Shown: in pieces, positions 1 to 64,000 of the stretch
Numbering within the stretch: the stretch's first letter is position 1
How the letters are laid out: each line of letters starts with the position of its first letter
Source of the DNA: an uncultured Elusimicrobiales bacterium
Lineage (GTDB): Bacteria > Elusimicrobiota > Elusimicrobia > Elusimicrobiales > Elusimicrobiaceae
Length of the DNA: 64,000 nucleotides
Direction of reading: 5' to 3'
NCBI GenBank assembly: GCA_944324685.1
Contig: CALUXG010000034.1
Coordinates: 1-64,000 of the forward strand
Position numbers and translations under genes: made by a program
Notes under the pieces: generated by a model
Seen by the model: the letters and a program-made list of their open reading frames with translations, nothing else
Told to the model about the DNA's origin: nothing
Databases searched by the model: none

Positions 1-1127
1 TTGGCCACCTCGTCAAATCCCCACTTGTCCTTAAACGAAAGCACTTTTTTATACTGCGCCACAGCCTTTTCCCGTTCGCCCAGTGCATCATACACTTGCC
101 CCAGCCGGTATTCGTTCCATACGCCCCAGCGGCTGGGCTCCTGTTTGGCCAAAGCGGCCTGCCCTTCTTCAAAAGCGGAGCGGGCCTGCTCCCATTTTCC
201 CTGTGCCATATAAGAAGTGCCGATAGCAGTATAAGCGCGGGAAATATAAATGTCTTTATAAAACGGATCTTGGCCTATCAGACCCAAAAATTCCCGTCCG
301 CCTTCCTGCACGGCGTCATAGTCGCCGGTTTCAAACAGACAAATAATTTCCACATAATGCATCAGTGGATTTTTAGGATATTTGGCGCGCAGCTGGCGGA
401 TATATTCCAATGATTTGTTCGGATTGTAATATTTGCCGCCGCGCGTATTCTGCACTTCAATCAAAATAAGTTTGGAACTGTCGGCGGTGAACATGGCTTT
501 CTCGCGCGACAGATTCAGCTGTTCCACCCCCAAATCGGGGTCGCCTTTTATCGCTACAATGGCGGCCAAAATTTTAATCACGCTGGGCAGCGTGCCGGCA
601 AAATAATTGTAAATGCCCAAGCCGAAGTAGGCGTCGTAATACGTCGGGTCCAACTCCAAGGATTTTTCCAACCGGTTAATGGCCTTGCGGCCCGAAAAAT
701 ACGCCGTTACCCAGCTGCGGTTGCGCATGGCAAACATGGCGCGCAGGCCATAGAGGGCGCCAATACCCATATATGCGTTGGGATCGTTGGGGTTTCTCTT
801 CATCCAACGTTTGATGCCGTCTATGGAATCGTCCAGCGTTTTTTCAAACACTTTCCGCTGTTTGTCGTCGCTGGTTTCAAATTCGTATTCGTAGCGGCTC
901 CATGCAATCATGGCATTGCCAAAATGCGCAAACGGATGATCGGGATACAGCGCAAAAACTTTTTCTATATTTTCCTGTGCCAGTTCAAAATCCAAACTGT
1001 ATACGCCGTTTATGCCCACCGTGGCATATTCCATCACGTCGGGAGGCAGTTTGATTTCCGCATACGCGGGCAGAACTCCCGCCGCGGCAAACAACATCGC
1101 GGTTAAAACAGAAAGAAGTTTTTTCAT
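1..1127 (-). CDS. TPR-repeat secreted protein (3' end outside window)
   Basis: Reading the minus strand from the ATG at 1127 gives an open frame to the window edge, about 375 residues. It starts MKKLLSVLTAMLFAAAGVLP, a clear Sec signal peptide ending near AYA. The mature part has helical repeats of TPR type, such as the segment with SLELDPTYYDAYFGLGIYNY and, nearer the edge, EWNEYRLGQVYDALGEREKA-like spacing. It is probably a periplasmic or outer-membrane-associated scaffold; partner unknown. The start codon overlaps the serS stop (TAATG), so the two are translationally coupled. The C-terminus cannot be seen. Confidence 0.8.
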   Translation of the reverse strand, partial: MKKLLSVLTAMLFAAAGVLPAYAEIKLPPDVMEYATVGINGVYSLDFELAQENIEKVFALYPDHPFAHFGNAMIAWSRYEYEFETSDDKQRKVFEKTLDDSIDGIKRWMKRNPNDPNAYMGIGALYGLRAMFAMRNRSWVTAYFSGRKAINRLEKSLELDPTYYDAYFGLGIYNYFAGTLPSVIKILAAIVAIKGDPDLGVEQLNLSREKAMFTADSSKLILIEVQNTRGGKYYNPNKSLEYIRQLRAKYPKNPLMHYVEIICLFETGDYDAVQEGGREFLGLIGQDPFYKDIYISRAYTAIGTSYMAQGKWEQARSAFEEGQAALAKQEPSRWGVWNEYRLGQVYDALGEREKAVAQYKKVLSFKDKWGFDEVA

Positions 1128-2416
1128 TATTTGAAGGCCTCTATTTTATCTTTGCCAAAATAAGGCCTCAAAACCGACGGAATCAAAACGGACCCGTCCG
1201 CCTGCTGAAAATTTTCCAATATGGCGGCAAACGTTCGTCCCACCGCCAGCCCGCTGCCGTTTAAGGTGTGAACATATTCCAGTTTGCCTTGGGCGTTCTT
1301 ATAACGCAAACCCATACGCCGTGCTTGAAAGTCCAAACAGTTGGAGCAGGAAGAAATTTCGCGGAAGCGATTTTCGCTGGGCATCCATACTTCTATATCA
1401 TAGGTTTTGGCTGAAGAAAAACCAATGTCGCCGGAGCATAACTCCACCACATGGTACGGCAGCCCTAATTCTTTGAGCACTTCCTGTGCGTCGGAGACCA
1501 TAATCTCCAGCATTTGGTAGGAATTTTCCGGCTTGGAAATCATCACCAATTCCACTTTGTTAAACTGGTGATTGCGGATAAGTCCGCGCGTGTCTTTGCC
1601 ATACGTGCCGGATTCTTTGCGGAAACACGGCGTCCACGCCGTCAGTTTGATGGGCAGCTCGTTTTCCGCAATCACACGCCCGCGGTTTAAGTTGGTCAGC
1701 GGAATTTCCGCCGTGGAAATTAAAAATTGTTTTGGCTCTCCCGTCAGCTCATACATGTCTTCGCGGAATTTGGGCAGCTGCCCCGTGCCATATAATATTT
1801 CTTCGTTTACAATGGCCGGCGGCAAAATTTCCGTATATCCCTTGCGCGCATGCATGTCCAGCATAAAAGAAATCAAGGCTCGCTCCAGTCTGGCGCCGTC
1901 TCCTTTGTACAAAGCAAAACGGCTGCCGGAAAGCGTGGCGGCGGCGGCAAAATCCAAAATGCCCAACCGCTCGCCAATGCTCTGATGATCCAATGGCGTG
2001 AAATCAAATTTCGGCAACGCTACAGAACACGGCAAATATTCCGGATTGTCCGCATCCGAGGTCCCCACAGGAATATGCTCGTTGGGCAAATTCGGAATGC
2101 TTAAAAGCAAATCGTCTACTTGTTTTTTCAACGGTTCCAATTGCGCTTCCTGCTGCGCCATGGTTTCTTTGAGCTTTGCCACTTTCTGCATGGTTTCTTG
2201 AGCGGCGCCGTCTCCTTTTTCTTTTTTAATCTGCCCGATTTGTTTGGAAAGGCTGTTTCTCTGCGCGCGTAATTCTTCCACGCAGGCCAAAATCTTTTTA
2301 TATTTTTCGTAAAGGGCAAGCACTTCGTCTATTTGAGCGGCCAATTCCGGCTTGCGTAAAGACAAACGCCGCCTGACTTCATCCGGATTGGCAATAATCA
2401 TTTTCATGTCCAGCAT
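1127..2416 (-). CDS. serS: Seryl-tRNA synthetase
   Basis: 429-residue class II aminoacyl-tRNA synthetase that charges tRNA-Ser (and tRNA-Sec) with serine in the cytoplasm. The N-terminus (MLDMKMIIANPDEVRRRL) leads into the long antiparallel coiled-coil arm at about residues 30-100. Class II motif 2 is visible in the segment FRKESGTYGKDTRGLIRNHQ and motif 3 in SGLAVGRTFAAILENFQ. The ATG at 2416 is chosen because a GAGGTAA ribosome site lies just upstream; a longer frame reaching 2533 has no family support. It lies 13 nt after a small membrane-protein gene and overlaps the next gene, so it belongs to a four-gene operon. Confidence 0.97.
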   Translation of the reverse strand: MLDMKMIIANPDEVRRRLSLRKPELAAQIDEVLALYEKYKKILACVEELRAQRNSLSKQIGQIKKEKGDGAAQETMQKVAKLKETMAQQEAQLEPLKKQVDDLLLSIPNLPNEHIPVGTSDADNPEYLPCSVALPKFDFTPLDHQSIGERLGILDFAAAATLSGSRFALYKGDGARLERALISFMLDMHARKGYTEILPPAIVNEEILYGTGQLPKFREDMYELTGEPKQFLISTAEIPLTNLNRGRVIAENELPIKLTAWTPCFRKESGTYGKDTRGLIRNHQFNKVELVMISKPENSYQMLEIMVSDAQEVLKELGLPYHVVELCSGDIGFSSAKTYDIEVWMPSENRFREISSCSNCLDFQARRMGLRYKNAQGKLEYVHTLNGSGLAVGRTFAAILENFQQADGSVLIPSVLRPYFGKDKIEAFK

Positions 2417-2429
2417 GTTGTTACCTCGT

Positions 2430-2696
2430 TTATTTTTGTAAAGATTCTGTGATTTCTTCTTCCGGCACCATGTACGGACGGGGGAAAAAATGTCGGTATG
2501 GTTTGATACTTTGCACGGCATACTGTATGGCATATATGCCCAGTAACCGCGTGCTGACCGGCGCCACGGCGCTTTGGCTGGCTACCAAAACCGCCGTCAA
2601 AATCAGCAAGGAGAGCGTCATCGTTTTAATAATAAAAAAGAATCCGCTCAGCGTTAAGGAAGAAAGGGTTTTCTGTTGCTCCGTTACGGGACGCAT
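2430..2696 (-). CDS. Small membrane protein, unknown
   Basis: 88 residues starting MRPVTEQQKTLSSLTLSGFF, with a hydrophobic stretch at about residues 15-45 that could form one long or two short membrane helices, and an acidic tail (VPEEEITESLQK). No family is recognised. It begins 1 nt after the stop of the CsgG-like lipoprotein gene and ends 13 nt before serS. The tight spacing, and not any homology, is the main support for it being real. It may serve the lipoprotein upstream. Confidence 0.6.
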   Translation of the reverse strand: MRPVTEQQKTLSSLTLSGFFFIIKTMTLSLLILTAVLVASQSAVAPVSTRLLGIYAIQYAVQSIKPYRHFFPRPYMVPEEEITESLQK

Positions 2697-2697
2697 A

Positions 2698-3375
2698 TTA
2701 TGATTCCTGAAGTTTTGCCAACTCTTTGGTAAAACTTTTGACCAGACTGTGCGCAATATAATCGGCGGCGTCCAAAGCGCTGGAACTCTCATCGGACAGA
2801 GAGCCTATCCAAACAATCTCCGCCGTCTCTACATCCACCAATTTGGCAATAATACCCACCTGCGCATTAATGGTGTATTGGCGCGGCGTAACATCGGTTC
2901 TGTGTTTATATTGCGTGCCGACATTGCGCGTATACGCGGCATACGTGCCATCCGGCAGCTGCATAATGCTTTGCGAGTATACGGGACGCGTTTCCGTGCG
3001 GCGCGTAGCCACCATGGCCAGCTCCGTTCGGGTAGGTGTGTAAGAGGTTACTTCTCCTATCAGCAAAACGTCTACGCCCAATATTTTCCCTATTTTGCGG
3101 GTTGTTTCCGCGGACAAATATCCCGATACGGAAATATTGTGCTCCCGCAACACTTGGTCCAGCTGAGCGCGTTCCACCACCTTAAATCCCGCCTCTATCA
3201 AATATTTGGCAAACAAATTTTCCACTCCGTTCAAATCGCTGTAAGCGCTGGCAAAGCCCATAATACCAATGCGGTCCATCTGTTCAAAGTCATAACTTTG
3301 ACTGATCACCGTTTTTGGAGTGCAGCCCGCACCAAACAAAACCAGACAAAACAAACCCATCAAAATCTTTTTCAT
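2698..3375 (-). CDS. CsgG-like outer-membrane lipoprotein
   Basis: 225 residues. The N-terminus (MKKILMGLFCLVLFGAGCTP) is a lipoprotein signal with lipobox FGAGC. The mature part has the pattern of the CsgG / LpoB-type fold: an IGIMGF first strand, then a region with AGFKVVERAQLDQVLREHNI, then IGKILGVDVLLIGEVTSY, and a late strand IIAKLVDVETAEIVW. In the wider family these proteins either form secretion pores or assist envelope enzymes; which applies here cannot be told. Start at 3375 puts the signal peptide first. It is divergent from kdsC and heads the operon with the small membrane gene, serS and the TPR gene. Confidence 0.75.
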   Translation of the reverse strand: MKKILMGLFCLVLFGAGCTPKTVISQSYDFEQMDRIGIMGFASAYSDLNGVENLFAKYLIEAGFKVVERAQLDQVLREHNISVSGYLSAETTRKIGKILGVDVLLIGEVTSYTPTRTELAMVATRRTETRPVYSQSIMQLPDGTYAAYTRNVGTQYKHRTDVTPRQYTINAQVGIIAKLVDVETAEIVWIGSLSDESSSALDAADYIAHSLVKSFTKELAKLQES

Positions 3376-3438
3376 ATTATCATTATATAAATTTTCCTCC
3401 GTTCCCGCCCTATAGCCCACCCGACGAAATGATATAAT

Positions 3439-4041
3439 ATGTATATGGACGAATCTTTTATCCAAAAAGCCAAAACCCTCCGCCTGCTACTGACGGATAT
3501 TGACGGCGTCATGACCGACAGCCGCCTGACGTGGTATACCGACGGGGAGGGACGCAATATAGAAGTAAAACATTTTGAATCTTTGGACGGCATGGGCATG
3601 ATTTTCCTGCGCGCATGCGGCATACGCACGGGCATCATTTCCCGCGGTTCGGCCCCCGTACTGCAAAACTGGGCGCGGCTGCTGGGCATGGACATTTTGT
3701 ATTATAATTGCATGGACAAATCCGGCGCCTTGCGCGACGCGTGCACACGCTTTGGCTGTACGACGCAGGAAACCGCTTTTATCGGAGACGATATTATTGA
3801 TCTGGGCGTACTTAAAACGGCCGGCATGCCTATTTCAGTGGCCAACGGCGTGGAAGAAGTCAAACGCATTGCCTGCTATGTCTCTCCCAAGCATGGAGGG
3901 AAAGGAGCCGTACGAGACATCTGTGAGCAAATTTTGAAAGCCCGCGGACAATGGGAAAAGGTGGTAAAAACCGTGGAAAACGGAACATTTGCCGACCCCC
4001 AAACGCAATTAACCGTTGTCAAATTCCAAACGAAAAATTAA
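3439..4041 (+). CDS. kdsC: 3-deoxy-D-manno-octulosonate 8-phosphate phosphatase
   Basis: 200-residue HAD phosphatase that releases phosphate from Kdo-8-phosphate on the way to lipopolysaccharide. Motif I is LLLTDIDGVMTDSRL near residue 17, with the DxDGVxTD form typical of KdsC. Motif II is in the IISRGS segment, and motif III/IV in FIGDDIIDL. It lacks a cap domain, as expected of this tetrameric subfamily. A TATAAT hexamer (3433-3438) abuts the ATG with no Shine-Dalgarno sequence, so the message may be leaderless; the second ATG at 3445 is an alternative start. Confidence 0.92.
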   Translation: MYMDESFIQKAKTLRLLLTDIDGVMTDSRLTWYTDGEGRNIEVKHFESLDGMGMIFLRACGIRTGIISRGSAPVLQNWARLLGMDILYYNCMDKSGALRDACTRFGCTTQETAFIGDDIIDLGVLKTAGMPISVANGVEEVKRIACYVSPKHGGKGAVRDICEQILKARGQWEKVVKTVENGTFADPQTQLTVVKFQTKN

Positions 4042-4083
4042 AATATAAAAGTGCCGTTCACCTTAAAACAGAAAAGGAGCGTT

Positions 4084-4743
4084 ATGAAAAAACTATTTAT
4101 TTTGGCCGCTGTTCTTCTGGCTCCGGCCTTGTATGCATACGATGAGTATACCTGCTGCTCGTATGAAGAAACTCCCCGTTACGGTTTGCAAACCAACACC
4201 ACCCGCGTGGAGTTTTATGCCGGAGTGGCCTTGCCGGAAGACGATTGGTCCGAAAACGGGCAGACGCTGCAAATCGGAGACACCGGTTTTACAGCGGGTC
4301 TTGCTTTCGTGCGCAATATACTGCCGTGGCTGACTTTAGGTTTGGACGGCAACTATGCCGGCTTTTCCACGGGGGACGATCTGACGCTGTCTACAGGAGA
4401 CACCGTCAATTACCGCTCCGGCGTGGGAACGGCCTTAATAACGGGACGCGCCTACTTGTTTCCCAAAGCCATGACGCGCCTTTACGCCACAGCCGGCCTC
4501 GGAGCAGGATATATGTATGCCAAAGAAAAAAATGAAGCGGCGGATTCTTCCGAAACCTACGACAGCACGGATTTTGCATGGATGTTAGGCGCCGGTTTGG
4601 AATTTGACATTGACGAAACCGTCGTCTTCGGCGCCGAAGGACGTTATAATTGGGTCGGCCTCAGAAGCGACATGAAAAACCGCTTCGGCAAAGACGATTT
4701 CGGGTATTGGACGTTTATGCTTAAACTCGGCGTGAAATTCTAA
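4084..4743 (+). CDS. Small outer-membrane beta-barrel protein
   Basis: 219 residues with signal peptide MKKLFILAAVLLAPALYAYD followed by alternating amphipathic strands, and a C-terminal segment ending in FMLKLGVKF with a terminal Phe, as in barrels inserted by the BAM complex. The size fits an 8-stranded barrel of the OmpW/OmpX/OmpA-domain kind, but no subfamily can be assigned. The start at 4084 follows an AAAGGAGC ribosome site; an earlier ATG at 4051 would place residues before the signal peptide. A rho-independent terminator follows directly. Confidence 0.8.
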   Translation: MKKLFILAAVLLAPALYAYDEYTCCSYEETPRYGLQTNTTRVEFYAGVALPEDDWSENGQTLQIGDTGFTAGLAFVRNILPWLTLGLDGNYAGFSTGDDLTLSTGDTVNYRSGVGTALITGRAYLFPKAMTRLYATAGLGAGYMYAKEKNEAADSSETYDSTDFAWMLGAGLEFDIDETVVFGAEGRYNWVGLRSDMKNRFGKDDFGYWTFMLKLGVKF

Positions 4744-4754
4744 TCCCGTTATTT

Positions 4755-4800
4755 TAAAACCCGCCGCCGGTTATGCCGCCGCGGCGGGTTTTGCATTTTT
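4755..4800 (+). terminator. Rho-independent terminator after the barrel gene
   Basis: AAAACCCGCCG pairs with CGGCGGGTTTT around a short loop and is followed by a T-rich run. It lies 12 nt after the stop codon. Confidence 0.85.
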
Positions 4801-4834
4801 TCAGAAGTAAAACTTCGTTTAAGGGGCAAATCAT

Positions 4835-5887
4835 ATGTTGGAGCAAACTCTGGCAGTTTGGCAAACCGTCTTGCTGAGCGGCGTCGTTTTGGCGGCGCTG
4901 TTTGTGCCTTTTCTGTTCAAAAAAGCGGAAGAAGAATTGGAAATCTTTCTTTTCATTTGCGGCGTAGCGGCCGTCAGCGTGTCCGGTCTTTGGAGCGGGC
5001 ATTTGCTGTGGGAAGCCGTCAAAGAACCTGTCCTCATTTCCGCAGCGGTGCTTTTGCTGGGTTTTCTGTTCAAACGGTTTGGCGGCGGACTCATGTCTTT
5101 TGTTCATCGTGCCGAAAACGCGCTGGGTCCAAAAGCGTTCCTTTTTTGCTTCGTATTTTTGTTGGGCATATGCTCCAGCTTTATTACGGCAATCATTGCG
5201 GCTTTGTTGGCGGCGGAAGTCATCAAAGGACTGCAGCTGTCTGAAAAACAAAAAATCCGTTTGGCGGTATACGTTTGTTTTGCCGTTGGACTAGGAGCGG
5301 TGCTGACGCCGGTGGGAGAGCCTTTGTCCACCATTGTTGTAGCGAAATTGCGCGCGGAGCCGTATCAAGCGGACTTTTTATTTTTGTTGAAACTGCTCGG
5401 TTGGTGGATTATCCCCGGGGTTCTTCTATTTTCCGCTTTGGCCGCTGTGCTCGGAAAAACCAAATTGACGCGTATAGGACAAACCGTTACGGCGGAAAGC
5501 AATCGGACCGTACTGACGCGCGCGGGAAAAGTATATTTGTTCGTAGCGGCGTTGATTTTACTGGGAGAAGGACTAAAACCGCTGGCGCAAAAAACCATAG
5601 AGCATCTTTCCCGTGAAGTGCTGTACTGGATTAACATGCTTTCTGCCGTGCTCGATAATGCCACGCTGGCTAGCATAGAAATTCAGCCCGCATTGCCAAA
5701 AGATTCTTTGGTGTTTTTATTGGTGTCTTTGGTGCTGGCGGGAGGACTATTGATCCCGGGCAATATTCCAAATATTATTTGTTCTTCCAAATTGGGAATC
5801 AAAAGCCGCGATTGGGCGCGGACGGCGCTGCCGGTCGGCATCGCATGCATGCTGGGCTATTTTGCCGTTTTAAGTGTGATGCTGTAA
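4835..5887 (+). CDS. DUF1646-family permease (putative cation transporter)
   Basis: 350 residues, nearly all in about ten predicted membrane helices. The arrangement and the late motif with NIPNIICSSKLGIKSRDWA match the DUF1646 group of the ion transporter superfamily, which is related to NhaD-like and ArsB-like carriers. The substrate is not known; a cation or organic anion symporter is the usual suggestion. An AAGGGGC ribosome site precedes the ATG. It stands between two terminator or promoter signals, so it is probably monocistronic or shares readthrough with mgtC. Confidence 0.75.
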   Translation: MLEQTLAVWQTVLLSGVVLAALFVPFLFKKAEEELEIFLFICGVAAVSVSGLWSGHLLWEAVKEPVLISAAVLLLGFLFKRFGGGLMSFVHRAENALGPKAFLFCFVFLLGICSSFITAIIAALLAAEVIKGLQLSEKQKIRLAVYVCFAVGLGAVLTPVGEPLSTIVVAKLRAEPYQADFLFLLKLLGWWIIPGVLLFSALAAVLGKTKLTRIGQTVTAESNRTVLTRAGKVYLFVAALILLGEGLKPLAQKTIEHLSREVLYWINMLSAVLDNATLASIEIQPALPKDSLVFLLVSLVLAGGLLIPGNIPNIICSSKLGIKSRDWARTALPVGIACMLGYFAVLSVML

Positions 5888-5929
5888 ACGCAACGCGGCA
5901 GAGAGCCTGCTTTTGCTATAATAAAAAAC

Positions 5930-6559
5930 ATGGAAGATTTTATTATTAAAGTTATTTTGGCCTTGGTATTGGGCGGCATTATGGGTTTGGAACGTGAATA
6001 CAATGAAAAACCCGCCGGCTATGCCACCAATTCCATTATCTGTTTAGGCGCCGCGTTATTTACCATATTATCTTTATATATGGCGGAAAAAGGCGGCGAC
6101 CCGGGACGTATCGCGGCGCAAATAGTGTCCGGTGTAGGCTTTTTAGGGGCGGGGGCTATCTTGCGTGAAGGAAATAAAATTTCCGGCTTGACCACCGCCG
6201 CCGCCGTATGGCTGGTGGCCGCCATCGGCATGGCTGTAGGATTTGGCCAATATATTTTGGCTTCCAGCGCCTGCGCCGCAGCTATTTTAATGCAATTGGG
6301 CGTGCGCCGCACTTTAGGCTTGCTGGAACGCTTACGCCGCTATGACACCATTTACCTCACTTGCGCGCCGAAATGGAGCGTAGTGGAACAAATCCGTGCA
6401 GAAATTGAAAGAAGAAACGTTAAAATTTTGAAACAAGAAGTTACCAAACACGACAACTGTTTTGCCGTCGCATTAGTGGCTACGTTTACCGGAAGAGAGT
6501 TTCAAGACATCACCAAAGACGTGCTGGAAATGCCCGACGTATACAGTCTGTATAAATAA
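5930..6559 (+). CDS. MgtC/SapB-family membrane protein
   Basis: 209 residues. The N-terminal ~140 residues carry four to five membrane helices with family motifs: LGGIMGLEREYNEKPAG, GVGFLGAGAIL and GLTTAAAVWLVAAIGMAVG. A C-terminal cytoplasmic alpha/beta (ACT-like) domain follows (RRYDTIYLTCAPKWS onward). Family members act in magnesium limitation or inhibit the F-type ATP synthase in some pathogens; the role here is inferred only from family. A TGCTATAAT extended -10 element ends 11 nt before the ATG, so the 5' leader is very short. Confidence 0.88.
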   Translation: MEDFIIKVILALVLGGIMGLEREYNEKPAGYATNSIICLGAALFTILSLYMAEKGGDPGRIAAQIVSGVGFLGAGAILREGNKISGLTTAAAVWLVAAIGMAVGFGQYILASSACAAAILMQLGVRRTLGLLERLRRYDTIYLTCAPKWSVVEQIRAEIERRNVKILKQEVTKHDNCFAVALVATFTGREFQDITKDVLEMPDVYSLYK

Positions 6560-6577
6560 AAGGAGCCGTCTATATTT

Positions 6578-7702
6578 ATGTCCCAAACTTCCATACCGTT
6601 GTTCAATTTACAAAAACAACATGATTCCTTAAAAAGCGAAATTAACGCCGCCGCACTGGATGCGCTGAATTCCATGCGATGGCTTTTAGGCCCGCAAACA
6701 GAATCTTTTGAGAAAGAATTCGCCGAATCCATAGGCGTCAAACATTGCATTTCCTGCTCATCAGGCGCCAGCGCGATACAAATTGCCCTTGGTGCGGCCG
6801 GTATAGGCAAAGGAGACGAGGTCATCACGACTCCGTTTACGTTTATTGCCACGACCTCATCTATTTCATTGACGGGCGCCAAATTTGTTTTTGCCGACAT
6901 TGATCCGAAAACCTATAATATTGATCCCAAAGACATTGAACGCAAAATCACCAAAAAAACAAAAGCCATTCTTCCCGTGCATTTATACGGCTTTCCCGCT
7001 GATATGGACGCCATCATGAATTTGGCGCGCGAACACGATTTGCGCGTCATTGAAGACTGCGCCCAAGCGCATTTGGCTACCGCTGACGGCGTTAAAGTAG
7101 GCGGCATTGGAGATGCAGGAGCTTTCAGTTTTTATCCCAGCAAAAATCTGGGTGCATGCGGGGACGCCGGAGCCATTACCACTAACGACGATGAAATAGC
7201 TGATCGGTGCCGCAGCTTGCGCCACAGCGGCAGAGCCAAAGACAAAGCTTATGAGTATGATTTGGAAGGATCCACGTTGCGCATGGATGAAATTCAAGCC
7301 GCCATTCTGCGCGTAAAATTACGTCATTTGGCCGATTGGACCGACGACAGACAGAAGGTAGCCGCTTTATATGAAGAAGGATTGCAAGGACTGCCTGTCG
7401 TCACCCCGCCCACGCCTCCGGCCGGTTATTCACAATCCTATTATGTATACACCATACGCGCCGAACGCCGCGACGAACTGCAGCAATATTTGAAAGAGCA
7501 TGGTATCGGTTCGGCCGTCTATTATCCCGTGCCTTTATACAAACAACCGGCATATAAACACCTGAATCTTCGGGCGGAAGATTATCCCAACGCCGAAAAA
7601 GCCGCAAAAGAGGTCCTATCCATCCCCATGTTTCCGGAGCTGACACCAGAACAAGTAACACAGGTATGCGATACAATTCGTAATTTCTACGAACATAAAT
7701 AA
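6578..7702 (+). CDS. DegT/DnrJ/EryC1/StrS-type sugar aminotransferase
   Basis: 374-residue PLP enzyme that transaminates keto-sugar nucleotides for surface glycans. The PLP lysine is in [15 protein letters not shown] near residue 187, and the early [13 protein letters not shown] loop binds the cofactor phosphate. The segment [20 protein letters not shown] with [10 protein letters not shown] is typical of the family. The length matches WbpE/ArnB-like proteins; the exact sugar is not deducible. AAAGGAGC precedes the ATG, and a terminator follows the gene. It is not next to other glycan genes, which are found about 3.6 kb and 43 kb away. Confidence 0.88.
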
Positions 7703-7723
7703 ACGACGCACTTACGCTTATTT

Positions 7724-7754
7724 CAAGCCTCCTGCCATGGAGGCTTGTTTTTTT
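7724..7754 (+). terminator. Rho-independent terminator after the aminotransferase
   Basis: CAAGCCTCC and GGAGGCTTG form a 9-bp stem with a 5-6 nt loop, followed by a run of T. Confidence 0.9.
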
Positions 7755-8329
7755 CCGTCTAACAGATTTTTCGGATTTCTTAAAAAGCCTTTGTTAAAAG
7801 CCCTTTATCCTTTGCGCAGACATATGCCTTGCCAGAGGAAGCAGTTTTAGTTAGAAGAAACATCCGTTTGTTTCGCGTGGGCATTTGATTTCCATATTTT
7901 TATCCTGTGAAATAAGGCGGAAACCAAAACTTGATTAAAATATAAAAAATACCGCATAAAATTTTTGAACGAAAATTTTTATGCATGCCGGCTAAAACAA
8001 AAGCTATGCTGCATAAAAGCCAAGCGGAAGCCATATTTTTATAAAATTAGTTTTCCTAACTTTTGAACTTCAAATCAAAAGTTTTGAAAAATCAGCCCAC
8101 TTTTCCCTTAAAAGCTATTTTTTGTCTGTGAATTTGCAAATTCTCCGACGGCAAAAATATTTTTTGCGCAAAAACGGCCATTAGAAGCATTTTTTATGCG
8201 CTGGCAATATAATTTGCTTGTCAAAACGCAAAAACGTCAAAAAACGCATTTTTGCTCAAAACATCAGGTTTTATGTATCTTGTATTAAAAACAGGACCTC
8301 TTTTCTATTTGGTACAAAAATATAGGCAT
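7755..8329. other. AT-rich gene-free spacer between convergent transcripts
   Basis: About 575 nt between two terminators with no supported coding frame. It is rich in A/T runs with several short inverted repeats, for example around 7960-7985 (GCATAAAA...TTTTATGC type) and GAATTTGCAAATTC near 8130, and repeated short words AAAACG/CAAAAA. I recognise no RNA family. It could be a structural or protein-binding region near the par locus, or simply decayed sequence. Confidence 0.5.
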
Positions 8330-8354
8330 AAAAAAAGTCCGGCATAAGCCGGAC
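8330..8354 (-). terminator. Rho-independent terminator of the parAB transcript
   Basis: On the minus strand GTCCGGC, loop TTAT, GCCGGAC is followed by seven T residues; it lies 22 nt after the parB stop. Confidence 0.92.
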
Positions 8355-8375
8355 CTAAAAGACAAAGATCTGTCT

Positions 8376-9269
8376 TTACAATAATTTTGTTTTCAGCCTG
8401 CCGGCCAAATTATCCAATTCTTCCAAAGAATGATATTGGATAACCAAAAAACCTTTGGACATATTTTTGGCATAACGCACTTCCACTTTCGTGCCTAAAG
8501 CCGCCTGCAAGTCATTTTCAAATGAAATAACCTCCGGCGGTTTTATAGATTTTTTGCCATTTGCCGGCTGCAGCAGAGCGCGGGCGGCGTCTTCCGCCTG
8601 ACGCACAGACATTTTCGTTTTTTTCATGCGCTGGAACAAGGTTTCCTTCTTATTTGGATCCGTTAGCATGAGGAGCGCACGGGCGTGCCCTTCCGTAATT
8701 ATTCCATCCTGTAAAGCGTCCTGAATGTGCTGGGGCAGCTCCAACAATCGCAATGAGTTGGAAATGGCTCCTTTGGACTTTCCGCAATACTGAGACAGAT
8801 CTGTTTGCGAAATACCGAATTTATTTATTAAATTCCTATACCCAAGCGCCGTTTCTATGGGATTCAAATCTTCCCGCTGTATATTTTCTATCAACGCCAA
8901 AGCACACATTTGCTGATCTGTCAGCGCTTTGTGTACCAAAGCGTCAATTTCCTGCAATCCGGCCAATTGACAGGCGCGAAAACGACGCTCTCCGACCACA
9001 ATTTCATATTTATCCATGCCCGCGTCATACACCACCACAATGGGCTGTGTAAGACCATGTTCCTGAATGGATTGCGCCAATTCCTGCAACTTGGCTTCAT
9101 CAAATACGCGCCGAGGCTGAAAACGGTTGGGAATAATTTTTGTCAAAGCGATTTTTTGTACGGAAGACCCCGACTCGGAATCCTGTCTGGAAACCGACGG
9201 GTTATTCAAAACTTCCTGCGTTTGTTTCAATAAAGCGTCTAAGCCTTTTCCTAGTGCCTGTCTGGCCAT
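8376..9269 (-). CDS. parB: Chromosome partitioning protein ParB (Spo0J)
   Basis: 297 residues. The N-terminus holds the ParA-stimulating motif (RQALGKGLDALLKQT). The CTPase/N-engagement domain follows, with IIPNRFQPRRVFDEAKLQEL and the GERRFRACQLAG motif, then a helix-turn-helix (KFGISQTDLSQYCGKSKGAI) that reads parS, then a C-terminal dimerisation region. ParB loads at parS, spreads as a CTP-dependent clamp and is moved by ParA. The start at 9269 has GGAGGATAA upstream; longer frames run into parA. Two parS-like palindromes lie 0.9 and 2.0 kb upstream. Confidence 0.96.
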   Translation of the reverse strand: MARQALGKGLDALLKQTQEVLNNPSVSRQDSESGSSVQKIALTKIIPNRFQPRRVFDEAKLQELAQSIQEHGLTQPIVVVYDAGMDKYEIVVGERRFRACQLAGLQEIDALVHKALTDQQMCALALIENIQREDLNPIETALGYRNLINKFGISQTDLSQYCGKSKGAISNSLRLLELPQHIQDALQDGIITEGHARALLMLTDPNKKETLFQRMKKTKMSVRQAEDAARALLQPANGKKSIKPPEVISFENDLQAALGTKVEVRYAKNMSKGFLVIQYHSLEELDNLAGRLKTKLL

Positions 9270-9273
9270 ACTG

Positions 9274-10107
9274 TTATCCTCCAAAATCGTAATTAAAACT
9301 GTCCGATACGGACATTTCGGGTTTGATAAAATCCGACGCATGGGCGCCGCGCCTGTCTAGAAACTCTACCGCCAACTGCACATAGGCGTTTGCTCCACGG
9401 CAGGCCGGTTCATAATCAAATATGGATTGCCCATAACTCGGCGCTTCCGCCAAGCGGATATTGCGCGGAATAGGCGTTTTATATACTTGTGGCCCCATAT
9501 AACGGCTGACTTCGGCAAATACTTGCTTTGACAGGTTCATGCGGGCATCATACATGGTCAGTACGCCGCCGTCCATTTTTAAGTTATGATTCAAAAATTG
9601 TTTAATCTTGGAGACTGTCATCATAAAATGCGCCAAACCTTCCATGGCATAATATTCACACTGTACCGGCGTAATCACGCTGTCAGCAGCCATAAGGGCG
9701 TTCAATGTTAACAGTCCCAGTGAGGGAGGACAATCTATAATAATATAGCGATACATTTTGCGCAAAGGTATTAATACTTCCCGCAGCATATTCTCACGAC
9801 CGCGGACATTGACCAGTTCCACTTCCGCCCCCGCCAAATTTTTACAGGTTGGCAAAATATCCAACATTTCATTAGAGCTTTGCTTGACAACTTCTTCAAA
9901 AGAGGCATTCTTTGTTAATAAATGGTAAACGGATTTCTCTCCATCAGCAAGACTGATACCCAAACCGGACCCTGCATTGCCCTGTGGATCAAAGTCCACC
10001 AACAAGACTTCTTGATCTAAGTAAGCCAAGGCATATGCCAAATTAATGGCCGTAGTGGTTTTTCCCACACCGCCTTTTTGATTTGCAATAGCTACAATCT
10101 CTCCCAT
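9274..10107 (-). CDS. parA: Chromosome partitioning ATPase ParA (Soj)
   Basis: 277-residue deviant Walker ATPase. Residues 8-18 are the P-loop NQKGGVGKTTT with the signature lysine, Walker A' is in LLVDFDPQGNAGSGLG, and the Walker B-like strand is YIIIDCPPSLGLLTLNAL. ParA binds DNA non-specifically and drives ParB-parS complexes apart. A strong GGAGGT ribosome site lies 6 nt before the ATG, and parB begins 4 nt after the stop. The 30-odd C-terminal residues after VEFLDRRG are not typical and look poorly conserved. Confidence 0.96.
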   Translation of the reverse strand: MGEIVAIANQKGGVGKTTTAINLAYALAYLDQEVLLVDFDPQGNAGSGLGISLADGEKSVYHLLTKNASFEEVVKQSSNEMLDILPTCKNLAGAEVELVNVRGRENMLREVLIPLRKMYRYIIIDCPPSLGLLTLNALMAADSVITPVQCEYYAMEGLAHFMMTVSKIKQFLNHNLKMDGGVLTMYDARMNLSKQVFAEVSRYMGPQVYKTPIPRNIRLAEAPSYGQSIFDYEPACRGANAYVQLAVEFLDRRGAHASDFIKPEMSVSDSFNYDFGG

Positions 10108-10160
10108 AATACCTCCATAAGGATATTAAAACATAAATTATAAAGAAAAGCAATATCTTT

Positions 10161-10176
10161 GTTTTCACGTGAAAAC
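10161..10176. promoter_or_regulatory. parS-like palindrome 1
   Basis: The perfect 16-bp palindrome GTTTTCACGTGAAAAC is extended by TTT/AAA on each side. The core TTTCACGTGAAA is that of canonical parS; the two outer positions on each arm differ from TGTTTCACGTGAAACA. It sits in the parA-lepB intergenic region 54 nt upstream of parA. The same 16-mer recurs at 11249. Confidence 0.85.
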
Positions 10177-10209
10177 AAAAACAGGCCTTGTGCAAAAGCC
10201 TGTTAATTA

Positions 10210-10218
10210 TGTGGATAA
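10210..10218 (-). promoter_or_regulatory. DnaA box, perfect consensus
   Basis: TGTGGATAA, the complement of TTATCCACA, lies in the parA-lepB intergenic region 34 nt from parS site 1. It may titrate DnaA or link its activity to parAB expression; a single 9-mer could also be chance. Confidence 0.5.
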
Positions 10219-10259
10219 GTGTCAACTCAAAAACTATTTGCGTATGCAATATGCAAATT

Positions 10260-11237
10260 TTATTTTATCCATCTTATCCGGTTCAGAGGCCAATGGATAA
10301 ACCAAGCGGTTCCTTTGATATTCTGCCTTGGAACCGGTCCCCAAAAACGAGAATCACAGGAATTATCCCTATTGTCTCCCATCGCAAAATAAGAATTTTC
10401 AGGAACAATGACGGGGCCAAAATCATCCCGCAAAGCCAGCCCGAACACTTTTTCCAGTTTTCGCTCTTCCCATAAAGCTTGATATAAGTTTTGCGGCAGT
10501 TCTTCTTCCGCATGCAGGCGTTGTACAGGCTCAAAAACCTCATATCCGTGTTCTGCTTCCCGCTCATCATTGATATACAATATCCCGTCTTTTACCTCCA
10601 CCTTGTCCCCGGGCATTGCAACGACACGTTTGACATAATCCCGCCCATATTGAGGCCCACCGCAATTTATTTGTTCCGGAGAATCTGCTGGAAAAGTAAA
10701 CACTATAATATCTCCTAATGATATCGGTTTCCATTCCGCAAAGCGTATTTGGGTCAAAGGAATACGAAAACCATAGGCGGCTTTATTTACAAACAGATGA
10801 TCCCCTATAAGCAACGTATTTTCCATAGAAGCGGACGGAATCTTAAACGCTTGGACAAAAAAGAACATTACAAAAGCCGCTACAAAACCGGCAAAATATA
10901 CAGTGTTTGCCCAATCCAAATCCGATTTGATTATAGGCTTTCTCTGTTCCGCGTTTTTCTTTTTAGCCGAAAAAAAGCCATATATTGCCGCGGCAGCTAT
11001 AGCTAAACAAATCAAAATTGTTTTTGTAGACACCCCTCTCCCTTCCAATACCGGAGCGGCGCTTTGAGTAATAAAACTAAAAATATAATAGGCACAACCT
11101 AAAATTAAAAATAAAAATACGGCATGCCACAACCCAAAATAAATATTCTTTTCCAAACGATTTTTCTTAAAAAGCCATTTACTAAGCCAAGAAAAAGCAT
11201 ACATAATGCATGCGGCAACAAAAAGTCTTTGCTCCAT
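10260..11237 (-). CDS. lepB: Signal peptidase I
   Basis: 325 residues, longer than most. It has three or four membrane helices (about residues 5-22, 32-58, 72-92 and 112-130) before the periplasmic S26 catalytic domain. The nucleophile Ser is in KIPSASMENTLL (near residue 136) and the general-base Lys in YVKRVVAMPGDKVEV. The last box is YFAMGDNRDNSCDSRFWGPV. It removes Sec and Tat signal peptides, such as those of the barrels in this window. An insert of about 50 residues separates boxes D and E. AAGGAGC precedes the ATG. Confidence 0.95.
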   Translation of the reverse strand: MEQRLFVAACIMYAFSWLSKWLFKKNRLEKNIYFGLWHAVFLFLILGCAYYIFSFITQSAAPVLEGRGVSTKTILICLAIAAAAIYGFFSAKKKNAEQRKPIIKSDLDWANTVYFAGFVAAFVMFFFVQAFKIPSASMENTLLIGDHLFVNKAAYGFRIPLTQIRFAEWKPISLGDIIVFTFPADSPEQINCGGPQYGRDYVKRVVAMPGDKVEVKDGILYINDEREAEHGYEVFEPVQRLHAEEELPQNLYQALWEERKLEKVFGLALRDDFGPVIVPENSYFAMGDNRDNSCDSRFWGPVPRQNIKGTAWFIHWPLNRIRWIK

Positions 11238-11248
11238 AACTGCTCCTT

Positions 11249-11264
11249 GTTTTCACGTGAAAAC
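11249..11264. promoter_or_regulatory. parS-like palindrome 2
   Basis: Exact second copy of GTTTTCACGTGAAAAC, between lepB and the glycosyltransferase gene. Its last base is also the last base of the glycosyltransferase stop codon on the other strand. The distance to site 1 is 1,088 bp. Confidence 0.85.
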
Positions 11265-12367
11265 TATTTTATTTCTTCATATATTTTCAAATAAACTTGC
11301 GCCGGATTTGGATAAAATCTTTGAATGCGGGCCGAGGATTCTTCCCCCATTTTTTTACGCAATACCTTATTTTCCGCCATTTCCGCCATCAAAGCGCTTA
11401 ATAAAACCGAATCTTGCTCATTACATACAAAACCATTTATCCCGTGCCGTATCAGAAGTGGCATATCTCCCACTTTACTAACAATAGCAGGCAGACCACA
11501 TGAACAAGCTTCTAATAAAAACATGGGCAAACTTTCAACGAAAGAAACTAATACCGCCACATCAGATACTAACAAAAAAGGATATATATCACTTACTTCT
11601 CCTGTAAAAAATACCTTTTTTTCCAAAGCATGGCTGCGGACAAATTCCGCCAAATCTTCTTTTTCCGGTCCGTCTCCGCACAGCAGGAGCTTTACCCGTG
11701 CATTTTTAGCTGCTACGGACGCAAAACTCTGTAAAAGAAGTCTATGATTTTTTTCTTTAGACAAACGGGCGGCGCAAACAAACACTACGTCTTGCGCCGA
11801 AAACCCCCATTTTTCTCTTTCTTTCGTTTGCAGATGAACGTTTGGGCGAAATATATGTCTATCCACGCCATTGGTTACCAGACGCACTTTTTTATCGGAA
11901 TATTTTTGTTTCTGCAGCAGATACGCTTTGGTGGCTTGCGATTCCGCCGCGCTGATATTATCTTCTTCTTTCAGCGCGCGGTCTATCAGACGCAAAAAGA
12001 AATTCTTTCGAGATAAATCATAATGCGGCGTCGTTAATAAAGTAAACGGTAGGCGCCGTTTCGCCAAACGGCATAATTGTATGGCGCGGTACAACATGGC
12101 ATGCACGATGTCCGGACCAAAACTTTCTATTTCCTGCATCAAACGCACTAGCACGCCGGCCGTTTCCAAAGGACGAATTTTTCCGACCAAATGCAGGCTG
12201 ATCACGTCCAGTCCTGCCTGCCGCATGTCTGCACCTACGGCTCCCAGCGGTTTTAAGGAAATAACCTTCACCGTATGTCCTTGTTTTTGCGCGTACAAAG
12301 CCAAAGCGCGCAAAGCGGTTTCGGCTCCGCCCGTTTCCGTGGAGGAAGAAACGTATAAAATCTTCAT
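11264..12367 (-). CDS. GT4-type glycosyltransferase
   Basis: 367 residues with a GT-B fold. The N-terminal Rossmann domain opens MKILYVSSSTETGGAETALR with the family glycine loop. The C-terminal nucleotide-binding domain has VFVCAARLSKEKNHRLLLQSF and the EX7E-type segment SFVESLPMFLLEACSCGLPAIVS. It probably adds a sugar to a lipid-linked or cell-surface glycan; donor and acceptor are unknown. The start at 12367 is 10 nt downstream of a TGCTATAAT -10 element, and there is no Shine-Dalgarno, so a leaderless message is possible. The gene is isolated from the polysaccharide cluster. Confidence 0.88.
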   Translation of the reverse strand: MKILYVSSSTETGGAETALRALALYAQKQGHTVKVISLKPLGAVGADMRQAGLDVISLHLVGKIRPLETAGVLVRLMQEIESFGPDIVHAMLYRAIQLCRLAKRRLPFTLLTTPHYDLSRKNFFLRLIDRALKEEDNISAAESQATKAYLLQKQKYSDKKVRLVTNGVDRHIFRPNVHLQTKEREKWGFSAQDVVFVCAARLSKEKNHRLLLQSFASVAAKNARVKLLLCGDGPEKEDLAEFVRSHALEKKVFFTGEVSDIYPFLLVSDVAVLVSFVESLPMFLLEACSCGLPAIVSKVGDMPLLIRHGINGFVCNEQDSVLLSALMAEMAENKVLRKKMGEESSARIQRFYPNPAQVYLKIYEEIK

Positions 12368-12514
12368 GATTTTATTATAGCAAAGTACCCTTTTCCGCAC
12401 GAAGCGAAAAACGCGCAAAGCGAAGCCGAATGAGAAAAGAAAAACCGTATACGGACAAACAAAATCCGTCTAAGGCCTTGAATATATTTTTACCGAAAAA
12501 GGATGTTTGTTTGA

Positions 12515-12970
12515 TTATCTTTCAGTCCACTTCAAATAACAAGCCGTCCCTACTTGACAGTCAACAGCGCCTAAGGCATTGCAAATCTTTGCATAGGCCG
12601 CACTTACGCCGGGTTTACAATAAACAGGCGGTTTGGGAAAATCTATCGTCTGTACAGCGATGAAACTGGGACCTTTTCTTCCGTTCGCCGCAATATCTAT
12701 ATGGCCATCGGCAAATTTAACAATATCATACGTATAATGCGACGAACCGGTCGGGAATTGCACGGTTAACAGATCTGCATTGTCCGTTAGTTCGCCGTTT
12801 TGCATATAATATAAATTTTCCGCTTCTGCTATATCATACAAAACGCTTAAGGCTTCGGCAGCACGGGCTTTTCCCACGGCTCTTTGATATTGCGGCAAAG
12901 CGATGGCCGCCAAAATGCCAATAATCAGCACCACAACCAACAGTTCAATTAAAGTAAAACCTTTTTTCAT
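12515..12970 (-). CDS. Type IV pilin-like protein (pseudopilin) 1
   Basis: 151 residues. A class III signal MKKG|FTLIELLVVVLIIGI gives prepilin-peptidase cleavage after Gly4 and Glu at mature position 5, followed by a hydrophobic helix to about residue 28. The globular C-terminal part is unlike known pilins and has four Cys (two possible disulfides). Elusimicrobiota encode many such PilE-like proteins; their role (pilus, secretion or competence) is mostly unknown. AGGAAG is the ribosome site. The N-terminus and the 90-nt upstream leader closely match those of the pseudopilin gene at 33641. No assembly genes are nearby. Confidence 0.9.
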   Translation of the reverse strand: MKKGFTLIELLVVVLIIGILAAIALPQYQRAVGKARAAEALSVLYDIAEAENLYYMQNGELTDNADLLTVQFPTGSSHYTYDIVKFADGHIDIAANGRKGPSFIAVQTIDFPKPPVYCKPGVSAAYAKICNALGAVDCQVGTACYLKWTER

Positions 12971-13060
12971 TTTTTTCTTCCTATAACTGCGTTTAATCGT
13001 TCAAAAACACGTATCAGCGGCGTTTGTTTTTCCGCCATGTATAGGGTATCAAAAAAAAAC
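12971..13060 (-). promoter_or_regulatory. Conserved pseudopilin leader, copy 1
   Basis: 90 nt directly upstream of pseudopilin 1. Read on the minus strand it runs T9, GATACCCTATACATGGCG, an A-rich loop, CGCCGCT, then GTGTTTTTGAACGATTA and the ribosome site. By eye it is close to 87% identical to positions 33552-33640, with one single-base gap. TATACA could be a -10 box. GGCG and CGCC can form a short hairpin. Confidence 0.75.
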
Positions 13061-13211
13061 AAATCAAGGCATATCCGTTTTTCAGCCAATAAACGGAAAC
13101 GGCATAACAATTCTGAAAACCATAGAAAGGACCGGCCAGCAAACGGACAAAAACTGCATTAGCCTCCCAGCCGCTTATCTTTTACTTTCACGCCATATCT
13201 ATACAAGCAGC

Positions 13212-13241
13212 AAAAAAGCGGAACAAAATTTGTTCCGCTTT
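13212..13241 (-). terminator. Rho-independent terminator of the redox operon
   Basis: AAAGCGGAACAAA and TTTGTTCCGCTTT form a 13-bp stem with a very small loop, followed on the minus strand by a T run. It lies 23 nt after the rubredoxin stop. Confidence 0.93.
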
Positions 13242-13264
13242 CACTATAAGCAAAGATCAGAAAT

Positions 13265-13423
13265 TTACTCGGCGGGTTTAAACTGATCTTTGCCCACGCC
13301 GCAAACGGGGCAGGTCCAATCCACCGGCAAATCTTCAAATTTCGTGCCTGCGGCTATATTGTGTTCCGGATCTCCGACAGCGGGGTCATATACGTACCCG
13401 CAAACTTCACATATATATTTCAT
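13265..13423 (-). CDS. Rubredoxin
   Basis: 52 residues, translated from the minus strand: [20 protein letters not shown] and onward. Both iron-binding knuckles are present (CEVCGY near residue 5 and [11 protein letters not shown] near residue 38), with the usual [11 protein letters not shown] segment between them. It is a one-electron carrier with an Fe(Cys)4 centre. It is the last gene of the oxygen-defence operon, 57 nt after the flavin reductase gene, so it likely shuttles electrons to the flavodiiron protein and superoxide reductase encoded upstream. Confidence 0.96.
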
Positions 13424-13480
13424 AAAACTTCCTCCTGTCATGTAACTGTGTATTTGCTTAAAATATTTTACCGTCCGCGT

Positions 13481-13996
13481 TTAGCTGTGGGTAGCGCCTT
13501 TGGGAGCTTTGCCCTTAATGACAGTATGATAATATTCATACGTCATAGGTATTCCGTTCGGCACATGAAAACATAGAGCATCTTGTACCGGTCCGACAAA
13601 CAAAGTATGTGTGCCGACGTCCAAAGTTTGCTCCACCTTTACTTCCAGACTGCTCAGCGTATGTTGTTTAATCAGCACACAGCCCGACGGGCCTCTGACC
13701 CATTCCACACCCGCCAATTTATCAAAATTGCGTCCGGTACGGAAACCAAACCTGCCGATAAACGGCAAATCGGCCGTTTGGGCCAGCGGCATGGCCGCAA
13801 AAATGCGACTTTTGGTAATAATTTCATGCGTCAGGCTTTCTTTATTGACGGAAATGGCCACGCGGGCGGGATCTGCCGTTACCTGAAAAACGGTATTTAC
13901 AATCATGGCATTATCTCGTCCGTCATGTGAAGAAGTAACAATATACAGCCCATAGGTGATAAAACCTAAACCGTCTGCAATCGTTTTTTCCACCAT
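13481..13996 (-). CDS. Flavin reductase-domain protein (rubredoxin reductase type)
   Basis: 171 residues with the FMN-binding flavin reductase fold: MIVNTVFQVTADPARVAISVNKES is the typical N-terminal strand pair, and GVEWVRGPSGCVLIKQH and HTLFVGPVQDA follow. It resembles the flavin reductase half of the high-molecular-weight rubredoxin (Hrb) of Moorella, here encoded separately from rubredoxin. Likely role: NAD(P)H:rubredoxin oxidoreduction. It lies 21 nt downstream of fprA. Confidence 0.85.
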   Translation of the reverse strand: MVEKTIADGLGFITYGLYIVTSSHDGRDNAMIVNTVFQVTADPARVAISVNKESLTHEIITKSRIFAAMPLAQTADLPFIGRFGFRTGRNFDKLAGVEWVRGPSGCVLIKQHTLSSLEVKVEQTLDVGTHTLFVGPVQDALCFHVPNGIPMTYEYYHTVIKGKAPKGATHS

Positions 13997-14017
13997 GCTG
14001 CTCCTCCGTTCTGCTGT

Positions 14018-15211
14018 TTATTTTAGTTGTTCGGCAATCTTTTTGCTGACCGTCAATCCCAACTCTTTACACGCCTGAAGCGTCTTTTCGTCAGGTACAA
14101 ACTGAGACGTGATTATAGGAGCCGCCTGTTCCACATGCATAGCTTGCAAGGTGTCGGCCAACGCTTTCACGGGGGCAGGATTCCAGCCATATGAACCAAA
14201 AGCGCCTCCCACCAAATATTTCTTTTTCAGGCCTTTTAAGTAGCACAAAACATCTGCCATAGACGGAAAAATTTCGGAATTTAATACCGGAGAACCGATA
14301 ATCAGTCCCCGACTGTCTAATAATTCCGTCGCCACATCGCTGCGGTGGCAGGCATGCATGGACAATAATTTGACCTCCGTTCCTCCTAAACGCAATCCTT
14401 CTGCCACATATTGCGCCATCGTTTGTGTGCTGCCCCACATGGTATCATATACGACAATGGCTTTATTTTTAGGAGCTTGGGCCGCCCATTTGGCATACAA
14501 ATTGACAATTTTTGACGGGTCTTTTCTCCATACAAAACCGTGATCCGGCGCAATAATTTTAGGAGAAAGCCCCATTTTTGTTACCGTATCCAAAAAGCGC
14601 AATACGATATCCGAATACGGCAGCACAATATTGGCATAGTATTTCTCCGCTTCATAAAGCCACAAACGTTCTTCATTTTCATCATCAAACAATTTGCCGG
14701 TCGCATAATGCATGCCAAACACGTCATTGGTAAACAATACATTTTCCTTTTCCAAATATGAAAACATGCTGTCCGGCCAATGCAGCATGCGCGCTTCTAC
14801 AAACGAAACCGTATCGCCGCCCACATCAATCCGGTCTCCGGTTTTAACTGTTTTCATGGGAAAATTCGGATACAACTGAGCCGTCAAATCTTTCAGTCCC
14901 ATATCGGAACAATAAATTTCTTTGGGCTGTATGGCAGCAACCGCTTGGGGCAGCGCGCCGGAATGGTCCATCTCCGAATGATTGGAAATAATAATCTCTA
15001 TTTTTTTAGGATCAATGACGCTGGCGATACGGGCCATCATTTCCGGATAAAATTCTTTTTTGACCGTATCAATTAAGGTTGGCTTTTCACTTAATATTAA
15101 AAAAGCATTGTATGTGGTGCCTCTCTTGGTGGAATATCCGTGAAAATCCCGTATATTCCAGTCAATAGCCCCCACCCAATATACTTTATCTGTAATCTTG
15201 ACAGCCTGCAT
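14018..15211 (-). CDS. fprA: Flavodiiron protein (A-type flavoprotein, O2/NO reductase)
   Basis: 397 residues in two domains. The N-terminal metallo-beta-lactamase-like domain has the diiron ligands: SNHSEMDHSGALP (HxExDH) near residue 80, a His in ARMLHWPDSM, an Asp in FTNDVFGMHYATG and a His in APDHGFVW. The C-terminal flavodoxin domain starts at about residue 250 with AIVVYDTMWGSTQTMA. It reduces O2 to water (or NO to N2O) with electrons from rubredoxin. AAGGAGA precedes the ATG. A 7-bp GC hairpin (15239-15257) separates it from the upstream dfx gene and may stabilise or process the message. Confidence 0.96.
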   Translation of the reverse strand: MQAVKITDKVYWVGAIDWNIRDFHGYSTKRGTTYNAFLILSEKPTLIDTVKKEFYPEMMARIASVIDPKKIEIIISNHSEMDHSGALPQAVAAIQPKEIYCSDMGLKDLTAQLYPNFPMKTVKTGDRIDVGGDTVSFVEARMLHWPDSMFSYLEKENVLFTNDVFGMHYATGKLFDDENEERLWLYEAEKYYANIVLPYSDIVLRFLDTVTKMGLSPKIIAPDHGFVWRKDPSKIVNLYAKWAAQAPKNKAIVVYDTMWGSTQTMAQYVAEGLRLGGTEVKLLSMHACHRSDVATELLDSRGLIIGSPVLNSEIFPSMADVLCYLKGLKKKYLVGGAFGSYGWNPAPVKALADTLQAMHVEQAAPIITSQFVPDEKTLQACKELGLTVSKKIAEQLK

Positions 15212-15266
15212 AGTTTCTCCTTTTTATCCATACGAAATCCCCGCCAATACGGCGGGGAATGAAATC

Positions 15267-15653
15267 TTAATTTTTTGCTTCCCAAAGACCGTGCAAATTG
15301 CAATATTCGCGGACGGTAACACTGTCTGAATCAGAAATAAACACCGCCTCGGGAGCTTCCCCGGGTTTTAAGTATTTGCGCTGCACCTTTCCGCACTTAT
15401 TGCATATCAGTTCAATCCATTCTATCCAATGCGCTTCCAGCATCGGATGCGCCACGGAACCTACTTTTATTTTGTAACCGTTCTGCGTTTTTTCAATGAC
15501 GGGAACATGTTTTTCCGTTGCACCGTCCGTTGTGCCGGCTGTTTGTTTTTCCATAGGCTGTCCGCAGCAAACCAGTTCTCCTTTAGCCGCATGAACCACT
15601 TCTACGATGTTTCCGCATATTTTACATTTATAAATTTCACCCATTTGCGTCAT
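15267..15653 (-). CDS. dfx: Desulfoferrodoxin (superoxide reductase, 2Fe type)
   Basis: 128 residues. The N-terminal desulforedoxin domain has CKICG and VCCGQ (Fe-Cys4). The catalytic domain has EKHVP with the Glu-Lys-His motif, VAHPM, HWIEWI and the late CNLHGLW that supply the His4-Cys site. It reduces superoxide to peroxide without making O2. It is the first gene of the operon. The ATG at 15653 follows AAGGAGTGGAG; a second ATG 9 nt later is possible. The promoter TTGAAA-16-TATAAA (minus strand) overlaps a 28-bp palindrome. Confidence 0.96.
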
Positions 15654-15685
15654 ACTCCACTCCTTTTTCTTAATTTATACTTTAT

Positions 15686-15713
15686 TATACTTTGTTTTCA
15701 AAACTGCAGTATA
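15686..15713. promoter_or_regulatory. Palindromic operator candidate in the dfx promoter
   Basis: Imperfect 28-bp palindrome: TATACT and AGTATA at the ends with GTTTT/AAAAC inside. It spans the predicted -35/-10 of the dfx operon on the minus strand, so a bound protein would block transcription. A redox- or metal-responsive repressor such as PerR/Fur is plausible from the genes controlled, but the sequence is not a textbook Fur box. Confidence 0.5.
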
Positions 15714-16030
15714 CACAATAAATAAGAAAATTTCTTATTTATTATACTAATTTTATTTTTATTATAATTTGTTTCTTTTTTATTTGGCAATATAAAAAAC
15801 AGATTATATTCAGTAATATGCTGTGGATAACTGCCCATTTCTTATTTTTACGCATTAAAATACAATTTTTTGTTGTTTTTTACGGAAACAGTATCCCCCC
15901 TGCTGGTTTGAAAAAAAATTTCATTTTTGTGCATTTTGAGTTCTTAAAAGACAAAATAGTGTTTTACGGTTGACGGGTATGCCAATAATTGATAAGATGA
16001 ATGTATTCTTATATTTAGGCGGATATTTTT
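15714..16030. other. Candidate oriC, upstream part
   Basis: 317 nt without genes between dfx (-) and dnaA (+). It holds a very AT-rich stretch at about 15717-15820, a perfect 27-nt AT palindrome at 15717-15743 (13-bp arms) and one perfect DnaA box TGTGGATAA at 15822-15830. Gene direction changes here: the redox, lepB and par genes point left, dnaA to atpC point right. The dnaA promoter is probably within 15970-16015 (TTGACG with TAAGAT downstream). Confidence 0.6.
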
Positions 16031-17395
16031 GTGGAAACTCTTTCATCCGGCGATACGCTCGCCCCTATATTTCATGAAATAGAAACTATTTTAGGCAAAG
16101 ACACCTATGATATGTGGCTCCGGCCGACTGTATGTAAGTTTGAAAATCAAGTATTGTCCATACAGCTGCCAAACCTTCTCTGGCAAAAAACCATTCAATC
16201 CCGCTATGAACATATTATAAAAGACGCTTTTTTTAAGCATACCGGCATGGAAATCACCGTTTCTTACGTGATAAAAGAAATAAATACACAGCCGTCTATT
16301 ATACAGACACCGTCTGTCTCCGTATTTGACCATGAACCGGAAATAAAAGCAAATCCTTTTAACTCCCATTTGAATGATTCTTACAAATTTGACAATTTTA
16401 TAGAATCTCCATCAAACCGTCTTGCTTATAAAGCGGCTCAAGCGGCAGTAAACCAACCGGGAAACCGCATTAATAATCCCTTGCTTATTTATTCCACCCC
16501 GGGTTTGGGAAAAACACATTTATTGCATGCTATCGGAAATCAGATTTTACAACAAAATCCCGCGGCAAGAGTATTATATATGTCAGGCGAAGAATTCGTC
16601 AGCGAATATATAGAATCTCTGCAAAACAAATCTTCAGACAGTTTCCGTAAAAAATACCGTTCTTTAGACTGTCTGTTAATGGATGATATTCAGTTTGTGG
16701 CCGGAAAAACAGCCAGCGAAGGAGAATTTTTTTATACGTTTAATGCTTTGTTTGAAAACGGACGTCAAATTGTACTGTCCTCGGACCGTACTCCGCAGGA
16801 ATTAGGCTTGGAAGAACGCTTATCCTCCCGTTTGCTCTCAGGTATTATTACGGAAATAAAAAAGCCTAATTTAGAAACGCGTATCGCTATTTTGCGACAA
16901 AAAAGGGACGCTATTCATTTTGACATAGGCGATGACGTTATCGCTTTTATAGCGGAGGGGATTCAAACCAATGTGCGGGAATTGGAAGGTTCTCTTTTTC
17001 AATTGGTATTTTATTGCAGTACGCACGGCGTCGTCCCCACGATTTCCATCGCCAAGGTTGTGTTGGCCGACATTTTGACGCAAGAAGAACAGCGCATGGC
17101 GGTTAACGTAAACACGATTAAAAAAATCGTCGGAAAACATTTTAAGATAGATATCACAGATTTCACGTCAAAAAGAAAAACACAATCTGTGGCGTGGCCG
17201 CGTCAAATTGCCATGTTTTTATGCACGGAACTGACGGATATGTCTTTGCCGGAAATCGGACGTGAATTTAACAGAGACCACAGCACCGTCGTACATGCAA
17301 GAGATTTGGTAAAAGAAAAAATCAAGACGGATCCGTTTTTTTCCGCGGAAATAAACCAAATAATCAGCGATATTAAATCTGTGGATAAAAAATAA
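16031..17395 (+). CDS. dnaA: Chromosomal replication initiator DnaA
   Basis: 454-residue AAA+ initiator starting at GTG with AGGCGGA upstream. Domain I covers about residues 1-90 and domain II is short. Domain III has Walker [14 protein letters not shown] near residue 157, where the usual GGVGLGKT is varied, and Walker [13 protein letters not shown]. The domain IV signature [13 protein letters not shown] near residue 420 reads DnaA boxes. It opens oriC when bound to ATP. A perfect DnaA box is embedded at the end of the gene (17380-17388). Confidence 0.98.
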
Positions 17396-17565
17396 AAACT
17401 GTGGAATAAGAAGTAGATAACAAAAGAAAACCTTTTTTTGGAAATATAAATGTGTACAATGTGCAGAACTCTGTAAAGTTACCCACAGAACACAAAATAG
17501 ATTTGTATAGTACTGTAAACAAAATCCACATTATAAACAGGATAATATAATTAGGAATATAAAGT
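17380..17565. other. Candidate oriC, dnaA-dnaN intergenic DnaA-box cluster
   Basis: A perfect box TGTGGATAA (17380-17388) is followed by TGTGGAATA (17400-17408), TTACCCACA (17478-17486, one mismatch) and AAATCCACA (17522-17530, two mismatches), in an AT-rich spacer of about 170 nt. Clusters on both sides of dnaA resemble the bipartite origin of Bacillus and Helicobacter. The dnaN promoter must also lie here (TATAAT-like sequence near 17540). Confidence 0.6.
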
Positions 17566-18678
17566 ATGAAAATAAATATTACTAAAGAAACCCTTTTGGA
17601 AGGTATACAGGTTATTTCCTCAGGAGTCGCCTCCCGCACGACGATGCCCATTTTGCATAATTTTTTAATGGAAACGCAGGACAATGGAAAAGTAAAATTG
17701 GTCCGCACAGACATGGAAATGGCCGTTGTCCATTATATTAACGCCGAAATAGAAGAAGCAGGCAGTATTACGGTACCCACAAAAGAATTTTCAGAAATCA
17801 TCAAAAATTTGCCCGACGGAAAAGAAATTAATTTATTTACTGGTGATAATAATAAATTCCATATTAAATCAGGCAAAAGCAAATTTTGGGTGATTGGTAC
17901 TTCCAAATCAGAATATCCTCCTATTCCTGAAATTGAAAAAACAAACACTATTTCCTTAAATTCCCAGACTTTACAGCAGATGATTGATAAAACGGTTTTT
18001 TCTGCTTCCACGCAGGAAACGCGCTATATATTGAACGGGTTGTTATGGAATAATACGGCTGAAAATTTTGAAGTGGTAGCCACGGATGGAGGTCGTTTGG
18101 CAGTGGCCAGCCATGAGGCATTGGCCGGAACGGGGGAATTTAAGATTATTATTCCAACCAAAATTTTGAATGAAGTGGTTCGTTTTATTTCTTTGTCTAA
18201 ACCGGACAAAGAAGAGAAAATAGATGTGTATGTCGCTTCCAATCAGGTAAGTTTTAAGATAAAAGAAACGACTTTTATTTCTCGTTTAATAGAAGGAAAT
18301 TTTCCAAATTACAAACAAGTAATTCCGACAAAGAAAAATATATTTTTTGAAGCGTTTACCAAAGAATTGCTTGCTTCTACGCGCCGCGCCGCCTTATGCT
18401 CTGGTGAATTTGGAAGTACAGTCAAGTTTCATCTGGAAAACAACAGTATGACGGTTTCTTCCACTTCACAAAATATGGAATTTACCGATGAATTGCCCAT
18501 AGAATATACGCAGGAAGCGTTTGATTGTGCTTTTAGGCCGCAGTATATTATTGACGTATTAAAAAATATAGACAGCGAAAAAGTGTCTTTTTCTTTTATT
18601 AATGCTTCCCAGCCTGTACTGATCGTGCCCATTGGGAATGATGAGGTGAAATACGTCATTATGCCCGTACAAATATAA
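17566..18678 (+). CDS. dnaN: DNA polymerase III sliding clamp (beta subunit)
   Basis: 370 residues, full length for the three-domain clamp that rings DNA and tethers polymerase III. N-terminus MKINITKETLLEGIQVISSG; the C-terminus ends DEVKYVIMPVQI, close to the canonical VxxxMPMR/MPVQ ending. It follows dnaA and has AGGA 9 nt before the ATG. The next gene starts 1 nt after its stop. Confidence 0.97.
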   Translation: MKINITKETLLEGIQVISSGVASRTTMPILHNFLMETQDNGKVKLVRTDMEMAVVHYINAEIEEAGSITVPTKEFSEIIKNLPDGKEINLFTGDNNKFHIKSGKSKFWVIGTSKSEYPPIPEIEKTNTISLNSQTLQQMIDKTVFSASTQETRYILNGLLWNNTAENFEVVATDGGRLAVASHEALAGTGEFKIIIPTKILNEVVRFISLSKPDKEEKIDVYVASNQVSFKIKETTFISRLIEGNFPNYKQVIPTKKNIFFEAFTKELLASTRRAALCSGEFGSTVKFHLENNSMTVSSTSQNMEFTDELPIEYTQEAFDCAFRPQYIIDVLKNIDSEKVSFSFINASQPVLIVPIGNDEVKYVIMPVQI

Positions 18679-18679
18679 C

Positions 18680-21464
<2,785 letters not shown>

Positions 21465-21506
21465 TAACGGATAGTTGAAAGAACGGTTTAATGGGAGTTT
21501 AAGACA

Positions 21507-24038
21507 ATGAGCGAAGAAATGACCGGTGCGGCCGCCGAGCCGCAGCAAAACAATGTAGATTTGTTTGGCAATATACAGCAGCGCGATATTGCCAATGAAA
21601 TGCGTTCGTATTATATTGATTATGCCATGAGCGTGATTGTGGGCCGTGCGCTGCCGGACGTGCGTGACGGGTTAAAACCCGTTCACCGCCGCGTGCTGTA
21701 TTCCATGAACGAAATGGGCCTTAAATATAATAAGCCCTACAAAAAATCCGCCCGCGTAGTAGGTGATGTGTTGGGTAAATATCATCCGCATGGAGATATT
21801 GCTGTTTATGACACGTTGGTGCGCATGGTGCAGGATTTTTCGCTGCGCCAGCCGCTGATTGACGGACAGGGCAACTTTGGTTCTATAGACGGAGATTCTG
21901 CCGCGGCTATGCGTTATACGGAATGCCGCTTGCAGCGTATTTCCGATGAAATGCTGAATGATTTGGATAAAGATACCGTCAAAATGATTCCTAACTATGA
22001 CGGATCTTTGATGGAACCCTCGGTTTTGCCGGCCAAATTGCCGGCGCTGTTGGTCAACGGTTCTTCCGGTATTGCCGTAGGCATGGCGACCAATATTCCG
22101 ACGCATAACTTAAGCGAGGTATGCGACGGTATTGTAGCCTATATTAAAAATCCGGCCATTACGACCAAGGAAATGATGAAAATCATTAAAGGGCCGGATT
22201 TCCCCACCGGCGCCATTATACGCGGCACCAAAGGCATACATGATTATTTTGAGACGGGCCGCGGCAGCGTACGCGTGCAGGCCGCCACGGAAATTGAAGA
22301 ACGTAAAAACGGACGTCAGGCCATTGTGGTAACGGCTATTCCGTATCAAGTCAACAAAACTTCTTTAATTGAAAGTATTGTCGCCTTGGTGCGTGATAAA
22401 AAAATAACGGATATTTCCGATATCCGCGACGAGTCGGATCGCCGCGGCATGCGTTTGGTCATTGAAATTAAACGCGACGGAAATGCGCAAGTCGTATTAA
22501 ACCATCTCTTTAAGCACACGCAGCTGCAAACGTCTTTTGCGGTGAATATGCTGGCCATTGTGGACGGCCGCCCTCGCATTTTATCCCTCAAAGACGTGAT
22601 GAAAGCTTACGTCAAACACCGCCGTGAGATTGTTACCAACCGCACGAAATTTGACTTGAACAAAGCCCAGCGCCGCGAACATATTTTATCCGGTTTGCTT
22701 ATTGCGATTGCAAATATGGATGAGGTGGTGGCTATCATTCGCAACAGTCAAGACGCCGCCGCCGCCAAAGTGGCTTTAATGGGCAAATTCAAGCTTTCCG
22801 AAGTACAGGCGCAGGCCATTTTGGATATGCGGCTGCATCAGCTGACGCAGCTGTCTTCTGCGGCTATTGAGCAAGAACAGAAAGATTTGCTGAAGTTGAT
22901 AGCACAGCTGCAAGGCATTTTGGCGGATCCGCAGAAAATTTTGGATATTATCGTCAATGAATTGCTGGAGCTGAAGAAAAATTACGGAGACGAACGCCGT
23001 ACGGAGATTGGACCGGACATGACGGAGCTGTCCATGGAAGACCTTATTGAAAAAGAAGATGTGGTCATCACCATTTCCAATGACGGTTATGCCAAACGCA
23101 TTCCTCTTTCCACGTATAAGAGTCAAAACCGCGGCGGCAAAGGCATTATAGGCGGCAAGACGAAAGAAGAAGATTTCATGGAACATTTGTTTATTACTTC
23201 TTCGCACGCCACTATTTTAATGTTTACCAACCGCGGCCGCGTGTTTGCATTGCGCGCTTTTGAAATACCCGAAGGAACACGAATGTCCAAAGGCAAAGCG
23301 TTGGTCAATTTGCTGCAGTTGGTGGGAGAAGAAAAAGTTACCTCCGCTTTGGCCATAGAAGACTTTAATCAAATACAACAGGATTCTTCCGGACAAAAAG
23401 CCTGTCTGATTATGTGCACCCGTCTGGGCAGCATCAAGCGCGTGGATTTAGACGCGTTTACCAACATACGCAAGAGCGGTATTATCGCTATTGGTTTGGA
23501 AGAAGGGGATGTGCTGATCAGCGTGCAAATGTCTTATGGAAACGGCGATATTATCATCGCTACGAAGTTCGGCAAATCTATTCGTTTTGATGAAAACGAA
23601 GTACGCATTATGGGCCGTCCGGCCAAAGGCGTGCGCGGCATAACGCTTTCCAAAGGCGATGAAGTAGTGGGTATGGAACAGGCCCCCAACAATGCGCTGC
23701 AGCCGGACGTATTGTCCGTGTGTGAAAACGGATACGGCAAACGCACGGCTTTCGGCGAGTATAAACGCCAGCACCGCAGCGGCATGGGCATTATTACCAT
23801 CAAAACCACGGAACGCAACGGCAACGTCGTAGGCATTAAGATGGTGGACGAACGCAAAGACCTGATGGTCGTAACGGAAAAAGGAATGACCATCCGTATC
23901 CGCTGTGAAGAAATACGTTCCGTCGGACGCAATGCGCAAGGGGTGCGTTTGGTCAAGCTGGAAGAAGGCGACAAAATCGCCCGTATCGCTCCTGTCGTCA
24001 AAGACGACGAAGAAGAGGTTCAGACGGAAGATAAGTAG
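21507..24038 (+). CDS. gyrA: DNA gyrase subunit A
   Basis: 843 residues. The catalytic Tyr137 is in [11 protein letters not shown]. The winged-helix and tower domains come first, and the C-terminal beta-pinwheel has the GyrA box (QNRGGKG near residue 538). The quinolone region reads [10 protein letters not shown]: Ile98 takes the place of E. coli Ser83, while the Asp equivalent to Asp87 is kept. It introduces negative supercoils with GyrB. It lies 42 nt after gyrB and ends in a strong terminator. Confidence 0.98.
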
Positions 24039-24056
24039 AGAGATAGTTTTCTTTAC

Positions 24057-24084
24057 AAAAACCCCGCTTTACGGCGGGGTTTTT
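24057..24084 (+). terminator. Rho-independent terminator after gyrA
   Basis: AAAAACCCCGC and GCGGGGTTTTT form an 11-bp stem with a 6-nt loop. Confidence 0.95.
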
Positions 24085-24208
24085 TATGTGTTTTTATGCG
24101 GATCGTTTGGATAATTGCTTTTGGCTAAAAGAATCTTTTTATTATGGCGTAAGAAAGGTTTACAAAAAGGTTACAAAGTGCTATAAAGTAACTAAGGGGA
24201 ATTGTATT

Positions 24209-25669
24209 ATGAGGACGAATCCGCATATTTTAGAGATAAATACGCGCGCTTGGCTTGCGCGGTTGGAAGCCAAGCATGGCAGGCGCTTTGCCCTGCAGGA
24301 GATTCCTGATGAATATTGGAGGGAATTCAAAGCTCTCGGTTTTGATGCCGTGTGGCTGATGGGCGTGTGGAAACAAAGCCCAAAAGCAGGTGTGATCGCG
24401 CGCGAAAATGCCGACATTTTGGCTCAAATAGGCCAAGTGTATCCTGATTTCAAAAACGAAGACGTTATTGCTTCCCCTTACGCCATCTATGAATACGAAG
24501 CGGCTTCGGATTTAGGCGGAGAGGCCGGCTTGCGCCAGCTGCACGATAAGTTAAATGCCATGGGCATGGATTTGTTTTTGGACTTTGTAGCCAATCATAC
24601 GGCGATAGACTGTCCGCTGGTGGATACGCATCCAGAATTTTTCATAAACACCGGCAAAGAAGAACCCCGCACGCATAAAGATTGGTTTTTTCAAAACGCT
24701 GCGGGCGTCTGGATAGCACACGGCAGAGATCCTTATTTTGCTCCGTGGACGGACAGCGCCCAGCTGAACTATTTTAATCCCAAGACCAAAGAATTCATGT
24801 TGCAAAACTTGCTGAAAGTGGCTTCTTTGTGTGATGGGGTGCGTTGTGATATGGCTATGCTGACGCTGAATAAAGTACACCGCGACACATGGTGGGAATT
24901 TATAGGCGGAAATTTGCCGAAAGAGGAATTTTGGTCCGTCGCTTTGCAAAAAGTGCGAGAAGAAAGGCCGGATTTTAAGTTCATTGCGGAAGTATATTGG
25001 GGCCTGGAGTGGGAAATACAGCAGATGGGCTTTGATTACACCTATGATAAAGTGTTGTATGACCGGCTGCGTTTTTCGGATCCCGAAAGTATAAAAGCAC
25101 ATTTGGGAGCGGAGCATTTGTATCAGATGCGTTCCATTCGTTTTACGGCCAATCACGATGAAGAAGAAAGCTTAAAAGCTTTCGGAAGGGATAAATCGTT
25201 AGCGGCCAGCACCATTATTGCCACCCTGCCCGGTGCGCGCATGATTTATTTCTTTCAGATGATGGGCCACCCTGTTCGCGTGCCGATACAATACGTAAAA
25301 GATTTCTTCCGAGAAGACGCACCCATACGCGCCTATTATGAAAAATTGCTCAAAATTGCTTCCAAGCCGGCGTTTCACGGCGGGCAGTGGTCTCTGACGG
25401 ATGTCCGCAATTGCGGCGGCGACGGCTCAAGCCGCAATATCTTGTGCTGGACGTGGAAACAGATGAACACGGCCTCTACGGTGCTGATCAATTACAGCGC
25501 CGCTCCGGCGCAATGTTTGCTGAAAGTGAAAGCGGCCGGCGGAGACGGAAAACAACTGACGGAAGAATTTTCCGGCGAACAAATTTCCGTAACGCCGCAG
25601 CTGAGAGAACAAGGATTTGAAGTCAAACTGAATCCTTTTGAAAGCAAAATATTTACATATTCCATTTGA
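24209..25669 (+). CDS. GH13 alpha-amylase-family enzyme, cytoplasmic
   Basis: 486 residues without a signal peptide. All four GH13 regions are present: I DFVANHTA (near residue 118), II GVRCDMAML with the nucleophile Asp (near 212), III FIAEVYWG with the acid Glu (near 255) and IV FTANHDEEE with the transition-state Asp (near 315). A beta-sandwich C-terminal domain follows. The enzyme acts on alpha-glucans or a related glucoside; specificity (amylase, glucanotransferase, phosphorylase) cannot be fixed. AAGGGGA precedes the ATG at 24209; an upstream ATG at 24086 overlaps the terminator and is not used. Monocistronic, terminators on both sides. Confidence 0.88.
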   Translation: MRTNPHILEINTRAWLARLEAKHGRRFALQEIPDEYWREFKALGFDAVWLMGVWKQSPKAGVIARENADILAQIGQVYPDFKNEDVIASPYAIYEYEAASDLGGEAGLRQLHDKLNAMGMDLFLDFVANHTAIDCPLVDTHPEFFINTGKEEPRTHKDWFFQNAAGVWIAHGRDPYFAPWTDSAQLNYFNPKTKEFMLQNLLKVASLCDGVRCDMAMLTLNKVHRDTWWEFIGGNLPKEEFWSVALQKVREERPDFKFIAEVYWGLEWEIQQMGFDYTYDKVLYDRLRFSDPESIKAHLGAEHLYQMRSIRFTANHDEEESLKAFGRDKSLAASTIIATLPGARMIYFFQMMGHPVRVPIQYVKDFFREDAPIRAYYEKLLKIASKPAFHGGQWSLTDVRNCGGDGSSRNILCWTWKQMNTASTVLINYSAAPAQCLLKVKAAGGDGKQLTEEFSGEQISVTPQLREQGFEVKLNPFESKIFTYSI

Positions 25670-25670
25670 T

Positions 25671-25698
25671 AAAAACCCCGACGGAAGTCGGGGTTTTT
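25671..25698 (+). terminator. Rho-independent terminator after the GH13 gene
   Basis: AAAAACCCCGAC and GTCGGGGTTTTT form a 12-bp stem with loop GGAA, starting right after the stop codon. Confidence 0.95.
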
Positions 25699-25844
25699 GT
25701 TTGGCGGTTTTTATTTTTTGAACGACAAGCCGCGTTCGGCAAAGGAAAAATGCAAAAAGTTATTTTTCTTTTGTGTTGGATTTAATACAATATAGAAAAG
25801 CCTTTTTCCGGCGGAAGAAATTCGCTTTTTTGCTGTAATTTATC

Positions 25845-25877
25845 TATAATATGAAGTAGTAACTTACCGACCGGTAA
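25845..25877 (+). promoter_or_regulatory. atp operon -10 box and downstream palindrome
   Basis: TATAAT at 25845-25850 has no good -35 partner. It is followed by an inverted repeat TTACC-GACC-GGTAA at 25864-25877, between the likely transcription start and the first gene. The palindrome has the look of a repressor operator; no regulator is known. Confidence 0.45.
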
Positions 25878-25892
25878 ACAAAAGAGGTTTGC

Positions 25893-26147
25893 ATGCGCTT
25901 AGGCCCGTTTACGCCGCGCGATCACGTGGTCATTACCACATTGGGGTTGGAGTTTGCCGTAGCCGTGGGTTTATGTACTGCTGGCGGTTTTTTGGCAGAT
26001 AAAAAATTAGGCAGTACGCCATGGCTGTCGATAGGCGGGGTTTTTGTAGGATTTGCGTTGGGCATGTATATGGTGGTTAAAGAAGCCAAACGCATGGAAC
26101 GCGCCGAAGCCGAACAAAAGGACGATAAGAAAAATGGAAGTATCTGA
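25893..26147 (+). CDS. AtpZ/AtpI-like ATP synthase accessory protein
   Basis: 84 residues with two membrane helices (about residues 15-37 and 45-64) and a charged C-terminus (KEAKRMERAEAEQKDDKK). Size, the GGFLADKKLGSTPW motif and first place in the operon match the F0F1 'gene 1' family (AtpZ), which helps assembly or Mg2+ uptake. It overlaps atpB by 14 nt. Confidence 0.82.
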   Translation: MRLGPFTPRDHVVITTLGLEFAVAVGLCTAGGFLADKKLGSTPWLSIGGVFVGFALGMYMVVKEAKRMERAEAEQKDDKKNGSI

Positions 26148-26895
26148 AACCATAGCTCATCATATTTTAGATCATGATTTGGGAATCATGCTTGGCGCAT
26201 GGCATTTGCCCATTACCGCGCATACGTTGACCATGTTCGGCATCAGTGTAGTTTTGCTGGTTGTATGCATTTTAATGTCCCGCACGGGCAAAAGCGTTTT
26301 TATGCGGCTGCTGCATACGCTGGGAGAGGAATATGTGGCCTTTATGCGGGACGGCATCGTCATCCCGGGCATGGGGATTGAAGGGAAGCCTTTCCTGTCT
26401 TATTTCTGCACGTTGTTTTTATTTATTTTGTTTTCCAATTTGGCGGGACTTATCCCGCAGATGAAAACCATTACGTCCAATATCGCCGTTACCGGCGCGC
26501 TGGCTTTGTGTTCCGGCGCTCTGATTGTTTATTGCGGCGTTAAATTTCACGGAGGGTGGGGTTTTGTAAAAACCTTTGTCCCGGGCGGAACGCCGTGGTG
26601 GTTGGTGCCCTTGATTTTTCCGTTGGAAGTCATCAGTCTGATTATTCGCGTATGCGTGCTGGCCATTCGTCTTTTTGCCAATATGCTTTCGGGACATATG
26701 GTGCTTTTGAGTTTATTGTTGATTATTTTTATCATAGGGCAGATGAGCAAAATAGCGGGTGCGGGGTCCGCCGTACCGGCTATGGGACTGGAAATTTTTA
26801 TGACCTTGCTGGAGCTGTTGGTGGCGTTTTTGCAGGCGTATGTGTTTACCTTGTTAACGTCCATTTATGCAGGGTTGGTCATACATTCTCATTAA
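26134..26895 (+). CDS. atpB: F0 sector subunit a
   Basis: 253 residues with five or six helices. The essential Arg of the proton half-channels is in the segment VCVLAIRLFANMLSGHMVL (near residue 180), and the last helix region AFLQAYVFTLLTSIYAG is typical. The start at 26134 gives MEVSETIAHHILDHDLG; an in-frame ATG further up at 26053 lies deep inside atpZ and lacks homology. Together with the c-ring it carries ion flow. Confidence 0.95.
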   Translation: MEVSETIAHHILDHDLGIMLGAWHLPITAHTLTMFGISVVLLVVCILMSRTGKSVFMRLLHTLGEEYVAFMRDGIVIPGMGIEGKPFLSYFCTLFLFILFSNLAGLIPQMKTITSNIAVTGALALCSGALIVYCGVKFHGGWGFVKTFVPGGTPWWLVPLIFPLEVISLIIRVCVLAIRLFANMLSGHMVLLSLLLIIFIIGQMSKIAGAGSAVPAMGLEIFMTLLELLVAFLQAYVFTLLTSIYAGLVIHSH

Positions 26896-26905
26896 ATTTA
26901 ATAAA

Positions 26906-26919
26906 GCGGGGCATCCCGC
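26906..26919 (+). promoter_or_regulatory. Stem-loop before the atpE ribosome site
   Basis: GCGGG-GCAT-CCCGC hairpin placed between atpB and the strong AAAAGGAGAAAA ribosome site of atpE. Structures or enhancers here are known in other bacteria to raise translation of the multi-copy c subunit; that this one does so is inference. Confidence 0.5.
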
Positions 26920-26934
26920 AAAAGGAGAAAAACT

Positions 26935-27162
26935 ATGGAACTGGAAGTCTTGAAATACATTGCAGCCGGCATTGGCGCGGGTTTGACGGTCATCGGAGCC
27001 GGTTTGGGCTTAGGCAAAATCGGTAACGCCGCTTTGGAAGGCACCGCCCGCCAGCCCGAAGCCGCCAACGCCGTCCGCACGACCATGATTATTATCGCTG
27101 CTTTGCTGGAAGGCGCCGCGATGTTAGGCTTGGTCATTTGTTTGCTGACGATGGTTATGTAA
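26935..27162 (+). CDS. atpE: F0 sector subunit c
   Basis: 75 residues, a two-helix hairpin. The loop is GTARQPEAANAVRT and the carboxylate is the Glu in ALLEGAAMLGLVICLL near residue 59. The residues of the Na+ signature (Gln in helix 1; Ser-Thr after the Glu) are Leu and Gly-Ala here, so a proton ring is predicted. Confidence 0.96.
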   Translation: MELEVLKYIAAGIGAGLTVIGAGLGLGKIGNAALEGTARQPEAANAVRTTMIIIAALLEGAAMLGLVICLLTMVM

Positions 27163-27184
27163 GTTTTTTCCGGAAGGGGAAAGC

Positions 27185-27694
27185 ATGGATAAACTGTTAA
27201 GTCCCGATTTTGGGGTAATGGCGCTGACGGTTGTCAACTTTTTGCTGTTGGTGTGGCTGCTGCATAAATTTGCATGGAAAAGCCTCATTGGCGCATTGGA
27301 AAACCGCGAACAGCAAATAGCAAATGACAAAGCCGCCGCCGTCAAAGCGCGGGAAGAAGCACAAAGCGCCAAAGCGGAGCTGGACGCCAAACTGCAGCAA
27401 ATTTCTGACGAAGCCGCCAAAAAAATGCAAGAAGCCGTGGCTTTGGGGCTTGCGCAGAAAGAGCAGCTGTTGGCGCAGAGTCAGCAGCAGGCGCAGCAGC
27501 TGTTAGAGCAGGCCAAAGCGCAAATAGAGGCGGAAAAAAATAAAGCTTTGGACGATGTGCGCAAACAGGTGGCAGCCACCGCTTTGCTGGCTGCCGTTAA
27601 AATTACGGGCCGGCAAATGGATCAGACGGCGGCCGAAAAGACAGTAGACGAAGTGCTGCAGGAGATAAAAGACGCGGGTTCGGCCCGTGCCTAA
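27185..27694 (+). CDS. atpF: F0 sector subunit b
   Basis: 169 residues: one N-terminal membrane helix (about 10-28), then a long charged, Ala/Gln-rich coiled coil forming the peripheral stalk (EQQIANDKAAAVKAREEA and onward). AAGGGGAAAG is the ribosome site. It holds the F1 head against rotation together with the delta subunit. Confidence 0.94.
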   Translation: MDKLLSPDFGVMALTVVNFLLLVWLLHKFAWKSLIGALENREQQIANDKAAAVKAREEAQSAKAELDAKLQQISDEAAKKMQEAVALGLAQKEQLLAQSQQQAQQLLEQAKAQIEAEKNKALDDVRKQVAATALLAAVKITGRQMDQTAAEKTVDEVLQEIKDAGSARA

Positions 27695-27700
27695 AACGCT

Positions 27701-28228
27701 ATGAAAAGTGCTGACCGTATTTTAGCCGGACGGTATGCCCGCGCGTTTGACGCATTAAGCGAAAACAACGCCGATGCGGCGGAACGTTTTAATGCGCTTA
27801 AACAAGCGGCGCAAGTTTTGCGCGGCGCCAAAGCGTATATGAATGATCCGGCCGTTGCGTCTGTTGACAAAATACATTTAGTCAAAGAGGCGTTCGCTTC
27901 TGACAAAGAAGTATCAGGTTTTATTTCCGCTTTGTTGGAAGCAAAAAGATATTATTTGCTGGATGTTTGCGTCAGCGAACTTCGTCTTTTGCTGGATAAG
28001 CGTTTAGGCGTTTTGCGCGCGCAGGTGCAGACGGCGTTTGAGCTGTCTGCCGATCAGAAAAAACGCGTAGAAGAAGCGCTGGGCCAATTTGCCGGCAAAC
28101 AAGTGCAGGCTCAATACACGACGGATCCTTCCCTTTTGGGGGGATTGAGCGCCCGTTTGGGAGATGTATTGATAGACGGTACACTGAAAGGACGATTTGC
28201 AAAATTACAAGAAGAACTAACGAAATAA
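27701..28228 (+). CDS. atpH: F1 sector subunit delta
   Basis: 175 residues. The N-terminal helical domain starts [20 protein letters not shown], and the C-terminal part with [25 protein letters not shown] is the conserved OSCP/delta signature. It starts 6 nt after atpF and connects the b stalk to the top of F1. Confidence 0.95.
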
Positions 28229-28238
28229 CGGTGCGATT

Positions 28239-29762
28239 ATGGCAATAAGACCGGAAGAAATAACCAATATTATTAAAGAAAAAATAGAAAAATTTGAAAC
28301 CAAAGCGGACTTGAGCGAAGTCGGCACCGTCATCCAAGTAGGCGACGGTATTGCCCGCGTATACGGTTTGAACCAAGTGAAAGCTTCCGAACTGGTGGAT
28401 TTCGGCAACGGCGTAAAAGGAATGGCTATGAACTTGGAATACGACAATGTCGGCTGCGTGTTGATGGGATCAGATGATTTGGTGCATGAAGGCGGCACGG
28501 TCAAACGGACGGGAGAGGTAATCAGTATCCCCGTAGGCGACGGCATTATCGGCCGCGTGGTGGATCCGCTGGGACGTCCGCTAGACGGGAAGGGTGAAAT
28601 CAAGACGGACAAAAACATGCCGTTGGATATTGTGGCGCCCGGCATTGTGGAGCGCCAACCCGTCAAACAGCCTTTGCAAACGGGGCTGAAAGCTATAGAT
28701 GCGCTGGTGCCTATCGGAAAAGGACAGCGCGAGCTGATTATCGGCGACCGGCAAACCGGTAAAACGGCTATTGCGCTGGATGCCATTATCAACCAGAAGA
28801 ATTTGCCGGCGGACCAACGATGCTTGTGTATTTATGTGGCAGTCGGTCAAAAAAACAGTACGGTAGCTCAAGTGGTGCAAACGCTGACAGATTTTGGCGC
28901 CATGGAATACACCACGGTGGTTGCGGCGACGGCGGCCGATCCGGCCTCTCTTTTGTATATTGCACCGTATGCGGGCTGTGCCATTGGCGAATATTTTATG
29001 TGGAAAGGCAAAGATGTGCTGATTATTTACGACGATTTGTCCAAACACGCACAGGCTTACCGCCAGATGTCTTTGCTTTTGCGCCGTCCTCCCGGACGTG
29101 AAGCGTATCCCGGGGACGTGTTTTATTTGCATTCCCGTTTGTTGGAACGCGCCTGCAAACTGTCGGATGAAAACGGCGGAGGATCTTTGACCGCACTGCC
29201 CATTATTGAAACGCAGGCAAACGACGTTTCGGCTTATATTCCCACCAACGTCATTTCCATTACCGATGGACAGATTTATTTGGAAAGCAGTTTGTTTTTG
29301 AGCGGCGTCAAACCCGCCATCAATGTGGGGCTGTCCGTATCCCGTGTGGGCGGCTCTGCCCAGCGCAAGACTATGCGCAAAGTGGCCGGTACGCTTCGCA
29401 TTGATATGTCCCAATATCAGGAGCTGGAAGGCTTTGCGCAGTTCGGGTCCGAGTTGGACAAAGAATCCCAACGGCAAATAGCCCGAGGCAAACGCATGAG
29501 CGAGCTGCTCAAGCAAAACCAATACCAGCCCATGCGCCTAAGTCAAGAAGTGTTGGCGCTGTACGCCGGCGTACACGGTTACACGGACGGTATAGAAGTG
29601 GAGCACGTACGCGAATATGAAAAACAATTGTTGGCGTGGGCCGACTTGCAGCAAAAAGATTTAATGAAAGAGCTGGACGACGCCAAAGAATTAACCGATG
29701 ATTTGGCCAAAAAAATGGATGCGGCGTTGGAAGCGTTCAAAAACGTCTTTCGCGCAAATTAA
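28239..29762 (+). CDS. atpA: F1 sector subunit alpha
   Basis: 507 residues. P-loop [13 protein letters not shown] near residue 171; the hinge [21 protein letters not shown] and the [10 protein letters not shown] segment with the Arg finger are present. It provides the non-catalytic nucleotide sites of F1. Length is normal. It is followed 9 nt later by hldD, not by atpG. Confidence 0.98.
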
Positions 29763-29771
29763 GGAGCGGGC

Positions 29772-30701
29772 ATGGAAAGCAAGAAAAAATATTTAGTTAC
29801 CGGCGGCGCCGGATTTATAGGAAGCAATATCGCCAAAACGCTGGAAGCCCAAGGCCATGAAGTGACGGTGATTGATGATTTTTCCAAAAACGGACACTTC
29901 AAAAATCTGATCGGTTTCAAAGGCGACGTTATTGCGGCGGATCTGTTTGAATATTTGCCCGAAAACGATTATTTTGACGCCATCTTTCATGAGGCCGCCA
30001 TCACGGATACGACGGTGATGGACCAAAAAAAGATGATGGAACAAAATGTGGAGGCTTTCCGCAATTTGTTAAATTACGCGGCCGAAAATGAAATTCCCAA
30101 GGTGATTTATGCCTCGTCCGCCGCCACGTACGGCAACGGCGCCGTTCCCATGAAAGAAAGCCAACCGACACATCCGGAGAACGTATACGGTTTTTCCAAA
30201 GTGATTGATGATAATGTCGCCCGTCTGTTCAGCCATGATCATCAGGATATGAAGATTATCGGCTTGCGTTATTTCAACGTATTCGGCCCGGGTGAAGATT
30301 ATAAGGGCAAAATGGCCAGCATGGTCTATCAGCTGTACAATCAGATGAAAGCCGGCCAGCGTCCGCGTGTTTTTAAGTTCGGAGAGCAGATGCGCGATTT
30401 TGTGTATGTAAAAGACGTGGTCAAAGCCAATTTGTGCGCACTGCAGAACGGCAAAGAGACCGCTGTATATAATTGTGCAACGGGGATAGCCCGCAGTTAC
30501 AATGACGTCATTAAATGCCTAAACAAAGAACTGGGTACAAAATTGGAGCCGGACTATATAGACAATCCGTATCCGTTTTTCCAAAATAAAACCGAGGCCG
30601 ACATGTCTTTGGCTTTTGAAAAAATCGGGTACAAGCCGGATTACACGCTGGAAACAGCCATAGCCGATTACGTGAAAATTTTGGAAAACAGAAATAAATA
30701 A
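29772..30701 (+). CDS. hldD: ADP-L-glycero-D-manno-heptose 6-epimerase
   Basis: 309-residue extended SDR. NAD(P) loop TGGAGFIGSNIAK, SSAATYG and the YGFSK catalytic Tyr-Lys. The segment YFNVFGPGEDYKGKMASMVY with FKFGEQMRDFVYVKDVV is diagnostic for HldD/RfaD within this superfamily. It makes the L,D-heptose precursor of the lipopolysaccharide inner core. It sits between atpA and atpG with 9-nt spacers on each side and the same composition, so it is co-transcribed with the ATP synthase. No other heptose gene lies in the window. Confidence 0.9.
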   Translation: MESKKKYLVTGGAGFIGSNIAKTLEAQGHEVTVIDDFSKNGHFKNLIGFKGDVIAADLFEYLPENDYFDAIFHEAAITDTTVMDQKKMMEQNVEAFRNLLNYAAENEIPKVIYASSAATYGNGAVPMKESQPTHPENVYGFSKVIDDNVARLFSHDHQDMKIIGLRYFNVFGPGEDYKGKMASMVYQLYNQMKAGQRPRVFKFGEQMRDFVYVKDVVKANLCALQNGKETAVYNCATGIARSYNDVIKCLNKELGTKLEPDYIDNPYPFFQNKTEADMSLAFEKIGYKPDYTLETAIADYVKILENRNK

Positions 30702-30710
30702 GGATTTTGT

Positions 30711-31616
30711 ATGGAATCGCTACGCGACATACGCCAAAACATAAAAGCCATTCGCTCCACACAGCAAATCATGCAGACGATGAAAATGATTTCCAGCGCG
30801 CGCATACGCAAAGCGCAGCAAACCATGGACAACGCCCGCCCTTTTGCCAAAAAAATGTTGGATATGGTGGCTGATTTGAAGCAGGAAGTTTTGGCTTTGC
30901 CCGAACCGCAGGACGGCACGGAAAGCTGGGCCTCCCGTTTTTTTGTAAACAAAACGGCGGACGCCGGAAAAATAGGATTGGTAGTCATCACGGGCGACAA
31001 AGGATTGGCCGGTTCATTCAATGCGGTCATTTTGCGCGCGGCCGTGGCGTTCTTGAAAGAAAACCAAGACAAGGAAATTGCCGTTTTTTGCATTGGCAAA
31101 AAAGGGCGGGATTTTATCGGGCGTTTGAAGCATAAAAACATTAAAATTGTCTATGACAGCGTAGGTATTTTTCCAAAAATCACCTATGCGCATGCGGAAC
31201 TTTTAGGCGAAGCCGTGATGAAAGAATTCTTTCATAACAAGCTTGCTTCCGTTACGTTGATTTACAATGATTTTAAGTCTATGGGCAGCCAAAGGCTGGT
31301 ACAGCAGGAGCTGTTGCCCTTTTCATTGGATCAGGAGGTCAAACAAAACGATGAAACGGAGTTTTTGTTTGAGCCGAACGTGTCGGAAATTTTTCGTTTG
31401 TTGGTGCCGCGCCTGATAAAGGCCAATATGTACCGCATTTTGCTGGAAAGCCAAGCAGCCAATTTGGCCGCCACCATGAATGCCATGGACGCCGCCAGCA
31501 AGAACGCCAGCGACTTGGCGGACGCTTTGGGCGTTAAGCTCAATAAAGTGCGCCAAGCGGGCATTACCAATGAAATTTTGGATATTGTGAACGGGGCCAA
31601 TGCCCTAAACGGATAA
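30711..31616 (+). CDS. atpG: F1 sector subunit gamma
   Basis: 301 residues, the rotor shaft. The N-terminal helix MESLRDIRQNIKAIRSTQQI and the C-terminal helix AMDAASKNASDLADALGVKLNKVRQAGITNEI are strongly conserved; the Rossmann-like middle has VVITGDKGLAGSFNAV. Its C-terminal region is regular. It follows hldD by 9 nt. Confidence 0.97.
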   Translation: MESLRDIRQNIKAIRSTQQIMQTMKMISSARIRKAQQTMDNARPFAKKMLDMVADLKQEVLALPEPQDGTESWASRFFVNKTADAGKIGLVVITGDKGLAGSFNAVILRAAVAFLKENQDKEIAVFCIGKKGRDFIGRLKHKNIKIVYDSVGIFPKITYAHAELLGEAVMKEFFHNKLASVTLIYNDFKSMGSQRLVQQELLPFSLDQEVKQNDETEFLFEPNVSEIFRLLVPRLIKANMYRILLESQAANLAATMNAMDAASKNASDLADALGVKLNKVRQAGITNEILDIVNGANALNG

Positions 31617-33056
<1,440 letters not shown>

Positions 33057-33058
33057 TT

Positions 33059-33472
33059 ATGCCTAAAACATTGACCTTAAACCTCATTACTCCGCAAAAG
33101 CAGCTCTTGAATGCGCTGCCCGTGCAGGCGGTCGTATTGCCGGCGGCGGAAGGGGAAATGGGCGTATTGCCGGGGCATATTCCTATGGTTGTCAAATTGG
33201 ATTTTGGCTCTCTGCGTTATACCAAAGACGGCAAAGAAGAAGAATTTGCCGTCTTGGGCGGTTTTGCCGAAATTTTGCGCAATGCGGTAAATGTTTTTGC
33301 CGAGGGGGCGGATCTGGCGGACGAAATTAATGAGGAAGAAGAAAAACAAAAAATCAAACGCGCCAAGGAATCCCTCTCAAATAAAGACGCTGACATTGAC
33401 TTTGAATTGGCCGAGTTGGAAATCAAACAGGCGATTGCCCGCATGAAAGTGAAGAAACGGCATTTGGGGTAG
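33059..33472 (+). CDS. atpC: F1 sector subunit epsilon
   Basis: 137 residues. The N-terminal beta-sandwich has the motif AAEGEMGVLPGHIPMVV. The C-terminal helical hairpin (about residues 85-137) is charged and may inhibit ATP hydrolysis. It begins 2 nt after the atpD stop and ends the operon. I see no strong terminator before the next gene, only a GC-rich inverted repeat near 33490-33515. Confidence 0.95.
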   Translation: MPKTLTLNLITPQKQLLNALPVQAVVLPAAEGEMGVLPGHIPMVVKLDFGSLRYTKDGKEEEFAVLGGFAEILRNAVNVFAEGADLADEINEEEEKQKIKRAKESLSNKDADIDFELAELEIKQAIARMKVKKRHLG

Positions 33473-33551
33473 TATGGTAGTATGATGGCACCGGCGTCCA
33501 CCGCGGTGCCGTTGCCGTTTTTTGCTGAAAGACGCCCGAGCATGGACTCGC

Positions 33552-33640
33552 TTTTTTTTTTGATCCCCTATACATGGCGAAAAACAAACGCCGCTAAGAC
33601 GTGTTTTTGAACGATTAGATACCATTGTAGGGAGAAAAAA
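33552..33640 (+). promoter_or_regulatory. Conserved pseudopilin leader, copy 2
   Basis: 89 nt directly upstream of pseudopilin 2, nearly the same as the complement of 12971-13060: T10, GATCCCCTATACATGGCG, CGCCGCT, GTGTTTTTGAACGATTA, then AGGGAG and the ATG. From the AAAACAAACG word to the ATG both copies have the same length with about 9 differences in 70. TATACA is a possible -10. Confidence 0.75.
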
Positions 33641-34108
33641 ATGAGAAGAGGATTTACCCTAATTGAACTGTTGGTCGTGGTGCTTATCATTGGCATTTTG
33701 GCTGCCATTGCGCTGCCGCAGTATGAAAGAGCCGTCCATTCCGCCCGCATGCGGGAAGTGTCCGTCAGAACCAAATCTTTAGAAAACGCGTTGGATATGT
33801 ATAAAATGTCCACGGGCGATTCCTTTCAAGGGGAAGCCGCAGATTTGGTGCATATTTATGAGGACGTGTTTGCCGGTTTGACGTTTGACGGAACGTATTA
33901 TCACTCTAAAAACATCATGTATGGTATCGATAATTATAAATGGATCGCCATCTATACGGATGCAAACGGGGAATGGATAACCGAAATGGGCGGAGTCAAA
34001 CAGGATGACGGCACATGGTTTCGGTATTGTTATCATGAATCGGATTTGGGGGAATTTTTATGCAGCCAGATGGAATCTCTCGGTTGGGATAGTACCAGCG
34101 GTTTCTAA
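33641..34108 (+). CDS. Type IV pilin-like protein (pseudopilin) 2
   Basis: 155 residues. The class III signal MRRG|FTLIELLVVVLIIGI is cut before Phe, with Glu5, and the helix runs to ALPQYERAV. The globular part is acidic (SFQGEAADLVHIYEDVF and so on), has two Cys near the C-terminus and shows no similarity to the C-terminal part of pseudopilin 1. It has its own leader and terminator and so forms a single-gene unit. Whether it builds a pilus, joins a type II-like secretion fibre or acts alone is unknown. Confidence 0.9.
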   Translation: MRRGFTLIELLVVVLIIGILAAIALPQYERAVHSARMREVSVRTKSLENALDMYKMSTGDSFQGEAADLVHIYEDVFAGLTFDGTYYHSKNIMYGIDNYKWIAIYTDANGEWITEMGGVKQDDGTWFRYCYHESDLGEFLCSQMESLGWDSTSGF

Positions 34109-34113
34109 TTCTA

Positions 34114-34143
34114 AAAAGGCCCGCTCATAGAAGCGGGCCTTTT
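34114..34143 (+). terminator. Rho-independent terminator after pseudopilin 2
   Basis: AAAAGGCCCGCT and AGCGGGCCTTTT form a 12-bp stem with a 6-nt loop. It also faces the end of glyA (-) and can serve both. Confidence 0.93.
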
Positions 34144-34159
34144 ATATAGACGGTCTCTT

Positions 34160-35407
34160 TCAGCCCAATTGTGGGTAAAGCGGAAAGTTTTTCAAAAAAG
34201 CTTCCACTTCTTTTGCTTCTTGCGCCAGATATGCGTCGTCTTCATGATGTGCGATGGCGCGGTCTATGAAGTCGGCCACTTGTTGCATATCGGCTTCTTT
34301 CATACCTCGGGTCGTAACGGCCGGTGTTCCCAAACGCAGTCCGCTGGTAACAAAAGGTTTTTCGGGATCAAACGGGATGGTGTTTTTATTGGCGGTAATA
34401 CCGGCTTTGTCCAAGGCGGCTTCGGCCGCTTTGCCCGTCAGAGCTTTGGAGCGCAAATCCAAGCACATGACATGGCAGTCCGTACCTCCGGCCACCAGCC
34501 GGTAGCCTTTGTTTTTTAACGCTTCGGCCAAGGCCTTGGCATTCAATACCACTTGATGCTGATAGGTCTTAAATTCGGGTTTTAACGCTTCGCCAAAGCA
34601 TACGGCTTTGGCCGCAATGACGTGCATGAGCGGCCCGCCCTGTACGCCCGGGAATACGGCGGAATTAATGGCTTTGGCCAAGCTTTCTTTGCATAAAATC
34701 AGTCCGCCGCGCGGTCCGCGCAGGGTTTTATGCGTGGTGGTGGTTACTACGTCGGCATACGGCACGGGATTAGGGTATTCGCCGGCGGCAATCAGTCCTG
34801 CATAATGCGCCACGTCGCAGGCCAAATACGCCCCGCAGGAATCGGCGATTTCCCGCAAGCGTTTCCAATCAAATACGCGTGAATAATTGGACGCGCCGGC
34901 CATAATCAATTTTGGTTTGTGCTGCAGGGCCAAAACGGCGGCTTCGTCATAATCAATTTCCTCGGTGTCTTGGCGCACGTTCATGGCAACGATATTGAAA
35001 TATTTGCCGGAGAAGTTCATGGGATGGCCGTGCGTCAAATGTCCTCCGTGCGAAAGATTCAGGCCCAGCACGGTGTCCCCGGGTTTTACCAGCGCCACAT
35101 ATACGGCCATATTGGCTTGTGCGCCGGAATGGGGCTGGACATTGGCATGCTGTGCGCCAAAAATTTTTTTGGCGCGTTCAATGGCCAAATTTTCTACCAC
35201 GTCCACAAATTCACATCCGCCGTAATAGCGTTTGGCGGGGTATCCCTCCGCGTATTTGTTGGTCAGCACGGACCCCTGCGCCTGCATGACGGACAACGAG
35301 GTAAAATTTTCCGAAGCGATCAGCTCTAATTTGCTGCGTTGGCGGTTTAATTCGGCCGCCACCGCGGCGAAAACTTCAGGGTCTTGTTTTTGCAATTCGG
35401 GATACAT
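34160..35407 (-). CDS. glyA: Serine hydroxymethyltransferase
   Basis: 415 residues. It interconverts serine and glycine with tetrahydrofolate. The PLP lysine is in [15 protein letters not shown] near residue 227, and the N-terminus has [13 protein letters not shown] with the conserved Glu. AAGGAGCG lies before the ATG at 35407; the longer frame to 35713 crosses the promoter region and is not used. I see no glycine riboswitch upstream. Confidence 0.97.
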
Positions 35408-35528
35408 ACACGCTCCTTGAAAACAGTGGATTTTTGCGCCGGCTGTGCGCGTGCGCCTTTTCTTATATTTTACTATGAAAAGAGGTGAAATTTTCATATA
35501 ATTTATTAAACAGAAAACAAATAAAAAC

Positions 35529-35558
35529 GCGCCGTTTTTGCGGCGCATATTCTCATAG
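35529..35558 (-). terminator. Possible minus-strand terminator or leader hairpin
   Basis: GCGCCG and CGGCGC pair around TTTTTG (35529-35546). Read on the minus strand the stem is followed by GTTTTTATTTG, so it could stop antisense transcription entering glyA; on the plus strand it would sit in the leader of the deoxyhypusine-synthase-like gene. Confidence 0.35.
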
Positions 35559-35576
35559 GCAGAGGTGTAACAAAAA

Positions 35577-36659
35577 ATGGCAAAACTCACGCAAAAAGAC
35601 TTCCTCAAAAGCACCATCAAACACATTGACATGAAAAAATACAATGTGGTTCCTATGGTGGAAGCGTTTGAAAACATGGCGTATTCTTCCCGCGATTTGG
35701 CCCGCGCCAGCAAAATCTACCATCAAATGTTGTCCGACAAAAACTGCTCCGTTATTTTGTGCATTGCCGGCTCTTTGATTTCAGCCGGACTGAAAAAAAT
35801 CATTGTGGACATGATTCAAAATAAAATGGTGGACGCCATAGTTTCCAACGGCGCCAACATTGTGGACCAAGATTTTTTTGAAGCGCTGGGCTATAAACAT
35901 TATTTGGGCAGCCAGCATAACGCCGATGATAATTTATTGCGCGATTTGCATATTGATCGTATTTACGACACCTACATTAACGAAGATGAGCTGAAAGTGT
36001 GCGATGAAACCGTCCACAAAATTTGCAACGCTTTGGAGCCTCGGCCGTATTCTTCCCGCGAATTTATTTGGGAAATGGGCAAATGGCTGGAGAAAAACAA
36101 AAAAGGCAAAGACAGCGTCGTATATAATGCATATAAATACGGCGTGCCTATATTTGTACCGGCTTTTTCCGATTGTTCCGCAGGATTTGGTTTTGTGGCC
36201 CATCAAACCGAGCGCCCGACGGCGCATGTAACCATAGACAGCGCCAAAGATTTCTTGGAATTGACCAAAATCAAAATCAAAGCCAAAGAAACCGGACTGA
36301 TGATGTTCTCCGGCGGCGTGCCGAAGAATTTTGCGCAAGACACAGTGGTGGCCGCAGAAATTTTAGGGGCGGAAATTCCCATGCACAAATATGCCGTACA
36401 AATCACGGTAGCCGATGAGCGCGACGGCGCGCTGTCCGGCTCTACGCTCAAAGAAGCTTCCAGCTGGGGCAAAGTATCCACCGCGCTGGAGCAGATGGTA
36501 TACGGAGAATGCACGACGCTGATTCCGCTGATTATCGGCTACGCATACCATAAAGGCGCATGGAAAAAACGCAAAGCGACCAACTATGTTAAATTCTTGC
36601 AAGACGAAGATAAAAAAATCGCGGCGTTAAAAGCCAAAGAGAATAAAGCCAAAAAATAA
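35577..36659 (+). CDS. Deoxyhypusine synthase-like protein
   Basis: 360 residues. The NAD-binding fold has [37 protein letters not shown] and the late [19 protein letters not shown], in which the Lys after SWG matches the active-site lysine of deoxyhypusine synthase. Bacteria lack eIF5A, so the substrate must differ; bacterial homologues have been tied to homospermidine synthesis and other aminobutyl or aminopropyl transfers from spermidine. The C-terminal tail is Lys-rich ([17 protein letters not shown]). It overlaps the next gene by TAATG. Confidence 0.85.
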
Positions 36660-37510
36660 TGTTTCATTTGCGCCTGCTGTTTGCGTTGGTTTTATTGGTC
36701 TGCCCGTGGGTGTATTCCTACGGGCAGCTCCATTTTGCCGGCGTACACGGAGAACGCGGCTATGCCGCCATGCGGGGAAATTTCCGGTGGGATTTGGACA
36801 ACGGCTTGGTGTTGACTCCGTCCGGCGGCTACTACCGCATGAGCGACAGCGAAGAAGACGAACAGGGGGCTATGCTCAAAGGAGCTTTGATGGCGGAGTA
36901 CGAACTTACGGATTTTTTAACCGCCGTGGCGGGAGCTTCGTATGTGCCTAAAAATTTAGGTTTCCAAAATGTAGGCTATGGCGCCGGATTGAGATATGTA
37001 CTGTGTTACCGCTGTGGTATTTTCAAGAATCCGTTTGTCGGCGTTTATGCGGGGCAGACCCGTTACAAAATAGACAGAGATTTGCATGGAAACGAGCTGG
37101 AAAACCGTTTTAAGACCGTGGCGACGGAACTCAGTTTGCTCTTGGGTACGCAGATGGGCCGTTTTGCGCTGCAGACACAGTATGATAAAGTGATAAAATA
37201 TAATAATAAGCCGCCTCAAGACATCACATCTAACTGGACGCAAATTCCATTTATGACGGCGGTTGTACAAGGATTTGTCAGCGATGTGGCCGCCGTCCGT
37301 TTGGCATACCGCACGCGCTGGATAACGCCTTACGCCGTGTATTCGCGGTACAAATATTTAGTCAACAGCGATCATACGGTATCCGTTGCCGCGGGTTTGG
37401 CTTTGCATTTAGGGCTGACCACCGTCAGCGGCGGCGTGGAGATTTTTGAACAAAACAGAGAAGAAAACCGCAAGACATATTTCTTTATGTCGGCTACTAC
37501 AGAGTTTTAA
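36659..37510 (+). CDS. Putative outer-membrane beta-barrel protein
   Basis: 283 residues. The signal peptide [20 protein letters not shown] is followed by amphipathic beta strands throughout and a C-terminal FMSATTEF ending in Phe. One CYRCG pair lies in the middle. No family is recognised; 10-12 strands would fit the length. The start overlaps the upstream stop codon, so the barrel and the deoxyhypusine-synthase-like protein are coupled in translation. Confidence 0.65.
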   Translation: MFHLRLLFALVLLVCPWVYSYGQLHFAGVHGERGYAAMRGNFRWDLDNGLVLTPSGGYYRMSDSEEDEQGAMLKGALMAEYELTDFLTAVAGASYVPKNLGFQNVGYGAGLRYVLCYRCGIFKNPFVGVYAGQTRYKIDRDLHGNELENRFKTVATELSLLLGTQMGRFALQTQYDKVIKYNNKPPQDITSNWTQIPFMTAVVQGFVSDVAAVRLAYRTRWITPYAVYSRYKYLVNSDHTVSVAAGLALHLGLTTVSGGVEIFEQNREENRKTYFFMSATTEF

Positions 37511-37521
37511 CGGGGGAAAAT

Positions 37522-37974
37522 ATGGGTAAACAGGACGGTGCGCCGGTTTTGCATTGTAATATTGATGAAAAAGCTTTTTCCAAAGCCATGTTTTTGTGTC
37601 GTTTTTTTACAGGGGCGGCTATGGTGTATTTTGCTTTGGGAAGTTTGTTTTATTGGCGGGAATTTTTAGTCAATACGGCCGCTTTGGGGCTGCCGTGGCC
37701 GGTGTCTTTGGCTTTCTTTTTTATTACAGCGGAATTGTTTTTGGGACTTTTTTTGCTGCTTGGCTGGCATACGCGTGTGAGCGCGGCGGCGTCTTTGCCG
37801 TTGGTTGTGATATGTGCTATCATATTCTTCGCGGGGGAATATAATAAGGCGTTTGCCGGCCTGTGCATATTGGCCTGTGCCCCGCTGTGTACGCTGCTTT
37901 TGCTGGGGCCGGGTATTTTTAGCTTGGACTATAAACGCAGTTTGCGTGCCGCCCGCCGTTTTTTCAGAGGATAA
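37522..37974 (+). CDS. DoxX-family membrane protein
   Basis: 150 residues with four predicted helices (about 22-45, 58-80, 85-103 and 110-130). The pattern LCRFFTGAAMVYFALGSLFYW...ELFLGLFLLLGWHTRVSA is typical of DoxX/DoxD-like proteins. Function is not certain; relatives act in thiosulfate oxidation or redox homeostasis. GGGGG-type ribosome site; next gene 3 nt away. Confidence 0.72.
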   Translation: MGKQDGAPVLHCNIDEKAFSKAMFLCRFFTGAAMVYFALGSLFYWREFLVNTAALGLPWPVSLAFFFITAELFLGLFLLLGWHTRVSAAASLPLVVICAIIFFAGEYNKAFAGLCILACAPLCTLLLLGPGIFSLDYKRSLRAARRFFRG

Positions 37975-37977
37975 TAT

Positions 37978-39759
37978 ATGAGTGAAGAAAACCATTCCTA
38001 CGTCAGTTTGGCCAATAAGTACCGTCCGCAGAAATTTGAAGATTTAATCGGGCAGGAAAATATTTCAAAAACTTTGCAAAATGCATTAAAATTAGGCCGT
38101 ATTGCGCATGCGTATTTGTTTTACGGCCCGCGCGGCTGCGGAAAAACAACAACCGCCCGTATTTTGGCCAAAGCCTTAAACTGCACCGGCCACGGACAAG
38201 ACAAGCCTACGCCTCAGCCTTGCGGAACATGCCCTCAATGCCGCGAAATTGCCCGCAGCGAAGACATGGACGTGCTGGAGCTGGATGCCGCTTCTAATAC
38301 GCAAGTGGAAAAAGTGCGTGAAGCCATTATTGATACGGTGGCTTTGGCGGCGTCGCGCGATCGTTATAAAGTGTTTATTTTGGACGAGGTGCATATGCTT
38401 TCGGCCAGTTCTTTCAACGCCTTGCTCAAAACCATAGAAGAACCGCCGCAGCATGTTGTGTTTATTTTAGCTACGACGGAAAAGCATAAGGTTCCAAGCA
38501 CCATTGCCAGCCGCTGTCAAACGTTTCGTTTCCGTCCCATGACGGTGGATGAAATCACCGATCATCTTTTGGATTTGGCGCAAGCGGAAGGATTGGATTT
38601 AACGGAAAAAGCCGCGCGGATTATTGCCAAAAACGCAGGCGGAGCCATGCGGGACGCATTGACGCTGATGGACCGTGCCATTGCTTATTCCAATGGAAAA
38701 ATAGATGAAAAACTGGTGGCGGAAATGTTGGGATTGACTCCGCAGGAGCTGTTGGCTCAAACGGTACAGGCTTTGGTGGATAAAAACGGCGCGGCCTTGC
38801 ATGGAGTTTTTGACACGTTGCGGGCGGAAGGTTTTGACGCAAATTCTTTTTTGAAAGACTTAAAGAACGTATTGGGCGATTTATTTTATTTTTCGCATGG
38901 GCAGGCCGCGGCGCCTTTTGAGGCGGCCGCCGACATTACGGCCCGCGCCTCCGCGGGATTGCTGGCCGTGTTGTCGCGCAAAGTGAACAAATTGGCGGAA
39001 GAAGTAAAGTTTTCGGACAATGCATTAGTCAGCGCGGAAGTCGGTTTGTTTACGGTTATGGACAGCTGTTTTGACGTGGAAGGGTTTATCCGCCGGCTGG
39101 AAGTTTTGGAACGCGGCGAAGCCGCTCCTCCCTCCTCCTCGGCCGGTTCCCGCCCTGTTTTACAAAACAATACGGAAGAAAAAAAGGAAACACCCATTTT
39201 TACGGCGCAAAAATCGAATTTCTCTTCCATAGAAACGGCAAAATCCTCTTTTTCTGCGCCGCAGCCCAAACCAGAAGACTTACCCCCACAGGCAAACACG
39301 GCTGTTTCCAAAATAATTTCAGACAATCGCCAGCTGTGGGACGCCATGCTTAAGGCTTTTTCGGGCAGTCCTTTCGTATATGACGTGATGACTAACTGCA
39401 AAGTACATTTCGAAGGGGACGTTTGGACGATTTCTTTTGGCAAAGACAAAGACTTTTATAAAATCCCCGCGCAGAATAAATTACCGGAAATGGAAAAGAC
39501 GGCTCTTAAACTTGGAGGCCGCAAAATTACCCTGCAGCTCTCTTCCGAAGATACGGCTGCCCCACGGGAGAAAAAGCAAGCGCTTTCTTCTGCTGTTGTC
39601 CCCTCCCAATCTCTGACGCCGCAGCCAAAGATAAGCGAGGAAGAACCTTTTGCCAAGGGAGATTTTTCCGCCGATATGGAACCCCACAAATCGGGGCAAG
39701 ACGTTCCGGAAGAATTGAAGGGAATTTTGAATATTATTGACGGAGAAGTATTGGCGTAA
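37978..39759 (+). CDS. dnaX: DNA polymerase III subunit gamma/tau
   Basis: 593 residues, AAA+ clamp loader. Walker A GPRGCGKTTTARILAKALNC near residue 46, a zinc module CGTCPQCREI, DEVHMLSASSFNALLKTIEEPP and the sensor TTEKHKVPSTIASRC. After about residue 370 come a low-complexity linker rich in Ser/Pro/Lys and a C-terminal tau-like domain with SPFVYDVMTNCKVHFEGDVW. It is directly upstream of recR, as in many bacteria. No slippery A-run for the shorter gamma form was found. Confidence 0.96.
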   Translation: MSEENHSYVSLANKYRPQKFEDLIGQENISKTLQNALKLGRIAHAYLFYGPRGCGKTTTARILAKALNCTGHGQDKPTPQPCGTCPQCREIARSEDMDVLELDAASNTQVEKVREAIIDTVALAASRDRYKVFILDEVHMLSASSFNALLKTIEEPPQHVVFILATTEKHKVPSTIASRCQTFRFRPMTVDEITDHLLDLAQAEGLDLTEKAARIIAKNAGGAMRDALTLMDRAIAYSNGKIDEKLVAEMLGLTPQELLAQTVQALVDKNGAALHGVFDTLRAEGFDANSFLKDLKNVLGDLFYFSHGQAAAPFEAAADITARASAGLLAVLSRKVNKLAEEVKFSDNALVSAEVGLFTVMDSCFDVEGFIRRLEVLERGEAAPPSSSAGSRPVLQNNTEEKKETPIFTAQKSNFSSIETAKSSFSAPQPKPEDLPPQANTAVSKIISDNRQLWDAMLKAFSGSPFVYDVMTNCKVHFEGDVWTISFGKDKDFYKIPAQNKLPEMEKTALKLGGRKITLQLSSEDTAAPREKKQALSSAVVPSQSLTPQPKISEEEPFAKGDFSADMEPHKSGQDVPEELKGILNIIDGEVLA

Positions 39760-39760
39760 C

Positions 39761-40354
39761 ATGGAAAGCTTAGACAGACTGGTGCGGGCTTTGCGCAGGC
39801 TGCCCGGGGTCGGACCCCGTCAGGCGGAGCGTTTTGCGGCCTATTTTTTACGTGCCCCGCAAGGAGAGGTGGAAGAATTTCTGTCTGCCGTTTCTGATAT
39901 GAAAAAGGACGTCCGTCTTTGCCGTCTGTGCCATGCATACAGCGATACGGAAATATGTCCTATCTGCTCCGATCCGGACAGGGACCGCAGCATTATTTGT
40001 GTGGTGGAAGACCCGCAGGACATAGAATCTATAGAAAAAACGGGAGCTTTTACGGGTTTGTATCACGTATTGCACGGGGCCATATCCCCCATGGAAGGTC
40101 GCGGCGCGCAGCAAGTGAAAGTAAAAGAACTGTTGGAACGCGTACAGCGGGCCAATCCTCCCGTAAGGGAAGTTATTTTGGCCACGGATCCGGATGCGGA
40201 GGGAGAAACAACGGCTTTATATCTGGCGGACTTGCTGCATGGGTTGGTGGAGCGTGTTTCCCGCATTGGATACGGCGTCCCTTTAGGCGGGGATATTGAT
40301 TATATAGATGAGATGACTTTGGGATATTCTCTTAAAGGCCGTACCAAAATGTAA
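39761..40354 (+). CDS. recR: Recombination mediator RecR
   Basis: 197 residues. Helix-hairpin-helix LRRLPGVGPRQAERFAAYFL, zinc finger CRLCHAYSDTEICPIC and TOPRIM segment IICVVEDPQDIESIEKTG. With RecO it loads RecA at gaps. The ATG at 39761 starts MESLDRLVRALRRLPGVG; an earlier in-frame ATG at 39737 lies inside dnaX. Confidence 0.97.
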   Translation: MESLDRLVRALRRLPGVGPRQAERFAAYFLRAPQGEVEEFLSAVSDMKKDVRLCRLCHAYSDTEICPICSDPDRDRSIICVVEDPQDIESIEKTGAFTGLYHVLHGAISPMEGRGAQQVKVKELLERVQRANPPVREVILATDPDAEGETTALYLADLLHGLVERVSRIGYGVPLGGDIDYIDEMTLGYSLKGRTKM

Positions 40355-42223
40355 ATGCATACCAGCTATTATAAAAGGCCGCTGCTTTTTTTGCTTGTTT
40401 TATATATTGCGCTGCTTTGTTTGTTTTATAAACCGACTCCTAGTGCAACGGACGTTTCCCGCTTTATCCCTCAGAAAAATGTAACACTTACGGGCAAGGT
40501 GCTGGGCTTTCCCGTCGCAAAAAATACCCACAGCAATGTTATATTAAAAGTATATGATGTAAACGGAAAACCAGCGGACGGATACGTGTATGCGCGTTTT
40601 GAGGATTATGTTCCCGCTTGGCGCGAGACCGTGTTTGTGCACGGAACGTTAAAAAAACCTTATTCTGTAGCGCTTTTGGGCAATTTTGATTGGAGCGCGT
40701 ATTTGGCTTCAAAAGAAGTCTTCAGCGAAATACGGGTTTTCCATGCGCGGCAGATAAAACCCCCTTCTCTTTTAGCTCGCGCTATTTCGGCTGCAAGGCA
40801 GGATATTTTATCTGTTTTTTCCCACAGTTTTGACGCAAACGCCGCGGCGATAGCCAGCGGGATATTGTTGGGAGAACGTGCGGCGCTGGACGAAAGTTTG
40901 TACGAGGATTTTCAAGACAGCGGCGCCATACATTTGTTGGTGGCGTCCGGCGGAAACGTGGGATTTGTAACGCTGATGACGTTTGCTTTTTGCGGTTTGT
41001 TCGGCCTGCGCCGCCGTCAAACCGCTTTTTTGGCCCTGTTGATTGCCGGTCTGTATACGCTTATTGCCGGAGCGGACGCGCCGTTGGTGCGCGCGTATTT
41101 TATGGCTTTTTGCGCGGTGGCGGGATATTTTTTGCATCGCAACAGCGGGGTGTTTCAAGGACTTGTTCTTTCTTGTTTTTTTATTTTGCTGTTTCACCCC
41201 GCCGCCGTTTTTGAAACAGGATTCCAGATGTCTTTTCTGGCCACACTAGCCATTATTATATGTCTGAACAATTATACGCTGCCTCCCGCGTGGCCTCGCT
41301 GGATCCGTTTTTTCGTTCAAATTTTTCTGGCCACACTCAGCACGCAGTTGGTTTTGCTGCCGGTTTTTACCAATGTGTTTTTTAAGATTTCTTTTGTGGG
41401 TTTGTTGGCCAATATGCTGTTGGTGCCTTTGGCATCTTTTTTAATGGCGTTAAGTTTTGCATATTATGTTTTTTCTCTTTTGCATATCGGTTTTTTGCTG
41501 CAAGCGGTTACGGCGGCCTTTTTGGGATTGTTTGAACATTTGGTCGTATGGTTTGCGTCTTTTCCTTTGGCGTCGGTACCGGCCGCGGCTTGGCGGAGCG
41601 GTTGGGTCATTTCTTATTATGCGGCGGTGTTTTTGCTTTTTCATTTACCGCAAAAAGATTTTGTGCGGCGTATTTGTATGCCGTTGGCCGCGCTTATGCT
41701 GTTTGCTCCCGCCATACAATATCTTTTTTTTAATTCGCCTACGGTGTGGCTTTTGAACGAATGGAATCACAACGCCGTACTTTACCGTTCGGCGGACGGG
41801 ACCCGCATATTATTCGGTGCGGCTATAGACGGGGATAAATTGGCTCGCAGCGTTTTGAAGTCCGGCTCGCGTACGCTGGACGCCATATTCATCAGCGAAA
41901 ACATGCAGGCGCAAATGGAAGAAGTGCAGAAATTACAGAAACAGATTTTCGTTAAAAGGACCATACTGCCTTTTGAAAACATATGGCCGTCCCAACAGAC
42001 GGCTGTGGAGGGACGGACGGTTTCGGCAGAGTGGGGACTTTTGCTTAACCGCCGCGGAGAATTGTGGCGCAACCGCGGTTACAGCGGCGGAAGAGACAGT
42101 CTTTCTTATGAAATAACAGACGGTCGGAAAAATTTTACCGTGGCGGCTAACAGCAGATTTATTTTGTTAAATGGCCGTCGCATTGACAACAGCCGCAATG
42201 CCACATGCACCGTCCATTTGTAA
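40355..42223 (+). CDS. comEC: ComEC/Rec2-family DNA uptake channel with degenerate C-terminal domain
   Basis: 622 residues. An N-terminal OB-like (DUF4131) domain follows two helices. The competence domain (about residues 150-450) has GILLGERAALDESLYEDFQDSGAIHLLVASG and ADAPLVRAYFMA. The last 150 residues look like the metallo-beta-lactamase domain (NHNAVLYRSADGTRILFGAAIDGD), but the strand LDAIFISEN is not followed by the HxHxDH motif. It may import single-stranded DNA without nuclease activity. The ATG abuts the recR stop. Confidence 0.85.
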   Translation: MHTSYYKRPLLFLLVLYIALLCLFYKPTPSATDVSRFIPQKNVTLTGKVLGFPVAKNTHSNVILKVYDVNGKPADGYVYARFEDYVPAWRETVFVHGTLKKPYSVALLGNFDWSAYLASKEVFSEIRVFHARQIKPPSLLARAISAARQDILSVFSHSFDANAAAIASGILLGERAALDESLYEDFQDSGAIHLLVASGGNVGFVTLMTFAFCGLFGLRRRQTAFLALLIAGLYTLIAGADAPLVRAYFMAFCAVAGYFLHRNSGVFQGLVLSCFFILLFHPAAVFETGFQMSFLATLAIIICLNNYTLPPAWPRWIRFFVQIFLATLSTQLVLLPVFTNVFFKISFVGLLANMLLVPLASFLMALSFAYYVFSLLHIGFLLQAVTAAFLGLFEHLVVWFASFPLASVPAAAWRSGWVISYYAAVFLLFHLPQKDFVRRICMPLAALMLFAPAIQYLFFNSPTVWLLNEWNHNAVLYRSADGTRILFGAAIDGDKLARSVLKSGSRTLDAIFISENMQAQMEEVQKLQKQIFVKRTILPFENIWPSQQTAVEGRTVSAEWGLLLNRRGELWRNRGYSGGRDSLSYEITDGRKNFTVAANSRFILLNGRRIDNSRNATCTVHL

Positions 42224-42256
42224 TATAATATAGTGCATGCGGGAAAGGAGCTTATT

Positions 42257-42745
42257 ATGAATGAACAGGAATTGCAAACACATAAAAAATTTTTACAGCA
42301 GGCCATTAATCTTGCCCGCGAAAATGTCGCGACAGGGCGGGGAGGTCCTTTTGGCGCAGTGATTGTCAAAGACGGTGAAATTATTGCACGGGGAAGCAAT
42401 CAGGTCCTTTCCGGACAAGATCCCACCCTGCATGCGGAAGTGGACGCCATCCGCAATGCGTGTAAAAAATTGAACAATTTTGATCTGAAAGACTGTATTA
42501 TTTATTCTTCGTGCGAGCCGTGCCCGATGTGTTTGGGAGCCATATATTGGGCGCGGCCGAAGGCTTTGTATTTTGCCGCGGACCGGCATACGGCGGCGCG
42601 GCACGGGTTTGACGATAAATTTATTTATGACGAAATCATGCTGCCTCTCCATCAGCGGTCCATTCACACAGAGTGCATAGCTTTAGACGGCAATGAAGAG
42701 CCTTTTGACCGGTGGGATAAAAAAGAAGATAAAATACAATATTAA
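42257..42745 (+). CDS. guaD: Guanine deaminase (cytidine deaminase fold)
   Basis: 162 residues. The zinc site is formed by HAEVDAIRNA (His and catalytic Glu) and CEPCPMCLGAIYWARP (two Cys). The N-terminal GGPFGAVIVKDGEIIARGSN and the C-terminal swapped tail match Bacillus subtilis GuaD closely. It converts guanine to xanthine and ammonia in purine salvage. GGAAAGGAG precedes the ATG at 42257, and a separate promoter with TATAAT-like sequence lies around 42224. Confidence 0.9.
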   Translation: MNEQELQTHKKFLQQAINLARENVATGRGGPFGAVIVKDGEIIARGSNQVLSGQDPTLHAEVDAIRNACKKLNNFDLKDCIIYSSCEPCPMCLGAIYWARPKALYFAADRHTAARHGFDDKFIYDEIMLPLHQRSIHTECIALDGNEEPFDRWDKKEDKIQY

Positions 42746-42774
42746 AAAACGCTCCGTTTATCGGAGCGTTTTTT
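42744..42774. terminator. Bidirectional terminator between guaD and nagZ
   Basis: AAAAAACGCTCCG and CGGAGCGTTTTTT form a 13-bp stem with a 5-nt loop. The nagZ stop codon on the other strand overlaps its last bases. Confidence 0.93.
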
Positions 42775-44170
42775 AGAAAGGCAGTTTGCCGGAAGCGTTT
42801 TGTTTGCCCAGCAAAATATCGGCTGCGGCTGTTTGGGCTTCTTTGGCCGGACTGAATAAAAATAATTTTGCGGTCAGTTCTTTTATGCTTTCTGCGCCAA
42901 ACGGGCTGCCGAAACTGATAAAAACACTGCGTGCATATTGCGTGGCGGCATGGCGCAGAGATGTTTGTTCTTGCACGGATAAATTAATATGCCCCTTGAA
43001 AGCTTTGTAATTGGAAAAAGAAACCGCCACCAGCAAATCCGCTTTCTGAGGATATTTGTTTATTTGAATATTTGCTTGCTGCAAACGGTCTAAGAAATCT
43101 GTCGCAGCAAAATTTTCTTCGTTTCCCAGTTCCAGATAAGCAATGCTGGCAAAAGGCTTTTGCGGTTTTTCCCCGTGCCATACGGCGCAGGATGCGGCGT
43201 AGGCGGCGTTAAATTCCGCCGCGCTCAGACCCGTTTTATTCCTGCCGGACAGCGAAGCGGCAGCTTCGTCTTGCAGTTTGGCGGAAACGGACGCGCAATT
43301 TTTTGGAAGAGTTTGCTTTTGCAAAAAATCAGACAAAGCCACGGAATCTTCCGCCGACAGCAAAATGTGTGCGCCGGCGCGAAGCGCGTTTAATGCGGTT
43401 TGTTTTTCGTCTCCGGCGGCTTTCATGCACAGGGCGTCGGTAAACACTAATTTTTGAAAACCCATTTTTTCTTTTAATAAACCCGTCAAAATGGCGTGCG
43501 ATTGCGAGGCGGGCATTTGTGCGTCCAATGCCGGAAAAAATAAATGGCCTGCCATGACGCTGTCCGCTTCCGGCAGAGCCGTTTGAAACGGTACCAATTC
43601 GTGGCAGATTAATGCCTCTTCTGTTTGTGTCAAAACAGGGAGCGCCAAATGGGAGTCCGCCGTGGTGCGCCCGTGGCCCGGGAAATGTTTTAGGCTGTTT
43701 AATACGCCTCCGTCGTGCAAGCCGCGGCACAGAGCCGCACCCAATTTGCCGACGGTGTGTCCTTGCGCGCCAAAAGAACGGGTATTTACAATGGGGTTTT
43801 GCTTTTCATCACACAAATCCATTACGGGGGCAAAAACCCAGTCTGCCCCGACGCTTTTGGCTTCCCGCGCCAAAGTTAATCCTTTTTGATATGCGGCTCC
43901 TTCCGTTGCGTTCGCTCCGACGGCCATATTGGACAAGACCCAGCTTTCTCCGTCTATCCAACGGCCGAGACCGTCCTCGTAATCGGCGCAGATAAACAAA
44001 TGCGGCGCCGCGGCGGCGTTTTTCAGCGTGCCGATAAGCTTTTGCAATTCTTTTTTTGTTCCGCCGTAAATACAAAATCCGCCCGCGCCTCTTTTGGCCA
44101 TTTCTAAGGCGTCTTCGGTTTTGCTTTTTCCAAACCAAAAACCCGGAAAAATCATACGGTTTATATTCAT
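42773..44170 (-). CDS. nagZ: Beta-N-acetylglucosaminidase (GH3, NagZ type)
   Basis: 465 residues. The GH3 loop signature is LKHFPGHGRTTADSHLALP (acid/base His region) and the nucleophile Asp is in VFTDALCMKA. It cleaves GlcNAc from anhydroMurNAc in imported muropeptides. No signal peptide, so it is cytoplasmic. The C-terminal extension of about 120 residues after the catalytic domain is as in the longer Bacillus/Bacteroidetes-type enzymes. It overlaps anmK by 4 nt (ATGA). Confidence 0.88.
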   Translation of the reverse strand: MNINRMIFPGFWFGKSKTEDALEMAKRGAGGFCIYGGTKKELQKLIGTLKNAAAAPHLFICADYEDGLGRWIDGESWVLSNMAVGANATEGAAYQKGLTLAREAKSVGADWVFAPVMDLCDEKQNPIVNTRSFGAQGHTVGKLGAALCRGLHDGGVLNSLKHFPGHGRTTADSHLALPVLTQTEEALICHELVPFQTALPEADSVMAGHLFFPALDAQMPASQSHAILTGLLKEKMGFQKLVFTDALCMKAAGDEKQTALNALRAGAHILLSAEDSVALSDFLQKQTLPKNCASVSAKLQDEAAASLSGRNKTGLSAAEFNAAYAASCAVWHGEKPQKPFASIAYLELGNEENFAATDFLDRLQQANIQINKYPQKADLLVAVSFSNYKAFKGHINLSVQEQTSLRHAATQYARSVFISFGSPFGAESIKELTAKLFLFSPAKEAQTAAADILLGKQNASGKLPF

Positions 44171-45264
44171 AAAATAATATTCCCCAACACAGTGTTTTTG
44201 CGCGCGCCGGTAGCGCGGGCGCAATGATTGGTTTTGCCTTGCAGCGCAAGCCAAGCCATAACGGCAAAAGCGGCGGCTTCTTTGGCTTGCGGATCTAAGC
44301 CAGCCTGTGCGGAAGTGTGGACGGGTAGGGAGCTTAAACGGCGCAGATTTTCCAACAAAGTGCGGTTATATGCCCCTCCTCCGGAGACGATAATTTGTTT
44401 TTGCAGGGTTTTTGGAATAAAACGACGTATGGCGTCTGCGACGATGGCCGCCGTGAATAAATTTAGCGTTGCCAGCAAATCGGCGCTTTCTTCTATCCCG
44501 CCAAAATGACGGAGCAAATAATTTTCTCCAAAGTCGTTTTTGTCAAAACTCTTGGGCGGTTTGCGGAGGAAGTTTTTTTGGCGAAGCAACTTTTTTATTC
44601 TTTTTTCATCAGGATGACCCTTTGCGGCCCATGCACCGTTTTTGTCAAAAGCACAGTGTCTTAGGCGCATGCAGGCCAGATCCATCAGCGTATTGGCGGG
44701 GCCGCAGTCAAAACCAAAAGTTTTGATTCCTTTCCCAACGACAGAAATATTGGCTATTCCCCCTAAATTGAGTAAAATCTTTGGCGCTCCTTTTCCGAAA
44801 AAATATTCATCAAAAAAAGGAACTAACGGTGCGCCTTGTCCTCCTAAAGCCATATCTTTTTCGCGAAAGTGGCTGACGACGGGACATTCCAGTTGCGCGG
44901 CCAAAAAGGACGGCTCCGCTATTTGCAGGGTGTTTGGGGTGGCGTCTTGCGGACCGTGATAAACGGTTTGACCATGCATCCCTATGCAAAGCATATCTCG
45001 CGTATGCAGGTTGTATTGCGCCAAAAAGCGTTTTGTTTTTTGGGCATAGAGTTTGCCCAGTTCAAAATTTAATAAAGATAATTGAGGGGCGCGTAAATTT
45101 TTCGCGCCGAGCAGCCGCGTGCGCCAAACGGCAGAATAGGCATAATTATGCCACGCCAAAACGCACAGAGGCCGCAGTGCAACGGCGCATAAAGTCAACC
45201 CGTCGCAGCTGGTGCCGCTCATTAAACCCAAGGCAAAAGCGTGATGCGGATATTTATTTTTCAT
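44167..45264 (-). CDS. anmK: Anhydro-N-acetylmuramic acid kinase
   Basis: 365 residues of the sugar kinase/Hsp70 fold. FALGLMSGTSCDGLTLCAVAL is the family start signature; GQTVYHGP, LNLGGIANISVV and IIVSGGGAYN follow. It opens the 1,6-anhydro ring and phosphorylates to MurNAc-6-phosphate, the substrate of MurQ. Start at 45264, 11 nt inside murQ. Confidence 0.94.
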   Translation of the reverse strand: MKNKYPHHAFALGLMSGTSCDGLTLCAVALRPLCVLAWHNYAYSAVWRTRLLGAKNLRAPQLSLLNFELGKLYAQKTKRFLAQYNLHTRDMLCIGMHGQTVYHGPQDATPNTLQIAEPSFLAAQLECPVVSHFREKDMALGGQGAPLVPFFDEYFFGKGAPKILLNLGGIANISVVGKGIKTFGFDCGPANTLMDLACMRLRHCAFDKNGAWAAKGHPDEKRIKKLLRQKNFLRKPPKSFDKNDFGENYLLRHFGGIEESADLLATLNLFTAAIVADAIRRFIPKTLQKQIIVSGGGAYNRTLLENLRRLSSLPVHTSAQAGLDPQAKEAAAFAVMAWLALQGKTNHCARATGARKNTVLGNIIL

Positions 45265-46141
45265 GGAGAACCTCCGCCAAGAAACCACGGTGTTTGTGCA
45301 ATATTTTTTCCGCTTGTTTGCGTGTCGTGTTTTTCATCTGCATGACGATGGCGGTTTTAACGTTTCGGCCTGAAGCGGTCAATAATTTTTGCGCCGTTTT
45401 TTCGTCCGCGCCCGATACGATGCGTATCAGGCGTATGGCGCGGCGAATTAGTTTTTGGTTGGTGGGCTGTACGTCCACCATGAGGTTTTGGTAGACTTTT
45501 CCGGCGCGGGCCATCGCACCGGTGGTAATGGCGTTTAAGGCCATTTTGGTGGCGCTGCCCGCTTTTAAGCGCGTAGAGCCGGTCAGGGCCTCCGCTCCCG
45601 TGGGCAAATGGATGCAAAGACCGGCAAAATCGGTCGGACGATTACAGGTTATCAGCGCGGTCAAACAGCCCGCTTTTCGGGCTGCTGTTAAGGCTCCCAA
45701 GACATAAGGGGTTGTGCCGCTGGCGCTTAAACCGAAGACAAAATCTCCTTTTCCGGCGACATGCAAGAGGTCTTGTTCTCCTTGTTCGGCGTTGTCTTCT
45801 GCTCCTTCTTTGGAGCGGAAAACGGCATTTTTTCCTCCCGCCATAACGGCGCATATTTGTTCGGGTTTAATGCCGAAAGTCGGCACGCATTCGGCCGCTT
45901 CCAAAACTCCCAGCCGGCCGCTGGTTCCCGCTCCGATAAAAATAATTTTATGTCCGTTCAGGAAGGTTTTTGCGGCTAAATCTATGGCTTTGGCTATGGC
46001 AGGACCCGCTTTTTGCACGGCTTGGGCCGCGTTAAAATCTTCCGCGTTTAACAATTGTGCAATCTTCCGCGGCGAAGAAACGTCCAAATTCTTCGTTCGG
46101 GGGTTGATGGATTCGGTGGAAAGCAAAATTTCTTTTTTCAT
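45254..46141 (-). CDS. murQ: N-acetylmuramic acid 6-phosphate etherase
   Basis: 295 residues with a SIS domain. N-terminal STESINPRTKNLDV, then IFIGAGTSGRLGVLEAAECVPTFG and the catalytic Glu segment EGAEDNAEQGEQDL, and VFGLSASGTTPYVLGAL. It splits the lactyl ether to give GlcNAc-6-phosphate. Its ATG directly abuts the ampG stop. Confidence 0.96.
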   Translation of the reverse strand: MKKEILLSTESINPRTKNLDVSSPRKIAQLLNAEDFNAAQAVQKAGPAIAKAIDLAAKTFLNGHKIIFIGAGTSGRLGVLEAAECVPTFGIKPEQICAVMAGGKNAVFRSKEGAEDNAEQGEQDLLHVAGKGDFVFGLSASGTTPYVLGALTAARKAGCLTALITCNRPTDFAGLCIHLPTGAEALTGSTRLKAGSATKMALNAITTGAMARAGKVYQNLMVDVQPTNQKLIRRAIRLIRIVSGADEKTAQKLLTASGRNVKTAIVMQMKNTTRKQAEKILHKHRGFLAEVLHEK

Positions 46142-47485
46142 TTAATCAGCGTCCGAAATGTGGGGAATATGCGTGCGGAAAGCTTTTTCCGTTTCTTCTA
46201 TGGATTTAATTTTGAAAGTCAGCGGAATGACGGCCAGCGTACAAACGCTGACGGCGGAAGCCAAAATAAAGTATGAAGCATATCCCAGCTGCATTTGCCA
46301 CTTGCCGGAAAGCATGGACGGCAGCATCATGCCCAGCGCCATAATACCCGTGGAAATGGCATAGTGAGAGGTTTTATATTTTCCCTGAGAAACATACATA
46401 ATAAATACGGAAAAAGCCATCAGCGCCAGTCCGTTGCCGAAATGTTCCAGCGTAATCAGCAAAGCCGTTACAGGCAGCGAAGGATGGAAATAAGCCATAT
46501 AGACGTAAAAGAAATTAGGCAGGATTAAAATGAATGCAAAGGGCCAAATGCATTTTTTGAATCCGCAGCGGCCCAGCAGCCAGCCGCCTGCCAAGTTGCC
46601 GGCGATAATGGCTCCCAGCCCCAACGTGCCTTTAATCAGCCCGTAACTTTGTACGGACAAGCCCATGGCTCCTTGCTGGGTTTTTCCCAACAAAAACAGA
46701 GGCACAATTTTTTCCAAGAGAGCGTCTCCCAACCGATAACACAAAATAAAAATCAGAATGTATAAAATATTTTTTTGCGTGAAATAACTCTTAAACGCGT
46801 CGGCCCAAGCGCGCCCCGTTTTGGCTGCGGCAGGACCGTCTGAAGAGGGGATGGGCAATATATGCTTATGCCACAAGGCGCCCCCCGCAAACAGTACAGC
46901 CAAAAACAAAAACATGACGGACCAATTGTTCGGCCATGCCGCATGCATAAGAGAGTCCGGCGCGGACTTGCCCAAAGCTCCCGTAACAGCCACCAGAATG
47001 CCGCTGCCAAAAATCATGGCCAAACGGTAAAAAATGGTGCGTATGCCTACAAAATGACCTTGCTGCGGTGCGTTTAATGCCAGCAGATAATATCCGTCCG
47101 TGGCTATATCCAAGGTAGCTGATACAAACGCCCCCGCCAAAAAACCAAACAAAGACAGAGAAAAAAAAGACAAATGGGCCGTTTGCTGTGCATGGGCGAA
47201 TGCATTCCATGCATTGAGGGCTGCTAGAATTAAAAACACGACGGCCATGGCGCTTTGCGCCCCCAGCAGCCAGCGGCGCTTGGTGCTTTTCCCGTCCACC
47301 AGCGGACTCCACAGCATTTTCAGCGTCCAAGGCAAATACAGCCAACCCGTCCAAAAAGCGATTTGGTCGTTTTGGAAACCTAAATCCGCATATAAGACGA
47401 CGGATACGGTATTGATGATAATGTAGGGAATCCCTTCCAGAAAATACAAAGAGGGGATATAAGCCCACGGAGATGTTTTGCGCAT
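46142..47485 (-). CDS. ampG: AmpG-type muropeptide permease (MFS)
   Basis: 447 residues with 12 predicted helices. The AmpG pattern starts with SLYFLEGIPYIIINTVSVVLYADLG and continues to FWTGWLYLPWTLKMLWSPLVD. The middle loop around residues 210-235 is charged. It imports GlcNAc-anhydroMurNAc(-peptides) from the periplasm, feeding NagZ, AnmK and MurQ downstream. Its ribosome site TAGGAG includes the stop codon of the AI-2E-family gene. Confidence 0.88.
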   Translation of the reverse strand: MRKTSPWAYIPSLYFLEGIPYIIINTVSVVLYADLGFQNDQIAFWTGWLYLPWTLKMLWSPLVDGKSTKRRWLLGAQSAMAVVFLILAALNAWNAFAHAQQTAHLSFFSLSLFGFLAGAFVSATLDIATDGYYLLALNAPQQGHFVGIRTIFYRLAMIFGSGILVAVTGALGKSAPDSLMHAAWPNNWSVMFLFLAVLFAGGALWHKHILPIPSSDGPAAAKTGRAWADAFKSYFTQKNILYILIFILCYRLGDALLEKIVPLFLLGKTQQGAMGLSVQSYGLIKGTLGLGAIIAGNLAGGWLLGRCGFKKCIWPFAFILILPNFFYVYMAYFHPSLPVTALLITLEHFGNGLALMAFSVFIMYVSQGKYKTSHYAISTGIMALGMMLPSMLSGKWQMQLGYASYFILASAVSVCTLAVIPLTFKIKSIEETEKAFRTHIPHISDAD

Positions 47486-47493
47486 ACACGCTC

Positions 47494-48513
47494 CTATTTA
47501 AATGGCAGGCGTCCGGCCAGTAAATCGGCAAACGGTTTTGTGGGTTCGCTGCGTTCCAAAATCATTTTAATGATGGAAGTCAGCGGTACGGCCAACAATG
47601 CGCCAACCACACCCCATACCAAAGCCCAAAAAATTAAAGACGCTATGACAATGACGGGATTTAAGTCCATTCCCTTGCCCAGCCACTTGGTTTCCAGCAC
47701 ATTGCCCACTACGAAATGAGTGGCCGTCAGCAGAGAAATGGCCAAAATCATTCTCCAATCAAAACCGTATTGCAAAAAGAGGACGGGCAGCGGCAGAACG
47801 GTGGCGATAAAAGGCCCTATGTTTGGAATAAAATTCAGCACAAAAGTCAAAACGGCGAACATAGACGCCAGCTCCGTGCCGACCAAAGACAAAATAATCC
47901 ATGTTAATACGGCCGCCAGTAAAGAAACAAAAATTTTAATCAGCAGATAATAGGAGATTTGTTTTTCTATATTGGAAACAAGAGCGTTTTTCTCATCTCC
48001 CGTCGCGCGGCCCATAAACAGAAAAATCAGGAATAAAGAAATTAATGTCAGGTTGGATATGAAAGACACTACGCCGCCGCCCATGGTGCGCAAAACATTG
48101 AATACGGGGAGGCGGTTTAGGGCGTCTGCCAAAAATTCGGAATTGGTTTTTATGCCGATTTTTTGCGCTGTATTTAATGCCCATGCCACGGTATCGTTTA
48201 ATTTTTCCGCATAAATATTGGCGCCGTTAACGAAAGAAGAAATAGAGTTGCTGACGAATACGACAGACAGAGCGGCCAGTCCCAAAAATAACAGTATCCC
48301 CAATAAAAATCCCAGCAGATGCGGCACTTTCCATCTTTTCTTCATCCAATCGGCTATGGTGTTAAGCACAATGGATAAAAAAAGCGCAATGACAAAGGGC
48401 ATCAGTACGGCTTTGGCATATACCAAAATCCACGTCAAAGCCGTGCCGGCCAAAATCAGCAAACAGGCGTTATTGATAGGCGCATAGGCCGTAGAAGAGG
48501 TCGGTTTCAGCAT
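47494..48513 (-). CDS. AI-2E-family transporter (PerM/YdiK-like)
   Basis: 339 residues with eight predicted helices. The repeated LLGFLLGILLFLGLAAL and the C-terminal motif FIPNIGPFIATVLPLPVLFL with VVGNVLETKWLGKGMDLNPVIVI are typical. Members are proposed to export autoinducer-2 or exchange Na+/H+; the substrate is uncertain. First gene of the peptidoglycan recycling operon, with AAGGAG before the ATG. Confidence 0.82.
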   Translation of the reverse strand: MLKPTSSTAYAPINNACLLILAGTALTWILVYAKAVLMPFVIALFLSIVLNTIADWMKKRWKVPHLLGFLLGILLFLGLAALSVVFVSNSISSFVNGANIYAEKLNDTVAWALNTAQKIGIKTNSEFLADALNRLPVFNVLRTMGGGVVSFISNLTLISLFLIFLFMGRATGDEKNALVSNIEKQISYYLLIKIFVSLLAAVLTWIILSLVGTELASMFAVLTFVLNFIPNIGPFIATVLPLPVLFLQYGFDWRMILAISLLTATHFVVGNVLETKWLGKGMDLNPVIVIASLIFWALVWGVVGALLAVPLTSIIKMILERSEPTKPFADLLAGRLPFK

Positions 48514-48704
48514 GCAGACTCCTTAAAATTATACAGGGGACTTTACTTTTATATTAGTAAAAAACAGCTTTTGCTACAACTGCCGCTCTTATAAAAAAGA
48601 TAATCCAAAAACTGTACAAGTTTTTAGGGAGGCTTTATTCAAAAAATGGTATACTTTATAAAGCAGGGAATTTTGAAAAACCAAAAAACATAAGGAGTAA
48701 GAAC

Positions 48705-49232
48705 ATGAAAAGAAGTTTGGCACTGGTCTTTGGTGCACTTTTTCTGTTTGGAGTTGCCAATGCTGCTGTAACGGTACAGCGCGGCGGCACCACTACCAAG
48801 TATGAAAACGGCAGCACGGTAAGCGTAAATGCGGACGAAGACACGGTTATTAACTATAACGGTGTAGAAATTTTTGTTCCCGCCGGAGAAATAGTGGTCA
48901 TTTCTCAAAGTTCTGACGGATCGGTACTTCTCAGCGGCAACAATATGTCCGGTGTTACCATTAACGGCAGCAGCGTCAGCTCTACGGGCCGCGCCGTGGT
49001 GGCGGTCTCCGGTCAGACGGTGTCCGTGCGTGCGGGTTCCGTTTCCGTCAATAATCAGCCGGTTCGAGCCGGTTCTTCCGTCTCTGTAAGCGCGCCGGCT
49101 TCCTCCGTTTCCGTGCCGGCTGTGGTGGCTTCTTCGGAAATGACCAACAACAGCGCCGCGACGCAGCAGCAGGCCCAAAATACGCAGGAAACGTATGAGG
49201 AAACTCTCAGCCCTTCTGCACCGCGCAACTAG
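48705..49232 (+). CDS. Secreted Ser/Val-rich protein, unknown
   Basis: 175 residues. The signal peptide MKRSLALVFGALFLFGVANA is followed by short Ser/Val beta repeats (GSTVSVNADEDTVINYNG, SVRAGSVSVNNQPVRAGSSV) and a Gln/Thr-rich tail. The early part resembles FecR-like beta folds found with capsule systems, but that is weak. It is 15 nt upstream of an outer-membrane barrel gene, and both precede the polysaccharide cluster. AAGGAGT ribosome site. Confidence 0.7.
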   Translation: MKRSLALVFGALFLFGVANAAVTVQRGGTTTKYENGSTVSVNADEDTVINYNGVEIFVPAGEIVVISQSSDGSVLLSGNNMSGVTINGSSVSSTGRAVVAVSGQTVSVRAGSVSVNNQPVRAGSSVSVSAPASSVSVPAVVASSEMTNNSAATQQQAQNTQETYEETLSPSAPRN

Positions 49233-49247
49233 GAGAATTAAATACAC

Positions 49248-50372
49248 ATGAAAAAATTAGCAATCGTATTTTTAACGGTGTTGATGGCATGGCCTGCGGC
49301 CGCCTCTCCCGTAACGTTTAAGGTGTCGGAAGATTTCAGCTATGACGACAACATCTATCTGACCGACGGAAATGAAACGGATTCTTTTATCAGCTCCACA
49401 CAAGTGGGCGCTGAATATAAAGCCAATATCCCGGGCAGCGGGCTGGAATTAACCGCCGACGGCATGGTGGGCTATAATGCTTATACAGAAGACAGCTCCA
49501 CCAACAACTTCTGGAACGCCGCGGGCAACGTGGCTTTGCAGAATGATTGGCTTAACGTCGGGGACCGCTTTCTGTTTACCTCTGATCCGGCCAACAGCTC
49601 TTTGACGGATCGTGCGGAGCGTATTCAAAACATTGGCTATGTCTCTTTTAAGACTTCTTCTGAAAAGAAATTCGGCGTGGGTTTCACCGCGGACGATGTG
49701 TTTGACCGCTATATGAAATCCAAAGAGAGCGGCTTGAACCGCAACCGCGTCAATTTGGGTGCGCAGTTGTATTACAATGTCTCTCCTAAAACGAATTTCT
49801 TCGTGGAATACAACTATTCCGACATCAGCTATGAAGACAATAAAGCCAATGAATCCGTTGGCAACAGCGTAGGCTTGGGCGTAAACGGGCACATTGCTTC
49901 TAAAGTAACGGGTACGGCCAAGATTACCTATGATATGCGTGATTATGACCACAGCGTAGCCGGCATTTCCGATTACAATGATCTCGTGGGCTATTATGTG
50001 TCTTTGGAATGGCAGCCGACCAGCCGCAATACGGTACGCCTTTCCGGCCAGCGCAGAATGGAAGAAACGTTGTATGAAAACAACCGCTACTTCGCCGATA
50101 CGCTTATCTCTCTGTACGTGTCCCAGAAAGTCTATGACAAATGGACGGCTTCTTTAACGCTGTCTTGGGAAGATATGAACTATGCGCATGCCAATAATGA
50201 CGGCACCAAGAGAAGCGACGGCTTGTACACCATTCGCCCCGAAGTGGACTACCAATTCAAAGACTGGTTGTCCGCCGGCGTGTGGTATCAGTTCCGCAAC
50301 CGCGATTCCAATGTAAACGGCGCCGATTACAACAGCAATAAAGCCGGCGTATTTGTGAAAGCTTTGTTCTGA
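49248..50372 (+). CDS. Outer-membrane beta-barrel protein of the polysaccharide region
   Basis: 374 residues. Signal peptide MKKLAIVFLTVLMAWPAAAS, then many strands with Tyr/Asn/Asp-rich turns, and a C-terminal KAGVFVKALF. FSYDDNIYLTDGNETDSFIS at the mature start is typical of the exopolysaccharide-associated barrel group (EpsL/BBP2-like). The protein may act as an outer-membrane secretin or porin for glycans. A terminator follows. Confidence 0.78.
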   Translation: MKKLAIVFLTVLMAWPAAASPVTFKVSEDFSYDDNIYLTDGNETDSFISSTQVGAEYKANIPGSGLELTADGMVGYNAYTEDSSTNNFWNAAGNVALQNDWLNVGDRFLFTSDPANSSLTDRAERIQNIGYVSFKTSSEKKFGVGFTADDVFDRYMKSKESGLNRNRVNLGAQLYYNVSPKTNFFVEYNYSDISYEDNKANESVGNSVGLGVNGHIASKVTGTAKITYDMRDYDHSVAGISDYNDLVGYYVSLEWQPTSRNTVRLSGQRRMEETLYENNRYFADTLISLYVSQKVYDKWTASLTLSWEDMNYAHANNDGTKRSDGLYTIRPEVDYQFKDWLSAGVWYQFRNRDSNVNGADYNSNKAGVFVKALF

Positions 50373-50393
50373 TTGGCCAATACAACAAGTTTC

Positions 50394-50421
50394 AAAAACC
50401 CCGCTTTCCGGCGGGGTTTTT
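50394..50421 (+). terminator. Rho-independent terminator after the barrel gene
   Basis: AAAAACCCCGC and GCGGGGTTTTT, 11-bp stem with 6-nt loop, the same arms as the gyrA terminator. Confidence 0.95.
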
Positions 50422-50565
50422 GTTATGTGAAATAATAAAATTCATGCGAAAAAAAGAAGCATGCAAAAGGATTGCGTCGGTGCGTTGCCATATGAAAAAG
50501 GGAAAAGACAAATAGGGTAAAAACGCGTGGGACAAGATGTTCGGCCTTGGAAAACAAATACCAAA

Positions 50566-51585
50566 CTAATATCTAAATACTAACACTTGATAGGGAAGCA
50601 TAAGATCTGCTTTTTTCCGTCCGTATAGGGTTTTATATTTTCTTTCTAATAGAAGCGGCGGCAAAGGTTGCGCTTGGCCGGAAGCGTTTATCAGGACGGT
50701 ATAGCGTCTGTTTTGATAAGTCCAGCTTTTTGCCATGAGCGGAGCATGTATGGGAACGGGATTTTCAGCGGCTAATCCGTTTTCCAGCACCGCTTTGAAA
50801 CGGGATAATTCTCTGATGACGTTTGAGATTTTTTCCCAGTGTTTGGGCCAAGCCTCCGGCAAGGTTTTGTTTGCTGTGTTAAAGATAAAATAAAACAGCC
50901 CGTTCACTCCGTTTACAATGCCGTGGTAAGACATAAAGCGTATTTCTTCTTCTGTGGGAAAGCGGCCGATTCGGTCATTGTCCGGCCGATGCTGCTTGTA
51001 ATTTTTCCAATCAAAAATTTGCACCACGCCCCACAGCGGGTTTGTGCCTGCTCCGCTTTGCAGCATGCCCTGCCGCGCTAAAGCCAATTGGTCTCCAAAA
51101 GATACAAGCGGCAGATGCGGTACGGGATACCAATCCACCATTAAAGTATCCGGCAAATCATAAAAAGAGGTCTTGGTTTTGCCTTGTCCGATAACTAAGG
51201 TTGTATCATGTTCCGGAAAAGCGGCTTTTGTTTTATTATATATTTCCAATATGCGCGCGCGGGACCAATTCCACACATCCGGTTCATCTGCCAAGTACCA
51301 CGCCAGCACGGGCCATGTCTGTGCCTGTTCTTCATAGGCGGAACCAAGTATTTTGTCCGGATAAAACACCACCTGCAAATCATGTTTTTTAGCTTCTTTG
51401 GCCAAAACCGCCAAAGTGGGAGGATTGGTGCGATAAGTTTGTATGCAGTCAAACCCCGCCTTTTTAACGGTTTTTATTTCGGCGGGATTTGTTATGCCGT
51501 ATATACACAGCGGAAAAGGGGCGCTTTGCGCGGCGGCCGTCGCCAAAAATACAGAAATAAGCAAACAAAATTTATTGCGCCACAT
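50566..51585 (-). CDS. Secreted TIM-barrel glycoside hydrolase-like protein
   Basis: 339 residues. Signal peptide near MWRNKFCLLISVFLATAAAQS; the body has features of a (beta/alpha)8 barrel with FDCIQTYRTNPPT, VFYPDKILGSAYEE, LAWYLADEPDVWNW (Asp-Glu-Pro, a likely catalytic acid), DTLMVDWYPVP and FMSYHGIVNGVNGLFYF. The C-terminal domain is a small beta sandwich. The family is not certain. It overlaps the end of the sugar transferase gene by 14 nt, so it probably trims or degrades the exported polysaccharide. Confidence 0.6.
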   Translation of the reverse strand: MWRNKFCLLISVFLATAAAQSAPFPLCIYGITNPAEIKTVKKAGFDCIQTYRTNPPTLAVLAKEAKKHDLQVVFYPDKILGSAYEEQAQTWPVLAWYLADEPDVWNWSRARILEIYNKTKAAFPEHDTTLVIGQGKTKTSFYDLPDTLMVDWYPVPHLPLVSFGDQLALARQGMLQSGAGTNPLWGVVQIFDWKNYKQHRPDNDRIGRFPTEEEIRFMSYHGIVNGVNGLFYFIFNTANKTLPEAWPKHWEKISNVIRELSRFKAVLENGLAAENPVPIHAPLMAKSWTYQNRRYTVLINASGQAQPLPPLLLERKYKTLYGRKKADLMLPYQVLVFRY

Positions 51586-52909
51586 GAGAATCTTTGATAA
51601 AAGCCCGAAGAGCTGTTTTGAGTATAATGTCCAAATCCAGCAAAATGGAGCGGTTTTTAATGTACCACACATCGTAAGAAAAGCGGGTGAAAGCGGCGTC
51701 ATAGGCGCGGAGCTCCGAAACAACAGGTTGTCCGTTAAAAGTTTTATAATTGGGCGGCGCTTTGAAATTTAACTGGGCCCAGCCGGTAATGCCGGGTTTG
51801 ACAATGGTGCGTATGGTGTGATTTGGAATATGTTCATTAAGCAGGTTCCATTCTCCCAGCCATAAGGGTCTTGGCCCGACAAAAGACAAGTCTCCGCGCA
51901 GCACATTGAAAATCTGCGGGATTTCGTCCAGCCGAAAGCGTCGCCAAATACGTCCCGTGCGGGTAATTTCTTCATGGTCCGATTCCTGATTTTTCTGTTT
52001 GATGGTGCGGAATTTATACACCGTGATGGTTTTGCCCATGTGGCCGGCGCGCTTTTGGCTGTATATGGGATTTTCTTTGTCTATGTATTTAATCAACAGC
52101 CAAATCGCCGCGCCCACCGGCAGCAGAAACGGCAGCAGACAGACGGCTAGCGCAGCGTCCATGGTGCGTTTGAGCATATGGTACATGGCGTCTTCTTTGC
52201 GTCTGGCTATACCGCGCAGCAGCCACATGGCGTCATTGATGCTTTCGCGCGAGACGCGGTTAAAAATCTGTTCGTACACATTAAAGTCCGTATCTACCAC
52301 GACCCCTTTGGCAATGAACTTTTCGGAAATGATGTCCCACGCCTGCGGGTTTTGGGCAAAAAGTTTGCTGCCCACCACCACCGCGTCCATATTGCGGGCA
52401 GAATAGGTAATGCCCGCCTGCGGCGCGGGGCCGGCGTCTTGGACGGACAGTCCTTTGGAAGAAGCGGCTTCGCGGCGGATTTCGTCCAAAGTGTCGCTTT
52501 CTCCAAACAGCATAATGTTTGTTCTGGCAAAGTCCAGCTTAAAGTAAACGCGTCGCATCCACCATACATAGATGAAATACAGCATCATCACGCCCAGCAA
52601 AATGGCTTTGGGCGTCAGCAGCGGCAGGCGCGCGGACAGGAAATACAGAAAAGACGCCGCCAGCAGGGTGCTGATGAGAAAGGCGATGGCTAGGTTTTTG
52701 TAATTGATGACTTGTTTGCGCAGGGCTTTGACGTCGTAGAAAGAAAAAAGCCACAAAATAAAAGTCGTCAGCGCGAAAATAAAGATAAAAATTTTACAAT
52801 TGTTTCCGTAAACCGGACAATTGATTTCCCCTCGGCGCAAAGCGACGGTAATAAACAAAATGATGAAAAAGGCGCAGAAATCCAAGAAGAAAAACAGTTT
52901 TTTATTCAT
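51572..52909 (-). CDS. Polyprenyl-phosphate sugar-1-phosphate transferase
   Basis: 445 residues. Four N-terminal helices (within residues 5-120), a nucleotide-binding-like middle domain, a fifth helix (TMDAALAVCLLPFLLPVG) and the catalytic bacterial sugar transferase domain with YSQKRAGHMGKTITVYKFRT and RFRLDEIPQIFNVLRGDLSFVGPRP. It starts glycan assembly by moving a sugar phosphate from a nucleotide sugar to undecaprenyl phosphate (WcaJ/WbaP class). It overlaps its upstream epimerase gene by 8 nt. Confidence 0.92.
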   Translation of the reverse strand: MNKKLFFFLDFCAFFIILFITVALRRGEINCPVYGNNCKIFIFIFALTTFILWLFSFYDVKALRKQVINYKNLAIAFLISTLLAASFLYFLSARLPLLTPKAILLGVMMLYFIYVWWMRRVYFKLDFARTNIMLFGESDTLDEIRREAASSKGLSVQDAGPAPQAGITYSARNMDAVVVGSKLFAQNPQAWDIISEKFIAKGVVVDTDFNVYEQIFNRVSRESINDAMWLLRGIARRKEDAMYHMLKRTMDAALAVCLLPFLLPVGAAIWLLIKYIDKENPIYSQKRAGHMGKTITVYKFRTIKQKNQESDHEEITRTGRIWRRFRLDEIPQIFNVLRGDLSFVGPRPLWLGEWNLLNEHIPNHTIRTIVKPGITGWAQLNFKAPPNYKTFNGQPVVSELRAYDAAFTRFSYDVWYIKNRSILLDLDIILKTALRAFIKDSHVAQ

Positions 52910-53837
52910 GCGCGTTTTCCTCCCACATTTCTTTTAAACCCTGTTCCAAAGAAATTTTCGGAGCAAAACCCAAGGCGCGTATTTTGGAAATGTCCGCCGC
53001 AGAGAGTTTGATGTCTCCGTCTCTTTTTGGGCGAAACACGCGCGGCAGCTTTTGGCCGGACACTTTGTCTATCAAATCTGCCAGATCCAACAGGGAGCAG
53101 GTCTGTCCGCGCGCCACATGGTAGCATTCGCCCGCTTCTGCTTTGTGCGCGGCCAGCAAATTGGCCTGCACCACGTCCCGTACGTTTACAAAATCCCGGC
53201 TTTGCCGTCCGTCCCACTCTATACTCAGCGGTTTGTGTTCGCGGGCGGCCTGTATAAATTTGGCTATGACGGCCGCATAGGGGGAATCCGGATTTTGTCC
53301 TGCGCCAAATACGTTGAAATAAATCAAAGAAACCGTTTCCAATCCGTACAGACGGGTGTACATTTGACATAATTCCAATCCTTGCAATTTTGATAAAGCG
53401 TAAGGGGAAAGACATTCATGGCGGGAGGTTTCTTTGTAGGGCAAATCCGGCCCGTTGCCATATATGGCGCTGGAACAGGCAAATACCACACGTTTTACTC
53501 CGCTTTGGCGCGCGCATTCCAGCACATGGGCCGTGCCTTTCGTGTTTATATCAAAAGTTTCCAACGGCTGTGTGACGGATTGGGGAACAGAGACCAAAGC
53601 CGCATGATGCAATACATAATCTGCACCGGCAAAAGCCTCATGCAAAGCCTGCGTATCCCGAATGTCGGCTTTCCACAATTGTACGCGGTTTATCTCTGCC
53701 GCCAAGTTTTCGGCTCGTCCAGACGAGAAGTTATCCACGATGCGTACCTGTTGATTTTGGCGGAGAAGTTCTTTGGCCAAATGAGAGCCGATAAAGCCGG
53801 CTCCTCCCGTAATAACCCAGATTTTTTTTTCGTTCAT
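52902..53837 (-). CDS. NAD-dependent nucleotide-sugar epimerase
   Basis: 311-residue extended SDR: TGGAGFIGSHLAKELL, FACSSAIYGNG, SPYALSKLQG with the catalytic Tyr-Lys, and SRDFVNVRDVVQANLLA. Closest in pattern to UDP-GlcNAc or UDP-glucose 4-epimerases (WbpP/GalE-like), supplying UDP-Gal or UDP-GalNAc. That fits the adjacent UDP-galactopyranose mutase. Start at 53837; longer frames enter the promoter of the divergent glf gene. Confidence 0.85.
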   Translation of the reverse strand: MNEKKIWVITGGAGFIGSHLAKELLRQNQQVRIVDNFSSGRAENLAAEINRVQLWKADIRDTQALHEAFAGADYVLHHAALVSVPQSVTQPLETFDINTKGTAHVLECARQSGVKRVVFACSSAIYGNGPDLPYKETSRHECLSPYALSKLQGLELCQMYTRLYGLETVSLIYFNVFGAGQNPDSPYAAVIAKFIQAAREHKPLSIEWDGRQSRDFVNVRDVVQANLLAAHKAEAGECYHVARGQTCSLLDLADLIDKVSGQKLPRVFRPKRDGDIKLSAADISKIRALGFAPKISLEQGLKEMWEENAHE

Positions 53838-54014
53838 CCTTATTCCCCGATATAAACCAATTATACTAATTTGGGGTATTCCCATGACAGACGATAACAT
53901 ACATGTTTCATGGGGTCTGGGAGGGCAGACAACGGGCAAAATGCTATAATGAAACTGCTTGCGGGGCGTTCCAAAGTGTCAGAGTGCCGCCAAGCGAAAA
54001 GGGGCGAGGGCACA

Positions 54015-55139
54015 ATGCGTAAAAAAATCCAAAATCTGATTGTGGGAGCCGGTATTTCCGGTGCGGTTTTGGCACGGACATTGGCCGAGGCAGGGCAAAA
54101 ATGCCTGATATTGGACAAACGAGGACATGTTGGCGGGAACTGTTATGACTACAAAGACGGAAACGGCATCCTGCTGCACCGTTATGGTCCGCATATATTT
54201 CATACTAATGACCGTAAAGTATGGGATTTTTTAAGCCGTTTTACTCGTTGGACGGCGTATACACATAAAGTAAAAGGACTTATAGACGGGCAAGAGGTTC
54301 CCGTCCCGTTTAATTTCCATTCTCTTTATGCTCTTTTCCCTAAAAAAGAAGCCGTTTCTTTAGAAAAAAAATTGCTGGAAACTTTTGGGCCGGATCAAAA
54401 AATACCCATTTTATCCCTGCGTCAAACGCAAGATAAAGAACTGCATTTTTTGGCGCAATATATTTATGAAAAAGTATTTCTGCACTATACATTGAAACAA
54501 TGGGGCGTGCCGGCGGAAGAGTTGGACCGCTCGGTTATGGACAGGGTTCCCGTTGTGCTTGGCTGGGATGACCGTTACTTCCAAGACGCGTATCAAGCTA
54601 TGCCTTCGGAAGGATATACGGCTTTATTTGAAAACATGTTGGCGCATCCGAACATCGCGGTACGTTTGAAAGCGGAATTTTCCGCCGTTTGCAAAGAATA
54701 TGCGTATGAGCGGCTTTTTTACAGCGGACCGATTGATGAATATTTCCGTTTTGCTTTCGGAGCGCTGCCTTACCGCAGTTTGCATTTTGAAATGAAGGAA
54801 TTCCCCCAACCGCAATATCAAAGTGCGGCGGTTATAAATTATCCGAATGACTTTGATTATACGCGCGTTACGGAATATAAGTATTTTTTGCCTTATACGT
54901 GCCGACAAACCGTGGCGGGGTTTGAGTATCCCTTGGCGCATGAACGGGGAAAAAATGAACGGTTTTATCCAATTCCTCAATCTGCCAGCCAAGCTTTATA
55001 CCGTCAATATGCCGCCGCTGCCCGCGAAGAAAAAAACGTACGGTTCTTTGGCCGTTTGGGCGGATATAAATACTGCGATATGCAAACCGCTGTGCAAGAC
55101 GCCCTTGCTTTGGCCCAAGACGTTTTAACCGGCGGTTAA
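54015..55139 (+). CDS. glf: UDP-galactopyranose mutase
   Basis: 374 residues. FAD loop LIVGAGISGAVLARTLAEAG, then GGNCYDYKDGNGILLHRYGPHIFHT, a hallmark of Glf, and PYTCRQTVAGFEYPLAH near the end. It makes UDP-galactofuranose, so the polysaccharide should contain Galf. A TGCTATAAT element at 53942-53950 gives a leader of about 60 nt, and GGGGCGAGGG is the ribosome site before the ATG at 54015. Confidence 0.96.
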   Translation: MRKKIQNLIVGAGISGAVLARTLAEAGQKCLILDKRGHVGGNCYDYKDGNGILLHRYGPHIFHTNDRKVWDFLSRFTRWTAYTHKVKGLIDGQEVPVPFNFHSLYALFPKKEAVSLEKKLLETFGPDQKIPILSLRQTQDKELHFLAQYIYEKVFLHYTLKQWGVPAEELDRSVMDRVPVVLGWDDRYFQDAYQAMPSEGYTALFENMLAHPNIAVRLKAEFSAVCKEYAYERLFYSGPIDEYFRFAFGALPYRSLHFEMKEFPQPQYQSAAVINYPNDFDYTRVTEYKYFLPYTCRQTVAGFEYPLAHERGKNERFYPIPQSASQALYRQYAAAAREEKNVRFFGRLGGYKYCDMQTAVQDALALAQDVLTGG

Positions 55140-55164
55140 GCGCGCCTTATAAAACAATCTGGAA

Positions 55165-55197
55165 AAAAACGGCCCGCATGTTCAACGGGCCGTTTTT
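55165..55197. terminator. Bidirectional terminator between glf and the kinase gene
   Basis: AAAAACGGCCCG and CGGGCCGTTTTT, 12-bp stem, 9-nt loop; T runs on both strands. Confidence 0.95.
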
Positions 55198-55210
55198 ATC
55201 GTAAATGTTG

Positions 55211-56922
55211 TTATTTTTTATCGTCGTTGTAATATGCGTATGTGCGATAGTAGCCGTATTTGCCGTACGATAATCCTTCCGGACGGTAATGACCGATAAC
55301 CGCGCCTAAGATTTTGATGCCGGCCTTTTGCAATTTGTCCAAAGCTACTTGCGCCAGTTTGGCATTGGTTTGACCGTATTTGATGACGAACACCGCGCGC
55401 GGCACGTATTTGCCCCACAACAGCGTATCCGACACCGGCAGAATGGCGGGGCAGTCTATGACGATTTGGTCAAAGTTTTTTTGTGCCCATTGCAAGAAAT
55501 CCGACAGTTTGGGAGTATTCAGCAACTCCGCTGGATTGGGCGGACGCTGGCCGGATGTCATGACAAACAGATTCGGAACGTCTTTTACCGGCTGTACATT
55601 GATGCATAATCGGATTTTTTCGGATCCGCATCCCAGATATTGCTCAGTCCTTTTTCGGTGGAAAGCTTAAAAACGCGGTGTACGCGTGCGCGGCGCAAAT
55701 CTCCGTCCACCAAAAGCACTTTTTTGCCGGCCTGCGCCATAGCCACCGGCAGGTTGGAGGATAAGTGACTTTTCCCTTCTCCCTGCAACGAGCTGGTAAT
55801 AAGAAATGGCGCATTGTGATCGTCCGACAAGGCAAAATCCAGCATAGTGCGAATATTGCGCACGTTTTCCGCCAGCAGAAAGTTGCCCGTTTTAAGCATG
55901 GTGGCGTATTCACTTTCTTTCTTTTTGGGTTTTTCATACGGTACAAATCCCAAGAAAGGCAAGTGTAATTTTTCTTCCAAATCTTCGGAAGATTTGACGC
56001 TTTGATCCAAAAATTCCAGTATCAATACCAATCCCAAACCCGCCAGACCGCCGGCCAAAAGACCGATGGCCAGATTGATAAGTTTGCGGGGGCGGACGGG
56101 TCTCTCCGGCGTAACGGCGGGATCAACGACGCGGATATTGTTGCCGGAGAATTGGCCGGAAAGTTCAATTTTAATGCTCTGCACCAGTCTGCGCGTTTCG
56201 GTGTTTATTTGTTCGTTTAACGCGTTTAACTGATTCTGGACGGAAATTAATTCCGGATGTTGCGCCGTGTATTTTGCCGCCAATTTGGCGCGCTGGGCCG
56301 ACAGTTGGGCCGCTTGCTGTTTGAGGGCTTTGATAAAATCGCTGTTAACCACTTGAGGCATGGAGTTGAGCAGCTCTTGTTCTTCGGGGCTGCGCTCCGT
56401 GCTTTCCAAAGCGGCTATGACGTCTTGCCCCATAAATACGCGGTTGCTGACATTGTCAGCCACAAACGTATCGGCCAGCGTGTTGGCGATTTCGGCCGCC
56501 AGTTTCGGGTCATAAGCGGTAATGGATACGTTGACTAAGCGGCTGCGCGGAACGGGCGATATATCCAAGGCGCTTTGTAATTTGTTTATGCCTTGCGGAT
56601 TGGCAAATTGCGCATATTGGCTTAAGTCCATGGCATTGTATATTTTTTCCAATAAAGAGCGGCTGGCAAGCAGTTGGTATTGCGTACGGTAATAATCTTC
56701 TTCACTGAGAAAAGACCCATAAGGCGCGGCGCCTATTTTCCCTGCGTCTTCTTGGTTTATCATCATCAGAACGGTGGCTTTATAAGCCGGCCGCATGAAA
56801 ATATTCGCCAAAACCCCTGCCGTCAAGCCTACCGCCACCATGGCGGCAATCAGCCAAAAACGTTTAAGAAGTACGTTTAAGTAATAAGAGAAATCCAGTT
56901 CTTCGTTTTGGATATGTTCCAT
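55211..56922 (-). pseudogene. Wzc-type polysaccharide co-polymerase/tyrosine kinase, frameshifted
   Basis: Minus-strand frame 56922-55585 gives 445 residues: two-helix Wzz domain (FWLIAAMVAVGLTAGVLANIF at the N-terminus) and the start of the BY-kinase with Walker A SLQGEGKSHLSSNLP and A' VLLVDGDLRRARVHR. It leaves frame after GLSN. The other frame continues with VKDVPNLFVMTSGQRPPNPAE, Walker B IVIDCPA and a Tyr-rich tail (SYGKYGYYRTYAYY). One missing base near 55638/55639 would restore GLSN-Y-L. Wzc controls chain length and export with Wza. Sequencing error, a true lesion or slippage at the A6 run (55615-55620) are all possible. Confidence 0.88.
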
Positions 56923-56933
56923 AAAATTTCCTT

Positions 56934-57581
56934 TTAAAACATGCTTTGCGGCACAAAAACCACGTCCCCGGGCAGGAGGGGAATGTCCAAATTTTTACTG
57001 CCTTGTTTGGTAATTTGGCTTACGTCCACGTCCAATGCTTTCTGTACACCGTTTTCCATGCGCAGCACGCGCACGCGGGACGTATTGGCAATATCGGTAA
57101 ACCCGCCGACGGATGTAATGGCTTCCAGCACGGTCAACGGTTTCTCGGGAGGGATTTCAATGGCGGCCGGTTCTTTGACTTGTCCCAAGACATAGACGGT
57201 TTTATTGCCGTATTCTTGAATCAGCATGGAAACCTGCGGATTTTTTAGGTAAGTTTTTAATGCTTCGGCCAAACGGGTTTCGGCTTCGGCCACCGTATAG
57301 CCTGCAATATGAATATTGCCCACTAAAGGAAATGTAATGGCTCCGCTTCCGCTTATGCGCAAGGTGCGCGCCATATCGTCTTCCATAAAAACTTGTATTT
57401 CCAACAAGTCGCCGGCTTGTAATATATAAGCCGAAGAAGTGCGTACTTGCTCTATACCTCGGGAAATTTCCCCGGATACATCGCCGGCCGGCGCAGGACC
57501 TTGTTTTTGCACAGGCGTACCAGAGCAGGCGGTTAACAATACCGCCGCAAATAAAAGAGGCATAAAATAAGTTTTTGTCAT
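56934..57581 (-). CDS. Polysaccharide export lipoprotein (Wza-like)
   Basis: 215 residues. Lipoprotein signal with lipobox LTACSG; the polysaccharide export domain begins YILQAGDLLEIQVFMEDD, then two SLBB-type motifs (VYVLGQVKEPAAIEIPPEKPL...VLEAITSVGGFTD) and the end LLPGDVVFVPQSMF. It is shorter than E. coli Wza and lacks the C-terminal outer-membrane helix, so another protein, such as the barrel encoded at 49248, may form the outer pore. It sits 11 nt upstream of the kinase gene. Confidence 0.9.
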   Translation of the reverse strand: MTKTYFMPLLFAAVLLTACSGTPVQKQGPAPAGDVSGEISRGIEQVRTSSAYILQAGDLLEIQVFMEDDMARTLRISGSGAITFPLVGNIHIAGYTVAEAETRLAEALKTYLKNPQVSMLIQEYGNKTVYVLGQVKEPAAIEIPPEKPLTVLEAITSVGGFTDIANTSRVRVLRMENGVQKALDVDVSQITKQGSKNLDIPLLPGDVVFVPQSMF

Positions 57582-57597
57582 TACATATATTTTACTA

Positions 57598-57626
57598 AAT
57601 ATAGTCTCCTGAAAGAAGACTATATT
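57598..57626. repeat. Inverted repeat between the ligase and wza genes
   Basis: AATATAGTCT and AGACTATATT pair as 10-bp arms around a 9-nt loop. It lies at the end of the O-antigen ligase gene, 17 nt upstream of the wza start, and could be a weak terminator, an mRNA processing hairpin or an operator. Confidence 0.55.
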
Positions 57627-59253
57627 ATCGAGAGAGAAAATAAAGACGGGACAAGGCTTTCTCTTTGGGATATTTTTCCAAGTATTGAAGAGACAGCGCA
57701 TGGGCTTTGGCGCGCAGCGCCTTTTTGTCGTGTGTATTTTCCGCGCGCAGGCTTTGATTGTAATATGCGTTGCCTAAATACAAAGCATAGCGAGGGGAAG
57801 GGTAGTGTTTCAACGCGTTTTGGTAAGCGGCTATTTTGCTTTGTGCTTTTAAGCCGGATCCAAATAAATGCAGCCTCCATGCAATGGTTTTCTGCAGTGG
57901 GATAATACAGGCCGCTATGCAGAGCAAGACGGCTGCCGCCCGCAACAATGCCGGCGGCATATATGCACGAATATGATGTTTGTCATAAGAAGGACTGCAT
58001 GTCATGCCCAGCATCAGGAAAAATAGGTACGCCGTGGCCGGAATAAAAAAATCAAAATCCACGGCGCTGCCTATACTCATGACCGTCAATCCGGACAACA
58101 GAGAAGCAAATAAAAATTGTTTGCGCGCCGGCAGCCGTCGCATACGGCTAAAAGATTTTTTTATAAACCACAAAACACCGAATAAAACAGGCAAAAAACC
58201 AATATAACCCGTTCCCAACAGTATTTCCAGCCAATCGCTGTGCAGACGTTCCACATAATGGTTAAGTCTTTGCGGCATATAGGAGGTAATGGCCACCGGC
58301 ATGGCTCCGATCCCTATGCCCCAAAGGGGGTAATCTTTCAACATATTCAATGAAGTGCGGTAAAGCATTTTGCGCGTTTGTGTGGACGTATCGGAAACGC
58401 GGTGTGCAAAAGCGTTTATTTCATCTACATGAGACAGCACCCAGCCGGAACATAAAACCAATGCCGTCAATGTAAGGAGCAGCCCTTTCAGGCGCGTTTT
58501 TGTATTTTTGGCAATGAAACCGGCGCATAAAAAAGCATAGCTGAAAATACCTATGCCTAAAGCCAGCATGCCACCGCGCGACCGCGTAAAAACCGTACCG
58601 GCGCATAACCCCAGAAAAACCAAAGAGAAGAAAATTTGCCTAAAACAAAACGGACCCTTGCGTCCATTTGCGGCAAAACGGCTGTAATCTAAAAAGGATA
58701 CGGCGGTGTATCCCAGCGTCATCACCGCGCTCATGCCTAAAAATATGCCGGCATGATTGCGGTTCAAAAACGGACCGATGCCTCCTTTCTTCCCTGCTAG
58801 ATAGTAAATATAATCTCCATCGGGCATGCATAAGGCGCATAATGCGACGGCCAAGCCGCATAAAGCGGCCAACATGGCGAAAAATTTTAATTCGCGTGAG
58901 GTTTGAAGCAACTGGCTGACCAAAAAGCACAAAAGCAAATACGTAACAAACAGAGAAGCATGTTCCAGCGTATATAAACGCATGAGCGTGGATGGATACC
59001 AAGCGGCCTTGTCCAGCAGAGTTTGAGGAAATGCGCTTTGCAGCAGGGCAAACAATGTCAAAAAGCCCAGTGTGAACAAAACGGGCTTGAAAAGAGGTGT
59101 GATCACGATATGCCGCCGCGAAAATGCCAACAGCCATATGCTTAGCATAATGCCGCCCTGCATAACGGAAAAAGCCCATGGTTCTGCTCCCGCAAAAGCA
59201 AACGAAACAAAGAAGAGGAGCAAGACCAAAATACTCTTCAGAAATACGTCCAT
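57625..59253 (-). CDS. O-antigen ligase/polymerase-like membrane protein
   Basis: 542 residues with about 12 helices. The long periplasmic loop and the motif GFLTLFALLQSAFPQ, GIGPFLNRNHAGIFLGM and FTRSRGGMLALGIG are typical of the Wzy/WaaL family (Wzy_C domain). The C-terminal 80 residues form TPR-like helices (AAYQNALKHYPSPRYALYLGNAYYNQ). It joins glycan units or attaches them to an acceptor. Start at 59253, divergent from the phosphatase gene; the short gap must hold both promoters. Confidence 0.85.
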   Translation of the reverse strand: MDVFLKSILVLLLFFVSFAFAGAEPWAFSVMQGGIMLSIWLLAFSRRHIVITPLFKPVLFTLGFLTLFALLQSAFPQTLLDKAAWYPSTLMRLYTLEHASLFVTYLLLCFLVSQLLQTSRELKFFAMLAALCGLAVALCALCMPDGDYIYYLAGKKGGIGPFLNRNHAGIFLGMSAVMTLGYTAVSFLDYSRFAANGRKGPFCFRQIFFSLVFLGLCAGTVFTRSRGGMLALGIGIFSYAFLCAGFIAKNTKTRLKGLLLTLTALVLCSGWVLSHVDEINAFAHRVSDTSTQTRKMLYRTSLNMLKDYPLWGIGIGAMPVAITSYMPQRLNHYVERLHSDWLEILLGTGYIGFLPVLFGVLWFIKKSFSRMRRLPARKQFLFASLLSGLTVMSIGSAVDFDFFIPATAYLFFLMLGMTCSPSYDKHHIRAYMPPALLRAAAVLLCIAACIIPLQKTIAWRLHLFGSGLKAQSKIAAYQNALKHYPSPRYALYLGNAYYNQSLRAENTHDKKALRAKAHALSLQYLEKYPKEKALSRLYFLSR

Positions 59254-59289
59254 ACCGGTTATTGTATAAAATTTGATATAGTGATAACG

Positions 59290-59739
59290 ATGAAAGTGCT
59301 TTTTGTATGTCATGCCAATATATGCCGCAGTTTTATGGCGCAGCAGCTGATGCGCCAAGAACTGCCGCAAGCGCAGGTTTTTTCCCGCGGACTATATGCC
59401 GACTCCTCTTTATCTGTGCCGGAGAAAATCCGTCTTTTTCTGGAAAAGAACGGGGCGAAAGCGTCTGTGCATACGCCGTTGTTACTGACGAAAGAAGATA
59501 TAAAGGAAGCCGATATCGTTTTCTTTATGGAAAAACAACACTTGGATATGCAAACTGATCGCTGGGCCGAATACAGCGATAAAATGTGGCTTCTTCGGGA
59601 CTTTGCTTTTGGTGAAGAAAAAGACGTACCGGACCCTATTGGTTTGTCCGGCCGCGCCTTTGAAAAAAACGCTCTTTTATTGGCGCGGGCCGTGCATGCG
59701 GCTGCACAAAAACTCAAAAACGGCCAGCTTGTCTTGTAG
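59290..59739 (+). CDS. Low-molecular-weight protein tyrosine phosphatase (Wzb-like)
   Basis: 149 residues. Catalytic loop CHANICRS (C-x5-R) at residues 7-14 and the general acid Asp in VPDPIG. It would dephosphorylate the Wzc-type kinase encoded nearby. The ATG at 59290 is preferred over a GTG at 59281, since MKVLFVCHANICRS is the normal beginning of the family. Confidence 0.92.
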   Translation: MKVLFVCHANICRSFMAQQLMRQELPQAQVFSRGLYADSSLSVPEKIRLFLEKNGAKASVHTPLLLTKEDIKEADIVFFMEKQHLDMQTDRWAEYSDKMWLLRDFAFGEEKDVPDPIGLSGRAFEKNALLLARAVHAAAQKLKNGQLVL

Positions 59740-59760
59740 GCGGATGTTTTTGGGAAAAGT

Positions 59761-59789
59761 TTGAGCAAAAAGTCTAAAATTGCTATAAT
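59761..59789 (+). promoter_or_regulatory. tRNA-Val promoter
   Basis: TTGAGC (59761-59766), 17-nt spacer, TATAAT (59784-59789) preceded by TGC, giving an extended -10. Transcription would start about 10 nt before the tRNA. Confidence 0.8.
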
Positions 59790-59807
59790 AAAATCGTTGG
59801 GATTTTT

Positions 59808-59882
59808 GGGCAGTTGGCGCAGCGGTAGCGCGTCCGCCTCACACGCGGAAGGTCACAGGTTCAAATCCTGTACTGCCCACCA
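59808..59882 (+). tRNA. tRNA-Val(CAC)
   Basis: 75 nt with encoded CCA end. Acceptor arm GGGCAGT/ACTGCCC, D arm with GCGCAGCGGTAGCGC, anticodon stem TCCGC/GCGGA with loop CTCACAC (anticodon CAC, reads GUG), T arm ACAGG/CCTGT with TTCAAAT. Every stem pairs. Confidence 0.97.
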
Positions 59883-59887
59883 TTTTT

Positions 59888-60272
59888 CTTCTTAAAACGG
59901 TTTCTGGCGTTGTTGCCGGCTTCCTCGGATACTTCGGGCTTGTGCCCTTTTACAGTATACACTCGGTCGCCGTCGCCTAGCCAGAAGCCGTTTTCCTTTG
60001 AAAAATCCATTTACGCGGCGCAAAGAAACAATCGGCGGGTTCTTCTTAAAACGGTTTCTGGCGTTGTTGCCGGCTTCCTCGGATACTTTGGGCTTGCGCC
60101 CTTTTACAGTATACACTCGGTCGCCGTCGCCTAGCCAGAAGCCGTTTTTCTTTGAAAAATCTATTTACGCGCCGCGGAGAAACAATCGGCGGGTTCTTCT
60201 TAAAACGGTTTCTGGCGTTGTTGCCGGCTTCCTCGGATACTTCGGGCTTGCGCCCTTTTACAGTATACATCT
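59888..60272 (+). repeat. 154-bp tandem repeat, two and a half copies, with long inverted arms
   Basis: Units start at 59888, 60042 and 60196 (period 154). Copies 1 and 2 differ at roughly eight positions, and the third stops at about 60272. Each full unit contains AAAACGGTTTCTGGC and, 71 nt later, GCCAGAAGCCGTTTT, which pair with one G-T exception (copy 1: 59894-59908 with 59980-59994). No transposase is linked. It starts 5 nt behind the tRNA CCA end. Open frames of 74 residues in the repeat shift frame from unit to unit and are unlikely to be genes. Confidence 0.85.
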
Positions 60273-60357
60273 TGTTTTGGCTCCAGCGGCCGCCTTGATA
60301 TTTGCTATACTATATACACAATTAAATATCTGGTTTTTGGGAGAAGAATAACAGAAT

Positions 60358-61035
60358 ATGGAATGGAGTTTGCTGATTAACGCTTTTATCGGTATTTTGG
60401 CTATTTTAAATCCCATCGGCAACGTACCTATTTTTTTGGAACACGTGGAAAATGACACGCCAAAAGTACAGCGTGCGGTGGCTATTTTAATGGCTTTGTC
60501 CATCTTTATTATGTTGGTGTTGTTTTTTATGTTTGGCACGCATATTCTAAGCGTATTCGGCATTACGCTGCCGGCCTTTCGGCTGGCGGGTTCTGTCATT
60601 ATTTTGATCGTCGGGCTGCGCATGTTGCAGGGAAAAAGCAAGTTTGATCCCGCCGGCATTGAAACTGCTTCGGCGCAGGGAGGCACGTTTTCTCAGGCGC
60701 GCAACCGCTTAAGTCATATTTTAGTGCCGGTGGCCATGCCTTTGTTCATTGGTCCGGGATCTATTACCACGGTCGTTTTATACGCGGAAAAGGTGAATAC
60801 GTTTCCTATGTACGTAATGATGATTCTGGTTATTTTATTAGCGACGGCAGCCGTAGGCGTGTGTCTGGTGGTGTCTCGCAGTATTTTTAATTTGCTGGGG
60901 ACGAACGGCACGCAAATTGTCATTCGTTTTATGGGTATGATTTTGTGTGCTATTGCTATGCAGTTTATGATAGACGGAGTGGCGCAGTTGCTGCCCGGGG
61001 TGCTGAACGCCAATTTTATACACGGCGTGGTCTGA
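60358..61035 (+). CDS. MarC-family integral membrane protein
   Basis: 225 residues with six helices. MarC/UPF0056 motifs include FIGILAILNPIGNVPIFLEH at the N-terminus and VPVAMPLFIGPGSITTVVLYAE in the middle. Function is unsettled; it is not an antibiotic resistance gene despite its name. A TGCTATACT element lies at 60302-60310, and GGGAGAAG is the ribosome site. Confidence 0.88.
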   Translation: MEWSLLINAFIGILAILNPIGNVPIFLEHVENDTPKVQRAVAILMALSIFIMLVLFFMFGTHILSVFGITLPAFRLAGSVIILIVGLRMLQGKSKFDPAGIETASAQGGTFSQARNRLSHILVPVAMPLFIGPGSITTVVLYAEKVNTFPMYVMMILVILLATAAVGVCLVVSRSIFNLLGTNGTQIVIRFMGMILCAIAMQFMIDGVAQLLPGVLNANFIHGVV

Positions 61036-61125
61036 GTCTTTTGCAGAATAACATATGCGCGCGGAATGGATTTCTCCTTCCGCGTGTTTTTTTGTCGTTT
61101 GCGTGATTTGGAGTACAATATATAC

Positions 61126-63114
61126 ATGGAGCGTTTTAAGCTTGTTTCCTCATTTACCCCTTCCGGCGATCAGCCTAAAGCCATCGCCGCCTTGACGCGC
61201 GGCGTGCTGGAAGGGCAGAAACGCCAAACGCTTTTGGGCGTAACAGGATCAGGCAAAACGTTTACCATTGCCAATGTCATCGCCCAATTAAACCGTCCAA
61301 CGCTGATTTTATCTCCCAATAAAGTTTTGGCCGCCCAGCTGTATGCGGAGTTTAAGCATTTTTTTCCGGAGAATGCCGTTGAATATTTTATCTCTTATTA
61401 TGATTATTATCAGCCGGAGGCCTATATTCCGCAAACGGACACGTATATTGAAAAAGATTCCGCCGTCAACGACCATATAGACAAGTTGCGGCTGAAGGCC
61501 ACTACTTCTTTGCTGACGCGGCGCGATACCATTGTCGTGGCGTCCGTATCCTGCATTTATAATATCGGTTCGCCGGACAGTTACAGCGAACTGTGTGTTT
61601 ACTTAAAAAAAGGGGTGGCGTTTTCCCGTTCTCAACTGGGCGTATTGTTGATTAAAATTCAGTACAACCGCAATGAAATGGAATTTGTTGCCGGCACATT
61701 TCGCATGCGCGGCCCGTATGTGGATATTTTCCCGCCGTATGGACTGAACGCTGTGAGGGTGGAAATCAAAGGAAAAAATATAGCCGCAGTTTATGAGATA
61801 CATCCGATAACGGGCGATATTGTGCGGGAATTGGACGAAGCATGGGTGTATCCGGCCAAACATTTTGTCGTCAAAGATGAGGACCGCGAACGCGCCTTGG
61901 ATCAAATCCGCTCTGATTTGTCCAAACGTCACGCCGAATTGCAAGCACAGGGCAAGGAACTGGAAGCCTATCGCTTAAAACAGCGTACGGAATACGATTT
62001 GGAAATGCTGCAACAAGCCGGCTTTTGCCCGGGGATTGAAAATTATTCGCGCTATATGGACGGACGCAAACCCGGGCAAAGGCCCAACTGCCTCATAGAT
62101 TATTTCCGCAAATACGATGATTTTTTAATGGTTGTAGACGAGAGCCATGTGGCTTTGCCGCAGGTGCGCGGCATGTTCAACGGAGACCGTTCCCGCAAAC
62201 AAATGCTGGTGGATTTTGGATTTCGGCTTCCGTCTGCGCTGGACAATCGGCCTTTGAAATTTGACGAGTTTGAAAGCCTGCTTCCCGCCACCATTTTTGT
62301 TTCCGCAACACCCGGGCCGTATGAGCTACAAGCCTGCGGGGGTGAAATCGTGGAACAGGTTATCCGCCCTACCGGATTGGTGGATCCGAAAGTTACCGTA
62401 CATCCCAGTGCGGGTCAGATAGACCATCTGTTGAAAAAAATCCAAGAACATATCGCCAAAAAAGAACGCACGCTGGTATTGTCCATGACCAAAAAAACAG
62501 CGGAAGATTTAAGCGCGTTTTTGATTGAAAAAGGTGTAAAAACCCGTTATTTGCATTCGGATATTGATGCCTTGGAACGCGTGGAAATTTTGAAACAGTT
62601 CCGTCAGGGAGTATTTGATGTTTTGGTGGGTATTAATCTGCTGCGCGAGGGAATAGATATTCCGCAAGTGGGATTGGTGGCCATTTTGGGGGCGGACAAC
62701 GAAGGCTTTTTAAGAAACGCCACTACGCTTATTCAAATTTCGGGCCGCGCCGCGCGCAACGTCGGCGGAGAAGTGGTGCTGTATGCCGACCGCGAAACCG
62801 AAAGCATGAAATATGCGCTGGGCGAAATGAACCGCCGCCGCGCCATACAGCAAGCATACAATAAAGAACATCATATTACACCGCGGACGATTCAAAAGGC
62901 GGAAGTGGAGTTGAAAGAATTTGAAAACAGCGCCAAAAATGAGGGGCTGGGCATTTTGCATTCCGCATTACCTGCTCCGACGGTAAAAAATATAGGCAAG
63001 CTGGCGGCGGAACTGGAACGGCAAATGCGTGAGGCCGCGGATAATTTGAATTTTGAATTGGCGGCGGATTTGAGAGACCGTTTGTTTGAATTAAAACAAA
63101 TGAAGCTGAAATAA
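61126..63114 (+). CDS. uvrB: Excinuclease ABC subunit B
   Basis: 662 residues. Walker A LLGVTGSGKTFTIANVI near residue 38, the beta-hairpin YYDYYQPEAYIPQTDTYIEKD, helicase motifs including DESHVALPQ and the late QISGRAARN, and a C-terminal UVR domain with LAAELERQMREAADNLNFELAADLRDRL. It checks DNA damage and recruits UvrC. TACAAT at 61112-61117 with TTGTCG 16 nt earlier is the likely promoter, giving a leader of only a few nt before the ATG at 61126. Confidence 0.98.
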   Translation: MERFKLVSSFTPSGDQPKAIAALTRGVLEGQKRQTLLGVTGSGKTFTIANVIAQLNRPTLILSPNKVLAAQLYAEFKHFFPENAVEYFISYYDYYQPEAYIPQTDTYIEKDSAVNDHIDKLRLKATTSLLTRRDTIVVASVSCIYNIGSPDSYSELCVYLKKGVAFSRSQLGVLLIKIQYNRNEMEFVAGTFRMRGPYVDIFPPYGLNAVRVEIKGKNIAAVYEIHPITGDIVRELDEAWVYPAKHFVVKDEDRERALDQIRSDLSKRHAELQAQGKELEAYRLKQRTEYDLEMLQQAGFCPGIENYSRYMDGRKPGQRPNCLIDYFRKYDDFLMVVDESHVALPQVRGMFNGDRSRKQMLVDFGFRLPSALDNRPLKFDEFESLLPATIFVSATPGPYELQACGGEIVEQVIRPTGLVDPKVTVHPSAGQIDHLLKKIQEHIAKKERTLVLSMTKKTAEDLSAFLIEKGVKTRYLHSDIDALERVEILKQFRQGVFDVLVGINLLREGIDIPQVGLVAILGADNEGFLRNATTLIQISGRAARNVGGEVVLYADRETESMKYALGEMNRRRAIQQAYNKEHHITPRTIQKAEVELKEFENSAKNEGLGILHSALPAPTVKNIGKLAAELERQMREAADNLNFELAADLRDRLFELKQMKLK

Positions 63115-63163
63115 ACGGTAAGAATCGTTTGTTTTTGCCCGCCGCGGCTTAAGTTGGTAAAAT

Positions 63164-63754
63164 ATGTATATGCAAGAGATGACCCTTTCTTTGCCGTGCG
63201 TGAGCCGCATGGTCAGCGTGGATGTGCTGGACAGCACACAGAATTTGGCGCGTGAATTGCTGCAGCAAGGATGTGAAGCAAACACGTTGGTATTGGCCTA
63301 TGAACAAACAAACGCCTGTGAAAAAAACGGGCGGACTGGCCGCGGCGGCGTATATTTTACGCTGATATTGCGCCCGCGAGAACTCCTTCCGCATCCGGAA
63401 CAATTTGCCGCCAGAGCGGCGCAGGCTGTTGCGGAGGCCTTGCAAAATTTATTTCGTTTTAAGACAAAGACAACGAATGCCCATGACGTATGCGTGTGGG
63501 ACGGAGAGGCAAAATCTTGGAAGAAAACAGGAAACGTTTCGGCGGAAGTATCTACCGGAGCAGATAAGACACTGTGGGTATTGCTTTCGGTCTGCGTACA
63601 CGTAAACGATAAATTGCCCGTTTCTCTGCCCGCATGCAGCTGTGTCAAAAAACTGCTCGGGCGGGAAATAGACCCCGAATGGGTATTGCAGGAAACGTTG
63701 GAGGCGTTTTGGAGACGCTATGCCCCTTCTCAATTTGCCTCCCTCCGGCAATAA
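63164..63754 (+). CDS. Divergent BirA-like (biotin/lipoate ligase fold) protein
   Basis: 196 residues. DVLDSTQNLARELLQQG and VLAYEQTN followed by NGRTGRGGVYFTLILRP match the start of the biotin protein ligase catalytic domain. The usual GRGRxGRxW is disturbed (ACEKNGRTGRGGVYF), and the KWPNDV lysine motif is replaced by KTKTTNAHDVCVW. The C-terminus RYAPSQFASLRQ is short and no regulatory HTH is present. It could be a reduced ligase or an inactive homologue. Three ATG codons (63164, 63170, 63179) compete as start; no Shine-Dalgarno is seen. Confidence 0.65.
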   Translation: MYMQEMTLSLPCVSRMVSVDVLDSTQNLARELLQQGCEANTLVLAYEQTNACEKNGRTGRGGVYFTLILRPRELLPHPEQFAARAAQAVAEALQNLFRFKTKTTNAHDVCVWDGEAKSWKKTGNVSAEVSTGADKTLWVLLSVCVHVNDKLPVSLPACSCVKKLLGREIDPEWVLQETLEAFWRRYAPSQFASLRQ

Positions 63755-63760
63755 GATATA

Positions 63761-63790
63761 AAAAACCCGCTATGGATTAAGCGGGTTTTT
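63761..63790. terminator. Bidirectional terminator between birA-like and response regulator genes
   Basis: AAAAACCCGC and GCGGGTTTTT, 10-bp stem, 10-nt loop. Confidence 0.93.
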
Positions 63791-63804
63791 GTTTGCGGCA
63801 AATA

Positions 63805-64000
63805 TTAAGCGTCGCCCAGACATTGTTTTACTTTGATTATCAGTTCTTTTAGTACGAACGGTTTGGCGCAGAAAGCTTTTACTTGAGGGAAAGGCTGGAA
63901 CATGTGTTCGGATTCTACCAAAGCGGAAGTAATGATGACGGGTATGCCGTTTAATTCATCGTCTTGTTCCATGATAGAAACCACCGCCCGTCCGTCAATT
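63805..64000 (-). CDS. Response regulator receiver domain, C-terminal part
   Basis: The minus-strand frame from the window edge to TAA at 63805 encodes 65 residues. IPVIITSALVESEHMF and AFCAKPFVLKELIIKVKQCL match the beta4 strand (switch Thr/Ser) and the conserved Lys-Pro of CheY-like receivers. The protein ends right after helix alpha5, so it is a single-domain regulator or one whose output domain lies before the receiver. The phosphorylated Asp is outside the window. Confidence 0.85.
   Translation of the reverse strand, partial: IDGRAVVSIMEQDDELNGIPVIITSALVESEHMFQPFPQVKAFCAKPFVLKELIIKVKQCLGDA

What the first reader, a model, noticed from the sequence alone, without database searches (positions are those of the whole stretch)
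33552..33640. Nearly identical ~90-nt non-coding leader upstream of two unlinked pseudopilin genes
The 89 nt before the pseudopilin at 33641 and the complement of 12971-13060 before the pseudopilin at 12970 match at about 87% with a single 1-nt gap, starting at a T-run and ending at the ATG. Shared words include CCCTATACATGGCG, AAAACAAACGCCGCT and GTGTTTTTGAACGATTA, and the distance from the second word to the ATG is the same. The two proteins share only the first ~35 residues. A common promoter plus leader suggests a family of pilin-like genes under one regulator or one RNA element, or a cassette-like duplication of leader plus N-terminus onto different C-termini. I know of no described element with this sequence.
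Basis: seen in the sequence. Interest (0 to 1): 0.78.

Follow-up and report, generated by a model that had tools for sequence, protein, structure and literature searches.

The report
Poly-T promoter shared by pilin genes
The repeated leader is the promoter and 5' leader of a family of about 57 scattered pilin-like genes in one small gut-bacterial genome; a run of about 12 T's spaces its two promoter boxes and changes length easily, so each pilin gene could be turned up or down on its own, but such switching has not been shown.

Summary
The leader is one end of a promoter-leader module with about 32 close copies in the genome. Of 76 genes with a type IV pilin N-terminus (PF07963) in the 1.40-Mb genome, 57 have a T-run of 8 or more at most 520 nt upstream. 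Only one T-run of 10 or more in the genome lies outside such a module. Related species of the genus carry up to about 100 copies; the sister family has practically none. Leaders are 82% identical while 4-fold sites in the same genes' N-termini are 38% identical, so the leader is selected, not a recent duplication. T-length changes faster than the rest: 9 of 10 module pairs that are at least 95% identical differ in it, as do two near-identical contigs (T9/T10). Across species it centres on 12. Best reading: a pilin regulon driven by slippage-prone spacer promoters, built like Neisseria porA/opc and Mycoplasma vlp. Switching itself is inferred. A weak 5' hairpin exists; no Rfam family matches.

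The parts
33508..33530 (+). weakly conserved box upstream of the -35 (CCGTTNCCGTTTNTTTGCTGAAA type)
   Evidence: alignment of paralogous modules; identity 0.57 at 20-40 nt upstream of the T-run, falling to background beyond 80 nt
33543..33548 (+). -35 hexamer TGGACT (consensus TTGACT/TTGATT)
   Evidence: consensus of paralogs and of other species
33552..33561 (+). T10 homopolymer, most of the -35/-10 spacer (spacer here 15 nt)
33564..33569 (+). -10 hexamer TCCCCT (consensus TACCCT, extended TGA upstream)
   Evidence: homologous to TACAAT in G033 and G006
33576..33640 (+). predicted 5' UTR (+1 at G33576), Shine-Dalgarno GGGAG, up to the ATG
   Evidence: spacing from the -10; class-2 modules place the ATG exactly at this +1; inferred, no TSS data
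33576..33592 (+). possible 5' terminal hairpin GGCG-N9-CGCC
   Evidence: 92% of cells paired, 3 of 4 pairs with compensatory change; short, weak support
33641..34108 (+). orphan pilin-like gene (155 aa), N_methyl PF07963
33641..33730 (+). 5' coding part of the shared module (about 30 codons)
   Evidence: identity between paralogs drops after about codon 30
13062..13067 (-). -35 hexamer TTGATT of the second module
13051..13059 (-). T9 homopolymer (spacer 13 nt)
13043..13048 (-). -10 hexamer TACCCT
12971..13036 (-). predicted 5' UTR of the second module
   Evidence: as for the first module
12515..12970 (-). orphan pilin-like gene (151 aa), N_methyl, ComP_DUS (PF16732)

Best explanation
The leader is the promoter and 5' UTR of a dispersed pilin regulon. 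Shown by sequence: each module has a -35 TTGAYT-type box, a poly-T spacer (mode 12), an extended -10 TGnTAnnnT box, about 63 nt of UTR ending in a Shine-Dalgarno sequence, and a near-constant N-terminal coding part. The module is kept by selection on DNA/RNA, is practically confined to pilin-like genes, and its 5' part has been copied between genes. Shown for this species: the T-run length changes much faster than the surrounding sequence. Inferred: because the T-run sets the -35/-10 distance (optimum near 16 bp, T12), slippage raises, lowers or silences each pilin promoter separately, so cells in a population show different pilin sets. This is a large family of contingency promoters of the porA/opc/vlp type.
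For: 57 of 76 N_methyl genes have T8 or longer within 520 nt upstream on the same strand. 61 of 72 T9+ tracts in the genome belong to the module (55 before a pilin, 6 at contig ends or without a pilin), and only one T10+ tract does not, although T9 runs are otherwise rarer than chance (window: 5 observed, 16.3 expected). Spacer is 16 in 27 of 53 parsable promoters; interrupted runs keep the total near 17-18. Other species have near-consensus -10s (TGCTACAAT, TGGTACAAT) at the same place. In 20 class-2 modules the ATG lies 13-14 nt after the T-run, i.e. at the predicted +1. Motif in 26 of 37 genus genomes, up to 100 copies, reversed control near zero. Leader identity 0.82 against 0.38 at 4-fold sites. 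T-length: 9 of 10 pairs at least 95% identical differ; T9/T10 is one of two indels in 6.4 kb at 99.4% identity; two 127-bp contig ends differ only by T12/T11. Precedents: PMC2791445 (porA, fetA, opc), PMC10502178 (vlp).
Against: No expression data or read-level tract lengths. In G033, G006, G066 and G076 most tracts are exactly T12, and 7 of 7 loci compared between G066 and G076 are T12 in both, which argues for strong stabilising selection. The pairs involve few genes and are not independent. Homopolymer lengths in metagenome assemblies can be off by one. Promoter boxes are assigned by consensus only.
Confidence: 0.58

Rival explanations
1. Static regulon promoter. The poly-T spacer is only geometry or a recognition feature (stiff A/T tract read by RNA polymerase or a regulator), fixed near 12; length changes are tolerated noise and not a switch.
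For: T12 dominates in G033, G006, G066 and G076; 7 of 7 compared loci T12 in both species; interrupted tracts keep total length.
Against: In this species only 29 of 57 are T12 and lengths run from 8 to 17; spacers of 11-14 nt would be expected to be poor promoters; a pure 12-nt homopolymer is an unusual way to hold a fixed spacer.
Confidence: 0.3
2. Recombination platform. The leader plus first ~30 codons is a shared 5' cassette kept alike by gene conversion, onto which new C-termini are joined or which spreads as a unit.
For: Several genes share 0.93-0.97 identity over codons 4-28, including synonymous sites, with unrelated C-termini; leader similarity does not track C-terminal similarity (Mantel r 0.10, p 0.15); the site after atpC is empty in most relatives but holds other poly-T pilins in G066 and G006; one contig end joins two alternative pilin contigs.
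Against: Most pairs have diverged 4-fold sites (mean 0.38) but a conserved leader (0.82), so conversion alone does not explain leader conservation. Probably a contributor rather than the function.
Confidence: 0.15
3. Cis-acting RNA element (attenuator, riboswitch-like or translational control) as the main reason for conservation.
For: 5' GGCG/CGCC hairpin with 4 compensatory cells; RNAalifold predicts a long-range stem.
Against: Most of the long-range stem lies upstream of the predicted start; folding z-scores are about -1; no Rfam match; leader sequence downstream of the promoter differs completely in other species with the same promoter, and class-2 modules appear leaderless.
Confidence: 0.08
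4. Relic of one recent duplication of leader plus N-terminus.
For: The two window copies are 87% identical.
Against: About 32 close copies, many genomes, and leader conservation far above synonymous sites.
Confidence: 0.01

Closest known systems
Neisseria porA / opc / fetA promoters
   Same: unstable homopolymer lies between -35 and -10; surface protein genes (PMC2791445)
   Different: G or C tracts at a few single genes; here T tracts at about 57 paralogous pilin genes in one 1.4-Mb genome; switching not shown here
Mycoplasma hyorhinis vlp family
   Same: multigene surface protein family, each gene with its own promoter holding a homopolymeric A tract (PMC10502178); conserved 5' region and divergent 3' region (own knowledge)
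   Different: few clustered lipoprotein genes; here dozens of scattered pilin genes; A tract on the sense strand there, T here
Bordetella pertussis fim2/fim3 promoters
   Same: fimbrial subunit genes; a single C deletion in the fim3 promoter tract changed the phenotype (PMC10172299, abstract)
   Different: C tract, a few genes, activator-dependent (own knowledge)
The ~60 pilE-like genes of Elusimicrobium minutum (Herlemann et al. 2009; recalled, paper not held)
   Same: same kind of orphan pilin-like gene expansion of unknown function, same phylum
   Different: I know of no description of a shared promoter or poly-T module there; E. minutum itself was not examined here
Neisseria pilE/pilS
   Same: pilin repertoire with constant N-terminus and variable remainder
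   Different: pilS copies are silent and lack promoter and start; here the copies carry promoter, start codon and full gene

Membership tests
Promoter-spacer contingency loci (porA/opc/vlp type) | homopolymer tract located between -35 and -10 | tested here: met
   by consensus, no mapped starts
Promoter-spacer contingency loci (porA/opc/vlp type) | tract length hypervariable between otherwise near-identical copies or strains | tested here: inconclusive
   met in this species; T12 constant in the between-species comparison; no clonal or read data
Promoter-spacer contingency loci (porA/opc/vlp type) | tract length changes transcription | not testable with these tools
   needs reporter or RNA data
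Promoter-spacer contingency loci (porA/opc/vlp type) | controls surface-exposed products | tested here: met
   pilin-type N_methyl genes; surface location inferred from family
Type IV pilin-like proteins | N_methyl prepilin motif (PF07963) | tested here: met
   both window genes over cut-off
Known cis-regulatory RNA family | match to an Rfam model | tested here: not met
Neisseria-type silent pilin cassettes | donor copies lack promoter and start codon | tested here: not met
   copies have promoter, Shine-Dalgarno and start

The most novel reading that the evidence does not exclude
A genus of gut bacteria with 1.1-1.8-Mb genomes in which many species carry dozens to about 100 scattered pilin-like genes, each behind its own slippage-prone poly-T spacer promoter and almost always on the leading strand of replication, so that cells express changing combinations of pilins. 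That would be a very large set of promoter-spacer contingency loci, spread by copying of a promoter plus N-terminus module.
Probability: 0.4. Interest if true: 0.85.

Novelty: new variant of a known kind. Interest (0 to 1): 0.7.

Why it matters
Expansion of pilin-like genes in this group has had no explanation that I know of. A shared, recognisable promoter with a length-variable spacer turns that into testable questions: whether the genes are one regulon, whether they switch individually, and whether they form a variable surface coat. It also gives a simple sequence signature for finding the whole family in any genome of the group. The leading-strand-only orientation suggests a constraint (replication-transcription conflict, repeat-driven inversion, or mode of insertion) that can be tested.

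Tried and rejected
Rfam search of the window and leaders: nothing but a tRNA in the window. RNA structure as the main function: weak. Alternative -10 at TATACA: rejected because TAnnnT at fixed spacing aligns with near-consensus -10s in other species and puts the ATG of class-2 modules at +1. Viral contigs for the promoter pattern and for the second RNA: none. Elusimicrobium minutum genome paper: not held. Assembly-graph reading of contig ends (C17 joined to C21 and C15; C45 with the same inverted pilin start at both ends) suggests rearrangement or strain variation but cannot be separated from repeat-induced breaks without reads. First attempt at counting one hairpin failed on string length. 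Structure prediction of the pilins was not run: the family assignment did not depend on it.

Full report
Observation. The two leaders are as described: 33552-33640(+) and 12971-13059(-) align at about 87% with one gap. A search of the genome in which the window lies (1,397,896 bases, 49 contigs, 95% complete) with leader plus N-terminus finds about 32 copies at E below 1e-11. Nearly all lead into a protein beginning M(K/R)xGFTLIELLVVVLIIGIL and continuing into divergent C-termini.

What the element is. The alignment of the copies shows that the T-run is not the edge. Upstream of it stands TTGACT or TTGATT, downstream TGATACCCT. In related species the same position reads TTGACA-CG-T12-GC-TACAAT or TTGACT-TG-T12-GG-TACAAT, close to consensus -35 and extended -10 boxes. 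The T-run is therefore the promoter spacer. In this genome the spacer is 16 in 27 of 53 parsable promoters; interrupted tracts (TTCT10, TTTCT9, TCT12) keep the total at 17-18. The predicted start in class-1 modules is the G of GGCG, at 33576 for the first window copy. A second class of 20 modules has GATAAATTTTGTTTATG: the ATG lies 13-14 nt after the T-run, at the predicted +1, and in 19 of 20 the frame is open through 21-166 residues to the pilin motif. That fixed spacing independently supports the box assignment.

How specific it is. The genome holds 76 N_methyl genes. 57 have a T-run of at least 8 within 520 nt upstream on the same strand; lengths are T8 2, T9 3, T10 8, T11 4, T12 29, T13 6, T14 2, T15 2, T17 1; one T8 case is not convincingly the same module. 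Of 72 T9+ tracts in the genome, 55 precede N_methyl genes and six more are the same promoter cut by a contig end or without a pilin start; the other 11 are T9 runs except one T11 terminator. In the window T9 words are rarer than in shuffles (5 against 16.3). 20 of 20 tracts sampled in G006 and G033 precede a pilin motif, and 24 of 25 on two long contigs of G066. The remaining N_methyl genes include a cluster next to a T2SS-type ATPase on C18.

Distribution. CTTGNNNNGT9 occurs in 26 of 37 genomes of the genus, up to 100 copies (G006), and practically not in the sister family; the reversed control is near zero. N_methyl genes number 22 to at least 112 in the genus and 3-11 in the sister family. 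Some pilin-rich species (G011, G015, G032, G004) lack the T-module and use other leaders. Named relatives are uncultured Elusimicrobiales and Elusimicrobium MAGs.

Selection or recent copying. From the T-run to the ATG the leaders are 82% identical on average; 4-fold sites in the first 25 codons of the same genes are 38% identical, and 431 of 435 pairs have the leader more conserved. This excludes a recent duplication as the cause and shows constraint on the leader. Copying also occurs: several genes are 0.93-0.97 identical over codons 4-28 and unrelated after about codon 30, and leader similarity does not follow C-terminal similarity (Mantel r 0.10, p 0.15). The site after atpC holds a pilin here, different poly-T pilins in G066 and G006, and none in the other 27 relatives read.

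Is the tract unstable? Among module pairs at least 95% identical outside the tract, 9 of 10 differ in T-length (few genes, not independent). Contig C55 of G010 matches C46 of this genome at 99.4% over 6449 bases with two indels, one of them T9 against T10 in the pilin promoter. Two contig ends are identical over 127 bp except for T12 against T11. Against this, T12 dominates in G033, G006, G066 and G076, and the seven loci compared between G066 and G076 are all T12 in both. The reading that fits both is an optimum at T12 with frequent slips; whether the slips act as a switch is not shown.

RNA. A 4-bp 5' hairpin has 92% paired cells and three pairs with compensatory change; a longer stem predicted by RNAalifold lies largely upstream of the predicted start; single folds are unremarkable; no Rfam match.

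Orientation. The window contains the origin region: dnaA, dnaN, gyrB and gyrA from 16031 onward and a GC-skew flip near 16 kb. The two window pilins point away from it on both sides, i.e. with replication. On G066 contigs C1 and C3 all 25 modules lie on the G-rich strand, against 151 of 311 other genes (p 1.4e-8). Same-strand pairs on a contig: 43 of 47 here, 211 of 215 in G066, 71 of 80 in G033, 99 of 100 in six other genomes.

Comparison. Unstable homopolymers between -10 and -35 are known for porA, fetA and opc of Neisseria (PMC2791445), and each vlp gene of Mycoplasma hyorhinis has a homopolymeric A tract in its promoter region (PMC10502178). The layout matches these; membership by function was not tested. 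The number of loci, the pilin specificity and the leading-strand orientation are new to my knowledge. The 60 pilE-like genes of E. minutum are recalled from the 2009 genome paper, which could not be read here.

Verdict. Promoter module of a pilin regulon: very likely (about 0.93). Slippage as an expression switch: about even. New variant of a known kind.

Noticed in passing
window 16031-24038, skew flip near 16 kb: dnaA-dnaN-gyrB-gyrA cluster with GC-skew sign change: probable replication origin just upstream of 16031.
   Followed up: yes
G066 C1 and C3 (L236-L255); this genome; G033 and six others: Poly-T pilin modules lie almost always on the leading strand (25 of 25 against 151 of 311 other genes in G066; 99 of 100 same-strand pairs in six genomes). 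Cause unknown.
   Followed up: partly
L054:1262-1495(+), L057:1272-1499(+), L086:94-328(+), L198:210-436(+), L053:1632-1852(-), L196:122-341(-), L199:138-384(-), L197:125-334(-): A second pilin leader in G028, G006, G023, G032 and G026: about 225-nt structured RNA ending in an intrinsic terminator, with a possible competing antiterminator (AACAGTCG/CGGCTGTT); 33 of 64 pairs show compensatory changes in 8 sequences, 0 of 500 shuffles as good. No Rfam match in the seven loci searched, L053 not among them. Looks like an undescribed attenuator or riboswitch-like element. Not found in the window, and only weak partial matches in about 720 kb of G066 and G076.
   Followed up: partly
20 loci of this genome, e.g. 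L120, L121, L125: Class-2 modules: predicted leaderless ATG inside a perfect palindrome (GATAAATTTTGTTCATGAACAAAATTTATC), then 21-166 extra residues before the pilin motif, the long ones containing in-frame palindromic repeats (VILRSCNSGSQP, GCRVKASRHDDNI).
   Followed up: partly
G000 C17:1-127, C21:1-127, C15:18198-18324; C45 both ends: One upstream flank overlaps by 127 bases with two different pilin contigs, and C45 carries the same pilin start inverted at both ends: possible rearrangement or strain mixture, or assembly breaks at repeats.
   Followed up: no
L118 (G010:C55): Contig in G010 that is 99.4% identical to this genome over 6.4 kb while the rest of G010 is far more distant: probably a misbinned contig of this species.
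   Followed up: partly
L020, L032: One module leads into a pilin that stops after codon 27 and one into no pilin start at all: likely decayed copies.
   Followed up: no
G000:C33:25206 (L162): A T9 tract between TTGACTCC and GCTAAAGTT upstream of a non-pilin ORF with a signal-like N-terminus: possibly a related promoter outside the pilin family.
   Followed up: no
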